Assembly: GCA_902519625.1 (NCBI GenBank)
Contig: CABYKS010000004.1
Location: 1 to 49,481 of the forward strand
Direction of reading: 5' to 3'
From: an uncultured Pelagibacteraceae bacterium
Lineage (GTDB): Bacteria; Pseudomonadota; Alphaproteobacteria; Pelagibacterales; Pelagibacteraceae
Length of the DNA: 49,481 nucleotides
The notes under the pieces are model-generated. The model had not been told where the DNA came from. It searched no databases and was given only the letters and a program-made list of their open reading frames with translations. Made by a program: the position numbers and the translations under genes. Shown piece by piece: positions 1 to 49,481 of the stretch. Position 1 is the stretch's first letter, and every line of letters begins with the position of its first letter.

Positions 1-298
1 CGGCACCAACTTCTAAACCATGAATTCTTTCTTCAGCCTCACCCTTAGCTGTGAGTAAAATTATTGGGGTATATAATTTATCTTTATTCTCAATTGTAAA
101 TTCTAATCCACTTTTACCGGGCATCATTATGTCTAATACAATTAGATCAAATTTGATTGTGTCTACTTTTGTTTTTGCATCCTCAGCGCTAAATGCAGTT
201 GTGACTAAATAATTATTTTCATTTAAATACTGTTTTACTAGATCTCTAATTCTGTCATCATCGTCAACTACCAATATATGAGCTTTAAATTTTTTCAT
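1..298 (-). CDS. petR: Response regulator, OmpR/PhoB type, PetR-like (3' part missing)
   Basis: The 99 visible residues form a receiver domain that would take phosphate from a sensor kinase. Seen: the acidic pocket at Asp12-Asp13, the phospho-acceptor Asp56 in LIVLDIMMPG, the switch Thr83 and conserved Lys85 in LLTAKG. The DNA-binding domain would lie beyond the left edge, so the OmpR/PhoB assignment rests on receiver style and context. The ATG at 296-298 lies inside the end of the MarR-type gene (14 bp overlap), so the two are probably translated together. The PetP-PetR pairing known from Rhodobacter and other alphaproteobacteria suggests the name. The target genes cannot be inferred. Confidence 0.8.
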   Translation of the reverse strand, partial: MKKFKAHILVVDDDDRIRDLVKQYLNENNYLVTTAFSAEDAKTKVDTIKFDLIVLDIMMPGKSGLEFTIENKDKLYTPIILLTAKGEAEERIHGLEVGA

Positions 299-728
299 TA
301 ATTATTTTGTTTAATACATTATTAAAATTTATTACTTCTTTTGAACTTGAGGTAAGCAAGGCATTATAGATCCTCTTTTTCTGAATATCAAAAACTTCAT
401 CAAATAATTTTTTTCCTTTATCGTTTAAATAAACATGCTTAAGTCTTGTATCTTTTTTGTCTTTTTTAAAATCTATAACTTCTAATTTTATTAAATCTTT
501 AATGACTCTGTTCAAGCTTTGTTTTGTTATTTTTAGTTTTTTTAGAAGCTCAGATATGGTTATGCCATCATATAAAGAAATTAAATTAATAACCTTATGA
601 TGAGCTACCCCAATAGAATACTTATCCAGAACTTTTTTAGCGTCAGAAAAGGTTTCTCTGTAACTCATAGAGATTTTTTCGATGAATTCTTTTAATTGAT
701 CATCCTTTAAATATAAAAGTTCTTTCAT
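285..728 (-). CDS. petP: MarR-family transcriptional regulator, PetP-like
   Basis: A 147-residue winged-helix regulator. A helix-turn-helix is visible around residues 50-80 (LYDGITISELLKKLKITKQS followed by a recognition helix with LNRVIKDL), then the charged wing KKDTRLKHVYL at about 95-105 and a C-terminal dimerisation helix. The length is usual for MarR proteins. It is the first gene of a two-gene unit with the overlapping response regulator and is divergent from the aminotransferase gene at 806, with a 77 bp AT-rich gap between them. PetP-like is inferred from the neighbour. No ligand or redox cysteine is visible. Confidence 0.8.
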   Translation of the reverse strand: MKELLYLKDDQLKEFIEKISMSYRETFSDAKKVLDKYSIGVAHHKVINLISLYDGITISELLKKLKITKQSLNRVIKDLIKLEVIDFKKDKKDTRLKHVYLNDKGKKLFDEVFDIQKKRIYNALLTSSSKEVINFNNVLNKIINEKI

Positions 729-805
729 ATTGGTAAGTTATATTGACATATTCTACATACAAAGATATTTTTTTAAATAAATTAAATCTAAAAAATTAAA
801 TCTAA

Positions 806-1687
806 ATGACGCCTTACGATAAACGAGAAGGAAAAATCTGGTACAACAATGAGTTGGTTGAGTGGAATGATGTAAAATTACATGTTTTAAGTCATGGTCT
901 TCACTACGCTAGCTGTGTATTTGAAGGACTAAGAGTTTATGATGGGGAAATATTTAAATTAGAAGAACATACTAATAGACTTTTTCATTCAGCAAAAAGA
1001 ATGGATATTAAAATCCCTTATTCTGAAGAAGAAATTAATCAAGCTACTAAAAAAATTGTTTCAAATCAAAATGTTCAAAATGGATATATAAGACCATTTG
1101 CATGGAGAGGAAGTGAAATGATGGCCGTGTCTGCACAAAAAACAAAAATACATGTAGCAATAACGGCATGGGAATGGGGGACATATTTTGATCCAAAATT
1201 GAAAACCGAAGGAATAAAACTAAATATTTCAAATTGGAGAAGACCGGCACCCAATACAATTCCGTGGGATACTAAAGCTTCAGGATTATATATGATTTGT
1301 ACTCTTTCTAAACATGAGGCTGAAAGAGATGGCTACACAGATTCATTAATGCTTGACCACGAAGGAAATGTAGCTGAAGCAACTGGAGCAAATATTTTTT
1401 TTAAAGATAAAAATGGAGAATTACATACACCAATTCCTGATAGTTTTTTAGATGGAATAACAAGAAGAACTGTAATTGAAATAGCAAAATCAAAAAACAT
1501 TAAAGTTCATGAAAGAAAAATATCACCAAAAGAACTTTCAAGTTTTGTTGGATGTTTTTTAACCGGTACTGCAGCCGAGGTAACTCCAGTTTCTAAAATT
1601 CTTGAAAATGATTATAAAGTTTGTAATTTAATTTTAGATTTGTCTTCTAGTTATGAAAAGTTAGTTAGAAAAAAGAAAGCAGCTTAA
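806..1687 (+). CDS. ilvE: Branched-chain amino acid aminotransferase
   Basis: Class IV PLP-dependent transaminase for the last step of valine, leucine and isoleucine synthesis (or the first step of their breakdown), swapping an amino group with 2-oxoglutarate/glutamate in the cytoplasm. The 293 residues are typical of the family. Seen: HGLHYASCVFEGLR at about 30-43, the catalytic Lys157 in WDTKASG, and the phosphate and cofactor region VAEATGANIF at 189-198 with Glu191. A D-amino-acid aminotransferase of the same fold is less likely because the N-terminal block and length match IlvE. Its TAA interlocks with the stop of the convergent pgsA. Confidence 0.93.
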   Translation: MTPYDKREGKIWYNNELVEWNDVKLHVLSHGLHYASCVFEGLRVYDGEIFKLEEHTNRLFHSAKRMDIKIPYSEEEINQATKKIVSNQNVQNGYIRPFAWRGSEMMAVSAQKTKIHVAITAWEWGTYFDPKLKTEGIKLNISNWRRPAPNTIPWDTKASGLYMICTLSKHEAERDGYTDSLMLDHEGNVAEATGANIFFKDKNGELHTPIPDSFLDGITRRTVIEIAKSKNIKVHERKISPKELSSFVGCFLTGTAAEVTPVSKILENDYKVCNLILDLSSSYEKLVRKKKAA

Positions 1688-2262
1688 TTTTTCTCATCTT
1701 CAGATATTGCATGATCTATACCTTTTCTTAAATATTCATAACCAGTATATAAAGTAAGAAATGCAGATAGCCAAAGTAAAATTATACCAATAGTTTGAGC
1801 ATTGTAATCTTGAAAATTAATTATTTTATTTCCTGTTTCACCAGTTAATAAAACTGAAATTGCAATCATTTGCAAAAATGTTTTAGCTTTTGCAAGACTT
1901 GATACAGGAAGATTGATTTTACCTTTTGCTAAAAACTCTCTTAATCCAGAAATCAATATCTCTCTAGTTAAAATTATTATTGCAGCAATTACCTCATAAT
2001 TTTTTATTGTTCCATCCATTACTAACAAAATTAAAGCTGTTGCAACTATAATTTTATCTGCTATTGGATCTAACAATTCTCCTAATTTGGATTCTTCTTT
2101 ATACATTCTTGCCAATAAACCATCTAAAAAATCAGTGAATGAAGCTAAAACAAATAATATAAATGGTATTACATCACCATAAAACCCAGGCAAATAATAA
2201 GTAAAAACAAATATAGGAACAATTATAATCCTACCTATTGTTAAATAATTTGGAATTTTCAT
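1684..2262 (-). CDS. pgsA: CDP-diacylglycerol--glycerol-3-phosphate 3-phosphatidyltransferase
   Basis: Integral inner-membrane enzyme making phosphatidylglycerol-phosphate, the committed step to phosphatidylglycerol and cardiolipin. The CDP-alcohol phosphotransferase signature is complete: Asp47-Gly48, Ala51-Arg52, Gly61, Asp65 and Asp69, preceded by Asp44. Hydrophobic helices occur at about 10-25, 31-45, 72-88, 90-105 and 150-170. The length (192) is normal. It is the last gene of the uvrB-to-pgsA operon and its start overlaps the uvrC stop by 4 bp. Placement downstream of uvrC is common in proteobacteria. Confidence 0.93.
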
Positions 2263-4094
2263 TCGTGGAAAAAGTTATATATTTTTTTTGCAACTTTTTC
2301 TTCAACTCCTTCTACTGTTTTTATCTCATCCAAGCTTGCAGATTCAACTGCTCTTGCTGAGCCAAAATGATTTAATAATGCCCTTTTTCTCATAGATCCA
2401 ATTCCTTGAATTTGATCTAGAAGTGACCTTGTTATCCCTTTTTTCCTTTTTGCTCTATGTGCACTAATTGCAAATCTATGAGACTCGTCCCTTAGTCTTT
2501 GTAGAAAAAAAAGGGTAGGGTCATTTTTTTCAAATTTATAATCTTTGCCGTTATGAAAAAAAGTTTCATTCCCACTATTTCGGTATTTCCCTTTTGCAAT
2601 GGCTATAACCGGTATATCATGTAAACCTAGCTCATTCATAGTTTCTCTAGCTGATGAGTATTGTCCTTTACCTCCATCTATCATCACCAAATCTGGAAAT
2701 GAAAGAAAATTATCTTTCTCTTGAATTGCTCTTTTAAATCTTCTATTTAAAACTTCTCGCATCATTCCATAATCGTCTTGTTCATTATCTTTTTTCTTTA
2801 TATTAAATTTTCTATATCTTTTTTTAATAAACCCCTCATCTCCAAACGCAATTAAAGCTCCAACACTATTAGTTCCTTGAATATGACTATTATCATAAAC
2901 TTCAATAAGACTTATATTTGTTTCAAGATTAAACTTTCTTGAAACAGAATCAAATAGCTCTTTATTATTTTGACTTTCATAAAGTTTCCTATTCAAGCTA
3001 TCTTTTGCATTTTTAATTGCTTGGTTAATAACTTTTAATTTTGATCCTTTTTTTGCGACAGAAATGTTAATTTGCTTGCTCTCTTTTTTAGAAAGTGTTT
3101 TTTCAATTAAATTTTTTTCTTTAATATCTTCTGATAGTATTATTAAAGATGGAACACTTTTATTTTCATAAAATTGAGAAACAAAAGAATTTAAAATATT
3201 GCTCAATTTTTCATCTGGATCATGTTTTGGAAAAAAAGCTTGGTTACCCCAATTTTGTTTAGATCTATAAAAAAATACTTGTATACAAGTTTTACCTGAC
3301 TCTTTGTATCCGGCAATTACATCTGCTTCTACTAAGTTTGCCTCGTTAATTCTTTGAGATGACTGAATAATATTCAAAGCTTTAATTCTATCTCTCAATA
3401 TTACTGCTTTTTCAAAGTCTAAATTTTCACTTGCTTTTTCCATTTGATTTGAAAGATTTTTTTGTATTCTTCTTGATTTACCAGAAACAAACTCAATAGC
3501 ATCTTCAACAGAAATTTTATATTCTTCTTTTTTAATATAACCAACACATGGTCCAGAACATCTTTTTATTTGATATAAAATACATGGTCGTTCTCTATTT
3601 TTAAAAACAGTATCATCACAAACTCTTAAATGAAAAATTTTTTGGATCATTTTAATTGTCCAATTTGCTGAGCCTGCAGATGCAAATGGCCCAAAATAAA
3701 ATCCCTCTTTAGTTTTTTTGCCTCTATGTCTTTTTATTTGCGGCCATTTATCTTTGTTTCCTATAAAAATAAATGGAAAAGATTTATCATCTCTTAAAAG
3801 AATATTAAATTTGGGTTTAAATTTTTTTATTAAATTTGCCTCTAAGAGTAAGGCTTCACTTTCATTAGAGGTAGTTGTTATCTCAATTTTTTTAGTTTGA
3901 GATAACATTCTTTCTGTTCTTATTATATGATTTTTTTCTGCAATATAACTTTTTAACCTGTTTGGAAGATTTTTGGCTTTTCCAACATATAATATTTCGT
4001 TTTTTGAGTTGAGCATCCTATAGACACCAGGAAGCTTAGGTATTAATGGAAGTTCTTTTTTAATTGCTTCTTTTCCTAATTCAGAACTAATCAT
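2259..4094 (-). CDS. uvrC: Excinuclease ABC subunit C
   Basis: Makes both incisions around bulky DNA lesions in UvrABC nucleotide excision repair after UvrB has been loaded. Domains in order: GIY-YIG nuclease (LPGVYRML at 21-28, YVGKAKNL at 36-43), a cysteine-rich stretch around 158-185, a UVR coiled-coil that meets UvrB (about 210-245, [17 protein letters not shown]), the RNase H-like endonuclease domain ([11 protein letters not shown] and [13 protein letters not shown]) and tandem helix-hairpin-helix motifs at the C-terminus ([17 protein letters not shown]). The length of 611 is normal. It overlaps the FolB-like gene upstream by 8 bp and pgsA downstream by 4 bp. Its partner uvrB begins the same operon. 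Confidence 0.95.
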
Positions 4095-4506
4095 GACTTC
4101 TTTTTTTAGAAATTTGAATTCCTACTGACGAACAATCTTTCATTATTTCTAATTTTTCAATTTGAAGACTAATTTTATCAATTCTTTTATCTTTAAATAG
4201 TTCATCAAAAACGTCTTCAGCTAGTGTTTCTAGAAAGTTATAATGTTTATTTTTAACTAATTTTTTAATTAATCTTACAATTTTAGCGTAGTTTACAATT
4301 GATTTAATGTCTTTATCATTTGATGGCTTCTTGTCTTCATAGTTTACATCAAGAGTGAACTTTACTTTTTGATGTTTTTCTTTTTCGAAATCGAAATACC
4401 CAAGTTTTAAATCTAATATTAAATCTTTAATTAATACTTTTTTTTCATAATTAAATAAATTTTTTTTTCTATCTATTTTAACTATTTTAAGATTATTCTT
4501 TTTCAC
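4087..4506 (-). CDS. folB: Dihydroneopterin aldolase-like protein (FolB family)
   Basis: Probable tunnelling-fold pterin enzyme, expected to convert 7,8-dihydroneopterin to 6-hydroxymethyl-dihydropterin and glycolaldehyde in folate synthesis. Seen: [20 protein letters not shown] at 35-54 matches the family block around the catalytic Glu (Glu41). The second block is Asn72-Tyr73, then FLETLAE at 91-97, and a late Lys118. The usual KPxA motif after that lysine is replaced by KLEIM, so the call is less secure. It overlaps the pteridine reductase-like gene by 4 bp and uvrC by 8 bp. A FolX-like epimerase or a diverged paralogue is the alternative. Confidence 0.72.
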
Positions 4507-5258
4507 TCTTTACCTCTCATTATATCTGGTGTTTGCCAATTTAAATTTTGTCCACTATCAATAGCCAACACCTGTCCAGTAATAGACCTATTTTTTATAA
4601 AAAAGTCAACTGCGTTACAAATTTCTTCTACATCAACTTGTTTTTTAAGTGGAGTAGCCATGTACTGTTTCTTAAAATGTTTTTCTGTTTGTCTTTTATT
4701 TTTTATTGTTGGTCCAGGTGCAATTCCATTTACTCTTATATGGGGCGACAAGCTCATAGCACTTGTTTTTGTAAGAGTATAAAGTCCTGTTTTACTTATT
4801 GTATAAGAAAAAAAATATGGAGTTAGTTTAAAAACTCTTTGATCAATAATATTAATAATATTGTTATTTTTCCCTTTAATATTTTTTGCAAAGCCTTTGG
4901 ATAATAAAGCAGGAGTTCTAAGATTTGTTCTTAAATGACGACCCCAACTGGCAGTGCTAAAATTTTCAAGTTTATCGTTTTCAAATAAGGAAGCATTATT
5001 TATTAAGCAATCGAAATATTTTAATTTAAATTTAGCAAATTTCAAAATTTTATTTACATCTGTCTCTTTGCTTAAGTCTCCTTTAACAAGATAAACTTTA
5101 GTATGTTTTTTTGATAATTCTTTTTTTAATTTTTCTGCATTAGATTTAGATTTATTAAAGTGTATGACAATTTCTACTCCTCGCCCTGCAAGCCTTTTAG
5201 CTATAGCTGCTCCTATACGGGTGGCACCTCCGGTGATAATTATTTTATTTGCTTCCAC
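4503..5258 (-). CDS. SDR family pteridine reductase-like protein (FolM/PTR1 type)
   Basis: Short-chain dehydrogenase of 251 residues. Seen: nucleotide-binding [12 protein letters not shown] at 9-20, with an Arg in the loop that favours NADPH, then INNAS at 87-91 and catalytic YTISK at about 152-156. The usual active-site Ser before the Tyr is replaced by Asp in IINIIDQRV, a hallmark of Leishmania PTR1 and bacterial FolM, which reduce dihydrofolate or dihydrobiopterin. The neighbouring FolB-like gene (4 bp overlap) supports a folate or pterin role. It may provide dihydrofolate reductase activity, but that is inference. It overlaps the uvrB 3' end by 19 bp, so it is probably cotranscribed. Confidence 0.8.
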
Positions 5259-7411
5259 TTTTTCTTTCCTTTTTGTGCTCTAGTTCCAGGCATTCCCATC
5301 GTTGATCTTCCCTTAGGATAGAGTCTATTTTTTACATCGTACTGTCTTATTTTTGGATTTAAAGTAATTTCTAGTTCTGTGCTTTCTAGTTTTCTTATTT
5401 CATCTCTTATTTTTGCAGCTTCTTCAAATTCTAAATTTGATGCAGAATCTTTCATTTTTTTGTTCAATGCTTTTAAGTGTTTTTTTAGGTTTCCACCTAT
5501 ATTTGAGCCTTCACTAACTTTTACATAATCTTTTTCATAAACACTTTCTAAAATATCACTAATTTCTTTTTTTACTGTTTTTGCATCAATATTATTTTTT
5601 TTATTATAATTAAGCTGTATTTGTCTTCTTCTATCAGTTTCTTTGATTGCTTTTTTGATACTCTTGGTTTCTTTGTCAGCATATAGAATAACTTTTCCCT
5701 CAACATTTCTTGCGGCTCTTCCAATAGTTTGGATAAGTGAAGTTTCAGATCTTAAGAAACCTTCTTTATCAGCATCTAAAATACCAACCAAAGCACATTC
5801 TGGTATATCTAGTCCTTCTCTTAATAAATTTATTCCAACCAAAACATCAAACACTCCCATTCTTAAATCTCTCATGATTTCAATTCTTTCAAGAGTATCA
5901 ATGTCAGAGTGTAAGTATCTTACCTTTATTCCATTTTCATGAAGATATTCAGTCAAGTCTTCCGCCATTTTTTTTGTTAATGTTGTTACTAATACTCTAA
6001 AATTCTTCTCAACAACTTTTTTGCATTCATGCATTAAATCATCAACTTGGTTTTTTGCAGGTCTAATTTCTACATTTGGATCTATAAGACCAGTGGGTCT
6101 TATTACTTGATCAATAAATTTTCCTTTCGTCTGTTCTAACTCCCATGGTCCAGGAGTAGCAGAAACAAAAACTGTTTGAGTTCTCATCATATCCCATTCT
6201 TCAAATTTTAGAGGTCTATTATCCATACATGATGGAAGTCTAAATCCATATTCTGCAAGAGTGCTTTTTCTTGATCTATCTCCTTTAAACATTCCATTTA
6301 GCTGAGGGACTGTTACATGACATTCATCTACAAATACCAAAGTATTATCTGGAAAATATTCAAATAGAGTAGGAGGTGGTTCGCCTGGCTTTCTCCCAGA
6401 TAAAAATCTTGAGTAATTTTCAATTCCAGCACATGAACCAGTTGCTTCAATCATTTCTAAATCAAATTTTGTTCTCTCTTCTAGTCTTTGAGCTTCAAGC
6501 AATTTATTTTCGGCCTTATGTTTTTTTAAAGTTACTTCTAGCTCTTTTTTTATATTTATGATTGCTTGTTCTACTGTTGGTTTGGGAGTTATATAATGAC
6601 TATTTGCATAAATTTTAATTAAGTTTAATTCTCTAACTTGATCTCCAGTTAATGGATCAAATTCTTCGATTTTTTCTAATTTGTCACCAAACAAACTTAA
6701 TCGCCAAGCTCTATCTTCAAGATGAGAAGGAAAAATCTCAAGATATTCACCCCTAGCTCTAAAAGTTCCTCTATAAAAATTTTGATCATTTCTTTTATAT
6801 TGAAGAGCAACTAAAGATTTAATTATTTGTTCTCTGTTATAATCGTAGTTTTTTTGAAGTGTTAAAGTCATCTTGCTATATGCCTCAACTGATCCAAGGC
6901 CATAAATGCAAGATACGCTGGCAACGATTAAAACATCATCTCTCTCTAAAAGAGATCTTGTAGCCGAGTGTCTCATTCTATCTATCTGTTCGTTAATTGA
7001 AGCTTCTTTTTCGATATAAGTGTCTGATCTAGGAACATAAGCTTCAGGCGTATAATAATCGTAATAAGAAACAAAATATTCAACAGCATTGTCTGGAAAG
7101 AAACTCTTCATTTCACCGTAAAGCTGAGCTGCAAGTGTTTTATTTGGAGCTAAAATTAATGCTGGTCTGTTTGTTGCCTCAATCACCTTGGCCATAGTAA
7201 AGGTTTTTCCTGATCCCGTTACTCCAAGAAGAACTTGATTAAATTCTCCTTTATTGGCGCTTTGTACCAATTTTTTTATAGCTTCTGGTTGATCTCCAGC
7301 AGGTTTAAAATCAGATTTAATTTTGAATTTTTTACCACCTTCAAGTTTTCCACTAATTTTTGGATTTTTACTCTGAATATCTGTAATTAAATCTTGATAA
7401 GTATTTTCCAT
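5240..7411 (-). CDS. uvrB: Excinuclease ABC subunit B
   Basis: Damage-verifying helicase-like subunit of nucleotide excision repair, loaded by UvrA and then binding UvrC. Seen: Walker A GVTGSGKT at 63-70, the damage-clamping beta-hairpin region ([20 protein letters not shown]), helicase motif [12 protein letters not shown], motif [14 protein letters not shown], motif [11 protein letters not shown], and a C-terminal UVR motif ([16 protein letters not shown], about 655-675). An N-terminal extension of about 30 residues precedes the conserved [11 protein letters not shown]. Length 723. First gene of a five-gene minus-strand operon. A 36 bp gap separates its ATG from the divergent aminotransferase gene, so the two promoters must be very close together. 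Confidence 0.96.
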
Positions 7412-7447
7412 ATATTAAACAACGTATTAGAATAATTTTATATTTCA

Positions 7448-8635
7448 ATGAGCATAATATCAGATAGTTTAAAAAGGATTAAACCATCACCCACTATTGC
7501 TGTTACTCAAAAAGCTAGAGAATTAAGAGCAGCAGGCAAAGATGTAATAGGGCTAGGTGCAGGTGAGCCAGATTTTGATACACCAAATAATATTAAGAAT
7601 GCTGCCATAAAAGCTATTAGGATGGGTGATACTAAATATACAGCAGTTGATGGAACTCCAGCTTTAAAAAAAGCAATAATTAAAAAATTTAAAAAAGAAA
7701 ATAATTTAAAGTATTCAAACGAGGAAATAACTGTAGGAACAGGCGGTAAACAAGTTCTTTACAATGCATTCATGGCAACCCTAAATAGAGGAGATGAAGT
7801 AATTATTCCAGCACCTTTCTGGGTTTCCTATCCCGATATGGTTCTATTAGCAGGTGGTAAACCAAAAATTGTTAAATGTAATGAGTCAGATAATTTTAAA
7901 TTAACACCACAAAAATTAAGGAAAGCAATTTCTAAAAAAACAAAGTGGTTAATATTAAATTCACCATCAAATCCTACAGGTGCAAGTTATACAAAAGCTG
8001 AGATAAAAAAATTATCTCAAGTATTAATTAAATATAAAAAAATTCAAATTTTAAGTGATGATATTTATGAGCATATTACATATGACAAGGCTAAGTTTTT
8101 CACTATCGCTCAAATATCTAGTTTGAAAAATAGAACTCTTACCATGAACGGTGTAAGTAAATCTTATGCTATGACAGGATGGAGAATAGGTTATGCGGGA
8201 GGACCAAAAGATATTATTAAAGCTATTCGTAAAGTTCAGTCTCAATCCACGTCAAACCCTTCTTCTATAAGCCAAGCGGCTGCTGTTGAAGCTTTAAACG
8301 GAACTCAGAAATTTATAAAAGTAAGATCTAAGGAATTTAAAAAAAGAAGAGATTTTATTGTTAAGAGCTTAAATGAAATTAAAGGAATTAATTGTTTAAC
8401 GCCTAATGGAGCATTTTATGTATTTCCAAGTTGCAAAGGTCTTTTGAATAGAAAAACTAAATTAAAAAAAGATACTGATTTTGTTCAAAAATTACTTGAA
8501 AAAGCAAATGTAGCAGTTGTGCAAGGCTCAGCTTTCGGATTAGAAGGTTATTTTAGAATTTCATATGCAACCTCAATGAAAAATTTAAAAAAAGCCATGG
8601 AAAGAATTAAATCTTTCTGTGAAAGCTTAAGTTAA
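7448..8635 (+). CDS. aspC: Class I aspartate aminotransferase (PLP)
   Basis: Interconverts aspartate and oxaloacetate using 2-oxoglutarate/glutamate; this subgroup often also accepts prephenate or other amino acids. 395 residues, the usual size of subgroup I-gamma enzymes. Seen: GAGEPDFDTP at 37-46, GTGGKQVLYNA at about 97-107, NSPSNPTG at 171-178, the PLP-binding Lys238 in GVSKSYAMTGWRIGY, and the substrate-carboxylate Arg in YFRISYA near the C-terminus. Substrate range cannot be fixed from sequence. The next gene starts 3 bp after the stop, so they are probably cotranscribed. Confidence 0.9.
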   Translation: MSIISDSLKRIKPSPTIAVTQKARELRAAGKDVIGLGAGEPDFDTPNNIKNAAIKAIRMGDTKYTAVDGTPALKKAIIKKFKKENNLKYSNEEITVGTGGKQVLYNAFMATLNRGDEVIIPAPFWVSYPDMVLLAGGKPKIVKCNESDNFKLTPQKLRKAISKKTKWLILNSPSNPTGASYTKAEIKKLSQVLIKYKKIQILSDDIYEHITYDKAKFFTIAQISSLKNRTLTMNGVSKSYAMTGWRIGYAGGPKDIIKAIRKVQSQSTSNPSSISQAAAVEALNGTQKFIKVRSKEFKKRRDFIVKSLNEIKGINCLTPNGAFYVFPSCKGLLNRKTKLKKDTDFVQKLLEKANVAVVQGSAFGLEGYFRISYATSMKNLKKAMERIKSFCESLS

Positions 8636-8638
8636 TTA

Positions 8639-9295
8639 ATGAAAACAGCCTTATTATTTGGCTCATCCGGATTAATTGGCGGACAACTACTCAATAACTT
8701 AATTCAAAATAATGATTATAATAAAATTAGGATATTTGTTCGTTCAGAGCCAGAGATCAAAGATTCAAAAATAGAAATAATTAAAACAGACTTTAATAAT
8801 TTAAAAAATCATGTTGAGGATATTAAAGGTGATGATTGTTTTTTTTGTATTGGAACAACAAAGCAAAATTCACCTGATAAAAACGAGTATAAAAGAATTG
8901 AGAGAGATATACCCGTTGAAATTGCCGAGATTGCAAAAGCAAATTCAGTTAATTCTTTTGTCTATGTTTCATCTGGTTTTGCAGATTCAAAAAATTCAGG
9001 GGCCTATTTGAGATACAAAGGCGAAGTTGAAGAGGAGCTAAAGAAATTAAATTTTACAAAACTTGGTATAATGAGACCCTCATTTTTATTGGGCAATAGA
9101 AAAGAAAAAAGATTTGGTGAGAAAATAGGTATATTTTTGTTTAAATTACTTTCACCTTTATTTCTAGGACCATTAAAAAAAATGAAACCAATTCACTCTG
9201 AGAAAGTTGCAAAAGTAATGATTAAAATTTCTAATGGTGACTTTAAACAGCATGTATTTGAGTCTAACGAAATAGCCGAAATTAGTAACTATTAA
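8639..9295 (+). CDS. NAD(P)-binding Rossmann protein, HTATIP2/TIP30-like
   Basis: 218-residue atypical short-chain dehydrogenase/epimerase-like protein. Seen: nucleotide-binding GSSGLIGG at 8-15, a central strand with FVYVSSGFA, and a YLRYKGEVE segment that gives the Tyr-x3-Lys pair of the catalytic site. The order and length fit the TIP30/YbjT-type NAD(P)H-binding group, whose bacterial substrates are largely unknown. Some relatives act with ubiquinone or as chaperone-like factors, so no reaction is proposed. It follows the aminotransferase gene by 3 bp. Its stop lies 4 bp from the end of the convergent membrane-protein gene. Confidence 0.75.
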   Translation: MKTALLFGSSGLIGGQLLNNLIQNNDYNKIRIFVRSEPEIKDSKIEIIKTDFNNLKNHVEDIKGDDCFFCIGTTKQNSPDKNEYKRIERDIPVEIAEIAKANSVNSFVYVSSGFADSKNSGAYLRYKGEVEEELKKLNFTKLGIMRPSFLLGNRKEKRFGEKIGIFLFKLLSPLFLGPLKKMKPIHSEKVAKVMIKISNGDFKQHVFESNEIAEISNY

Positions 9296-9299
9296 TTTT

Positions 9300-9713
9300 T
9301 TAAACTTTAAAATATTCTTTTATGTCTTTTTGAAACAATAAGTATATAGAAGAAATCTGTAACAAAGTATTTAAACTTAAAATGGATCTTACAGTTAAGG
9401 CATTAAATCCTATTTCTGGTATAGGTCCATAAGGAGCAGCAAAACTGACATCTATTGCCCCAATTAAATCAAATAGACCAACTGCATTCCATGACAGTAA
9501 CAGGCCCCATAAAATAGCACTTGGTTTTTTTATAATGTGGTAAACTAAAAATAAAGCAGTTATCCCGATAATAAAGTCACCAACAAAAGGAACTATCCAT
9601 TCAGATGGTGCAGAACGTTCGTTTTCAGTAAAAATCCAAAATAAAAACAAGCCTGATCCAACTGCTCTGAATGACATCCATCCAGTTACAAAAATAATCC
9701 AATTTAATTTCAT
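9300..9713 (-). CDS. Small four-helix membrane protein, unknown function
   Basis: 137 residues with about four hydrophobic helices: roughly 4-28 (WIIFVTGWMSFRAVGSGLFL), 42-62 (VGDFIIGITALFLVYHI), 66-86 (PSAILWGLLLSWNAVGLFDL) and 108-130. No catalytic or metal motif stands out and I do not recognise the family. It starts 5 bp after the trxB stop on the same strand, so cotranscription with thioredoxin reductase is likely, but no redox cysteines are present to link the functions. It converges with the Rossmann-protein gene. Confidence 0.7.
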   Translation of the reverse strand: MKLNWIIFVTGWMSFRAVGSGLFLFWIFTENERSAPSEWIVPFVGDFIIGITALFLVYHIIKKPSAILWGLLLSWNAVGLFDLIGAIDVSFAAPYGPIPEIGFNALTVRSILSLNTLLQISSIYLLFQKDIKEYFKV

Positions 9714-9718
9714 TTTTC

Positions 9719-10663
9719 CTAGTGTGATAAAAATTTTTCAGCTTCAAGAGCAGCCATACAACCCATTCCTGCAGCAGTTACAGCTTGTCTAAATATTTTA
9801 TCTTTAACATCTCCTGCAGCAAAAACACCTGGTATATTTGTCTCTGTTGAATCTGGTTTTGTTGTTAAATAGCCCTCTTTATCCATATCTAATTGATCTT
9901 TAAATAGTTGAGTTGCTGGATCATGTCCAATTGCAATAAATAATCCATCAATTTTTAATTCTTCAATTTTATTCGTTTTTACATTTTTAATTTTTAATCC
10001 CTTAACGTTTTTAGGATCATTATCTCCAATAACTTCTTCAACAACGCTATCCCAAATAATTTCAATTTTTTTGTTAGCCATTAATTTGCTCTGGAGCATT
10101 TTTTCAGCTCTTAAGGAATCTCTTCTATGAATTAATTGAACTTTTGATGCAAATTTTGTAAGAAACATTGCTTCTTCAACCGCAGCATTTCCACCGCCAA
10201 CAACTGCAACCGTTTTATCTTTAAAGAAAAACCCATCACATGTTGCACAAGCTGATACACCAAATCCTCTAAATTTTTGTTCAGACTCAATATTTAACCA
10301 TCTTGCTTGAGCCCCAGTTGAAATTATAATTGAATCTGCAGTATATTTTTGACCGCCATCTCCAATAGCCTCAAATGGTTTAGATTTTAAATTTACAGAC
10401 GAAATATGATCTTCAATCATTTCTGTACCTACAGCTTTAGCTTGGTCTCGCATTTGTTCCATTAGCCATGGTCCTTGAATTACTTCAGCAAAACCAGGGT
10501 AATTTTCTACATCAGTCGTTGTAGTTAATTGTCCACCTGGCTCCATACCAGAAACCATAATAGGTTTTAGCATCGCTCTTGCTGCATAAACAGCGGCCGT
10601 ATATCCAGCTGGCCCGGATCCAATTATTAACACTTTTGTATGTTTAGTTGGATTTTGTGTCAT
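9719..10663 (-). CDS. trxB: Thioredoxin reductase (NADPH)
   Basis: FAD-dependent enzyme that passes electrons from NADPH to thioredoxin in the cytoplasm. 314 residues, the normal low-molecular-weight bacterial form. Seen: FAD-binding GSGPAGYTAAVYAARA at 15-30, GGQLTTTTDVENYPGF, the redox-active pair Cys139-Ala-Thr-Cys142, the NADPH-binding GGGNAAVEEA at 156-165 and the C-terminal FAD motif GVFAAGDV. It is divergent from the ELM1-family gene with only 21 bp between the start codons. The small membrane protein gene follows it in the same direction. Confidence 0.96.
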   Translation of the reverse strand: MTQNPTKHTKVLIIGSGPAGYTAAVYAARAMLKPIMVSGMEPGGQLTTTTDVENYPGFAEVIQGPWLMEQMRDQAKAVGTEMIEDHISSVNLKSKPFEAIGDGGQKYTADSIIISTGAQARWLNIESEQKFRGFGVSACATCDGFFFKDKTVAVVGGGNAAVEEAMFLTKFASKVQLIHRRDSLRAEKMLQSKLMANKKIEIIWDSVVEEVIGDNDPKNVKGLKIKNVKTNKIEELKIDGLFIAIGHDPATQLFKDQLDMDKEGYLTTKPDSTETNIPGVFAAGDVKDKIFRQAVTAAGMGCMAALEAEKFLSH

Positions 10664-10684
10664 ACGATGTCTATATAGTAATTA

Positions 10685-11623
10685 ATGAGTAAATTAAAAG
10701 GTTTATTATTAACTGAAGGTTTGCATGGAATGATAAGCCAAGTTGAGGGCTTAGCTAAGGCACTTGATTTGGATTATTTTCACGAGAAAATTGAATTGAA
10801 CAGTCCTTGGAATTTAGTTCCACCTTCATTTACTCCATCAAAAAAATTTATATTTAAAAATAAAATAAGCAAAGACTATGATGTTATAATTTCCTGTGGA
10901 AGAAAAAGTGTTATCCCATCGATTGTACTTAAAAAAAATTGTAATAAAAAAGTTGTAAATATTCATATTCAAAATCCAAAAGTATCACTACAAAATTTTG
11001 ATTTTGTGGTGGTTCCAGATCACGATAGTATAGATGGGGCAAATGTTTTAATTTCAAAGGGCGCAATACATTATCTTACAATAGATGAAATCAATAATGC
11101 GAAAAATTATCTAGTAAACAAAATTGAAAAAGGAAAAGATGTTATAACTTTGATTTTAGGAGGACCTACAAAATACTATAGATATAGCAAAGAACATATT
11201 ATTCAAATTTTTTCAAAAATTAGTAAACAAATTCTTGAAAAGAATTTACAATTAATCTTAATTCCATCAAATCGTACACCTGAAAATATTATTCATTTAG
11301 CAAAAAAATATTTTAATAAAAATAGCTTAATAGTAGATACTGTCGATAAACAGGCTTATTTATCAAGTTTATCATTGGCCAAGTATATAATTGTCACTTG
11401 TGATTCAAGTTCTATGATTTCAGAGGCAGCTCTTACAGAAAAACCTATTTATGTTGCAATGATTCCAGCAACCAGAAGTGACAAAAGATTTCAAAAATTT
11501 AGAAATCTACTAGAAAGCATGAATATAATTAGAAAATTAGAAGATGAAATTAATACTTGGAGCTATGAAAAATTAGATGAAACAAATAGAATAGCTAGAC
11601 TAATAAAAGAGAAATTATCATAA
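10685..11623 (+). CDS. ELM1-family protein (GT-B-like fold), function unclear
   Basis: 312-residue member of the family named after plant mitochondrial fission factor ELM1. The bacterial members look like GT-B glycosyltransferases but have no established substrate. Seen: the N-terminal LLLTEGLHGMISQVEGLAKAL, a central linker LILGGPTKYYRY, LILIPSNRTPENI, and the C-terminal acceptor-like region TCDSSSMISEAALTEKPIYVA resembling nucleotide-sugar transferases. No signal peptide or membrane helix is visible, so it is probably cytoplasmic. Its stop overlaps the start of the oxygenase-like gene by 1 bp, suggesting the two act together. Confidence 0.75.
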   Translation: MSKLKGLLLTEGLHGMISQVEGLAKALDLDYFHEKIELNSPWNLVPPSFTPSKKFIFKNKISKDYDVIISCGRKSVIPSIVLKKNCNKKVVNIHIQNPKVSLQNFDFVVVPDHDSIDGANVLISKGAIHYLTIDEINNAKNYLVNKIEKGKDVITLILGGPTKYYRYSKEHIIQIFSKISKQILEKNLQLILIPSNRTPENIIHLAKKYFNKNSLIVDTVDKQAYLSSLSLAKYIIVTCDSSSMISEAALTEKPIYVAMIPATRSDKRFQKFRNLLESMNIIRKLEDEINTWSYEKLDETNRIARLIKEKLS

Positions 11624-12288
11624 TGTCGTTTTTAAATTCAATTATTAATAATTCAAAAAAATTTAAGGATCCATTTGATCATTGGGAATTAAATAAGCCT
11701 TTAACTGAAGAGCAAATCAACGAAATTATCAATGCAGATATTGCCAATCCAGTGGAACATAATTTAAAATATGATGGTACCCGAGCAATTGACGGAGGAA
11801 CTCCAGAATATCGAACAGGAATCGCAGATGGAGGTAAAGCTTTAAAATATAGATGTTTTGTGACAAAAGAAAATTCAAATAAGTTTCCACATTTAACAAA
11901 ATTTATAAATGAACTTCAGAGCAAAGAGACAACCAATAAAGTCTCTGAATTAACAGGAAAAGATTTATCTAATTCTTATGTAAGAGTAGAAGTTATTTGT
12001 GATAGGCGAGGTTTTTGGCTTAAGCCACATTGTGATATTAAAGAAAAAATAATGTCGTGCTTACTATTTGTAAATAAGCATAATGAAAGTGAGGATTTAG
12101 GTACAGATTTTTATGATAGCAATCTAAAAAAAGTAAAAACACTTCCTTATAGAGATAATTATGGATATTTTTTTTCAAGCGGTCCAAATACTTGGCATGG
12201 AATGGAAAAAAAAGAAATTGTTAAAGAAAGACGTTGCCTTCAAGTAAATTATGTTACATTTAAAACTGATTGGAAAGTAGAAGATTAA
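11623..12288 (+). CDS. 2-oxoglutarate/Fe(II) oxygenase-like protein
   Basis: 221 residues with the facial triad and co-substrate residue expected of a 2OG-Fe(II) dioxygenase: His136-x-Asp138 in KPHCDIKEK, His192 in NTWHGMEKK, and Arg203/Arg204 in [10 protein letters not shown]. The spacing fits a jelly-roll fold. Substrate unknown: prolyl hydroxylase-like, small-molecule and sugar or lipid hydroxylases all remain possible. It is translationally coupled (1 bp overlap) to the ELM1-family gene, so its substrate may be made or modified by that protein. Its stop interlocks with that of the convergent carB in TTAA. Confidence 0.65.
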
Positions 12289-15200
12289 ATTTCTTGTAAA
12301 GATTTGACTTCTATTTTTTTTGTTTTTAAAGATTTAATAGCCTCTAAAAAAGCGTAAGCAGTTGACATATTTGTACAATAAGGAACTTTATTTATTAAAG
12401 TTGACCTTCTTAAAGATGTAGAATCTTGAATACGGTATGCACGTTTTCCACCTCCAGTATTAATTACTAATGCAATTTTTTTTGAATTTAATACGTCAAT
12501 TATATGCGGAGAACCTCCGCTAACCTTATTTATTTTTTTACACTTAATACCATTTTTGATAATTCTATTTGCAGTTCCTTCCGTACCACATAATGTAAAA
12601 CCTAATTTTACTAATTGTTTTGCCAAGTCCACTCCTTCATTTTTATGTCTATCTTTTAAAGAAATAAATGCCAGTCCTTTAGTTGGTAGAGAATTTTGTG
12701 AAGCCATTTGACTTTTGGCATATGCTAAACCAAAATCTTTATCTATTCCCATTACTTCTCCCGTTGATTTCATTTCTGGACCCAACAAAACGTCAACGTT
12801 TGGAAATTTATTGAATGGGAAAACAGCTTCTTTAACAGCAAAAATATTTTTATTTTTATCTTTTAAATTAAATTTTTTTAATTTTTCTCCTGCCATTATT
12901 CTTGAAGCAATTTTGGCTAAAGGAATTCCTTTAGCTTTAGAAACAAAAGGCACAGTTCTACTGGCTCTTGGATTAACTTCAATAATATAAATTTCATCAT
13001 TTTTTATTGCAAACTGGACGTTCATAAAACCTTTGACTTTTAATGCTAATGCTAATTTTTTAGTTTGTTTATTAATTTCATCTATTAATTCTTTTTTGAT
13101 AGCTACTGGAGGCATACAACATGCGGAATCACCAGAATGAATTCCAGCTTCTTCGATATGTTGCATAACTCCAGCAACAAAAACATCTTTACCATCAGAT
13201 ATCGCATCAACATCTACTTCCATTGCGTTATTAATAAACCTGTCAATCAAAATTGGATTATTTTCTGCAGCTTTAAATGCTTCTTGAACAAAATCCTTTA
13301 GTTGGTTTTTTTCATGAACTATTTCCATGGCTCTACCTCCCAATACATAAGAAGGCCTCACAACAAGTGGTAAGCCAATTTCAGATGCTATTTTTATAGC
13401 CTCATCATATGTTTTTGCAATTCCACTATCTGCTTGTTTTAATTTTAATTTAATTAAAAGTTTTCTAAATCTGTCTCTGTCCTCAGCCAAATCAATCGAT
13501 GAATATTGAGTACCTATAATTGGCAAAGAGTTATCATGAAGAAATTTTGCTAATTTAATAGGAGTTTGACCACCAAATTGAGCAATTATACCTATTAAAT
13601 TTCCTTTTGATTTTTCTTTTAAAATTATGTTGTGAACGTATTCTTCAATCAAAGGTTCAAAATATAATCTATCACTTGTATCGTAATCAGTTGAAACAGT
13701 TTCTGGATTACAGTTAATCATTATTGTTTCAAATCCAGCCTCTTTCAAAGAATAGCTTGCTTGACAACAACAGTAATCAAACTCAATTCCTTGGCCTATT
13801 CTATTTGGTCCACCACCTAGAATAATAATTTTATTTTTTTTAGAAGGATCTGCCTCACATTCTGTATTTAATGAAAAATTTCTTTGATATGTTGAGTACA
13901 TATAAGGAGTGAAAGATTTAAATTCAGCAGCACATGTGTCTACTTTTTTAAACACAGGTAAAACTTTTAAGGCAATTCTTTTTCTTCTGACAATTTTCTC
14001 TTTTAAATTAGTTAGTTGAGACAATTTCTTATCAGAGAATCCTATTGATTTAATTCTGTTAAATTCATTAAAATTCTTAGGTAGGCCTTTTTTAGAAATT
14101 TTATTTTCTTCATCTACAATCTCTTTAATTTGTTCTAAGAACCAAGGGTCTACTTTTGATAATTTGTATATTTTTTTTAAATTAATTTTTTTACGTATTG
14201 CTTCTGCGATTAATAAAATTTTATTTGGGATATTGATCTTAAGCTTTTTTTCAATATCACTTTTATTTAAATCGAAAATTCTATCTAAACCTGAAAAACC
14301 AATTTCTAAAGATATTAATGCTTTTTGAAGAGATTCCTTAAAGTTTCTTCCAATTGCCATTGCCTCACCAACTGATTTCATTGAAGTTCCTAATATTGCA
14401 GGTGAACTAGAGAATTTTTCAAAAGTAAATCTAGGAATTTTTGTAACCACATAATCTATAGTTGGTTCAAAAGATGCGGGAGTAACTTTAGTAATCTCAT
14501 TTTTTAATTCATCAAGGGTGTAACCAATGGCTAGTTTTGCTGCCACTTTTGCTATTGGAAATCCTGTTGCTTTTGATGCAAGTGCAGAAGATCTAGAAAC
14601 TCTAGGATTCATTTCTATAACTACCATTCGACCATTTTTTGGATTAATGGCAAACTGAACATTCGAACCTCCAGTTTCTACTCCAATTTTTCTTAAGCAT
14701 GCAATTGAGGCGTTTCTCATAACTTGATACTCTTTGTCTGTAAGAGTTAAAGCAGGCGCTATTGTAATAGAATCTCCTGTATGAATTCCCATTGGGTCTA
14801 AATTTTCAATAGAGCATATAATGATGCAGTTATCTTTTCTGTCTCTAACAACTTCCATTTCAAATTCTTTCCAACCTTCTAAGCACTCTTCTACTAGAAC
14901 TTGATTTACAGGTGATGCATCAAGACCTTCTTTAACACGTTTCAAAAAATCTTTTTTAGTTTTGGCTATACCGCTTCCAAGTCCACCAAGAGTAAATGCG
15001 GGTCTTATTATTGCTGGTAATCCAACTTTACTTAAAGATTTCTTAATTTGTTTAATATTGTTAACGATTTCTGATTTTGGAAGATTTAACCCAATATCAC
15101 TCATATTTTTTCTAAATTTTTTTCTATCCTCTGCATTAGAAATAGCTTTTGAATTTGCTCCAATTAGTTCAATTTTATATTTTTTGAGTAATCCAATTTT

Positions 15201-15509
15201 TTCTGCATTGATTGCTAAATTAAGTGCAGTTTGTCCCCCCATTGTTGGTAAAATCGCATCGGGCTTTTCTTTTATTAAAATTTTTTCTAAAATATCTATT
15301 GTTATTGGCTCAACGTAAGTTTTATCTGCAACTCCAGGGTCGGTCATAATTGTTGCAGGATTTGAGTTTATTAATATTACTTTATAACCTTCATCTTTTA
15401 ACGCTTTGCATGCTTGCGTGCCAGAATAATCAAATTCACAGGCTTGACCAATAATTATAGGACCAGCTCCTACTACTAAAATTTTTTTAATATCTTTTCT
15501 TTTTGGCAT
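12285..15509 (-). CDS. carB: Carbamoyl-phosphate synthase large subunit
   Basis: Makes carbamoyl phosphate from bicarbonate, two ATP and ammonia channelled from CarA, feeding arginine and pyrimidine synthesis. 1074 residues, full length. Seen: two homologous halves, each with an ATP-grasp module (first [20 protein letters not shown] near 13-32; second [19 protein letters not shown] near 563-581), metal-site loops [19 protein letters not shown] and [19 protein letters not shown], and a C-terminal MGS-like allosteric domain (about 935-1074). Its ATG lies within the end of carA (23 bp overlap), which indicates coupled synthesis of the two subunits. Confidence 0.97.
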
Positions 15510-16680
15510 TTTTTTTTACTTCGTTAATAAATTGATTAAATAAATAATGACTATCTTGAGGGCCAGGATTTGACTCTGGGTGATATTGAACAGAAAAAAC
15601 AGGTTTATTTTTTAATTTTATTCCTTCAACAGAATTATCAAATAAAGATTTATGAGTCATTTCAACATTTTTTGGTAAGCTTTCTTTAACTACTTCAAAT
15701 CCATGATTTTGACTTGTTATCTCAACTTTACTATTAATTAAATTTTTAACTGGGTGATTTGCACCTCTATGACCCAATTTCATTTTTTTTGTTTTTGCTT
15801 TAAGTGCTAAAGCTAACAATTGATGTCCAAGACATATTCCAAATATTGGAATATTTGTTTTAATTAATTTTTGAATTATATCTATTGCATATTTTCCTGT
15901 TGCAGCAGGATCCCCAGGGCCATTAGATAAAAAAATACCATCAGGTTTTAATTTAATAATATCTTCAGCTTCATTGCTACAAGGTACTACAATTACTTCA
16001 CAATTAAAATTAGAAAAATACCTTAAAATATTTTTTTTAATTCCATAGTCGATTGCTATAATTTTGTATTTCTTCTTTTTGTTTTTTTCAAAACCTTTCT
16101 CTTTTTTCCATGTTTTGAAACCTTTCCACAAATATTTTTTTTTAGTTGTAACTATTTTTGCTAAATCAAGGCCATTTAATCCTGGCCATTTAATAGAGCT
16201 ATTGGTTAATTTTTTTAGATTAAAAATACCTTTGTTGTTATTAGAGATAGTGCCCTTAGGCGCTCCTTTGTCTCTTATAAAATTGGTTAAGCTTCTAGTA
16301 TCTAGCCCAGTTATTCCTACTATCTTATTTTTTTTTAACCAACTATCCAGTTTTTTTAAAGATCTGTAGTTTGACGGATTGGTAATTTCTGTATTAAAAA
16401 TAACCCCTTTAGTCCAAATCTTGTCTGACTCATGATCTTCTTTGTTGGTACCAACGTTTCCAATGTGCGGAAAAGTAAAATTAATAATTTGTCCAGCATA
16501 AGATGGATCAGATATAATTTCTTGATAACCTGTTAAAGAAGTATTGAAGCAAACTTCTCCTGTGGCTGTTCCTTGATATCCAATACCAATACCTTTAAAT
16601 ATTGTTTTATTTTCAAGAACTAAAACGCCTGATGATAAATGTGAGAATTTTTTTGAGTTTACTTTTTGCTTTTTGTTCAA
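15487..16680 (-). CDS. carA: Carbamoyl-phosphate synthase small subunit (TTG start)
   Basis: Glutamine amidotransferase subunit that hydrolyses glutamine and sends ammonia to CarB. 397 residues. Seen: the N-terminal CarA domain ([20 protein letters not shown] at 34-53) and a class I amidotransferase domain with nucleophile Cys283 in GICLGHQLL and the His/Glu of [12 protein letters not shown]. The start is unusual: in this frame a TAA lies directly before a TTG at 16680-16678, and no Met codon occurs in the first 200 residues, so TTG is the only sensible initiator. Some relatives have a shorter N-terminus, but any later start would need a rarer codon. Confidence 0.94.
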
Positions 16681-16701
16681 TTACAACTCATGAGTTAAAG
16701 G

Positions 16702-16730
16702 TTAATACAATAAAACGTATTTTTTCGCAA
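16702..16730 (-). promoter_or_regulatory. Possible sigma70 promoter for carAB
   Basis: Reading the minus strand, TTGCGA (16730-16725) and TATTAA (16707-16702) are 17 bp apart, with the -10 about 21 bp before the TTG start of carA. Both hexamers are imperfect and the region is AT-rich, so this is only a candidate. Confidence 0.3.
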
Positions 16731-16761
16731 CAGATCTAATATATTTTTTTTAAAATACAAT

Positions 16762-16777
16762 TTGTTCTTTTGAACAA
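16762..16777. repeat. Perfect 16-bp palindrome between carA and the yqeY-like gene
   Basis: TTGTTC, four T, GAACAA: a perfect 6-bp inverted repeat followed by more T residues, in the 123 bp divergent spacer, 26 bp before the yqeY-like start codon. It could be a dimeric-repressor operator or a weak hairpin. A terminator makes little sense at a divergent promoter region. The GTTC/GAAC half-sites recall SOS boxes but have the wrong orientation for the GAAC-N4-GTTC type and the wrong spacing for the alphaproteobacterial GTTC-N7-GTTC type. Confidence 0.5.
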
Positions 16778-16803
16778 TTTTTTCTATACAGTGGATAAAA
16801 CTA

Positions 16804-17265
16804 ATGGACCTCAAAAATAAAATTAATTTGGATTATAATGAAGCTTTAAAGGCCAAAGATAAATCAAAAATATCAACTTATAGGTTAATTTTATCAGCCA
16901 TAAAGGATCTTGATATTGCTAATAGATCTGGTCCAAACAAAAAAGATACTGATGATGATGATATTAAAAAACTTCTAAAAAAAATGATTAAACAAAGAGC
17001 CGAATCAATTGATGTTTATAAAAAAAATAATAGAGACGATTTACTAAAAATTGAGGAAAATGAACATAAAATATTATCCGACTATTTGCCCAAACAATTA
17101 AGTGAGGAAGAAACAAAGAAGATATGTTCTGAAGTTGCACAAAAACTTGGAGCTAGTTCAATAAAAGATATGGGAAAAGTAATGGGTGAGTTAAAAAAAA
17201 ATTATTCAGACACTTTGGATTTTTCTAAAGCAGGATCAATTCTAAAGGAAATATTAGGAAAGTAA
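16804..17265 (+). CDS. GatB/YqeY domain protein
   Basis: 153-residue protein of the YqeY family, related to the C-terminal tRNA-binding part of GatB and thought to help aminoacyl-tRNA amidation or handling; the exact role is not settled. Seen: AKDKSKISTYRLILSAIKDLDI near the N-terminus, IKQRAESIDVYKKNNR in the middle, and LSDYLPKQLSEEE followed by KDMGKVMGELKKNY, which are family blocks. First gene of a unit with dnaG (9 bp gap) and rpoD. The same order, divergent from carA, is common in alphaproteobacteria. Confidence 0.88.
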   Translation: MDLKNKINLDYNEALKAKDKSKISTYRLILSAIKDLDIANRSGPNKKDTDDDDIKKLLKKMIKQRAESIDVYKKNNRDDLLKIEENEHKILSDYLPKQLSEEETKKICSEVAQKLGASSIKDMGKVMGELKKNYSDTLDFSKAGSILKEILGK

Positions 17266-17274
17266 TTTTAGTTT

Positions 17275-19050
17275 ATGAAATATCCAAAGGAGTATTTAGA
17301 TGAAATCAAAACTAGATTAAAAGTTTCAACTGTTGTTTCTAAATCAGTTAATTTAAAAAAAAGAGGAAAAGAATTTGTAGGACTTTCTCCATTTAAAACT
17401 GAAAAAACTCCATCGTTTACTGTTAATGATGAAAAAGGTTTTTATCATTGTTTCAGTACAGCAGAGCATGGAAATATTTTTGATTTTATTATGAAAACTC
17501 AAAATTTAAAATTTGGAGAAGCTGTAAAATATTTAGCAAATTTAGCAGGAATGCAACCATACACATTCTCTAAAAAAGATGAGGAAAGGGAAAAACAGTG
17601 GAATGAATATTCTGAGATATTTAAAACTTATGTAGAATTTTATCATAATGAACTTTTAAAGAACCAGGATTTTAATGTTGCAAGAGAATATTTAAAAAAA
17701 AGAAAATTATCCAAAGAAGATGTGATTAATTTTAAAATTGGCTTTGTTCCCTTCGGTTCAAATTTTTATGAAAAAATTAAATCAAAATTTAGTGAAAAAA
17801 ATATAATAGATACAGGCTTATTTTATTTTGATGATAAAAAAAAAATATATGTAGAAAGATTTAGAGATAGAATTATTTTTCCAATTAATAGTATTACTGG
17901 ACAGCCAATAGCTTTAGGTGGCAGAACAATTAAAGAAAATAATTATTTAGCTAAATATATTAATTCACCTGAAACTCCTTTTTTTAAAAAAGGATCAAAT
18001 TTATATAATTTAGATTATGCAAGAAAATTATCGAATAAAATTGAACATGTTTATTTAGTTGAAGGATATATGGATGTGGTTGGTTTAAGAAGCAAAGGAA
18101 TAGAAAATGTTGTTGCCAATCTTGGAACTTCACTTACAGATAGACAAGTATCAATACTTAATCAATTTTATGATGATTTAGTAATTTGTTTTGATGGAGA
18201 TGAAAGTGGTTATAAAGCAGCATTAAGAGCTGCAGAAAATTTAATAAAAGAATTAAAGCCCGAAAAACAAATTTCATTTTTATTTTTACCAAATAAAGAA
18301 GATCCAGATAGTTTTGTAAATAAAAATGGTAAAGATTTTTTTATAGAATTTACAAAAGATAAAAAAATTTCTATTCATAATTTTATATTTAATCACTATA
18401 AAAATGAGACTAAAAATGACCCTTCATCTTTGGCAATATTTGAAAAAAAAATAAGATCAATTGCTTATTCTATAAAGGATGAATTTATTAAAAAATATGT
18501 TTTGGAGTTTTTTTTAGATAAGATTAATTTACTTACACCTAATTCAAATCAAAATAAGAATAAAACTTTTCATAAAAAGGCTAAATCACTAAAATCTACA
18601 CAAAAACATTTTAATGAAACAAAAAATTTAAGCTCGATTGAAATTAAGGAATTTTCATTTTTATACTTAATTATTAATAATTTAACATTAATAAAAAATA
18701 ATCTAAATTTGTTAGAAAATGTAAAATTGTTTTCAAATGAAAATAAAATTATTTATGCCAGCTTATTAAAAATACTAGAAAATGAAGAAGAGCCATCAAA
18801 AAATAATTTGTCTCTAGATCCTCAAATTTTAAATAAAATTTCAAAATTTGCATCAATTAAACATATTTTAAACAAACTAGAAAAAGATGAATTAAGAGTT
18901 ATAGAATTATTAGAGGAAATTATAAGAGATATTAAGAATTATGAGCTAGAAATCAGAATTGAGGAACTAGAATCAAAGTTTTCTAAAGATTTAAACGAAA
19001 ATACATTTAACGAAATTAAAGAATTAAAAAAATTACAAAAAATCAATTAA
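17275..19050 (+). CDS. dnaG: DNA primase with degenerate zinc-binding domain
   Basis: Makes RNA primers at the replication fork. 591 residues. Seen: the N-terminal CHC2-type domain (residues 1-100), the TOPRIM catalytic core with Glu in YLVEGYMDVVG and the Asp pair in VICFDGDESGYKAA, and a variable, Lys/Asn-rich C-terminal region expected to bind DnaB helicase. In the zinc domain the ligand positions are Ser38, Lys41, Cys59 and Thr62 in place of Cys, His, Cys, Cys, so zinc is probably not bound by the usual site. The fold motif EKTPSFTV and FYHCF are kept. It lies between the yqeY-like gene and rpoD. Confidence 0.95.
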   Translation: MKYPKEYLDEIKTRLKVSTVVSKSVNLKKRGKEFVGLSPFKTEKTPSFTVNDEKGFYHCFSTAEHGNIFDFIMKTQNLKFGEAVKYLANLAGMQPYTFSKKDEEREKQWNEYSEIFKTYVEFYHNELLKNQDFNVAREYLKKRKLSKEDVINFKIGFVPFGSNFYEKIKSKFSEKNIIDTGLFYFDDKKKIYVERFRDRIIFPINSITGQPIALGGRTIKENNYLAKYINSPETPFFKKGSNLYNLDYARKLSNKIEHVYLVEGYMDVVGLRSKGIENVVANLGTSLTDRQVSILNQFYDDLVICFDGDESGYKAALRAAENLIKELKPEKQISFLFLPNKEDPDSFVNKNGKDFFIEFTKDKKISIHNFIFNHYKNETKNDPSSLAIFEKKIRSIAYSIKDEFIKKYVLEFFLDKINLLTPNSNQNKNKTFHKKAKSLKSTQKHFNETKNLSSIEIKEFSFLYLIINNLTLIKNNLNLLENVKLFSNENKIIYASLLKILENEEEPSKNNLSLDPQILNKISKFASIKHILNKLEKDELRVIELLEEIIRDIKNYELEIRIEELESKFSKDLNENTFNEIKELKKLQKIN

Positions 19051-19116
19051 ATCAATCAATTTAAATATGGATTTTTTCAAATTTGTCATTATATAAGACT
19101 TCCAAACTTTATTGCT

Positions 19117-20952
19117 GTGGAACGAATTATTACAAAATCATTTGCTAGATTAATGGGCCGTGGGGTTCATAGAGGTTTTATTACTTACGAAGAGTTGAAC
19201 AAATCTTTAGGCAAAAGAAACCTATCAAATGAAAATTTATCCCAAGCGTTTCTGCACATCTTAGATGGTAAAATTTCTTTAGTTGAAAAAAAATCTGATT
19301 ATAAAACTTTAAGAAAAAAAGAATCTTCATCTAAGGAAGAAGGCAAAACTATAGAAAAAAGTGATGATCCCATAAGAATGTACCTAAGAGAAATGGGAGG
19401 AGTAGAACTTTTATCAAGAGAAGGCGAAATTGCTATTGCAAAAAGAATAGAGGCTGGGAAAGATGTGATGCTTAATGCATTGTCTCAAAGTCCAATTACC
19501 GCTCAACAACTTTTTGAATGGGATAAAAAACTTAATAGTGATGAAATTTTAGTTAGAGAAATAATTGATATTGACACAAATTATACTGAAGACGAAGATA
19601 CTGGAACAAGCAGTAAGCAAAAAAAACCTGATACTGATCAAGCTGATGAAAATTCTAGAGAAAATCAAGATAATTCCGATGATGAGTTTAACCCAACTCT
19701 TGCAGCAATGGAAAGCGAGATAAAACCAAAAATTTTAAAGACAGTAAACACTCTTACAAAAGAATACACCAAGCTTATTAAGTACCAGGAGGAAAAATTG
19801 AAATGTGTGTTGAGTTCACAATTATTTTCTACTTCTAAAGAAAAAAATTATCAAAAAATAGTCGAAAATATTCTTAAAAATATTAAATCATTACAACTAT
19901 CTCCATCTGTTTTAGAAGAATTAGTGCAAAAACACTATGTAGAAAATAGAAAAATAATTTCTCTTGAGGGAAATTTGTTAAGATTGGCTTTAAATAATAA
20001 AATATCTAGAGAAGAATTTATTAAGTTTTATGTTGGTAATGAAATAAATCCAAATTTAAAAGTATTTTTAGGAACCAATGAAATTTGGAAAAAATTTTTA
20101 CAAAAAAATAAAGATGAATTTAAGAATACTAGAGAAAGATTAGTAGAAATAAGTAAAAAACTTGGAATCTCTGTTACTGATTACAAAAAGTTGGTCAGTA
20201 GAATCCAAAAAGGTGAAAAAGAATCTAGAATAGCCAAAAAAGAAATGGTTGAAGCCAACCTTAGATTGGTAATTTCAATCGCCAAAAAATACACAAATAG
20301 AGGTTTGCAGTTTTTAGATTTAATTCAAGAAGGAAATATTGGGTTAATGAAAGCAGTTGATAAATTTGAGTATAGAAGAGGATACAAATTTTCTACTTAT
20401 GCGACCTGGTGGATAAGACAGGCAATCACTAGATCAATTGCAGACCAGGCCAGAACTATAAGAATACCAGTTCATATGATTGAAACAATTAATAAAATTG
20501 TTAGAACACAAAGATTAATTTTAAGTGAATTTGGCAGAGAAGCAACACCAGAGGAATTATCAAAAAAACTTAGAATGCCTCTAGACAAAGTGAGAAAAGT
20601 TTTAAAAATTTCAAAAGAACCCGTCTCTTTAGAAAAACCTGTTGGAGATGAAGAAGACAGTAGTCTTGGAGATTTTATAGAAGATACAAAAGCATTAGCG
20701 CCATTAGAACAAGCTATTAAATCTAATTTGAGCGAAGCAACAACTAAAATTTTATCTACTTTAACTCCTAGAGAAGAGAGAGTTTTAAGAATGAGATTTG
20801 GGGTAGGAATGAATACTGATCATACTTTAGAAGAAGTTGGATTGCAGTTTTCTGTAACTAGAGAAAGAATTCGACAAATTGAAGCCAAAGCACTTAGAAA
20901 ATTAAAGCATCCTAGTAGATCAAAACAATTAAAAAGTTTCTTAGAAAGCTAA
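19117..20952 (+). CDS. rpoD: RNA polymerase primary sigma factor RpoD (GTG start)
   Basis: Housekeeping sigma70. 611 residues. Seen: region 1.1 ([20 protein letters not shown]), region 1.2 ([20 protein letters not shown]), a long acidic non-conserved insert, region 2 ([20 protein letters not shown] and [19 protein letters not shown] for -10 binding), region 3, and region 4 ([20 protein letters not shown]) for -35 recognition. No ATG exists in this frame upstream, where a TAA lies at 19048, so GTG 19117 is the best start; it has no strong ribosome binding site. The macromolecular synthesis grouping with dnaG is conserved. tRNA-Val begins 6 bp after its stop. Confidence 0.96.
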
Positions 20953-20958
20953 ACATTT

Positions 20959-21033
20959 GGGCCGTTAGCTCAATAGTAGAGTACTGCATTGACATTGCAG
21001 GGGTAGTTGGAGCGTAACCAACACGGCCCACCA
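20959..21033 (+). tRNA. tRNA-Val(GAC) with non-canonical D- and T-loops
   Basis: 75-nt cloverleaf: 7-bp acceptor stem GGGCCGT/ACGGCCC, D stem GCTC/GAGT (68-71 and 79-82 of 20,9xx), anticodon stem CTGCA/TGCAG with loop TTGACAT (anticodon GAC at 20991-20993), a T stem GTTGG/CCAAC (21006-21010, 21018-21022), discriminator A and encoded CCA. Odd: the T-loop is AGCGTAA instead of the near-universal TTCRANN, and the D-loop AATAGTA has a single G instead of GG. Only C56 and the purine at 57 are kept. Stems are intact, so it is not simple decay. It is probably read through from rpoD. Confidence 0.8.
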
Positions 21034-21051
21034 ATTATGATTTATCTTTAA

Positions 21052-21078
21052 TTGATAACCAAATAAAAATGATATAAT
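21052..21078 (+). promoter_or_regulatory. Possible promoter for the second tRNA gene
   Basis: TTGATA (21052-21057) and a perfect TATAAT (21073-21078) lie upstream of the tRNA, which starts 16 bp after the -10. The 15-bp spacer is short, so the -35 may not be the one used. Confidence 0.4.
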
Positions 21079-21094
21079 TAAGTAATTAATTTTT

Positions 21095-21171
21095 GGGCCT
21101 GTAGCTCAGTTGGTTAGAGCAGTACACTCATAATGTATTGGTCCCAGGTTCGAGTCCTGGCGGGCCCACCA
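21095..21171 (+). tRNA. tRNA with CAT anticodon, probably tRNA-Ile2 (or elongator Met)
   Basis: 77-nt canonical cloverleaf with acceptor GGGCCTG/CGGGCCC, D-loop AGTTGGTTA, anticodon loop CTCATAA, variable loop TGGTC, T-loop TTCGAGT and encoded CCA. The G1-C72 pair and lack of three G-C pairs below the anticodon exclude initiator tRNA. The TTGGTC after the anticodon stem and the acceptor sequence resemble lysidine-modified tRNA-Ile2 more than elongator tRNA-Met, but the two are hard to separate by eye. Confidence 0.85.
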
Positions 21172-21178
21172 ATAAATT

Positions 21179-21781
21179 TTATTCTTTTTCTACAAACTCT
21201 TGTAAATTTTTAAATAAGACATTAATGTCACCATCATTACTTTGAATAATAGAGTAAAATTCTTGTTTTTGAACTTTAGCTAAACTAACACCTTCAATTA
21301 TAAGGTCTATAATTAGAGGGTTATCAGGGTCTTTTGTTACAACTCTCCAATTAATTTTTACCTCAGGTTTATCATCTGTAGCTATAAGAACGCTTGAGAC
21401 CATTGTATATTTATCATTTAGTTTTTCTTGCGAATTTACAATAATTTTTGGATCTGAATACTGGGCCAATCTACTTGCAAATGTTTTTAAAAAATATTTA
21501 GTAAAAATTTCTAAATATTCTTCTTTTTTCTGATCTGAAATATTTTTTCTATATTTGCCAAGTGAGTAAAATCCAATTCCTTTAATATCGACAGTTTTTA
21601 ATGCAATTATTTTTAGTTTGCTAATTTTTAAATCTTTGCTTAAATTTTGGTCTAAAGCCTTGGCTGCCTTATCGACTGTTTGTTGAACAAAATCCTTAGG
21701 TTCAATAGAAAATGAATTAGATAAAAAAAATAAACTTAAAATTGTAACTGATAATAACTTTAAGGCTTTTTTAACAAGCAT
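21179..21781 (-). CDS. mlaC: MlaC-family periplasmic phospholipid-binding protein
   Basis: Periplasmic carrier moving phospholipids between the outer-membrane MlaA complex and the inner-membrane MlaFEDB transporter. 200 residues with a signal peptide (1-25, ending NSFS). Seen: DFVQQTVDKA, GIGFYSLGKYRKNISDQKKEEYLEIFTKYF (30-residue family block around 70-98, given here by its ends GIGF and TKYF), and the C-terminal INWRVV and DLIIEGVSL strands that line the lipid pocket. It follows mlaA by 11 bp. Its stop is 7 bp from the convergent tRNA gene. No mlaFED genes are in the window. Confidence 0.88.
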   Translation of the reverse strand: MLVKKALKLLSVTILSLFFLSNSFSIEPKDFVQQTVDKAAKALDQNLSKDLKISKLKIIALKTVDIKGIGFYSLGKYRKNISDQKKEEYLEIFTKYFLKTFASRLAQYSDPKIIVNSQEKLNDKYTMVSSVLIATDDKPEVKINWRVVTKDPDNPLIIDLIIEGVSLAKVQKQEFYSIIQSNDGDINVLFKNLQEFVEKE

Positions 21782-21792
21782 TAAATTTAAAT

Positions 21793-22572
21793 TTATTCGA
21801 TTTCTTCCCAGTCACTATCGTCTTGAGTTTGCGTAGCACCGGTTGCATTAAGTATTCTTTTACGTCTATCTTGTAGATATAAACTTTTTACTGAAGCATA
21901 GAAGTCTATAGAATTTTCTTCAAGATTATTTATGTCATCAAAGTTTTTAGCTCTGAAATCTACGCCGCCAGCTCCTTTAGAGGCATAATAATCAAAATTA
22001 GAAAAGTACCGAGTATCATTTCTAACTGTAACATTATACCAGGCATCTCCACCCATATAATTTCCTAAAGATCCGATAGCGTCTCTTGCTGTAGATGGTC
22101 CAAGCACAGGAAGTACCACGTAGCACCCTTCGCCGAATCCCCATTTGCCTAATGTCTGTCCATAATCTTCTTTTTCATAACTATTTAGTCCAATGGAAGA
22201 TGCTGGATCAAATAATCCCACAATTCCAATAGTAGTATTTACTACAAACCTTAAAGTATTTTTTCCTGCAATAGCCAAATTTCCTTGAAGTAGATTATTT
22301 GGAATTGTTATAAGAGTTGATAAGTTTCCAACAAAATTACTAGTACCTGTTCTTATAGGAGAGGGTAAATGCCTATAGCCTTTTGCTAAAGGTTCAAAAA
22401 TTAATCCATCTAAAGCCTGGTTAAATGCAAAGATTCCCCTATTTACTGACTCAAAACAATCTTTAACTTCTCCATTTGTATTTTTAGATAATTCATTTTG
22501 ACCATCGCTACCAGCCATAGACGACGTTGCTATAAATAATGACAAAATTAAAACCTTAAAAATTCTGCTCAT
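21793..22572 (-). CDS. mlaA: MlaA (VacJ) family protein lacking a lipobox
   Basis: Outer-membrane component that removes mislocalised phospholipids from the outer leaflet. 259 residues. Seen: ESVNRGIFAFNQALDGLIFE near 42-61, LPSPIRTGTSNFVGNLSTL, NTTIGIVGLFDPAS, the EDYGQTLGKWGFGEGCYVVL block (ring helices) and LPVLGPSTARDAIG. These match the family well. The N-terminus has a cleavable-looking signal peptide (1-20, ATSSMAG) but no Cys after it, whereas classical MlaA is a lipoprotein. Operon with mlaC; divergent from the amidase gene. Confidence 0.9.
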   Translation of the reverse strand: MSRIFKVLILSLFIATSSMAGSDGQNELSKNTNGEVKDCFESVNRGIFAFNQALDGLIFEPLAKGYRHLPSPIRTGTSNFVGNLSTLITIPNNLLQGNLAIAGKNTLRFVVNTTIGIVGLFDPASSIGLNSYEKEDYGQTLGKWGFGEGCYVVLPVLGPSTARDAIGSLGNYMGGDAWYNVTVRNDTRYFSNFDYYASKGAGGVDFRAKNFDDINNLEENSIDFYASVKSLYLQDRRKRILNATGATQTQDDSDWEEIE

Positions 22573-22621
22573 AATTCAATTTTTATATGTATATCTTTAT
22601 TAAAAGTAAATCTATATTTTG

Positions 22622-22630
22622 TGTTATAAT
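22622..22630 (+). promoter_or_regulatory. Extended -10 element before the amidase gene
   Basis: TGTTATAAT: a perfect TATAAT at 22625-22630 preceded by TG one base upstream. No good -35 is seen at 16-18 bp. The ATG lies at 22639, only 8 bp downstream, so the transcript would be leaderless or nearly so. Confidence 0.45.
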
Positions 22631-22638
22631 TCTTTAAA

Positions 22639-23370
22639 ATGCGCATAAAAACTTCACTAAATTACTCACCAAATTTTTCAACCTCAGCAAGAAATAAAAA
22701 AAAGATCAAATACATAGTTTATCATTACACTGGAATGCGTAGCGAAAATAAGGCTATAAAAAGACTAACTGATCTTAATTCAAATGTAAGCTGTCATTAT
22801 TTAATAAAAAGAAATGGTCAAATTATATTAATGGTACCAGAATTATATGAAGCATGGCACGCAGGAAAATCTAATTGGAAAAAAGATATTTCATTAAACA
22901 AAAAATCTTTAGGAATTGAAATTTCAAATAAAGGACATGAATTTGGATATGAAAATTTTTCAAAAGACCAAATAAACTCATTAATTAAGTTATCGAAATA
23001 TTTAATAAAAAAATACAAGATAAAATCTTCGAATATATTAGGGCATTCAGACATTGCTTTTGGAAGAAAAAAAGACCCAGGTGAAAAATTTCCCTGGAGT
23101 TATTTAGCCAGCAAAAATATTGGAATATGGCACCAAATTAAAGAACCAAAACTAAAAAGATTTAGAAGTAAAAAAGTTTCAAATATTGAAATAATCACAT
23201 TTTTTAAATATCTGAGTAAAATTGGATATTTAACTAAATACTTAAAAAATAATAAAAAAACTAAACTCATTAAAAGTTTCCAAAGAAGATTTAGGCAAAA
23301 GCTAATAAATGGGAAAATAGACAAAGAATGCATGATTATAGCTGAAAAAATTAGCAAATTATCTAGTTAA
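22639..23370 (+). CDS. N-acetylmuramoyl-L-alanine amidase, AmpD/AmiD-like (Ami_2)
   Basis: Zinc amidase that cuts the MurNAc-L-Ala bond of (anhydro)muropeptides in peptidoglycan turnover. 243 residues. Seen: first zinc His in IVYHYTGM, EAWHAGKSNWKKDI, GIEISNKG, and the other zinc ligands in ILGHSDIAFGRKKDPGEKFPW (His, then Asp in KKDPG; quoted here as GHSDIAF and KKDPGEKF). The last 70 residues resemble a small peptidoglycan-binding module and are Lys-rich. There is no signal peptide, which favours a cytoplasmic AmpD-type recycling role over the secreted AmiD type. Divergent from mlaA; rnpB follows. Confidence 0.85.
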   Translation: MRIKTSLNYSPNFSTSARNKKKIKYIVYHYTGMRSENKAIKRLTDLNSNVSCHYLIKRNGQIILMVPELYEAWHAGKSNWKKDISLNKKSLGIEISNKGHEFGYENFSKDQINSLIKLSKYLIKKYKIKSSNILGHSDIAFGRKKDPGEKFPWSYLASKNIGIWHQIKEPKLKRFRSKKVSNIEIITFFKYLSKIGYLTKYLKNNKKTKLIKSFQRRFRQKLINGKIDKECMIIAEKISKLSS

Positions 23371-23380
23371 TTATTTTTTC

Positions 23381-23408
23381 TTGAAAAAATCCAAATAATG
23401 AATATTTT
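23381..23408 (+). promoter_or_regulatory. Candidate promoter of rnpB
   Basis: TTGAAA (23381-23386), a 16-bp spacer and TATTTT (23403-23408). Its expected start site, about 7 bp downstream, matches the first base of helix P1 of RNase P RNA at 23415, which supports the call. Confidence 0.45.
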
Positions 23409-23414
23409 GAATAT

Positions 23415-23771
23415 GCCAGATAAATGACTTATCGCTTTAATTAATTTTGAAGAGGAAAGTCCGGGCTCTACAAAGACACAGTGCCAGTTAATGGCTGGCG
23501 GGGGTAACCCCAGGGACAGTGCCACAGAAAATAAACCGCCTCATCAAGGCAAGGGTGAAAAGGTGTGGTAAGAGCACACCGGCTGTTTGGTAACAAGCAG
23601 CGCATGGAAAACCCCACTGAGAGCAAAACTGAGTAGAGATGACATTGTTAGAAATAACTAAAAGCAGTCTTTGGCTAGTCATCAGGGTTAGTTGCTTGAG
23701 CCTTAAAGTGATTTAAGGCCTAGAGAAATGGTAAGTTTAAATGACAGAACCCGGCTTATAGTTTATCTGGC
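23415..23771 (+). ncRNA. rnpB: RNase P RNA, bacterial type A
   Basis: Catalytic RNA that removes 5' leaders from pre-tRNAs. Seen: conserved block GAGGAAAGTCCGGGCT near 23452-23467, the GGTAAGAGCACACCGGC block near 23577, TTGCTTGAGCC near 23691, and the universal ACAGAACCCGGCTTATAG near 23744-23761. The ends are set by helix P1: GCCAGATAAA (23415-23424) pairs perfectly with TTTATCTGGC (23762-23771). About 357 nt. The GGT that binds tRNA 3' CCA in loop L15 is not obvious (see findings). It fills most of the 549 bp between the amidase gene and mraZ. Confidence 0.95.
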
Positions 23772-23855
23772 ACTTCTTATATAATAAAAAAAATTTCAAT
23801 AAAACGTTTCATTTTTGTTCTTACAAGTAAGATTTAAGGGTCAAAATATTAGGTA

Positions 23856-23884
23856 TTGACGTCTAACTGTAAAACCCATAATAT
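23856..23884 (+). promoter_or_regulatory. Candidate promoter of the mraZ-led dcw cluster
   Basis: TTGACG (23856-23861) with TAATAT (23879-23884) at 17 bp, or CATAAT (23877-23882) at 15 bp. The -35 is close to consensus. The -10 overlaps the first two MraZ boxes, as expected for an autorepressed promoter. The start codon of mraZ is about 36 bp further on. Confidence 0.5.
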
Positions 23885-23898
23885 CCCATATAAACCCA
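23875..23898 (-). promoter_or_regulatory. MraZ operator: three boxes at exact 10-bp spacing
   Basis: CCCA occurs at 23875, 23885 and 23895 on the plus strand, that is TGGGN repeats separated by 5 bp on the minus strand. MraZ proteins from several phyla bind three or more such TGGGN-N5 repeats upstream of their own gene. The boxes lie 22-45 bp before the mraZ ATG and overlap the -10, which fits autorepression. Confidence 0.72.
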
Positions 23899-23919
23899 AA
23901 TAAGGGTTATATATGAACT

Positions 23920-24375
23920 ATGTTTTTATCAATTTACGAAAACAAACTGGACAAAAAGGGAAGGGTTTCTGTGCCGGCTTCTTTTAGATCTTACTTATCT
24001 AATTTAGGTTACAATGGAGTAATTTGTTATCCTTCTTTTAATAATCAATGTATAGAGGCATGGCCACAAGACAGAATTGAAAAAATTTCAAATGCAATTG
24101 ACTCATTAAATCCTTTTGAGGAAAAAAAAGATTATTTTGCAACATCAATATTGTCAGAAAGTATAAATCTACAATTTGATAGCGAAGGTAGAATTTTATT
24201 AACGTCAAAATTATTAAAACATGCAAAAATTAAAAATAGTATGTTATTTGTTGGTCAAGGTAAAACTTTCCAAATATGGGAACCATCAACATTTGAAAAA
24301 TTTAGGGTAACTGCGAAAAGAAAATCAAACATTCATAGAGCTAGCCTTAAATGGGAGCGACAATTTAATAACTAA
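23920..24375 (+). CDS. mraZ: Transcriptional regulator MraZ
   Basis: DNA-binding protein that controls the division and cell wall cluster and usually represses its own operon. 151 residues with two SpoVT/AbrB-like MraZ modules: [12 protein letters not shown] at 11-22 and [12 protein letters not shown] at 87-98, each with the conserved Asp-x-x-Gly-Arg. It forms ring-shaped oligomers in other bacteria, matching the repeated operator boxes just upstream. An out-of-frame ATG at 23913 is ignored. First gene of the cluster, 11 bp before ftsZ. Confidence 0.95.
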
Positions 24376-24382
24376 AAGGGAG
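24376..24382 (+). promoter_or_regulatory. Strong ribosome binding site for ftsZ
   Basis: AAGGGAG ends 4 bp before the ftsZ ATG at 24387. Most genes in this cluster lack a clear Shine-Dalgarno sequence, so this one suggests high FtsZ translation from the polycistronic mRNA. Confidence 0.7.
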
Positions 24383-24386
24383 ATAT

Positions 24387-25808
24387 ATGACTATAAATTT
24401 TAAACAACCAGATATTAGAGAGTTGAAACCAAGAATACTAGTTCTTGGAGTTGGAGGAGCAGGCGGAAATGCAATAAATGAAATGATCGATGCAGGAATG
24501 CAAGGAGTTGAGTTTATTGCTGTTAATACAGATGCTCAAGATTTAAAACTTAGTAAAGCTCATACTAAAATACAAATAGGATTAAATTTAACAAAAGGGT
24601 TAGGAGCTGGTGCAAAAATTGATATAGGACAAGCAGCTGCTGACGAGTCATTAAATGAAATTGTAAATTGTTTACAGGGTTCAAATATGGTTTTTATTGC
24701 TGCAGGTATGGGTGGTGGAACTGGCACAGGATCCGCACATGTTATTGCAAGAGCAGCTAAAGAATTGAATATTTTAACAGTAGGAGTTGTAACACTTCCT
24801 TTTCTCTATGAAGGACCTTCTAGAATGAGAAGAGCACAACATGGTTTAGAAGAACTTAGAAAACATGTTGATACTATCATTGTTATACCAAATCAAAATT
24901 TATTTAAAATCGCAAGTGAGCAGACAACATTTGAAGAATCTTTTGAATTATCAAATAATGTTTTATTGCACGGAGTTCAAAGTATTACAGATTTAATGGT
25001 CAGACCAGGTTTAATCAATTTGGATTTTGCAGATGTTGAAACTGTTATGAGTTCAATGGGCAAAGCAATGATGGGAACAGGAGAAGCTGAGGGAGAAGGT
25101 AGAGCTTCAAAAGCTGCAGAAATGGCAATCAGCAATCCATTAATTGATGACTATACACTTAAAGGAGCAAAAGGTTTGTTGGTTAATATAACTGGCGGCA
25201 AAGATTTAAAGCTGTTTGAGGTAGATGAGGCCGTAAATAAAGTAAGAGCAGAAGTAGATACAGAGGCCGAATTAATAATTGGCGCAATAACAGATCCCTC
25301 ACTTGATGGAAAGATGAGAGTATCAATTGTTGCAACCGCTCTTGATGGTCAACAACCAGAGTCAAAATCAGTAATTAATATGGTTCATAGAATACAGAAT
25401 AGAAATCCAGGTTATTCTGAATTTCAAAACCCTGATTCTCATCAGTCATTTAATTTTTCATCTAGTGTAGCAGCGCCAATATCAGAGGGTGCTACTGCAT
25501 TAAAATTAGAAAATGAAATTCAGGAAGAAACAGTAAATGAGACTGAGCAAATTGAGCAAAACAATAACGAGGTTCTCGCTAATAATTTAGTAACAGAAGA
25601 ACCAATCATTGAAGAAAACCAAAACGTTGAAGAGTCAGAAGTTTCTAATGGTTTAGAAAATTTTGAAATTGAAGAAGAAACGCCTGAGCTTTTTAGTTCA
25701 GAAAGCGAAAATAGTTTATCAGACGAAACATCAGAATCCAAAGAAACTGATAATTTGGATGAAGATGATTTAGAGATACCGGCATTTTTAAGAAGACAAA
25801 AGAACTAA
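24387..25808 (+). CDS. ftsZ: Cell division protein FtsZ, in an unusual cluster position
   Basis: Tubulin-like GTPase that forms the division ring. 473 residues. Seen: [12 protein letters not shown] near 22-33, the tubulin signature GGGTGTG at 109-115, [17 protein letters not shown], the synergy-loop part [10 protein letters not shown], an acidic disordered linker (about 335-458, rich in Glu/Asn/Ser) and a C-terminal conserved peptide [12 protein letters not shown] that would bind FtsA and other partners. The usual place after ftsA holds only a 65 bp gap, so this is the relocated main copy, not an obvious extra. Flanked by mraZ (11 bp) and rsmH (18 bp). Confidence 0.97.
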
Positions 25809-25826
25809 TGGTCTTCAAAAAAATAA

Positions 25827-26834
25827 ATGAATGCCACCATAAAACTTGAAAATGTAAAACATTTTCCAGTTTTGCTAAGCGAAGTAATTAGCATAATTTC
25901 CCCTCTATATGGTGGCACATTTATTGACTGCACGTTTGGCCAAGGCGGATATTCAAAAAAAATACTAGAAAATAATAATAATAAAGTTTACGCATTAGAT
26001 AGGGACTCTACTTCAATAAAAATAATAAATACATTTAAAAAAAAATATTCAAATAGATTTGAATTTGAAAATAGAAAATTTAGTGAAATTTCAAATTTAG
26101 AAAAAAACATAAAAGATCTAAAAGGTATAATTTTTGATTTAGGTTACTCAACAACTCAAATTAAAGATCCAGAAAAAGGTTTATCTTTTAATAATAAAGG
26201 TAAATTGAATATGAAAATGGGTTTAAATAATTTTTCAGCAGACGATATAATAAATAAATTAGGTCAAAAAGAACTTACAAAAATATTTAAAATACTTGGA
26301 GAAGAAAATAGTAGCTCAATAATATCCAAAAAAATTATATCATTTAGGAAAAATAAAAATATTCAAACAGAAAATCTGGTTGATATTATTAACTCAGTTA
26401 AAAAAAAAAGATTTTCAAAAATTCATAATGCGACAAAAGTTTTTCAAGCACTTAGAATTATTGTGAATAATGAAATTAGTGAATTGATTAATGGATTAAT
26501 AAATAGTTTTAAAATTTTGCCTGTTGGAGGCATGCTTGTAATTGTAACATTTCATTCTATTGAAGATAAAATTGTAAAATTTTTTTTGAAAAATTATTCA
26601 GAGAACAAAAATGTTTCAAGATACTTGCCTTCAAAAATTGAAAAAAAAAATTTATTTAAGTTAATAAATAAAAAACCAATAATTCCAAGCACAAATGAGA
26701 TTAAGCTTAACCCAGCATCAAGATCTGCTAAACTTAGGTATGCAATTAAATTGAATAATCATTCTGATTTTTCAGAATTTACAAAAAAATTTAACTATTT
26801 ACTTGATGTTGAAAAACTAGCTAAGGGAATATGA
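25827..26834 (+). CDS. rsmH: 16S rRNA (cytosine-1402-N4)-methyltransferase
   Basis: SAM-dependent methyltransferase (MraW) acting on C1402 near the decoding centre of 16S rRNA. 335 residues, slightly longer than usual. Seen: HFPVLLSEV at 12-20, SAM-binding GGTFIDCTFGQGGYS near 29-43, IIFDLGYSTTQI near 106, KVFQALRIIVNNEI, and VTFHSIEDKIVKFF followed by NPASRSAKLRYA. A second ATG 4 bp into the gene is out of frame. Its stop overlaps the ftsL-like start by 4 bp (ATGA). Confidence 0.95.
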   Translation: MNATIKLENVKHFPVLLSEVISIISPLYGGTFIDCTFGQGGYSKKILENNNNKVYALDRDSTSIKIINTFKKKYSNRFEFENRKFSEISNLEKNIKDLKGIIFDLGYSTTQIKDPEKGLSFNNKGKLNMKMGLNNFSADDIINKLGQKELTKIFKILGEENSSSIISKKIISFRKNKNIQTENLVDIINSVKKKRFSKIHNATKVFQALRIIVNNEISELINGLINSFKILPVGGMLVIVTFHSIEDKIVKFFLKNYSENKNVSRYLPSKIEKKNLFKLINKKPIIPSTNEIKLNPASRSAKLRYAIKLNNHSDFSEFTKKFNYLLDVEKLAKGI

Positions 26835-27139
26835 AGAAAATTATTTTTTCAATTACAATAGTTATTTTAATTTTTCTGACTTCGATAATTAAAAGTTCAA
26901 CAAAGAAAGTTGATATTGAAATTTTTGATTTAAAGGAAGACATTAGATTATTAAATGAAAAGTATGAATTAGTTTTGTTAGATCATAATTATTTAAGTTC
27001 GCCAAAAAAATTAAACGAATATCAAAAAAAATATTTTGAAAATGATTTAATTCCTACAGATATTGTAAATATTGGAAAAATAAATTTTGATAATAACGAA
27101 ATATTAATTAAAGATGCTGGAGATATAACTGAAAAATAA
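26831..27139 (+). CDS. ftsL: FtsL-like division protein
   Basis: 102-residue single-pass protein: a short cytoplasmic start, one membrane helix (about 3-21, IIFSITIVILIFLTSII), then a heptad-like coiled-coil segment (about 27-55) and YLSSPKKLNEY. Size, topology, the SSPxxL segment and position between rsmH and ftsI identify it as FtsL, which with FtsB and FtsQ activates FtsWI. Sequence conservation in FtsL is low, so position is the main support. It overlaps rsmH by 4 bp and ftsI probably by 11 bp. Confidence 0.8.
   Translation: MKKIIFSITIVILIFLTSIIKSSTKKVDIEIFDLKEDIRLLNEKYELVLLDHNYLSSPKKLNEYQKKYFENDLIPTDIVNIGKINFDNNEILIKDAGDITEK
27119..27122 (+). promoter_or_regulatory. GGAG ribosome binding site for a CTG start of ftsI
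   Basis: GGAG lies within the end of the ftsL-like gene, 6 bp before CTG at 27129. The spacing is ideal and no standard start codon follows in this frame for 500 bp, which supports CTG as the ftsI initiator. Confidence 0.5.
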
Positions 27140-28805
27140 TAATAAAGATTTACTGATAGAGGAATATGATAGTCAATTTTTATATCAAACAAAAAAAACT
27201 AACTTAAATATATCTTTTAATAGAATTGCTTTTATTTTTTTTATTTTTGTTATTATTTCATTAATTTTTTCCACAAAAGCTGCTTATCTTGGTGCACTGA
27301 AAAAAAAAATAACTAACAAAAATTTAATCATATCTGAATTTAGATCAAGTATTGTTGATAGGAATGGAGATTTAATTGCAAAAACAATTATTACAAATAA
27401 TGTTGGAATAAATCCAAACTTAGTTATAGATAAAAAAAAACTATTAATTAACTTAAAGTTAATTTTTCCCGAGAAAGAAAATATTGAATTTAAAAAAATT
27501 GAAGAAAATTTATATGGTAAAAAATTCTTTTATTTAAAAAAAAAAATCAATCAAGATCAACTAGATGAATTAAATTTTCTAGGAGATAAATCAATTATTG
27601 TAGAACAAAAAATATCAAGAATTTACCCTCATGAAAATTTGTTTAGTCATATAATTGGTCAGATAGATGATAATAATATTGGAATATCTGGTATTGAAAA
27701 ATCATTTGATACAGAACTAAAAAAAAATAACATACCTTTAAGACTTACCCTGGACACAAACATACAATATCTCATCAGAGAGGAATTAAAAAAATATGAA
27801 GAAATTTTTCAAAATTTAGGAAGTGCAGCAATATTAATGGATATAAATTCTGGAGATATAATTTCTTTAGTATCACTTCCTGATTTTAATTTAAATAAAA
27901 GAGAAGAAATTTCAGATATAAATTTTATTAATAGAGCAACAAAAGGAGTTTATGAATTTGGTTCTGTTTTTAAAACTTTTACATTGGCTGCAGCTTTTGA
28001 TGAAAAGATTATTGAACCTCAAACAAAATTTGTTGATTTACCAAAATCTTTAAGTTGTGCTGGATTTCCAATAAGAGAGTACGACAAGAAGATACCTTCA
28101 AATTTGACAGCTGAACAAATTTTGGTTCAATCTGGAAACATAGGTTCAGTCAGGATTGGTCAAAAAGTAGGAGAAGAAAAATTTAAATTATTCTTATCAA
28201 AAATTGGTGTTTTAGATGAGATTAATTTTGACATTGAAGAAGTTGGAAAGCCAATTAAATTTAAGTGGGGAAAATGTCCACTTGCAACCGCCTCTTTTGG
28301 TCATGGTATTACAACAACACTACTTCAGCTAGCTAAGGCTTATGCAATAATTACTAATGGTGGATATAAAATTAATCCAACTACAATTGTAAAAACTAGA
28401 AATTTAAATGATAAAAAACAAATTTTAAATGACGATGTATCTAAAAAAATTTTGCCTATTTTAAGAAAGATTGTAACAACAAAAGAAGGAACCGCTTCAT
28501 TGGCCAATGTTAGTGGTTATGAAGTTGGTGGTAAAACTGGTACTGCTCAAAAAAGTATAGCTGGTAGTTATTCAAAAAAAAAAATAAATACCTTTGTATC
28601 TATATTCCCTACATCTAATCCAAAATTTGTATTAGCAGTAATGCTGGATGAGCCAAAAACAAATAAAGATTATATTTATCACTATAGGGATGGCTCAAAT
28701 ATTAAATATAAAGGTACTCCATTTAATACTGCTGGCTGGACTACGGTTGAGGTTACAGGTCAAATTATAGAAAATATTGGACCTATTTTAGCCACAAAAT
28801 ATTAA
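27129..28805 (+). CDS. ftsI: Peptidoglycan transpeptidase FtsI (PBP3), probable CTG start
   Basis: Septal D,D-transpeptidase crosslinking new peptidoglycan, partner of FtsW. From CTG 27129 it has 558 residues, the usual length. Seen: cytoplasmic tail, membrane helix at about 33-49 (IAFIFFIFVIISLIF), the class B pedestal motif RSSIVDRNGDLIA at 72-84, active-site Ser279-Val-Phe-Lys282, Ser335-Gly-Asn337 and Lys469-Thr-Gly-Thr. There is no ATG, GTG or TTG in frame until TTG 27639 (residue 171), which would remove the anchor and pedestal. An in-frame ATG at 27114 is cut off by TAA at 27126. Coding sense upstream of 27639 is clear; the exact start codon is inference. Confidence 0.85.
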   Translation: MKNNNKDLLIEEYDSQFLYQTKKTNLNISFNRIAFIFFIFVIISLIFSTKAAYLGALKKKITNKNLIISEFRSSIVDRNGDLIAKTIITNNVGINPNLVIDKKKLLINLKLIFPEKENIEFKKIEENLYGKKFFYLKKKINQDQLDELNFLGDKSIIVEQKISRIYPHENLFSHIIGQIDDNNIGISGIEKSFDTELKKNNIPLRLTLDTNIQYLIREELKKYEEIFQNLGSAAILMDINSGDIISLVSLPDFNLNKREEISDINFINRATKGVYEFGSVFKTFTLAAAFDEKIIEPQTKFVDLPKSLSCAGFPIREYDKKIPSNLTAEQILVQSGNIGSVRIGQKVGEEKFKLFLSKIGVLDEINFDIEEVGKPIKFKWGKCPLATASFGHGITTTLLQLAKAYAIITNGGYKINPTTIVKTRNLNDKKQILNDDVSKKILPILRKIVTTKEGTASLANVSGYEVGGKTGTAQKSIAGSYSKKKINTFVSIFPTSNPKFVLAVMLDEPKTNKDYIYHYRDGSNIKYKGTPFNTAGWTTVEVTGQIIENIGPILATKY

Positions 28806-28822
28806 GATTTTAAATTTATCAA

Positions 28823-31669
28823 ATGTACATTGGAAAATTATTCAAGAATTTACCTAAAAAATATTATTTACATAAATTTAATAATTTAAGTTTAGATAGC
28901 AGAAAATGTAAACAGGGTGATATTTTTTTTTCAATAAGAGGGGTAAAAAAAAATGGAAATAAATTTATTAATAGCGCAATTAATAATGGTGCAAAAACAA
29001 TTGTATCTGATTTAAATTTTCAAGGAAAAAAAGAAAATATTTTATTTATTAATAACAAGAATGTTAGAAAATTAGTCTCAGAAATCTCTTCAAAATATTT
29101 CAAAAATATTCCACCAAATTTAGTTGCTGTAACAGGAACAAATGGCAAGTCTTCAATAGCAAATTTCTATTTTCAAATACTTAATAATAAAAAACTAAAG
29201 GTTGCTGCAATTGGAACTCTTGGTATAAAAACTAATAATAATAATGAGTTAACAGATAATACAACCTTAGATTCTGTCACTATCCACAAAACACTCTCAC
29301 TATTAAAAAGAAAAAAAATAAGAAATACTATTTTAGAAGCATCTAGCCATGGTCTAAAACAATATAGATTAAATGGATTAAAATTTGATACAAGTATTTT
29401 TACAAATTTATCTCGTGATCACTTAGATTACCACAAAACATATAAAGATTATTTAAACTCTAAATTAATATTGTTTAATAAACTTACAAAAAAAGGTGGA
29501 AATATAATATATGATAATGATATTTCTCAATCTAAAATACTTAAAAAAATCTGTATAAAGAAAAATATAAAATCACTAACTATTGGAAAAAAAAATTCTA
29601 ATTTATTAATAAAGAAACATGAGTATTTAGGAAATTTTCAAAAAATTGAAATTGAATTTAATAAAAAAAAATACTCATTTAACACAAATTTAATTGGAAA
29701 AATTCAAGTTAAAAACCTTCTATTTGCAGCTTTAGCAGCAAGTAAAAGTAAAATTAAATTCAGCAAAATAATTGAGTTAATGAGCGAAATAAAGGCTGTT
29801 GAAGGAAGATTGGAGAATGTTGGTAACTTAAAAAATAACTCAAAAGTAATTTTAGACTATGCTCACACACCTGATGCACTAAAGCATACTTTAGAGAGTA
29901 TAAAAGAACAATTCAGTCATAGCTGTATATCAATTGTTTTTGGATGTGGAGGGGATAGAGATAAAGACAAAAGATCTATTATGGGTAAAATTGCAAATAA
30001 TTATTGCGACAAGATATTTTTAACAGATGATAACCCAAGATATGAAAATCCGAAAAAAATAAGAAGTCAAATAAAAAAAAAAATATCTAGATCTAAATTA
30101 GTTGAAATTGCGTCGAGAGAAAAAGCAATAAAAGTTGCAATAGAAAGCTTAAACTCTGGAGATATATTATTAGTTGCAGGCAAAGGTCATGAAATCTATC
30201 AAGAATATAAAGGTAAAAAAAAATTTTTTTCAGATAAAAAATGTATTTTAAAACAAATTAATTCAAAAAATAAAAAATTATTTAAAAACTGGAAAGCAAA
30301 TATCTTGCACGAACAATGCAATTTAAATTCGGTAAGTAAAGATTTGAAAATTAACAAAGCATCAATAAACTCGAAAAATATCAAAAAAAATGATATTTTT
30401 TTTGCAATTAAAGGCCCTAAAAATGATGGCAATAATTATGCAGATGAAGCAATTAAAAAAGGTGCATCTTTAGCAATAGTAAATAAATTAGGAAAATTAA
30501 ATAAAGTAAAAAAAATTAAAATAAATAATACAATTAGAGTTTTAACAAATGCATCTAAAGATGTAAGAAAAGTTTCAAATGCAAAATTTATTTCTATTAC
30601 TGGCAGCTCAGGAAAAACATCTTTAAAAGATTTGCTAGCATTCTGTTTAAATAAATTGGCGCTAACCACAAAATCAAATAATTCCTTTAACAATAAATAT
30701 GGCGTTCCACTAAGTTTATTCAATGTAAATAAAAATGATAAATTTGCAGTTCTTGAAGCCGGGATGGATAAAGCAGGTGAAATTGATTATTTGACAGAAA
30801 TAATAAAACCAGATTTTGGTATAATTACCAATATATCTTATGCTCATATTAAAAATTTTAATAGCCTTGAAGGAATTGCAAAAGCAAAATCCGAGATCAT
30901 TAACAATATAACAGAAGGTGGAAAAGTTATACTTAATCAAGATGATGATTATTTTTACTTTATTAAAAAAATTGCAATAAAAAAGAATATTAATGTTATT
31001 TCTTTTAGTAAAAAAAATTCTTTATCAGATGTATATATTAAAAAAATAATATCAAATAAAATTAATTCTAAAATTTTTATTAAAAATAAAAATAAAACAA
31101 AAAGATTTTTAATTAAAAGAAATTTACATCCTTATTTAAGTAATATTTTAGCATCAATAGCTTTAATTTCGGATTTTTATGATTTAAATAATATTGATGA
31201 AAAATTATTTTATAATTTTAAAATACCGTCTTCTCGAGGTGATACAGCAAAAGTAAGGATTAATAAAAAAGTAATTTATTTAACTGATGAAAGTTATAAT
31301 TCTAACCCTCTTTCTTTAAAGTTCGCTGTTGAAAATTTTAATAAAGAAAATCAAGGTAATAAATATTTAATACTAGGAGATATGCTCGAGCTTGGAAAAT
31401 TTTCAAAAAAATTGCACAAAAAAATGTCTAAAATTATCAATAAAACTTCAATAAAAAAAGTTTATGTAATTGGAAAAGACATAAAAGAAACTTTTTATGC
31501 TATTGATAGAAAAAAAAGAGGTCGAATTTTAAGAGATAAAAATGAAATATATCATTTGATTAAAAACGATTTAAATAATAATGATCATTTAATGATAAAA
31601 GCTTCCAATTCTACTGGTCTTAATAGTGTTGCTTTAAATATAAAAAAAGGAAAAATTTATGCTCTATAG
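28823..31669 (+). CDS. murE-murF: Fused MurE-MurF: two Mur ligases in one chain
   Basis: 948 residues in an unbroken frame. The N-terminal half (about 1-475) is UDP-MurNAc-tripeptide synthetase: substrate-binding SLDSRKCKQGDIFFSIRG, ATP loop VTGTNGKSS at 103-111, and Asp403-Asn-Pro-Arg406, the motif of meso-diaminopimelate-adding MurE. The C-terminal half (about 490-948) is MurF, adding D-Ala-D-Ala: SINSKNIKKNDIFFAIKG, ATP loop TGSSGKTS at 593-600, KSNNSFNNKYGVPLSL. Two consecutive cytoplasmic steps to UDP-MurNAc-pentapeptide are thus joined. The end overlaps mraY by 11 bp. The linker is Lys/Asn rich without stop or frame change. Confidence 0.94.
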   Translation: MYIGKLFKNLPKKYYLHKFNNLSLDSRKCKQGDIFFSIRGVKKNGNKFINSAINNGAKTIVSDLNFQGKKENILFINNKNVRKLVSEISSKYFKNIPPNLVAVTGTNGKSSIANFYFQILNNKKLKVAAIGTLGIKTNNNNELTDNTTLDSVTIHKTLSLLKRKKIRNTILEASSHGLKQYRLNGLKFDTSIFTNLSRDHLDYHKTYKDYLNSKLILFNKLTKKGGNIIYDNDISQSKILKKICIKKNIKSLTIGKKNSNLLIKKHEYLGNFQKIEIEFNKKKYSFNTNLIGKIQVKNLLFAALAASKSKIKFSKIIELMSEIKAVEGRLENVGNLKNNSKVILDYAHTPDALKHTLESIKEQFSHSCISIVFGCGGDRDKDKRSIMGKIANNYCDKIFLTDDNPRYENPKKIRSQIKKKISRSKLVEIASREKAIKVAIESLNSGDILLVAGKGHEIYQEYKGKKKFFSDKKCILKQINSKNKKLFKNWKANILHEQCNLNSVSKDLKINKASINSKNIKKNDIFFAIKGPKNDGNNYADEAIKKGASLAIVNKLGKLNKVKKIKINNTIRVLTNASKDVRKVSNAKFISITGSSGKTSLKDLLAFCLNKLALTTKSNNSFNNKYGVPLSLFNVNKNDKFAVLEAGMDKAGEIDYLTEIIKPDFGIITNISYAHIKNFNSLEGIAKAKSEIINNITEGGKVILNQDDDYFYFIKKIAIKKNINVISFSKKNSLSDVYIKKIISNKINSKIFIKNKNKTKRFLIKRNLHPYLSNILASIALISDFYDLNNIDEKLFYNFKIPSSRGDTAKVRINKKVIYLTDESYNSNPLSLKFAVENFNKENQGNKYLILGDMLELGKFSKKLHKKMSKIINKTSIKKVYVIGKDIKETFYAIDRKKRGRILRDKNEIYHLIKNDLNNNDHLMIKASNSTGLNSVALNIKKGKIYAL

Positions 31670-32744
31670 TCTATTTACAAACCTTGTAGATAGCTACCCT
31701 GTCTTTAATGTTTTTAGATACCTGACAGTTAGAACTGGTTTATCAATGTTTACTTCAATGATAATTGTTTTTTTTATTGGAAATCCAATAATTAATTATT
31801 TTTCAAGTAAAAAAATTCATAATCCAATTAGATCTGACGGTCCGTCTGATCATATTGTAAAAAAAATTGGAACACCAACAATGGGAGGTGTTCTAATATT
31901 GATTGGAATTTTTTCAGGAGTTTTGTTGTGGTCCGATTTATCAAATCCTTACAACTGGTTTTTAATATTTATTGTTGGAGGCCTGGGGATTCTTGGAGCT
32001 TATGATGATTATAAGAAAATTAAGAGTGGTAATTCTGGAGGGGTTTCATTTAAATTTAAACTGATTTCACAAATTATAATTGCTTTAATTGGAATTTATA
32101 TACTAACTTATCATGCAAATTCTCCTGAATTAAAAAATCTTTATTTCCCATTTTTTAAAAATTTAGTCATTAATCTTGGTTGGTTTTTTATTCCATTTTA
32201 TTTATTTATAATTGTTGGGTCCTCAAATGCTGTTAATTTAACAGATGGTTTAGATGGATTAGCCACAGTTCCAATCATATTGGTTGCATCTTGTTTTGCA
32301 TTTATAAGTTATGTCACTGGAAATATAGTATTTTCAGAATATTTGCACATTCCTTATATTAAAGATGTTGGAGAAGTTGCAGTATTTTGTGGTTCAATTA
32401 TAGGTGCATGTATTGGCTTTCTCTGGTTCAATGCACCACCAGCAAAAATATTTATGGGAGATACAGGTTCTTTGGCATTAGGAGGCTCTTTAGGAGCCGT
32501 AGGTATAATAACTAAACATGAAATAGTTCTTGCAATAACTGGAGGTTTATTTGTTTTAGAGGCAGTTTCAGTAATAGTGCAAGTTATTTCATTTAAGTTA
32601 ACAGGAAAACGAATTTTCAAAATGGCTCCGATACATCACCATTTTGAAAAAAAAGGATGGCCAGAGTCGACCGTAGTAGTTCGATTTTGGATTATATCAA
32701 TTATTTTAGCAATGATAGGATTGGCCACTCTTAAATTAAGATAA
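31659..32744 (+). CDS. mraY: Phospho-N-acetylmuramoyl-pentapeptide-transferase
   Basis: Inner-membrane enzyme that moves phospho-MurNAc-pentapeptide to undecaprenyl phosphate, giving lipid I. 361 residues with about ten membrane helices. Seen: KKIGTPTMGGVLIL near 67-80, the catalytic Asp pair in GAYDDYKKIK, NLTDGLDGLA near 193-202, the Asp of FMGDTGSLALGG, and the cytoplasmic loop APIHHHFEKKGWPE. It overlaps both the murE-murF gene (11 bp) and murD (1 bp). Confidence 0.96.
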   Translation: MLYSLFTNLVDSYPVFNVFRYLTVRTGLSMFTSMIIVFFIGNPIINYFSSKKIHNPIRSDGPSDHIVKKIGTPTMGGVLILIGIFSGVLLWSDLSNPYNWFLIFIVGGLGILGAYDDYKKIKSGNSGGVSFKFKLISQIIIALIGIYILTYHANSPELKNLYFPFFKNLVINLGWFFIPFYLFIIVGSSNAVNLTDGLDGLATVPIILVASCFAFISYVTGNIVFSEYLHIPYIKDVGEVAVFCGSIIGACIGFLWFNAPPAKIFMGDTGSLALGGSLGAVGIITKHEIVLAITGGLFVLEAVSVIVQVISFKLTGKRIFKMAPIHHHFEKKGWPESTVVVRFWIISIILAMIGLATLKLR

Positions 32745-34036
32745 TGTTTAATTTAAATGATAATCTAAAAAATAAAAAATTTCTTATTTATGGTTATGGT
32801 AAAAGTGGACAAGCATCATTTAACTATTTAAAAAAAAATAATAAAATTTTAATTTACGATGATAATAAAAAAGTTAAAAAATTTTCTATTTCTATTAAAA
32901 AGATAAGAAAAATAGAATTTGATTACATAATATTAAGCCCCGGCATTGATATAAATAAATGCAAACTAAAAGATTATTTAAAAAAAAATAAAAGAAAAAT
33001 AGTTACTGATCTTGATATTTTTCAATTAAACAATCCAAAAAATTTAAAAATTACTATTACTGGAACTAATGGAAAATCAACAACTTCAAAATTATTATTT
33101 AAAATTTTAAAAGACCAAAAAAAAGATGTTAAACTTATTGGAAATATTGGTATACCAGTTCTCTCTAAGAGCAACATAAAGCCTAGCACTATTTTTGTAA
33201 TAGAAGCATCGTCTTATCAAATTGATTATAGCCAATTTTTTAAAACTGATTATGCGCTTATATTAAATATTAGACCAGATCATCTGGAAAGACATAAATC
33301 GATTCAAAAATATACACAAGCTAAATTTAAACTTATATTAAATCAAAATAAAAATTTTCATGCTTTTGTAGAAAATAATAAATATTTAAATCAACAAATC
33401 AAAAAGTATAAACTTAAGTCTAAAATTATTAAAATAAACACAAACTATAATAATATCAAAAAGGTAATTTCTAATAATTATTTTGATAATATTAATAATT
33501 TAACAAATCTATCTTTCATACTTGAGTTTGCAAAAGTTTATAAATTAAATAAGTCAAAATTATTTAATACAGTAAACTTATTTAAAGGTTTGGATTTTAG
33601 ACAACAAGTTATTTATAAAAATAATTTTGTTACTATTATAAATGATTCAAAATCTACAAGCTTTTCCTCAAGTGTAAATTTACTTAAATCATATAAGAAC
33701 ATTTTTTGGATACTTGGAGGATTAGCAAAAAAAGGTGATAAACTTGAGCTATCATCTAAATATTATAAAAATATTAAAGGTTATATTTTTGGAAAAGACA
33801 AAAGTTTTTTTGCAAAAAAATTAAATAATAAAATAAAATCGAAAACATATAAGAATTTAGAAATTATATTGAAAAAAATAATTGAAGAAATTAGATTAAA
33901 AAAAAATAAGCATTCTTATATTTTATTTAGTCCTTCAGCAGCATCATTTGATAAATTTAAAAATTTTGAAGATAGAGGAAATTATTTCAACTATTTAATT
34001 AAAAAATTAAAATTTATAAAAAAAATAAATGATTGA
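32744..34036 (+). CDS. murD: UDP-N-acetylmuramoylalanine--D-glutamate ligase
   Basis: Adds D-glutamate to UDP-MurNAc-L-Ala in the cytoplasm. 430 residues. Seen: an N-terminal nucleotide-binding fold (LIYGYGKSGQASFNYL at 14-29), ATP loop TGTNGKSTTSK at 106-116, LNIRPDHLERHKSI (metal and hinge region) and NDSKSTSFSS, a MurD hallmark. It shares one base with the mraY stop (TAATG) and overlaps ftsW by 8 bp. Strongly Lys/Asn/Ile-biased, like its neighbours, and less conserved at the C-terminus. Confidence 0.94.
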   Translation: MFNLNDNLKNKKFLIYGYGKSGQASFNYLKKNNKILIYDDNKKVKKFSISIKKIRKIEFDYIILSPGIDINKCKLKDYLKKNKRKIVTDLDIFQLNNPKNLKITITGTNGKSTTSKLLFKILKDQKKDVKLIGNIGIPVLSKSNIKPSTIFVIEASSYQIDYSQFFKTDYALILNIRPDHLERHKSIQKYTQAKFKLILNQNKNFHAFVENNKYLNQQIKKYKLKSKIIKINTNYNNIKKVISNNYFDNINNLTNLSFILEFAKVYKLNKSKLFNTVNLFKGLDFRQQVIYKNNFVTIINDSKSTSFSSSVNLLKSYKNIFWILGGLAKKGDKLELSSKYYKNIKGYIFGKDKSFFAKKLNNKIKSKTYKNLEIILKKIIEEIRLKKNKHSYILFSPSAASFDKFKNFEDRGNYFNYLIKKLKFIKKIND

Positions 34037-35153
34037 TTTAAATAAAATATTTAATTTTTATTATGGATGGTGGAAAAATATTGATAAATTTATTTTATTT
34101 TTAATTTTATTTCTTTTTTCTCTTGGTTTATTCTTTTCATTAGTTTCAACTTCAATAATTGCTTCCGACAAATTAAATACTAATACATATTATTTTTTTA
34201 TTAAGCACTTACTTTTCATTATTCTTGGAATATTTATTTTAATTACTTTTTCTGCGATTGATAAAAAAAGTTTATTTCAAATTTCTAAATTTTTATTTTT
34301 AATTTTCTTCATATTTTTAGCTTTAGTTCCATTTATTGGAATAGAAGTAAAAGGTTCTATGAGGTGGATAGATTTACCTTTAATTCCCAGATTCCAACCA
34401 ATAGAAATTTTAAAACCATTTTTAATAATAATCATATCGACTGTTTTTACATTAAATAATCATAGACATCTTTACTTTAAATATTTGTTTAGTTTTTTAA
34501 TTATATTTCCAGTCATTTTATTTTTAATTTCTCAACCAGACTTAGGCCAAACTATATTAATTGTTCTTACTTGGTTTGCATTAATATTTGTTTCTGGAAT
34601 TAATTTATTATACTTTTTTGGATTTTTTATATTAACTTTCTCAATATTATTTTACTTAATTTTGTATGTATCAAAATTTGAATATATAAAAAATAGATTA
34701 TTTGCATTTATAGATCCAAACTTAGGTAATAATTATCAATCAGAAAGAGCTTCAGAAGCAATATCAAATGGAGGATTTTTTGGCCAAGGAATTGGTGAGG
34801 GAACTTTAAACTCAAAAGTACCTGAGGCACATACCGATTATATTATTTCAGTAATATCAGAAGAGTTTGGAGTTATAATTGTTTTAGCAATAATGATAAT
34901 TTTTTTAATATTATCTTACAATATACTAAAAAAAATAAATAATGAGAATGATGATAAAGTTAAACTAATTTTAGTTGGAATAACATCAATAATTTTATTC
35001 CAGACCTTTATTCATATAGGTGTTAATATAAGATTATTACCAACCACAGGAATGACTTTGCCTTTTTTAAGTTATGGCGGTTCATCAATTATTAGTGCAT
35101 CTATACTATCTGGGATCATATTAAATTTAACAAAAAGAAAAATAAGTCAGTGA
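34029..35153 (+). CDS. ftsW: Lipid II polymerase FtsW (SEDS family)
   Basis: Septal peptidoglycan glycosyltransferase acting with FtsI. 374 residues with about ten membrane helices. Seen: RWIDLPLIPRFQPIEILKP (family block near 114-132), LISQPDLGQTILIVLTW with the essential Asp near 172-180, NRLFAFIDP, ASEAISNGGFFGQGIGEG and the C-terminal TTGMTLPFLSYGGSSI. The adjoining genes (ftsI in the same cluster, murG downstream) identify it as FtsW, not RodA. The next gene begins within its stop codon. Confidence 0.95.
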   Translation: MIDLNKIFNFYYGWWKNIDKFILFLILFLFSLGLFFSLVSTSIIASDKLNTNTYYFFIKHLLFIILGIFILITFSAIDKKSLFQISKFLFLIFFIFLALVPFIGIEVKGSMRWIDLPLIPRFQPIEILKPFLIIIISTVFTLNNHRHLYFKYLFSFLIIFPVILFLISQPDLGQTILIVLTWFALIFVSGINLLYFFGFFILTFSILFYLILYVSKFEYIKNRLFAFIDPNLGNNYQSERASEAISNGGFFGQGIGEGTLNSKVPEAHTDYIISVISEEFGVIIVLAIMIIFLILSYNILKKINNENDDKVKLILVGITSIILFQTFIHIGVNIRLLPTTGMTLPFLSYGGSSIISASILSGIILNLTKRKISQ

Positions 35154-36229
35154 AAAAAAAAATATTGATTAGCACTGGCGGATCTGGCGGTCATACCATA
35201 CCTGCAATTACTTTATGTGAACATTTAAAAAACGACTTTGAAATTTTTTTAACATCTGACAAAAGAGGAGCCAAATATATTAATAAAAATCTTTATAACT
35301 ATAAATTAATTGAAATCCCAAGAATTTCAAAAAATTTTTTAAAATTACCATATACATTAATACTTCTAATAGTTTCTTTTTTTAAATCACTTTTCTTCAT
35401 GAAAAAAAATAATATTCAAATATTGATTAGCACAGGTGGATACATGTCCTTACCTTTGTGTCTATCTGCAAAAATGTTAAAAATAAAAATTTATTTATTT
35501 GAGCCAAATATTGTAATTGGTAGATCCAATAAATTCTTTCTAAAATTTTCAGAAAAAATTATTACTTACTTTACGAACTTGAAAAATTTTCCAGAAGAAC
35601 ACAGAAATAAAATATTTTTTATAGATCCTTTGCTAAGAAAAAAAATCTACCAAAAAAAAGAAAATCATAAAAACATAATTAACAAAACATTTACAATATT
35701 AATTATTGGAGGAAGCCAAGGAGCAGAATTTTTTGATAATGAAATTAGCGAACTGATGATTGATTTATTTAAACATTATAAAATTTCATTAATTCAACAA
35801 ATAACAGATGAGAATAAAAAAAAAATAATTGGAGAAAAGTATACTGAAATTGGTTTACAAAATGAACTATTTAGCTTTAATGATGAAATATACCAAAAAT
35901 ATAATGAGGTAGATTTTGCAATTACAAGATCAGGAGCTTCTACAATTTCAGAGTTAATTTTTTTTAATATACCATTTCTTGCAATACCTTTACCCAAATC
36001 AAAAGATAATCATCAGTTTTACAACGCCAAAAGTTATTTTGATAAAAAACTATGCTGGTTAACCAATCAGTCAGATTATAAAAGAGAAAATTTAAAAGAA
36101 TTTATTTTAAATTTAATACATAATCCTGACGATTATTTAGAAAAAAAAAATAATATGTCTAAATTTTCTTATCAAAACACTTGGAATAATATAAATCAAA
36201 AGTTATTAGCTTTAATAAATGAAAATTAA
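35150..36229 (+). CDS. murG: Lipid II synthase MurG (GTG start)
   Basis: Peripheral inner-membrane glycosyltransferase (GT28) adding GlcNAc to lipid I to give lipid II. 359 residues. Seen: glycine-rich STGGSGGHTIPAI at 8-20, ISTGGYMSLPLCLSAK near 91-106, IIGGSQGAEFF, and the UDP-sugar region ITRSGASTISELIF followed by KDNHQFYNAKSY. The start is GTG at 35150, overlapping the ftsW stop as GTGA. It overlaps murC by 11 bp. Confidence 0.95.
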   Translation: MKKKILISTGGSGGHTIPAITLCEHLKNDFEIFLTSDKRGAKYINKNLYNYKLIEIPRISKNFLKLPYTLILLIVSFFKSLFFMKKNNIQILISTGGYMSLPLCLSAKMLKIKIYLFEPNIVIGRSNKFFLKFSEKIITYFTNLKNFPEEHRNKIFFIDPLLRKKIYQKKENHKNIINKTFTILIIGGSQGAEFFDNEISELMIDLFKHYKISLIQQITDENKKKIIGEKYTEIGLQNELFSFNDEIYQKYNEVDFAITRSGASTISELIFFNIPFLAIPLPKSKDNHQFYNAKSYFDKKLCWLTNQSDYKRENLKEFILNLIHNPDDYLEKKNNMSKFSYQNTWNNINQKLLALINEN

Positions 36230-37616
36230 ATTAGCAAAATCAGAATTAATTCACTTTGTTGGCATTGGTGGAATTGGGATGAGTGGTTTAGCTCTGATAA
36301 TGAAAGATTTAGGATTTAAAGTACAAGGAAGTGACATTACAAATAATAAAAATATTGAAAGGCTTAAAAAGAAAAAAATTAAAATATTTATAGGACATAA
36401 AAAACAAAATATTAATAAATCGACTATATTGGTTATTTCATCCGCAATTAAATTAAATAACCAAGAATTAAAATTCGCAAAAAAAAGAAAAATACCAATT
36501 TATAAAAGAGGTGAAATGTTGGCTAATGTTGTTTCATTAATGAAAAATGTTGTAGTTGCTGGCTCACATGGCAAAACCACAACTACCTCATTAATATCTA
36601 ATATTTTTACTCATGCAAAAATAGACCCAACTGTAATTAATGGAGGAGTTTTAAATTCATTTAGTGGTTCAGCAAAACTAGGAAAAAGCGAATGGTGTAT
36701 TTTAGAATCTGATGAGTCAGATGGAAGTTTTATTAAAATACCCTCAACTTATTCTATAGTTACAAATATTGATAAAGAACATTTGGATTATTATAAATCC
36801 TTAGAAGTTTTAAAAAAAAATTTTGTTAACTTCATAGAAAAAACCCCAACATTTGGTAAAGCATTTATATGCTTAGATGACAAAAATAATAGACAAGTAA
36901 TTAAAAAAATTAGAAATTTAAACTATAATACTTATGGAACAAGTAAATTATCAAATTTTAAAATATTAAATATTTCACAAAAAGAAAATTACTCAAAATT
37001 TAATTTAAAAATAAGTTTACCTGGAACAAAAGAAAATTTTATTAAAAATATTAAGATACCCCTTATTGGTCTTCATAATATAAGAAATTCTACAGCAGCT
37101 GCCGCAGTTGCATTTTCTGTGGGTATACCAATAAAAATTATTAAAAAAGGATTGGAAAAATTCTCTGGCGTTCAAAGAAGGTTTACTAAAGTTTTTTCAT
37201 TTCAAAATGTTTCTTTTTTTGATGATTATGCTCACCATCCAACTGAGATTATTGAGGTATTAGATGGAGTTAGAAAAGTTTATAAAAACAAAGAAATTGT
37301 ATGTATTTTTCAACCGCATAGAATATCTAGATTAAAAAATTTACACGAGGAATTTTCAAAATCATTTAAAAAAGCTGACACAATAATATTATGTCCAATA
37401 TTTAAAGCTGGTGAAAATATAAAATTGGGATTTAGTTATAATAATTTTGCTAAAAAAATAATAAAGAATTCAAAAGTAAAATTAATCTTAATTAAAAATA
37501 AGTTAGATTTAGTTAAATATGTAAAACAAAATATATATGGCAATAAAATAGTCATTGGAATGGGTGCTGGATCAATTTCTAATTGGATTAGAGATTTACC
37601 AAAATATATTAAATAA
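36219..37616 (+). CDS. murC: UDP-N-acetylmuramate--L-alanine ligase
   Basis: Adds L-alanine, the first residue of the stem peptide. 465 residues. Seen: HFVGIGGIGMSGLALI at 12-27, ATP loop AGSHGKTTTTSL at 114-125, ESDESDGSF, TNIDKEHLDYY, GLHNIRNSTAAAAVA, and DDYAHHPTEI with CIFQPHRISRL. These are the standard MurC blocks. It overlaps murG (11 bp) and shares one base with the murB start. Confidence 0.96.
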   Translation: MKIKLAKSELIHFVGIGGIGMSGLALIMKDLGFKVQGSDITNNKNIERLKKKKIKIFIGHKKQNINKSTILVISSAIKLNNQELKFAKKRKIPIYKRGEMLANVVSLMKNVVVAGSHGKTTTTSLISNIFTHAKIDPTVINGGVLNSFSGSAKLGKSEWCILESDESDGSFIKIPSTYSIVTNIDKEHLDYYKSLEVLKKNFVNFIEKTPTFGKAFICLDDKNNRQVIKKIRNLNYNTYGTSKLSNFKILNISQKENYSKFNLKISLPGTKENFIKNIKIPLIGLHNIRNSTAAAAVAFSVGIPIKIIKKGLEKFSGVQRRFTKVFSFQNVSFFDDYAHHPTEIIEVLDGVRKVYKNKEIVCIFQPHRISRLKNLHEEFSKSFKKADTIILCPIFKAGENIKLGFSYNNFAKKIIKNSKVKLILIKNKLDLVKYVKQNIYGNKIVIGMGAGSISNWIRDLPKYIK

Positions 37617-38524
37617 TGGATATCAAAAATTTTGAAAATCAACTTAAAAACATTAATGGAAAAATATATTTCAATTATAGTCTTAAAAAACTTAATTGGT
37701 TTAATATTGGTGGAGATACAAAAATTTATTTTAAACCTAACACCCTTCAAGAATTAGTAGAATTTTTAAAACTATATAAAAAAGAAGAAAAATTGTTTGT
37801 TTTAGGAGCTGGTTCTAATGTTCTATTCAAAGATGATTTATTTGAGGGTGCAGTAATAAAATTAAGTAAAAATTTTTCCAGAATTTCACTGTTAAATGAA
37901 AATACTATAATAGCAGGAAGTGGGGCTTTAGATAAAACACTATCCGAATTTGCTTTGGAAAATAGTTTGAGTGGATTTGAATTTTTATCATGTATACCGG
38001 GTTCAATAGGAGGGGGTATAAGAATGAACTCTGGATGTTTTGAGAGAGAATTTAAGGACATTTTAATTTCAGTTCAGGCTGTAAACAGATTGGGTGAAAT
38101 CTTAACAATCCCAGCAAAAGAAATAGTTTTTGACTACAGGTCGTGTGATTTAGATAAAGATTTAATTTTTTTAAGTGCAACATTTAAAGGAAATAAAAAA
38201 AAAAAAGATGAAATTGAGAAAGAAGTCAATAATTTAAAAACTAAAAAAGAAAAGGCTCAACCAACTAAAATTAAAACAGGTGGAAGTACATTTAAAAATC
38301 CAATAAAACAAACTAATAAAAAAGTTTGGGAAATAATTAAAGAATCTGTACCTAGCGATATTCAATTTGGTGATGCAATTATATCTGATAAGCATGCAAA
38401 TTTTTTTATAAATAAAAATAATGCAAGTTATAAAGATATGAAAAAATTGATAGATTTTGTGAAAGAAAAAGTAAAAAATAAATCCGGAGTAAACCTAGAT
38501 TTAGAAATTATTTTGGTTGAATAA
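37616..38524 (+). CDS. murB: UDP-N-acetylenolpyruvoylglucosamine reductase, type II
   Basis: FAD-dependent enzyme reducing UDP-GlcNAc-enolpyruvate to UDP-MurNAc with NADPH. 302 residues, the short type II form usual in alphaproteobacteria. Seen: NWFNIGGDTKIYFKP at 27-41, FAD-binding VLGAGSNVLFKDD at 62-74, CIPGSIGGGIRMNSGCF, DYRSCDL with the catalytic Ser, and KTGGSTFKNP. The ddl gene follows immediately after its stop. Confidence 0.95.
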   Translation: MDIKNFENQLKNINGKIYFNYSLKKLNWFNIGGDTKIYFKPNTLQELVEFLKLYKKEEKLFVLGAGSNVLFKDDLFEGAVIKLSKNFSRISLLNENTIIAGSGALDKTLSEFALENSLSGFEFLSCIPGSIGGGIRMNSGCFEREFKDILISVQAVNRLGEILTIPAKEIVFDYRSCDLDKDLIFLSATFKGNKKKKDEIEKEVNNLKTKKEKAQPTKIKTGGSTFKNPIKQTNKKVWEIIKESVPSDIQFGDAIISDKHANFFINKNNASYKDMKKLIDFVKEKVKNKSGVNLDLEIILVE

Positions 38525-39442
38525 ATGAAAAAAAAAATTTTAATTCTTGCCGGTGGATTTTCTAGGGAAAGAGAGATAAGCTTAAAAACTGCGAAAGGAG
38601 TTTTTAATCAAATTAAAAAAAAATATTATGTCAAAATTTGCGAGCCTAATGGTGATCTAATTAAAAATCTGAGATTATTTAAACCAGATGTAGTGTTTAA
38701 TGCACTTCACGGCCGATATGGCGAAGATGGATATGTTCAATCAATATTAGAGGCTGAAAAAATAAAATATACTCATTCAGGCGTATTATCTTCCTCAATA
38801 GCAATTGATAAGGAAATTTCAAAAAATATATTTATTAAAAAAAATATTTTAACACCTAAATACTTTAAGTTTAACTTTAATAAATTTAAAAAAAAATCAG
38901 AATTAAAAAAAAGAATTAAATCCAAATTAGGTTTTCCTGTTGTAATTAAACCATTTAATGAAGGATCGAGTGTTGAGGTTTATATATGTAGTGAAAAAAA
39001 TTTATTTAAAAACTTAAGTAAGCTTTCACCATATAATGAAATAATGATTGAAAAATATATCCCAGGAAGAGAAATTCAAGTTGCGATCATGGGAAAAAGA
39101 AAGTTAGGTGCAATAGAATTAGTTCCAAAAAGAAAATTTTATGATTATCAAGCAAAATATGATGTAAAATCTAAAACAAAACATATTATCCCTGTTAAAA
39201 TAAGTACTGGAAAAATGAAAGAAGTATTAAATATTGCTTTAAAAGCACACAAAGCAATTGGATGTAAAGGTGTAACCAGATCAGATTTTAAATTTTATAA
39301 AAATAAATTTTATCTTTTGGAAATAAATACTCAGCCAGGCATGACTTCACTTTCTTTAGTACCTGAAATTGCTAGATTTAATAATATTTCTTTTCTAAAT
39401 TTAATTGATTGGATTATAAGAGATGCGTCAATATATAGGTAA
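38525..39442 (+). CDS. ddl: D-alanine--D-alanine ligase
   Basis: ATP-grasp enzyme making D-Ala-D-Ala, the substrate of the MurF half of the fusion. 305 residues. Seen: GGFSREREISLKTAKGV at 11-27, VFNALHGRYGEDGYVQ, GFPVVIKPFNEGSSVEV (ATP lid and Lys), MIEKYIPGREIQVAIM, and the metal-binding LLEINTQPGMTSLSLVPEIA. There is no gap to murB, and 20 bp overlap with ftsQ. Confidence 0.95.
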   Translation: MKKKILILAGGFSREREISLKTAKGVFNQIKKKYYVKICEPNGDLIKNLRLFKPDVVFNALHGRYGEDGYVQSILEAEKIKYTHSGVLSSSIAIDKEISKNIFIKKNILTPKYFKFNFNKFKKKSELKKRIKSKLGFPVVIKPFNEGSSVEVYICSEKNLFKNLSKLSPYNEIMIEKYIPGREIQVAIMGKRKLGAIELVPKRKFYDYQAKYDVKSKTKHIIPVKISTGKMKEVLNIALKAHKAIGCKGVTRSDFKFYKNKFYLLEINTQPGMTSLSLVPEIARFNNISFLNLIDWIIRDASIYR

Positions 39443-40112
39443 AAAAAAAAATATTTTATTTCTTTTTTTAATTCTATTCTTTCTTTCGTCAATCAATAAT
39501 CAATTATTTGTAAAAAAAAAAGAATCTTTTTATAATTTACAATCAATAAAAGTTGTAGGTTTAGATAGTGAAATAAACTTAGAAATAGAAGAAAATTTGA
39601 ATTTTTTAAAAAATACTAATATTTTTTTTATTGATAGAGAAATTTTAATAGATCAATTATCCAAGTATAATTTTATAGAAAACTATAATATTTTTAAATC
39701 ATATCCTTCCAAAATTATTTTAGAATTACAGCGAACTGAGTTTTTAGCTCGAACAATAAAAAATAATGAAACTTTTCTTATTGGTTCAAATAGCAAATTT
39801 ATAAGTATTGAAAAATTTAGTAATTACGAAAATTTACCAATAGTATTTGGAAAATTTACAGCCGAAAAATTTATAAATTTTAAAAAAATTATTTATCAAT
39901 CAGATTTAAGCTATAATAACATCAGAGAGATATTTTTTTACCCAAGCGGCAGAATAGATATAAAAAATCGAGACAATATATTAATTAAATTTCCAATAGA
40001 AAATTTGGACCAGTCTTTGAAAATAGCTCATCAAATCATTAATAATAAAAATTTTAACAATAATGTAATTGATTTAAGAATATCAAATCAGGTAATCTTA
40101 TCCAATGAATGA
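39423..40112 (+). CDS. ftsQ: Cell division protein FtsQ
   Basis: Bitopic divisome protein linking FtsL/FtsB to later proteins. 229 residues: a short cytoplasmic tail, one membrane helix (about 10-27, ILFLFLILFFLSSI), a POTRA domain (about 38-105, NLQSIKVVGLDSEI... SYPSKIILELQRTE) and the FtsQ beta domain with ETFLIGSNSKFISIE. The periplasmic tail is shorter than in many relatives. It lies in the standard place between ddl and ftsA, overlapping both. Confidence 0.9.
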   Translation: MRQYIGKKKNILFLFLILFFLSSINNQLFVKKKESFYNLQSIKVVGLDSEINLEIEENLNFLKNTNIFFIDREILIDQLSKYNFIENYNIFKSYPSKIILELQRTEFLARTIKNNETFLIGSNSKFISIEKFSNYENLPIVFGKFTAEKFINFKKIIYQSDLSYNNIREIFFYPSGRIDIKNRDNILIKFPIENLDQSLKIAHQIINNKNFNNNVIDLRISNQVILSNE

Positions 40113-41271
40113 AAAAAGTTTAAATTTTTTTATTGACTTTGGATCATCAAAAATAAGATTAGGAATATTTAATCAGGAAAATTCAAAAAGTATTTTAGTT
40201 TCAGAAAAGGAATGTATTTCAAACTTTAGCTTAAAAAATTTTGATATAAAAAACTCAAATGAAATTATTAAAGATTTAATTAAATCTGCCGAAAAAAAAA
40301 TAGATAATCATATTAAAAATATTAATTTGATGATTGATACTCCAGATATGTTTTCTATAGATATTTCAATAAAGAAAAACTCTGATGGTAAAAAATATTC
40401 AAAAAATGATATCAAATCTTTATTAAATGAATCCAAAAGTTTGGTTCAAAAAAATTATATAAATAAAAAAATTATTCACATGATTGTTAAAAAATTTATT
40501 TTTGATGATAAAGAATACTTTGAAATTCCTCATGAAGAAATTAATTATAATTCGTTAATAATTGAATTAAAATTTATATGTTTTGCCGATCAAATTTGGA
40601 AAAATTTACAAGATAGTTTTAACAAAAATTATTTAAATATAGATAATTTATATTGTTCAAGCTACGTAAGATCAAGCAGTTACAATTCTTTATTTAAAGA
40701 TTTTAATAAAAAAGTTATTTTAGATATTGGTTATGGAAAAAGTTCAATAACAGTTTTTGAGGATACTAGAATATTATATTTTAATATTTTACCTGTGGGA
40801 GGTAGGCATATTACAAACGATATTTCTATATTATTAAAAATTAGTCAAATTGATGCAGAAATATTAAAAAAAAGTTTAAATCAATCTGAAATTACTTTTG
40901 AAAATAAAATAAATAAAATTAAGAATTTAGAATCGTCAGATTTATCCAACCAAGTTATTTTTGCTAGAGTTGATGAAATAATAAAACTAAATTTAGCTGA
41001 TGAATATTTTAATGCGTTCTTTCAAGATAAAGATAGTTGTATTTTAATTTTCATTGGGGAGGGATCAAAAATATTAAATAAAAACTCAATTTATTTAGAA
41101 GAAAAATTTGATTTTTTTAGTGAAATTAGTTTTTTTGAAGAAAATGCAACTCTAATTTGTGATTCGGGATTTAATTTTAACTATTTGGGCAAATCTCAAG
41201 AAGTGAGTTTTCTTCCAAAAAAACCTAAAAATAAAGGATTTTTTGAAAAGTTTTTTAATTTCTTTAACTGA
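40105..41271 (+). CDS. ftsA: Cell division protein FtsA
   Basis: Actin-like ATPase that tethers FtsZ to the membrane. 388 residues, diverged but recognisable. Seen: phosphate-1 loop FFIDFGSSKIRLGIF near 9-23, phosphate-2 loop KKVILDIGYGKSSITVF, NILPVGGRHITNDIS, ADENIL-like adenosine loop replaced by LIFIGEGSKILN, and a short amphipathic C-terminal helix GFFEKFFNFFN for membrane binding. ftsZ does not follow; the next 65 bp contain no gene. Confidence 0.9.
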   Translation: MNEKSLNFFIDFGSSKIRLGIFNQENSKSILVSEKECISNFSLKNFDIKNSNEIIKDLIKSAEKKIDNHIKNINLMIDTPDMFSIDISIKKNSDGKKYSKNDIKSLLNESKSLVQKNYINKKIIHMIVKKFIFDDKEYFEIPHEEINYNSLIIELKFICFADQIWKNLQDSFNKNYLNIDNLYCSSYVRSSSYNSLFKDFNKKVILDIGYGKSSITVFEDTRILYFNILPVGGRHITNDISILLKISQIDAEILKKSLNQSEITFENKINKIKNLESSDLSNQVIFARVDEIIKLNLADEYFNAFFQDKDSCILIFIGEGSKILNKNSIYLEEKFDFFSEISFFEENATLICDSGFNFNYLGKSQEVSFLPKKPKNKGFFEKFFNFFN

Positions 41272-41336
41272 TATTTGTATTTTCTTGTAACATTTCTTGT
41301 ATTTTTTTGAATTAAGTAAGCATGTATTTTTATTTC

Positions 41337-42257
41337 ATGTCAATTCTCAACCAAAAGACTTTAAAAAAAGAAGTACAATTTACAGGTGTTGGACTTCACA
41401 CGGGAAAAGAAGTTTCTATAAAGGTATTACCATCAAAACCTAATACAGGAATAGTTTTTAAAAGAGTAGATCTTAAAAAAAATAATATTATTTTGCCCAA
41501 TGTTTATAATGTTTCTAATGCAACTCTTTGTACAACAATTACAAATGAATTTGGTATTTCAGTTTCAACAATAGAACATTTGATGGGAGCATTATACGGA
41601 TTGGGAATAGATAATGCTTTAATTGAAATTAATTCTCAAGAAGTTCCAATAATGGACGGTTCAGCAAAAAATTTTGTAGAAAATTTTTTAGATATAGGGT
41701 TTGAGTTAAGTGATAGCCCCATTAAACTAATCAAAATCATAAATAAAGTAACTTTAGAAGATGGATCAAAATATATTTCAATCGATAAATCTAACGTAAG
41801 TTTAGACATAGATTTTGAAATTAAATATTCAAATTCTCTTATTGGGAATCAAAAAAATAAAATAAATGTTTATGAAAATAAATTATCAGATATTTATAAT
41901 TCAAGAACATTTTGCCTATATGAAGATATTGAGAATTTAAGAAAGATGGGTCTAGCTAAAGGAGGAAGTTTAAATAATGCAGTCGTAGTAAAAGATAATG
42001 AAGTTTTGAACCCCGAAGGTCTAAGAAACAATTTTGAATTTGTTAACCATAAAATACTAGATTGTATGGGAGACTTATATCTTTCAGGATATAAGATAAT
42101 TGGATCTTTAAAATGTTCTCAAGGTGGGCATAGTTTGACAAACCGACTCTTAAGAAAAGTTTTTTCAGATAAAAATAATTATACAGTATTTGAAATTAAA
42201 GAAAAATCTCTTCCTCATACATATATAGATAAATCAATACTAAAATCTATTGCATAA
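41337..42257 (+). CDS. lpxC: UDP-3-O-acyl-N-acetylglucosamine deacetylase
   Basis: Zinc deacetylase making the first committed step of lipid A synthesis. 306 residues from ATG 41337. Seen: QKTLKKEVQFTGVGLHTGKE near 6-25, zinc His81 in STIEHLMGALYGLGIDNA, PIMDGSAKNFV, NHKILDCMGDLYLSG with the catalytic and zinc residues, and the late His in SQGGHSLTNRLLRK. An in-frame ATG at 41322 would add MYFYF; the later start fits the family N-terminus better. No ribosome binding site separates the two. Its presence shows a Gram-negative outer membrane with lipid A. Confidence 0.95.
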   Translation: MSILNQKTLKKEVQFTGVGLHTGKEVSIKVLPSKPNTGIVFKRVDLKKNNIILPNVYNVSNATLCTTITNEFGISVSTIEHLMGALYGLGIDNALIEINSQEVPIMDGSAKNFVENFLDIGFELSDSPIKLIKIINKVTLEDGSKYISIDKSNVSLDIDFEIKYSNSLIGNQKNKINVYENKLSDIYNSRTFCLYEDIENLRKMGLAKGGSLNNAVVVKDNEVLNPEGLRNNFEFVNHKILDCMGDLYLSGYKIIGSLKCSQGGHSLTNRLLRKVFSDKNNYTVFEIKEKSLPHTYIDKSILKSIA

Positions 42258-42262
42258 TAATT

Positions 42263-42292
42263 AGAATTTTTTTTAAATTCTGTTAAGAATTT
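42263..42292 (+). other. Three alternating AT-rich arms between lpxC and bamD
   Basis: AGAATTT (42263-42269), its complement AAATTCT (42275-42281) and AGAATTT again (42286-42292). The middle arm can pair with either neighbour, giving two exclusive 7-bp hairpins; the second ends 3 bp before the bamD ATG. Could be a weak attenuator or chance in AT-rich DNA. Confidence 0.3.
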
Positions 42293-42295
42293 AAA

Positions 42296-43147
42296 ATGAA
42301 TTATTTTCTTAAATTTATTTTAGTTATATTTATTATTCTTTTAAGCTCTTGTAAAAATAATGATGAAAAAATCTCAATAATTGAAGAAAGAGATTTAGAT
42401 CTTCAAATGATAGATGCATATAACGAAGGACTTAATCTTTTAGATGATAACTATCCTATTCGAGCTGCTAAAAAATTTAATGAAGCTGAACTTTTATATC
42501 CCCAATCTTTATGGGCGCCGCGATCATCCTTAATGTCGGCATACTCTTATTATTATGGATCATATTATGTTGATGCGATTGAAGAATTGAATAGATTTAT
42601 CGAAATTTATCCTAAACACGAAAGAATAGTTTATGCGTATTATTTGTTAGCCATGTGTCATTACGAGCAAATTTCTGATGAAAAAAAGGATCTCGGGTCA
42701 ATTATTGATGCACAACAAAATTTTGAATATGTTATAAAAAATTATCCAGATTCAGATTTTGCACTAGACTCAGAATTTAAATTACAACTTATCAAGGAAA
42801 TTTTAGCATCTAAAGAAATGTATTTAGCTAAATATTATATTGATAGAGAAAAATGGATACCAGCAATCAATAGATATAAAAATATTTTAGACCAATTTGA
42901 AACAACTATTTATGTAGAGGAAGCGCTTCATAGACTTGTCGAAATTCATTATAAAATTGGTTTAATTGATGAGTCAAAAAAATATGCATCATTATTAGGT
43001 TACAATTATCAATCTAGTAAATGGTATGAAGAATCATATAAAGTTTTTAACAAAGATTATGAAAAAATCTTAAAAAAAAGAAAAAAACAAAAAAATAAGG
43101 TATCAACTTTAGAAAAAATAAAATCCTTGTTAAAAAATGAAAAATAG
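42296..43147 (+). CDS. bamD: Outer membrane protein assembly lipoprotein BamD
   Basis: Essential lipoprotein of the BAM complex that inserts beta-barrel proteins. 283 residues. Seen: signal peptide with lipobox Leu-Ser-Ser-Cys19, then TPR-like repeats (YNEGLNLLDDNYPIRAAKKF, YYVDAIEELNRFIEIYP, DAQQNFEYVIKNYPDSDFA). The usual length is about 245-285. It lies between lpxC and ligA as in other alphaproteobacteria, except that recN is not in between. It overlaps ligA by 11 bp. Confidence 0.93.
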   Translation: MNYFLKFILVIFIILLSSCKNNDEKISIIEERDLDLQMIDAYNEGLNLLDDNYPIRAAKKFNEAELLYPQSLWAPRSSLMSAYSYYYGSYYVDAIEELNRFIEIYPKHERIVYAYYLLAMCHYEQISDEKKDLGSIIDAQQNFEYVIKNYPDSDFALDSEFKLQLIKEILASKEMYLAKYYIDREKWIPAINRYKNILDQFETTIYVEEALHRLVEIHYKIGLIDESKKYASLLGYNYQSSKWYEESYKVFNKDYEKILKKRKKQKNKVSTLEKIKSLLKNEK

Positions 43148-45158
43148 GAATTTAATTAAAAAAGATTATATAAATAAAATAAAAGAATTAACTGAACACA
43201 ATAAACACTATTATGAAAAAAGTTCTCCAAAAATATCTGATGCAGAATATGATAAGTTAAAAAATAAGATTACCAATCTTGAAAAAAAATATAGTTTTTT
43301 AGAAAGTAAAAACTCCCCATCATTGTTGGTTGGATCCAAACCATCAAAAAATTTTTTAAAATCCAAACATAGGGTAAAGATGCTTTCGTTATCAAATGCT
43401 TTTGGTTATGAAGATTTAAAAAATTTTGAAAAAAAAATATCTAATTTCCTAAACTTAAAAAAAGATACCGATATTGAATATAGTGTTGAACCAAAAATAG
43501 ATGGAATTTCAGCTTCATTAACATATAAAAATAATAATTTAGTTTTGGGTTTATCAAGAGGAGACGGTATCTCGGGCGAAATAATTACTGAGAATTTAAA
43601 AACAATTAGAGAAATTCCCAAATTAATAAAAGATAAAAAATTTCCTAAAGATATAGATATAAGAGGAGAGGTGTACATAGGAAAAAGCGATTTTGAAAAA
43701 TTAAAGGATCGATTTGCAAACCCAAGAAATGCAGCATCAGGATCACTTAGACAAAAAGATCCAAGTGAAACTAAAAAAATTCCACTTAGATTTATTGCTT
43801 ATACTTACGGATTTAATAGTGAAATGAATTTTAAAAAACAATCTGAATTTTTGAATCTTCTTAAAATATGGGGTTTTAATACAAATACACATAATAAGAT
43901 TATAAGTAATGTAAATAATTTAGTCCAAAACCATAAAGATTTTGAAAAAAAGAGATACGATCTAGATTTTGATGTAGATGGATTGGTATATAAAATAAAC
44001 GATTTGGATCTTCAAAAGAGATTAGGTTTTGTTGCTAACGCCCCCAGATGGGCAATTGCACATAAATTTTCAGCTGATAGCTCATTTTCAAAAATATTAA
44101 ATATTGAAATTCAAATAGGTAGAACTGGTGCATTAACTCCAGTTGCAAAAATAAAACCAGTAAACATAGGAGGAGTTGTAGTTTCGAATGCGACTCTTCA
44201 TAATGAAGAGGAAATAATTAGAAAAGATATCAGGGTAGGTGATACAGTTAAAGTTGAAAGGGCAGGAGATGTAATCCCACATGTGCTTTCAGTGGATTTA
44301 AAAAAAAGACTAAAAGAATCAAAAAATTTTTTATTTCCAAAAAATTGTCCATCATGCGGTTCTAAAGTAATTAAAGATTTTAATAAAATTTCAAAAAAAT
44401 ATGATGCAGTGCAAAGATGCTCAAGCGAAGGATATAAGTGTGAAAAAATTGCAATTGAAAAAATTAAACATTTTGTTTCTAAAGAAGCATTCAATATAGA
44501 GGGATTAGGTAAAAAAGTTGTAGAAAAATTTTGGGACTTAAAATTTATAAATTTACCTTTTGATATTTTTAATTTAAATTATAAAAAAATTGAAGAACTA
44601 GAAGGTTGGGGAAAACTATCTGCACAAAATCTAAGAAAATCAATTGAAAAGTCTAAGAGTGTTGGATTAGATAAATTTATATTTTCATTAGGAATCAGAC
44701 ATATTGGTCAAGAAAATGCTAAGCTTTTATCACAATATTTTTTGAATGTAGAAAACTTTAGCAATTTAACAAAAAATTTTAATTTTGATTCACTTGCCAA
44801 TATAGATGGCATTGGTGAGACTCAGATAAATTCGCTTAAAAATTTTTTTTCTGACCAAGTCAATTTAAATGTAGTTAAAAAACTAATTTCAATTTTAAAT
44901 GTAAGAAATATTCTAGAAAATAAAAAGGGTAAACTTAAAAATAAAACATTTATGTTTACAGGTAAACTCTCAAATATAAGTAGAGCTGAAGCAAAATCTT
45001 TGACAGAAGAAAATTCTGGAAAAATTCTGAGTAACGTGAGTAAAAAACTCGATTATTTAGTAATAGGAGAAAAACCTACGGCCAAGAAAGTCAAGCAAGC
45101 AAAAGAATTAAATATAAAAATTATTAGTCAGCAAGAATGGAAAAAACTTTTAAACTAG
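43137..45158 (+). CDS. ligA: NAD-dependent DNA ligase
   Basis: Seals nicks in replication and repair using NAD. 673 residues. Seen: domain Ia (YYEKSSPKISDAEYDKL), adenylated Lys120 in VEPKIDGIS, the OB fold with GRTGALTPVAKIKPV, a four-Cys zinc finger (CPSCG... then RCSSEGYKC), helix-hairpin-helix repeats (EGLGKKVVEKF, DGIGETQINSL) and a C-terminal BRCT domain (FTGKLSNISRAEAKSL). Last gene of the plus-strand run. Its end overlaps the convergent aminopeptidase gene by 9 bp. Confidence 0.96.
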   Translation: MKNRNLIKKDYINKIKELTEHNKHYYEKSSPKISDAEYDKLKNKITNLEKKYSFLESKNSPSLLVGSKPSKNFLKSKHRVKMLSLSNAFGYEDLKNFEKKISNFLNLKKDTDIEYSVEPKIDGISASLTYKNNNLVLGLSRGDGISGEIITENLKTIREIPKLIKDKKFPKDIDIRGEVYIGKSDFEKLKDRFANPRNAASGSLRQKDPSETKKIPLRFIAYTYGFNSEMNFKKQSEFLNLLKIWGFNTNTHNKIISNVNNLVQNHKDFEKKRYDLDFDVDGLVYKINDLDLQKRLGFVANAPRWAIAHKFSADSSFSKILNIEIQIGRTGALTPVAKIKPVNIGGVVVSNATLHNEEEIIRKDIRVGDTVKVERAGDVIPHVLSVDLKKRLKESKNFLFPKNCPSCGSKVIKDFNKISKKYDAVQRCSSEGYKCEKIAIEKIKHFVSKEAFNIEGLGKKVVEKFWDLKFINLPFDIFNLNYKKIEELEGWGKLSAQNLRKSIEKSKSVGLDKFIFSLGIRHIGQENAKLLSQYFLNVENFSNLTKNFNFDSLANIDGIGETQINSLKNFFSDQVNLNVVKKLISILNVRNILENKKGKLKNKTFMFTGKLSNISRAEAKSLTEENSGKILSNVSKKLDYLVIGEKPTAKKVKQAKELNIKIISQQEWKKLLN

Positions 45159-46847
45159 ATTTAAAAGCCATTTTTTCTCATTAGAATTTAGAAATTTTGA
45201 TATTTTTGTATAAGTTTCCATATGATAATTAAATAGATATTTTTTTTCTACAGTATTTAACATTTTATAATTTATTAAGTCAGTATCAATGGGTGCCAAA
45301 GTTAAATTTTTAAAAAATATTTTATTTTTACTTTTTTTTACATAAATCAAATTTTCTATTCTAATACCAAATTTCTTTTTTTCATAGTATCCCGGTTCAT
45401 TACTGAGAATCATGCCTGGTAAAATTTTTACATTATTATATTTTGAAATAGATTGAGGACCTTCGTGAACATTTAAAAAATAACCAACACCATGACCAGT
45501 GCCATGCCCATAATCTAAATTAACTTTTTTAAGAAAAAATCTAGCCCTTTTATCAATTTCTTCACCAGTATTTACTTTATTTAAGTTAGTATTAAAAACG
45601 GCAATATGACCTTTTAAAACTCTAGTAAAAATATTTTTAATTTTTGAAGAAGGTTTAGAGAAACATATAGTTCTTGTAACATCTGTTGTTCCATATTTAT
45701 ACTGTCCTCCAGAGTCGCACAAAAAGATATCTTTCTTATTAATTTTTCTAGTTGAATTTATATTAGCTCTATAATGAATTATTGATCCATTTGGGCCTGT
45801 ACCCGCAATAGTATTAAAACTTGGATATAAAAAATTATTATTTTTTTTTCTAAAATTTTCTAATTTTTTCTCTGCATCTGTCTCAGTTAAATTAAAATTT
45901 TTTTTACTTTTTATCCAATATAAAAATTTTGTTAAAGCAGCACCATCCGCTATATGAGCATCAGTCATATTTTTAATTTCTGTTTTATTTTTTATCGCTT
46001 TTAATTCGTAGCAAGGGTCAATTTCATTCAAAATATTAAACTTTGATAAAATAATGCTCTTATTGAAAATAGAGCAACTATTTTTATCGATAGAGAAATT
46101 GTTACCTTTCATGCCACTTATGACTTTTGGAAATTCATTAAATTCATAAAATTTAATTTTTTTATAATTTTTTTTATTTTTTATTTTTTTTATTTTTTTT
46201 ATATCTGAAAAAAAGTATATATTTTTGTTGTTAATAACCATTTGACAATTTGGAATAGGGCTATTTGGATTATCAAATCCTCTTATATTTAATAACCAAG
46301 CACAGTTTTCGGGCGCGCTGATAAATATATTTTGTATTTTTTTATTTTTAAGTATTGCGGATAGTTTTTTTAATTTCGAGTTTATTTTCTCCCCAGCTAC
46401 AATTTCACTTAAGCAGTAAAATTCTTTAGATTTATAATTTTTTTTCAAATTAAAAACTTCATCTATTAAATTATTACCAATCGGGATTAGATTGCAGCTA
46501 TCTCTAAAATTCGATTTAAGGCTAGTTTCAGTAAATAATTTAGGGTCAAAACCTAGTTTTAGCTTATCTTTTCTTTTTTTTAATACATTAAATGGTCTAA
46601 CTTTAGGAATTTCAAATATTTTAAAATTTTTTCCACTCTCAATGCTTGCCTGCTCAGTATATCTGCCATCAACAAATAAAAAGTTTTTATCTTTTAAAAC
46701 TATTGCCATACCTGCTGAGCCTGAAAAATTTGATATAGATTTTAATCTGTTTGGAAAAGAATATTCTGAAAAAAACTCATCATTTTTTGGGATTATGTAA
46801 CCATCAATATTCTTATTATCCATCAATTTTTTTAATAAACTAATCAT
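45150..46847 (-). CDS. pepP: Xaa-Pro aminopeptidase, M24B family
   Basis: Metallopeptidase that removes N-terminal residues before proline. 565 residues, the long form with two creatinase-like N-terminal domains before the pita-bread catalytic domain. Metal ligands seen: two Asp in FLCDSGGQYKYGTTDVTRT, His in HGTGHGVGYF, Glu in LSNEPGYYEKK and Glu in IRIENLIYV. The start could instead be Met9, since MISLLKKL precedes the conserved MDNKNIDGYIIPKND. It lies 7 bp downstream of the helicase gene, probably cotranscribed; the functions are unrelated as far as known. Confidence 0.9.
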   Translation of the reverse strand: MISLLKKLMDNKNIDGYIIPKNDEFFSEYSFPNRLKSISNFSGSAGMAIVLKDKNFLFVDGRYTEQASIESGKNFKIFEIPKVRPFNVLKKRKDKLKLGFDPKLFTETSLKSNFRDSCNLIPIGNNLIDEVFNLKKNYKSKEFYCLSEIVAGEKINSKLKKLSAILKNKKIQNIFISAPENCAWLLNIRGFDNPNSPIPNCQMVINNKNIYFFSDIKKIKKIKNKKNYKKIKFYEFNEFPKVISGMKGNNFSIDKNSCSIFNKSIILSKFNILNEIDPCYELKAIKNKTEIKNMTDAHIADGAALTKFLYWIKSKKNFNLTETDAEKKLENFRKKNNNFLYPSFNTIAGTGPNGSIIHYRANINSTRKINKKDIFLCDSGGQYKYGTTDVTRTICFSKPSSKIKNIFTRVLKGHIAVFNTNLNKVNTGEEIDKRARFFLKKVNLDYGHGTGHGVGYFLNVHEGPQSISKYNNVKILPGMILSNEPGYYEKKKFGIRIENLIYVKKSKNKIFFKNLTLAPIDTDLINYKMLNTVEKKYLFNYHMETYTKISKFLNSNEKKWLLNLV

Positions 46848-46854
46848 TTAAAAA

Positions 46855-48885
46855 CTACCTTTTTAACTTTTTTTGATACCTTATCCATCCAGGGCTTCTA
46901 ATTTCATCTTCAAAATCTATGTCTTGGTTAAATTCAAAATCATCTTCATTATTTTCTTCAAAGTAATTATTTTTTTTTATATTTTCATGTGGCAATTCAT
47001 CAATAAATCTTGATGCTAAACTATCAATCCAATCACCTTGATAAAATCTATTCATTGAAAACGATATAATTGCTTGTTTTTTTGCCCTAGTAATTCCAAC
47101 ATAAGCCAATCTTCTCTCTTCTTCCAATCCTTTTTGACCTTTTTCTTCGATTGATTTTTGATGAGGAAACAAGCCTTCCTCCCATCCCGGCAAAAAAACA
47201 ACATCAAACTCTAATCCTTTTGATGCATGCATTGTCATTAAATTAACTTTTTTGTCTTCCCAATTTTGATCGAGAGACGTTGCCAACGCAACATGTTCTA
47301 AAAAACTTTCTAAATTATCATACTCCTTCATTGCATTAATTAATTCTTTTATATTTTCTAATCTATTCTCATTTTCTAGATCTTTTTTATCTTTTAGCAT
47401 TTGGCTATAACCAGATTCATCTAAAATAGTTTGTATTAATTTTATATGTCCTATTTTTTTATTTAATAAATCATTTCTCCATTTTGCTAATAAATTTAAT
47501 AGAGAATTTAATCCTAATTTAGTTTTTGGTTTTATTTTATTTTGTTGAATTAGAGAAATTGCGGATTTTTCTAAAGACAAACCATTTTGTTTTGAATATT
47601 CATTTAATTGTTTAACTGTAGTTTCCCCAATCGATCTTTTTGGAGTATTTATAATTCTTTCAAAAGAAAGATCGTCTTTGTTTTGATAAATAACTCTAAG
47701 ATAAGCAATACAATCTTTTATTTCTGCACGCTCATAAAATTTAATACCTCCAATGATTCTATAAGGTATTCCTATTTTTAAAAAACGTTCTTCAAACTCT
47801 CTTGTTTGAAATATTGCTCTTACTAAAATTGACATTTCATTTAGAGAGTATTTTTTCTTTAATTTTTCAATTTCATCACCGACACCTACAGCTTCATCTT
47901 TTCCATTTCTAAAGGAATTTAGGGAAACCAAATCTCCATCTTCACCTTCTGTAAAAAGATTTTTACCAACCCTAGTTTCATTGTTTGATATTATTTTTGA
48001 TGCTACTGATAATATATTTTGAGTTGATCTGTAATTTCTTTCAAGTCTTACTATTTTTGTATTACTATATATTTTATCAAATTCTAAAAAATTTTTTATT
48101 TCAGCACCCCTCCAACTATAAATTGATTGATCATCATCACCAACACAACAAATATTTTGGTTATTTTTTGCTAAATAGTTAAGCCATTTACTTTGAATTA
48201 AGTTTGTATCTTGATATTCATCAACCAAAATATATTTAAAATTTTTTGAATACATTTCTGAAATATCAGGATTTTTTTCAAAAATTTTTACTGAATGTAA
48301 TATTAAATCACTAAAATCGCAGGCATTTAGATCAAGTAACTTAGATTGATAAATTTTATATACACTTAAAAAATTCTTTTCTAAAACTTCTCTTTTTTTT
48401 AATATTACATCTTCGGGATACCATCCTTTATTTTTCCATTGGTCAATTATTGAAAGAATATATTTAGGTGATATTTTTTTTGTATCTATGTTTTCTACTT
48501 TTGATATGTTTTTAATTAGCTTAACTTGATCGTCCTGGTCGATTATTGTAAAGTTTGAATTTAAATTAACGGCTCTTGCATGTTTTCTTAAAAGCTTTGC
48601 GCATACCGAATGAAAGGTCCCAAGCCACGGAAGACCTACTGCTCCTTTTTTTAGAATTTTGCTAATTCTGTATTGCATTTCTTTTGCAGCCTTATTTGTA
48701 AAAGTAACAGCAAGAATTTGATTGGGGTATGCTTTTTTCTTTTCTATTATATGAGCAATTCTTGAAATTAACACTTTAGTTTTTCCCGAACCTGCGCCCG
48801 CAACTATTAAAAGCGGTCCATCAAGAGATAAAACAGCTTCTTTTTGTTTTTCATTAAGATTTTTTAAATATTCTAAATTTAACAT
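46855..48885 (-). CDS. uvrD: UvrD/PcrA-family DNA helicase
   Basis: Superfamily 1A 3'-5' helicase; UvrD releases the incised strand and UvrC in excision repair and acts in mismatch repair. 676 residues. Seen: Q motif LNEKQKEAVLS, Walker A AGAGSGKTKV at 29-38, motif II VDEYQDTN, motif III DDDQSIYSWRGAEI, motif IV NYRSTQNIL, motif V MTMHASKGLEFDVVFLPG and motif VI YVGITRAKK. The C-terminus is acidic (ENNEDDFEFNQDIDFEDE) before a basic end. UvrD rather than Rep or PcrA is inferred from phylum. It is divergent from the AsmA-like gene (37 bp). Confidence 0.93.
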   Translation of the reverse strand: MLNLEYLKNLNEKQKEAVLSLDGPLLIVAGAGSGKTKVLISRIAHIIEKKKAYPNQILAVTFTNKAAKEMQYRISKILKKGAVGLPWLGTFHSVCAKLLRKHARAVNLNSNFTIIDQDDQVKLIKNISKVENIDTKKISPKYILSIIDQWKNKGWYPEDVILKKREVLEKNFLSVYKIYQSKLLDLNACDFSDLILHSVKIFEKNPDISEMYSKNFKYILVDEYQDTNLIQSKWLNYLAKNNQNICCVGDDDQSIYSWRGAEIKNFLEFDKIYSNTKIVRLERNYRSTQNILSVASKIISNNETRVGKNLFTEGEDGDLVSLNSFRNGKDEAVGVGDEIEKLKKKYSLNEMSILVRAIFQTREFEERFLKIGIPYRIIGGIKFYERAEIKDCIAYLRVIYQNKDDLSFERIINTPKRSIGETTVKQLNEYSKQNGLSLEKSAISLIQQNKIKPKTKLGLNSLLNLLAKWRNDLLNKKIGHIKLIQTILDESGYSQMLKDKKDLENENRLENIKELINAMKEYDNLESFLEHVALATSLDQNWEDKKVNLMTMHASKGLEFDVVFLPGWEEGLFPHQKSIEEKGQKGLEEERRLAYVGITRAKKQAIISFSMNRFYQGDWIDSLASRFIDELPHENIKKNNYFEENNEDDFEFNQDIDFEDEIRSPGWIRYQKKLKR

Positions 48886-48922
48886 TTTGTTATTTTTAGT
48901 GTAAATCCTACTTTCGGCAACT

Positions 48923-49481
48923 ATGAAAAATTACTTATCCAATATCGAGAATTTTAATATTAAAGAATATATATTAAAGCTTAGAAAGAAAAACCCTTTT
49001 GGTACAATTATATCATTAATTGCGATAATTTTTCTATTATCATTATATTTTACTATACCCACTTTTTATAGTTATAAAAATTATGAAAATGAAATTCAAA
49101 GGAAAGTATCTAAAGATTTTAAATTAAATATAAAAAATATTTCCAGTATTACATATTTAATACTTCCCACTCCACACTTCCTAATTGAAGAATGTGATTT
49201 GTATTTCTCAAACAATCCTAATGAAAAAATAATAAAAGCAAAACATTTAAAAATTAATATTTTTTTAAAAAACTTCCATAAAAAAGAAAAAATAGAATTT
49301 AAAAGTATTGAATTAAATAAAGTTGATCTAGATTTACAATTTATTGATATAAAAAACTTTTACAATCATTTAAAAAATAATATTACAAAACCCATTAATA
49401 TTTCTAATAGTAATATTTTTTTTAGAGATCAAAACGAAGAAATAATATCTATTTCAAAAATAAAAAAATTTGATTATTATT
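48923..49481 (+). CDS. AsmA-like protein, N-terminal part (runs off the window)
   Basis: 186 codons are visible with no stop. Seen: a short cytoplasmic tail, one membrane helix (about 29-47, IISLIAIIFLLSLYFTIP), then KNYENEIQRKVSKDFKLNIKNIS followed by YLILPTPHFLIEECDLYF, which is the N-terminal pattern of AsmA-type proteins (quoted as two separate pieces YENEIQRKVSKDF and LPTPHFLIEE). Members span from the inner membrane into the periplasm and are implicated in phospholipid transport to the outer membrane. Name by pattern only; the rest of the protein is missing. Confidence 0.65.
   Translation, partial: MKNYLSNIENFNIKEYILKLRKKNPFGTIISLIAIIFLLSLYFTIPTFYSYKNYENEIQRKVSKDFKLNIKNISSITYLILPTPHFLIEECDLYFSNNPNEKIIKAKHLKINIFLKNFHKKEKIEFKSIELNKVDLDLQFIDIKNFYNHLKNNITKPINISNSNIFFRDQNEEIISISKIKKFDYY

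Follow-up and report, generated by a model that had tools for sequence, protein, structure and literature searches.

The tRNA-Val(GAC) gene of an uncultured Pelagibacteraceae bacterium very probably encodes a functional elongator tRNA in which A18.G55 and A54.U58 take the place of two of the usual elbow contacts. The gene lies in a 49,481-nucleotide stretch of contig CABYKS010000004.1 (assembly GCA_902519625.1), the whole of which is referred to here as the window; the genome to which it belongs is 58% complete. The contacts that are replaced, G18-Psi55 and T54-A58, are regarded as near-universal, and we judge the molecule to be a tRNA with rewired tertiary contacts. Elbows with A18/G55 are called odd and those with G18/U55 normal; g1 is the window's own genus, and labels such as G000 denote genomes.

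The window tRNA and its elbow

The gene occupies positions 20959..21033 of the + strand and forms a full cloverleaf with an encoded CCA according to ARAGORN, direct reading, the Rfam tRNA model and minimum free energy (MFE) folding. ARAGORN called tRNA-Val(gac) at exactly 20959-21033, and the MFE structure is a complete cloverleaf of -28.6 kcal/mol (z -3.29). Covariance-model scoring, proposed as a check in the preliminary description of this DNA, gave 53.6 bits with the Rfam model, above the gathering threshold of 29 and below the 72.7 bits of the adjacent tRNA-Met(CAU) (21095..21171, + strand), which has a normal elbow, lies 61 bases downstream and serves as an internal control. Direct reading yielded an acceptor stem of GGGCCGU/ACGGCCC, a D-stem of GCUC/GAGU, a T-stem of GUUGG/CCAAC and an anticodon arm of CUGCA-UUGACAU-UGCAG, together with U33 and A73, which bears out the earlier statement that all four stems pair and that CCA is encoded.

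Departures from the norm are confined to the elbow, namely the D-loop, the T-loop and A48. The D-loop AAUAGUA (20972..20978, + strand), numbered by alignment with relatives, reads A14 A15 U16 A18 G19 U20 A21, with A18 (20975) in place of G18 and with G19 retained (20976). The T-loop (21011..21017, + strand) is AGCGUAA, or A54 G55 C56 G57 U58 A59 A60, replacing UUCRANN; direct reading agrees here with the AGCGTAA reported previously instead of TTCRANN. The variable loop GGGUA (21001..21005, + strand) places A48 at 21005, and positions 15/48 are A/A versus the usual R/Y. Compared with the canonical elongator elbow (G18-Psi55, G19-C56, T54-A58 and R15-Y48), the SAR11 tRNA-Val is alike in its cloverleaf, G19-C56, G53-C61, CCA and anticodon arm, whereas G18-U55 and U54-A58 are absent and A18/G55, A54/U58 and A15/A48 are found in their stead. 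The elbow had been called abnormal from the outset, as ARAGORN, the Rfam model, direct reading and the copies in relatives all confirm. The preliminary description had further held that a single D-loop G replaces G18-G19 and that the usual elbow contacts cannot form. One G is indeed lost, namely G18 (now A), and the second statement is correct for 18-55 and 54-58; it is incorrect for 19-56, because the retained G is G19 and the outer G19-C56 pair is still possible.

The elbow is no sequencing or assembly error, since identical or stem-covarying copies of the tRNA recur in many genomes, including the single-contig genomes G012, G102, G106, G107 and G213. The sigma-70 family gene rpoD (19117..20952, + strand), a frequent neighbour of tRNA-Val(GAC) in relatives and the tree marker used below, ends 6 bases before the 5' end of the tRNA (window 20952-20959), and so small a gap suggests that the tRNA may be processed from the rpoD transcript. 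A class A RNase P RNA is located at 23416-23774, about 2.4 kb downstream of the tRNA.

In the proposed elbow, A18.G55 would substitute for G18.U(Psi)55 and A54.U58 for U54.A58; the outer G19-C56 pair is kept, so that the flat stacking face offered to the L1 stalk of the ribosome and to RNase P should remain. One review describes the G19-C56 face as a contact surface for the ribosome, RNase P and T-boxes, and terms Psi55 universally conserved (PMC4810234). T54, Psi55 and Gm18 are impossible on tRNA-Val(GAC) because their target bases are absent. As a SAR11 elongator the tRNA would read GUU and GUC, its charging and ribosomal use being deduced from the sole GAC copy seen; the three-dimensional pairing of A18.G55 and A54.U58, like expression and charging, is predicted from sequence.

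Distribution and switching of the elbow in Pelagibacterales

A DNA search of 101 genomes, the window's own included, gave matches in 51, from which 48 tRNA-Val(GAC) genes were read; 47 of these are odd. The locus after rpoD, whose comparison across SAR11 had been suggested earlier, is shared to the extent that in 30 of the 48 the DNA match covers the rpoD end and continues into the tRNA. The elbow pattern with the anticodon left free was found in at least 120 genome-contig stretches; all 120 matches listed are tRNA-Val(GAC), and the 80 titles listed among the matches are all Pelagibacteraceae, Pelagibacterales or Pelagibacter. Within the order, a tRNA-Val(GAC) pattern with either elbow matched in 277 of the 397 genomes searched, and among the matches listed the D-loop is AGUGGUA (normal) in family f2 and mostly AAUAGUA in the window's own genus. 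In a class-wide sample the elbow pattern occurred in 3 of 385 genomes, all of the same genus as the window, while a phylum scan for GGAGCGTNACC followed by CCA gave 33 matching places spread over 31 of 299 genomes; of the 30 that were retrieved, only the window's own tRNA passed the stem filter.

Beyond g1, tRNA-Val(GAC) is normal in g5 (three genomes), g6 (one), g9 (three) and g10, g11 and g12 (one each). In g8 it is normal in four of the five genomes read and odd in G133, with the pattern also matching G276, G306 and G354; the g7 genomes G213, G155 and G378 have odd copies. Covariance-model re-search of 46 genomes, 41 of them g1 genomes lacking a pattern match, recovered the gene in nine of the 41 and in the f2 genome G082 (normal). 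The nine comprise normal copies in G214, G258, G302, G333, G121 and G428, odd copies in G221 and G260, and an intermediate in G242. The G428 gene (L278) has a body of g8 type and lies on a contig other than that of rpoD, and is likely to be a replacement. No tRNA-Val(GAC) was found by the re-search in g1 genomes G127, G167, G190 and G185 (92-97% complete), in g7 genomes G115 (99%) and G166 (95%) or in f2 genomes G065 (93%) and G069 (92%).

The stems argue for selection. Eleven distinct tRNA-Val(GAC) sequences (seven odd, four normal) were aligned, and standard pairs fill 231 of 231 pair cells, so the mismatched stems of a decaying gene or pseudogene are not found. Both sides have changed in 12 of the 21 stem pairs with pairing at 100%, and the covariation score of the stems was reached by none of 500 shuffles of this alignment. 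The original view that the intact stems reflect selection and not decay is thus supported by the two-sided changes and by the odd elbow in 47 of 48 copies. Among 35 distinct Pelagibacterales sequences, 20 have G18/U55 with U54/A58 and 14 have A18/G55 with A54/U58; the remaining one, from G242, is the intermediate, with A18/G55 and U54/A58. No mismatched 18/55 combination occurs among the 35, and G55 is paired with A18 in all 15 distinct G55 sequences. Since a change on one side of a contact goes with a change on the other, the odd elbow has the appearance of a functional alternative design rather than of a gene in decay. All 14 distinct odd sequences have either AGCGUAA or AGCGUUA as T-loop; A18 G19 is constant, with minor changes elsewhere in the D-loop. 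The odd copy of G221 and the normal copy of G333 have their acceptor and anticodon stems in common, the differences between them lying in base 18 and the T-arm.

The rpoD tree covers 29 genomes, and 27 of these carry an elbow label (not counted were the intermediate in G242 and genome G115, which is without the tRNA). On it the elbow state needs six changes, and as five are forced by well-supported branches, at least five took place. Label shuffles were as low in 13 of 500 cases for the normal state and 14 of 500 for the odd state, on a tree of one gene that is often the neighbour of the tRNA itself, in a group that recombines freely. Normal copies in G361, G121, G302, G258 and G214 directly adjoin rpoD, as do odd ones in G221 and G260, which indicates a switch at one locus, by mutation or recombination. 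The g7 copies in G155 and G378 (L229, L228) are identical to the copy in g1 genomes G106 and G007. Between G378 and the window, RpoD identity is only 67%, yet the tRNA-Val(GAC) of G378 is a g1 form, making transfer between genera likely in this case; the copies of G378, G213 and G133 are not near rpoD.

Other altered elbows, TruB and viral tRNAs

A second elbow swap in SAR11 is found in tRNA-Phe(GAA), which combines A18 and G55 with a UGCGA T-loop and normal U54/A58 (G000:C2:63455-63526, L005; also L615, L633 and L646). It is present in g1 (G000, G012, G102, G107, G121, G167), g8 (G116, G118, G133, G152) and g9 (G148, G219, G284). The tRNA-Phe of G106 (g1), G430 (g12), G328 (g10) and G101, G105, G312, G213 and G115 (g5, g6, g7) is normal. 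A third isotype with A18/G55 is the tRNA-His(GTG) of G101 (L626), with D-loop AGTTAGTTA and T-loop TGCAACT (UGCAA).

TruB makes pseudouridine 55. By HMM search, on which TruB absence here rests, the NCBIfam TruB model matched none of five g1 and none of two g8 genomes versus 7/7 in g5, g6, g7 and f2, with controls positive in 14 of 14. Pfam TruB_N (PF01509) matched 10 of 143 genomes of the family (those at least 90% complete plus the window's own), all ten belonging to g5, g6 or g7; 133 had no match, 20 of these being named. Genera g1, g8 and g9 group together on the rpoD tree, so one TruB loss could explain the pattern. Without Psi55 there would be one reason fewer to retain U55, so TruB loss is plausible as a permissive step that made the change of U55 to G affordable, with exceptions. 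The g7 genomes G213, G155 and G378 have TruB and an odd tRNA-Val, and G101 has TruB yet an A18/G55 tRNA-His; conversely, TruB is missing from G106, whose tRNA-Phe is normal, and from the g8 genomes G116 and G118, whose tRNA-Val is normal. The link is probably a correlation resting on few events and weak as a cause, and the association of TruB with tRNA-Phe could be one ancestral event.

The same loops occur in viral tRNAs. IMG/VR stretches were selected for an AGCGU[A/U]A T-arm in two main scans of at least 120 stretches each, so the viral counts are not prevalences. The scan for T-arm plus CCA, with a cloverleaf filter, gave at least 188 sites in at least 154 stretches, with at least 164 distinct tRNAs and 23 anticodons; among the matches listed nearly all D-loops have A18 G19, and tRNA-Val(GAC) is among the tRNAs with the odd D-loop/T-loop pair. 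Hits L301-L303 were discarded as not being tRNAs. L362, part of L338 and L522 have no near match among named phages, and a BLAST search of named phages with the window tRNA as query returned only weak partial matches in 16 records.

In 232 selected IMG/VR stretches, a parser blind to loop sequence collected 1051 distinct tRNAs with a cloverleaf. It accepted a variable loop of four or five bases together with CCA, complete acceptor (7/7), D- (4/4) and T- (5/5) stems, at least four of five anticodon-stem pairs and U33, and dropped all other tRNAs. The elbow rule scored was that U55 goes with G18, that G55 goes with A18 and that base 19 is the Watson-Crick partner of base 56. It was obeyed by 1036 of 1051 tRNAs (maximum of 889 in 1000 within-stretch T-loop shuffles) and by 172 of the 178 that are not U55 C56, for which the shuffles had a mean of 80.5 and a maximum of 96; the high mean arises because the test permits three D-loop placements. 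When tRNAs matching the scan patterns were removed, 97 of 102 such cases still obeyed. By bases 55-56 and 18-19, UC goes with GG in 864 of 873, GC with AG in 133 of 134 and UU with GA in 30 of 30; the rare classes are UA/GU (4/4), UG/GC (2/2), GU/AA (1/1), GA/AU (2/2) and CC (0/5). The rule-breakers as scored are five C55, one G55 and nine U55 C56 tRNAs.

The viral 54-58 pairs are U/A (820), A/U (147), A/A (36), G/G (23), C/A (20) and others (5). A48 accompanies A54 in 65/184 cases and U54 in 58/822, and base 60 is a purine in 171/184 versus 24/822, an association resembling that of eukaryotic tRNA-Ala (PMC7566577). Phage tRNA arrays (L298-L300, L334-L562) contain A19-U56, U19-A56 and C19-G56 swaps and 54-58 pairs of G/G, A/A and C/A. 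In L298 and L299 there are tRNA-like genes that ARAGORN did not call, whose T-loop is AGCGUUA and whose D-arms look very small when read by eye. Among isolates, the complete genome of Pseudomonas phage 16Q encodes a tRNA-Ile with AAAAGUA/AGCGUUA and a tRNA-Pro with AAUAGUA/AGCGUAA. These share the D-loop and T-loop combination with the SAR11 tRNA-Val and differ from it in isotype, in their 4-base variable loops and in being phage genes, not bacterial ones. The rule is followed by the 16Q tRNA-Cys, with A19 and U56, but violated by the tRNA-Phe of this phage, with G19 and U56. Two tRNAs of Xanthomonas phage X1 have A54 but G18 and U55.

Alternative explanations and significance

The preliminary description proposed that, if tRNA-Val(UAC) reads every valine codon, the GAC gene may drift under relaxed constraint or have acquired another role. 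A normal tRNA-Val(UAC) is present in the genus, and the gene was not found in the genomes named above, 92-99% complete. However, about 32 of about 271 g1 genomes are without it, which by our estimate is near the expectation from draft incompleteness, and filters can miss copies. The elbow is retained genus-wide with full stem compensation, and its changes follow strict pairing rules. The product of CmoB helps a UAC tRNA to read all four codons; CmoB exceeded the cut-off in none of 14 genomes and in only one of 14 controls. GUU is the most frequent valine codon in the window (GUU 382, GUC 37, GUA 243, GUG 43), and GUU and GUC account for 419 of 705 valine codons in its 37 open reading frames of at least 150 codons, some of which may not be genes. 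In the complete genome G012 a single tRNA-Val(GAC) was seen, two of 32 tRNA hits being without locus, and as the sole GAC isoacceptor seen it should supply GUU/GUC decoding. Relaxed constraint is therefore very improbable. Slightly less probable still is a non-translational tRNA, kept from translation by weak binding to EF-Tu or the ribosome. Staphylococcal glycyl-tRNAs used for cell-wall synthesis have an altered elbow, and in the present case only one of the two valine isoacceptors is altered. Against this, besides the decoding role expected in G012, the only tRNA-Phe seen in that genome has a similar change: 28 of its 30 distinct tRNAs read have a UUCRA T-loop, the exceptions being Val(GAC) and Phe, and in the window's own genome 11 of 12 other distinct tRNAs read have UUCRA, the exception being tRNA-Phe (UGCGAUU).

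The elbow might instead be phage-derived: an ancestral SAR11 bacterium would have taken up a phage tRNA-Val of the odd kind, or only the T-arm and D-loop of one, followed by spread between genomes through recombination. This we consider rather unlikely. The odd loop pair is common in the collected viral tRNAs, including tRNA-Val(GAC), and the SAR11 gene seems mobile, given the identical copies in g1 and g7 and those away from rpoD in G378, G213 and G133. Yet the closest viral tRNA agrees at only 59 of 75 bases with any of the six SAR11 odd copies compared, normal and odd SAR11 copies have whole stems in common, the intermediate in G242 fits a change in place, and the variable loop is mostly of four bases in viral odd tRNAs versus five in SAR11. 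A further idea, tentative and less likely than not, is that of a second, interchangeable elbow code (U55/G18 or G55/A18, any Watson-Crick 19-56 pair and several 54-58 pairs). Phages and a TruB-less bacterial lineage would use it for tRNAs able to do without Psi55, T54 and Gm18 and invisible to host factors reading those bases, such as modification enzymes, quality control and tRNA-cutting defences.

Known departures differ from that in SAR11. Eukaryotic tRNA-Ala has A54/A58 and R15/A48, with A54 accompanied by A48 and purine 60 (PMC7566577). The last three occur together in SAR11 tRNA-Val too, but there U58 replaces A58 and the 18/55 pair is exchanged as well, and the same two differences separate it from eukaryotic initiator tRNA-Met (A54/A58). 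Some metazoan mitochondrial tRNAs likewise depart from the usual elbow, being without elbow structure according to a review (PMC4810234); in SAR11 the contacts are replaced in matched pairs on full-length arms, whereas the mitochondrial structure is missing. No description of A18/G55 elbows in phage or SAR11 tRNAs was recognized in titles and abstracts, a scope outside which bioRxiv and most subscription journals fall. In a word search of the elbow and T-loop reviews, 'phage' occurred in neither, and 'A18' and 'G55' were absent from the T-loop review.

In a very abundant ocean group, what is apparently the sole tRNA reading GUU and GUC has had two tertiary pairs replaced, repeatedly and with matched partners, which provides a natural comparative data set on which elbow contacts matter. 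The viral tRNAs point to a large pool of altered-elbow phage tRNAs, some of them missed by ARAGORN. For SAR11 itself, the finding suggests that a host tRNA can dispense with Psi55, and the relation between elbow change and loss of TruB becomes a testable link.
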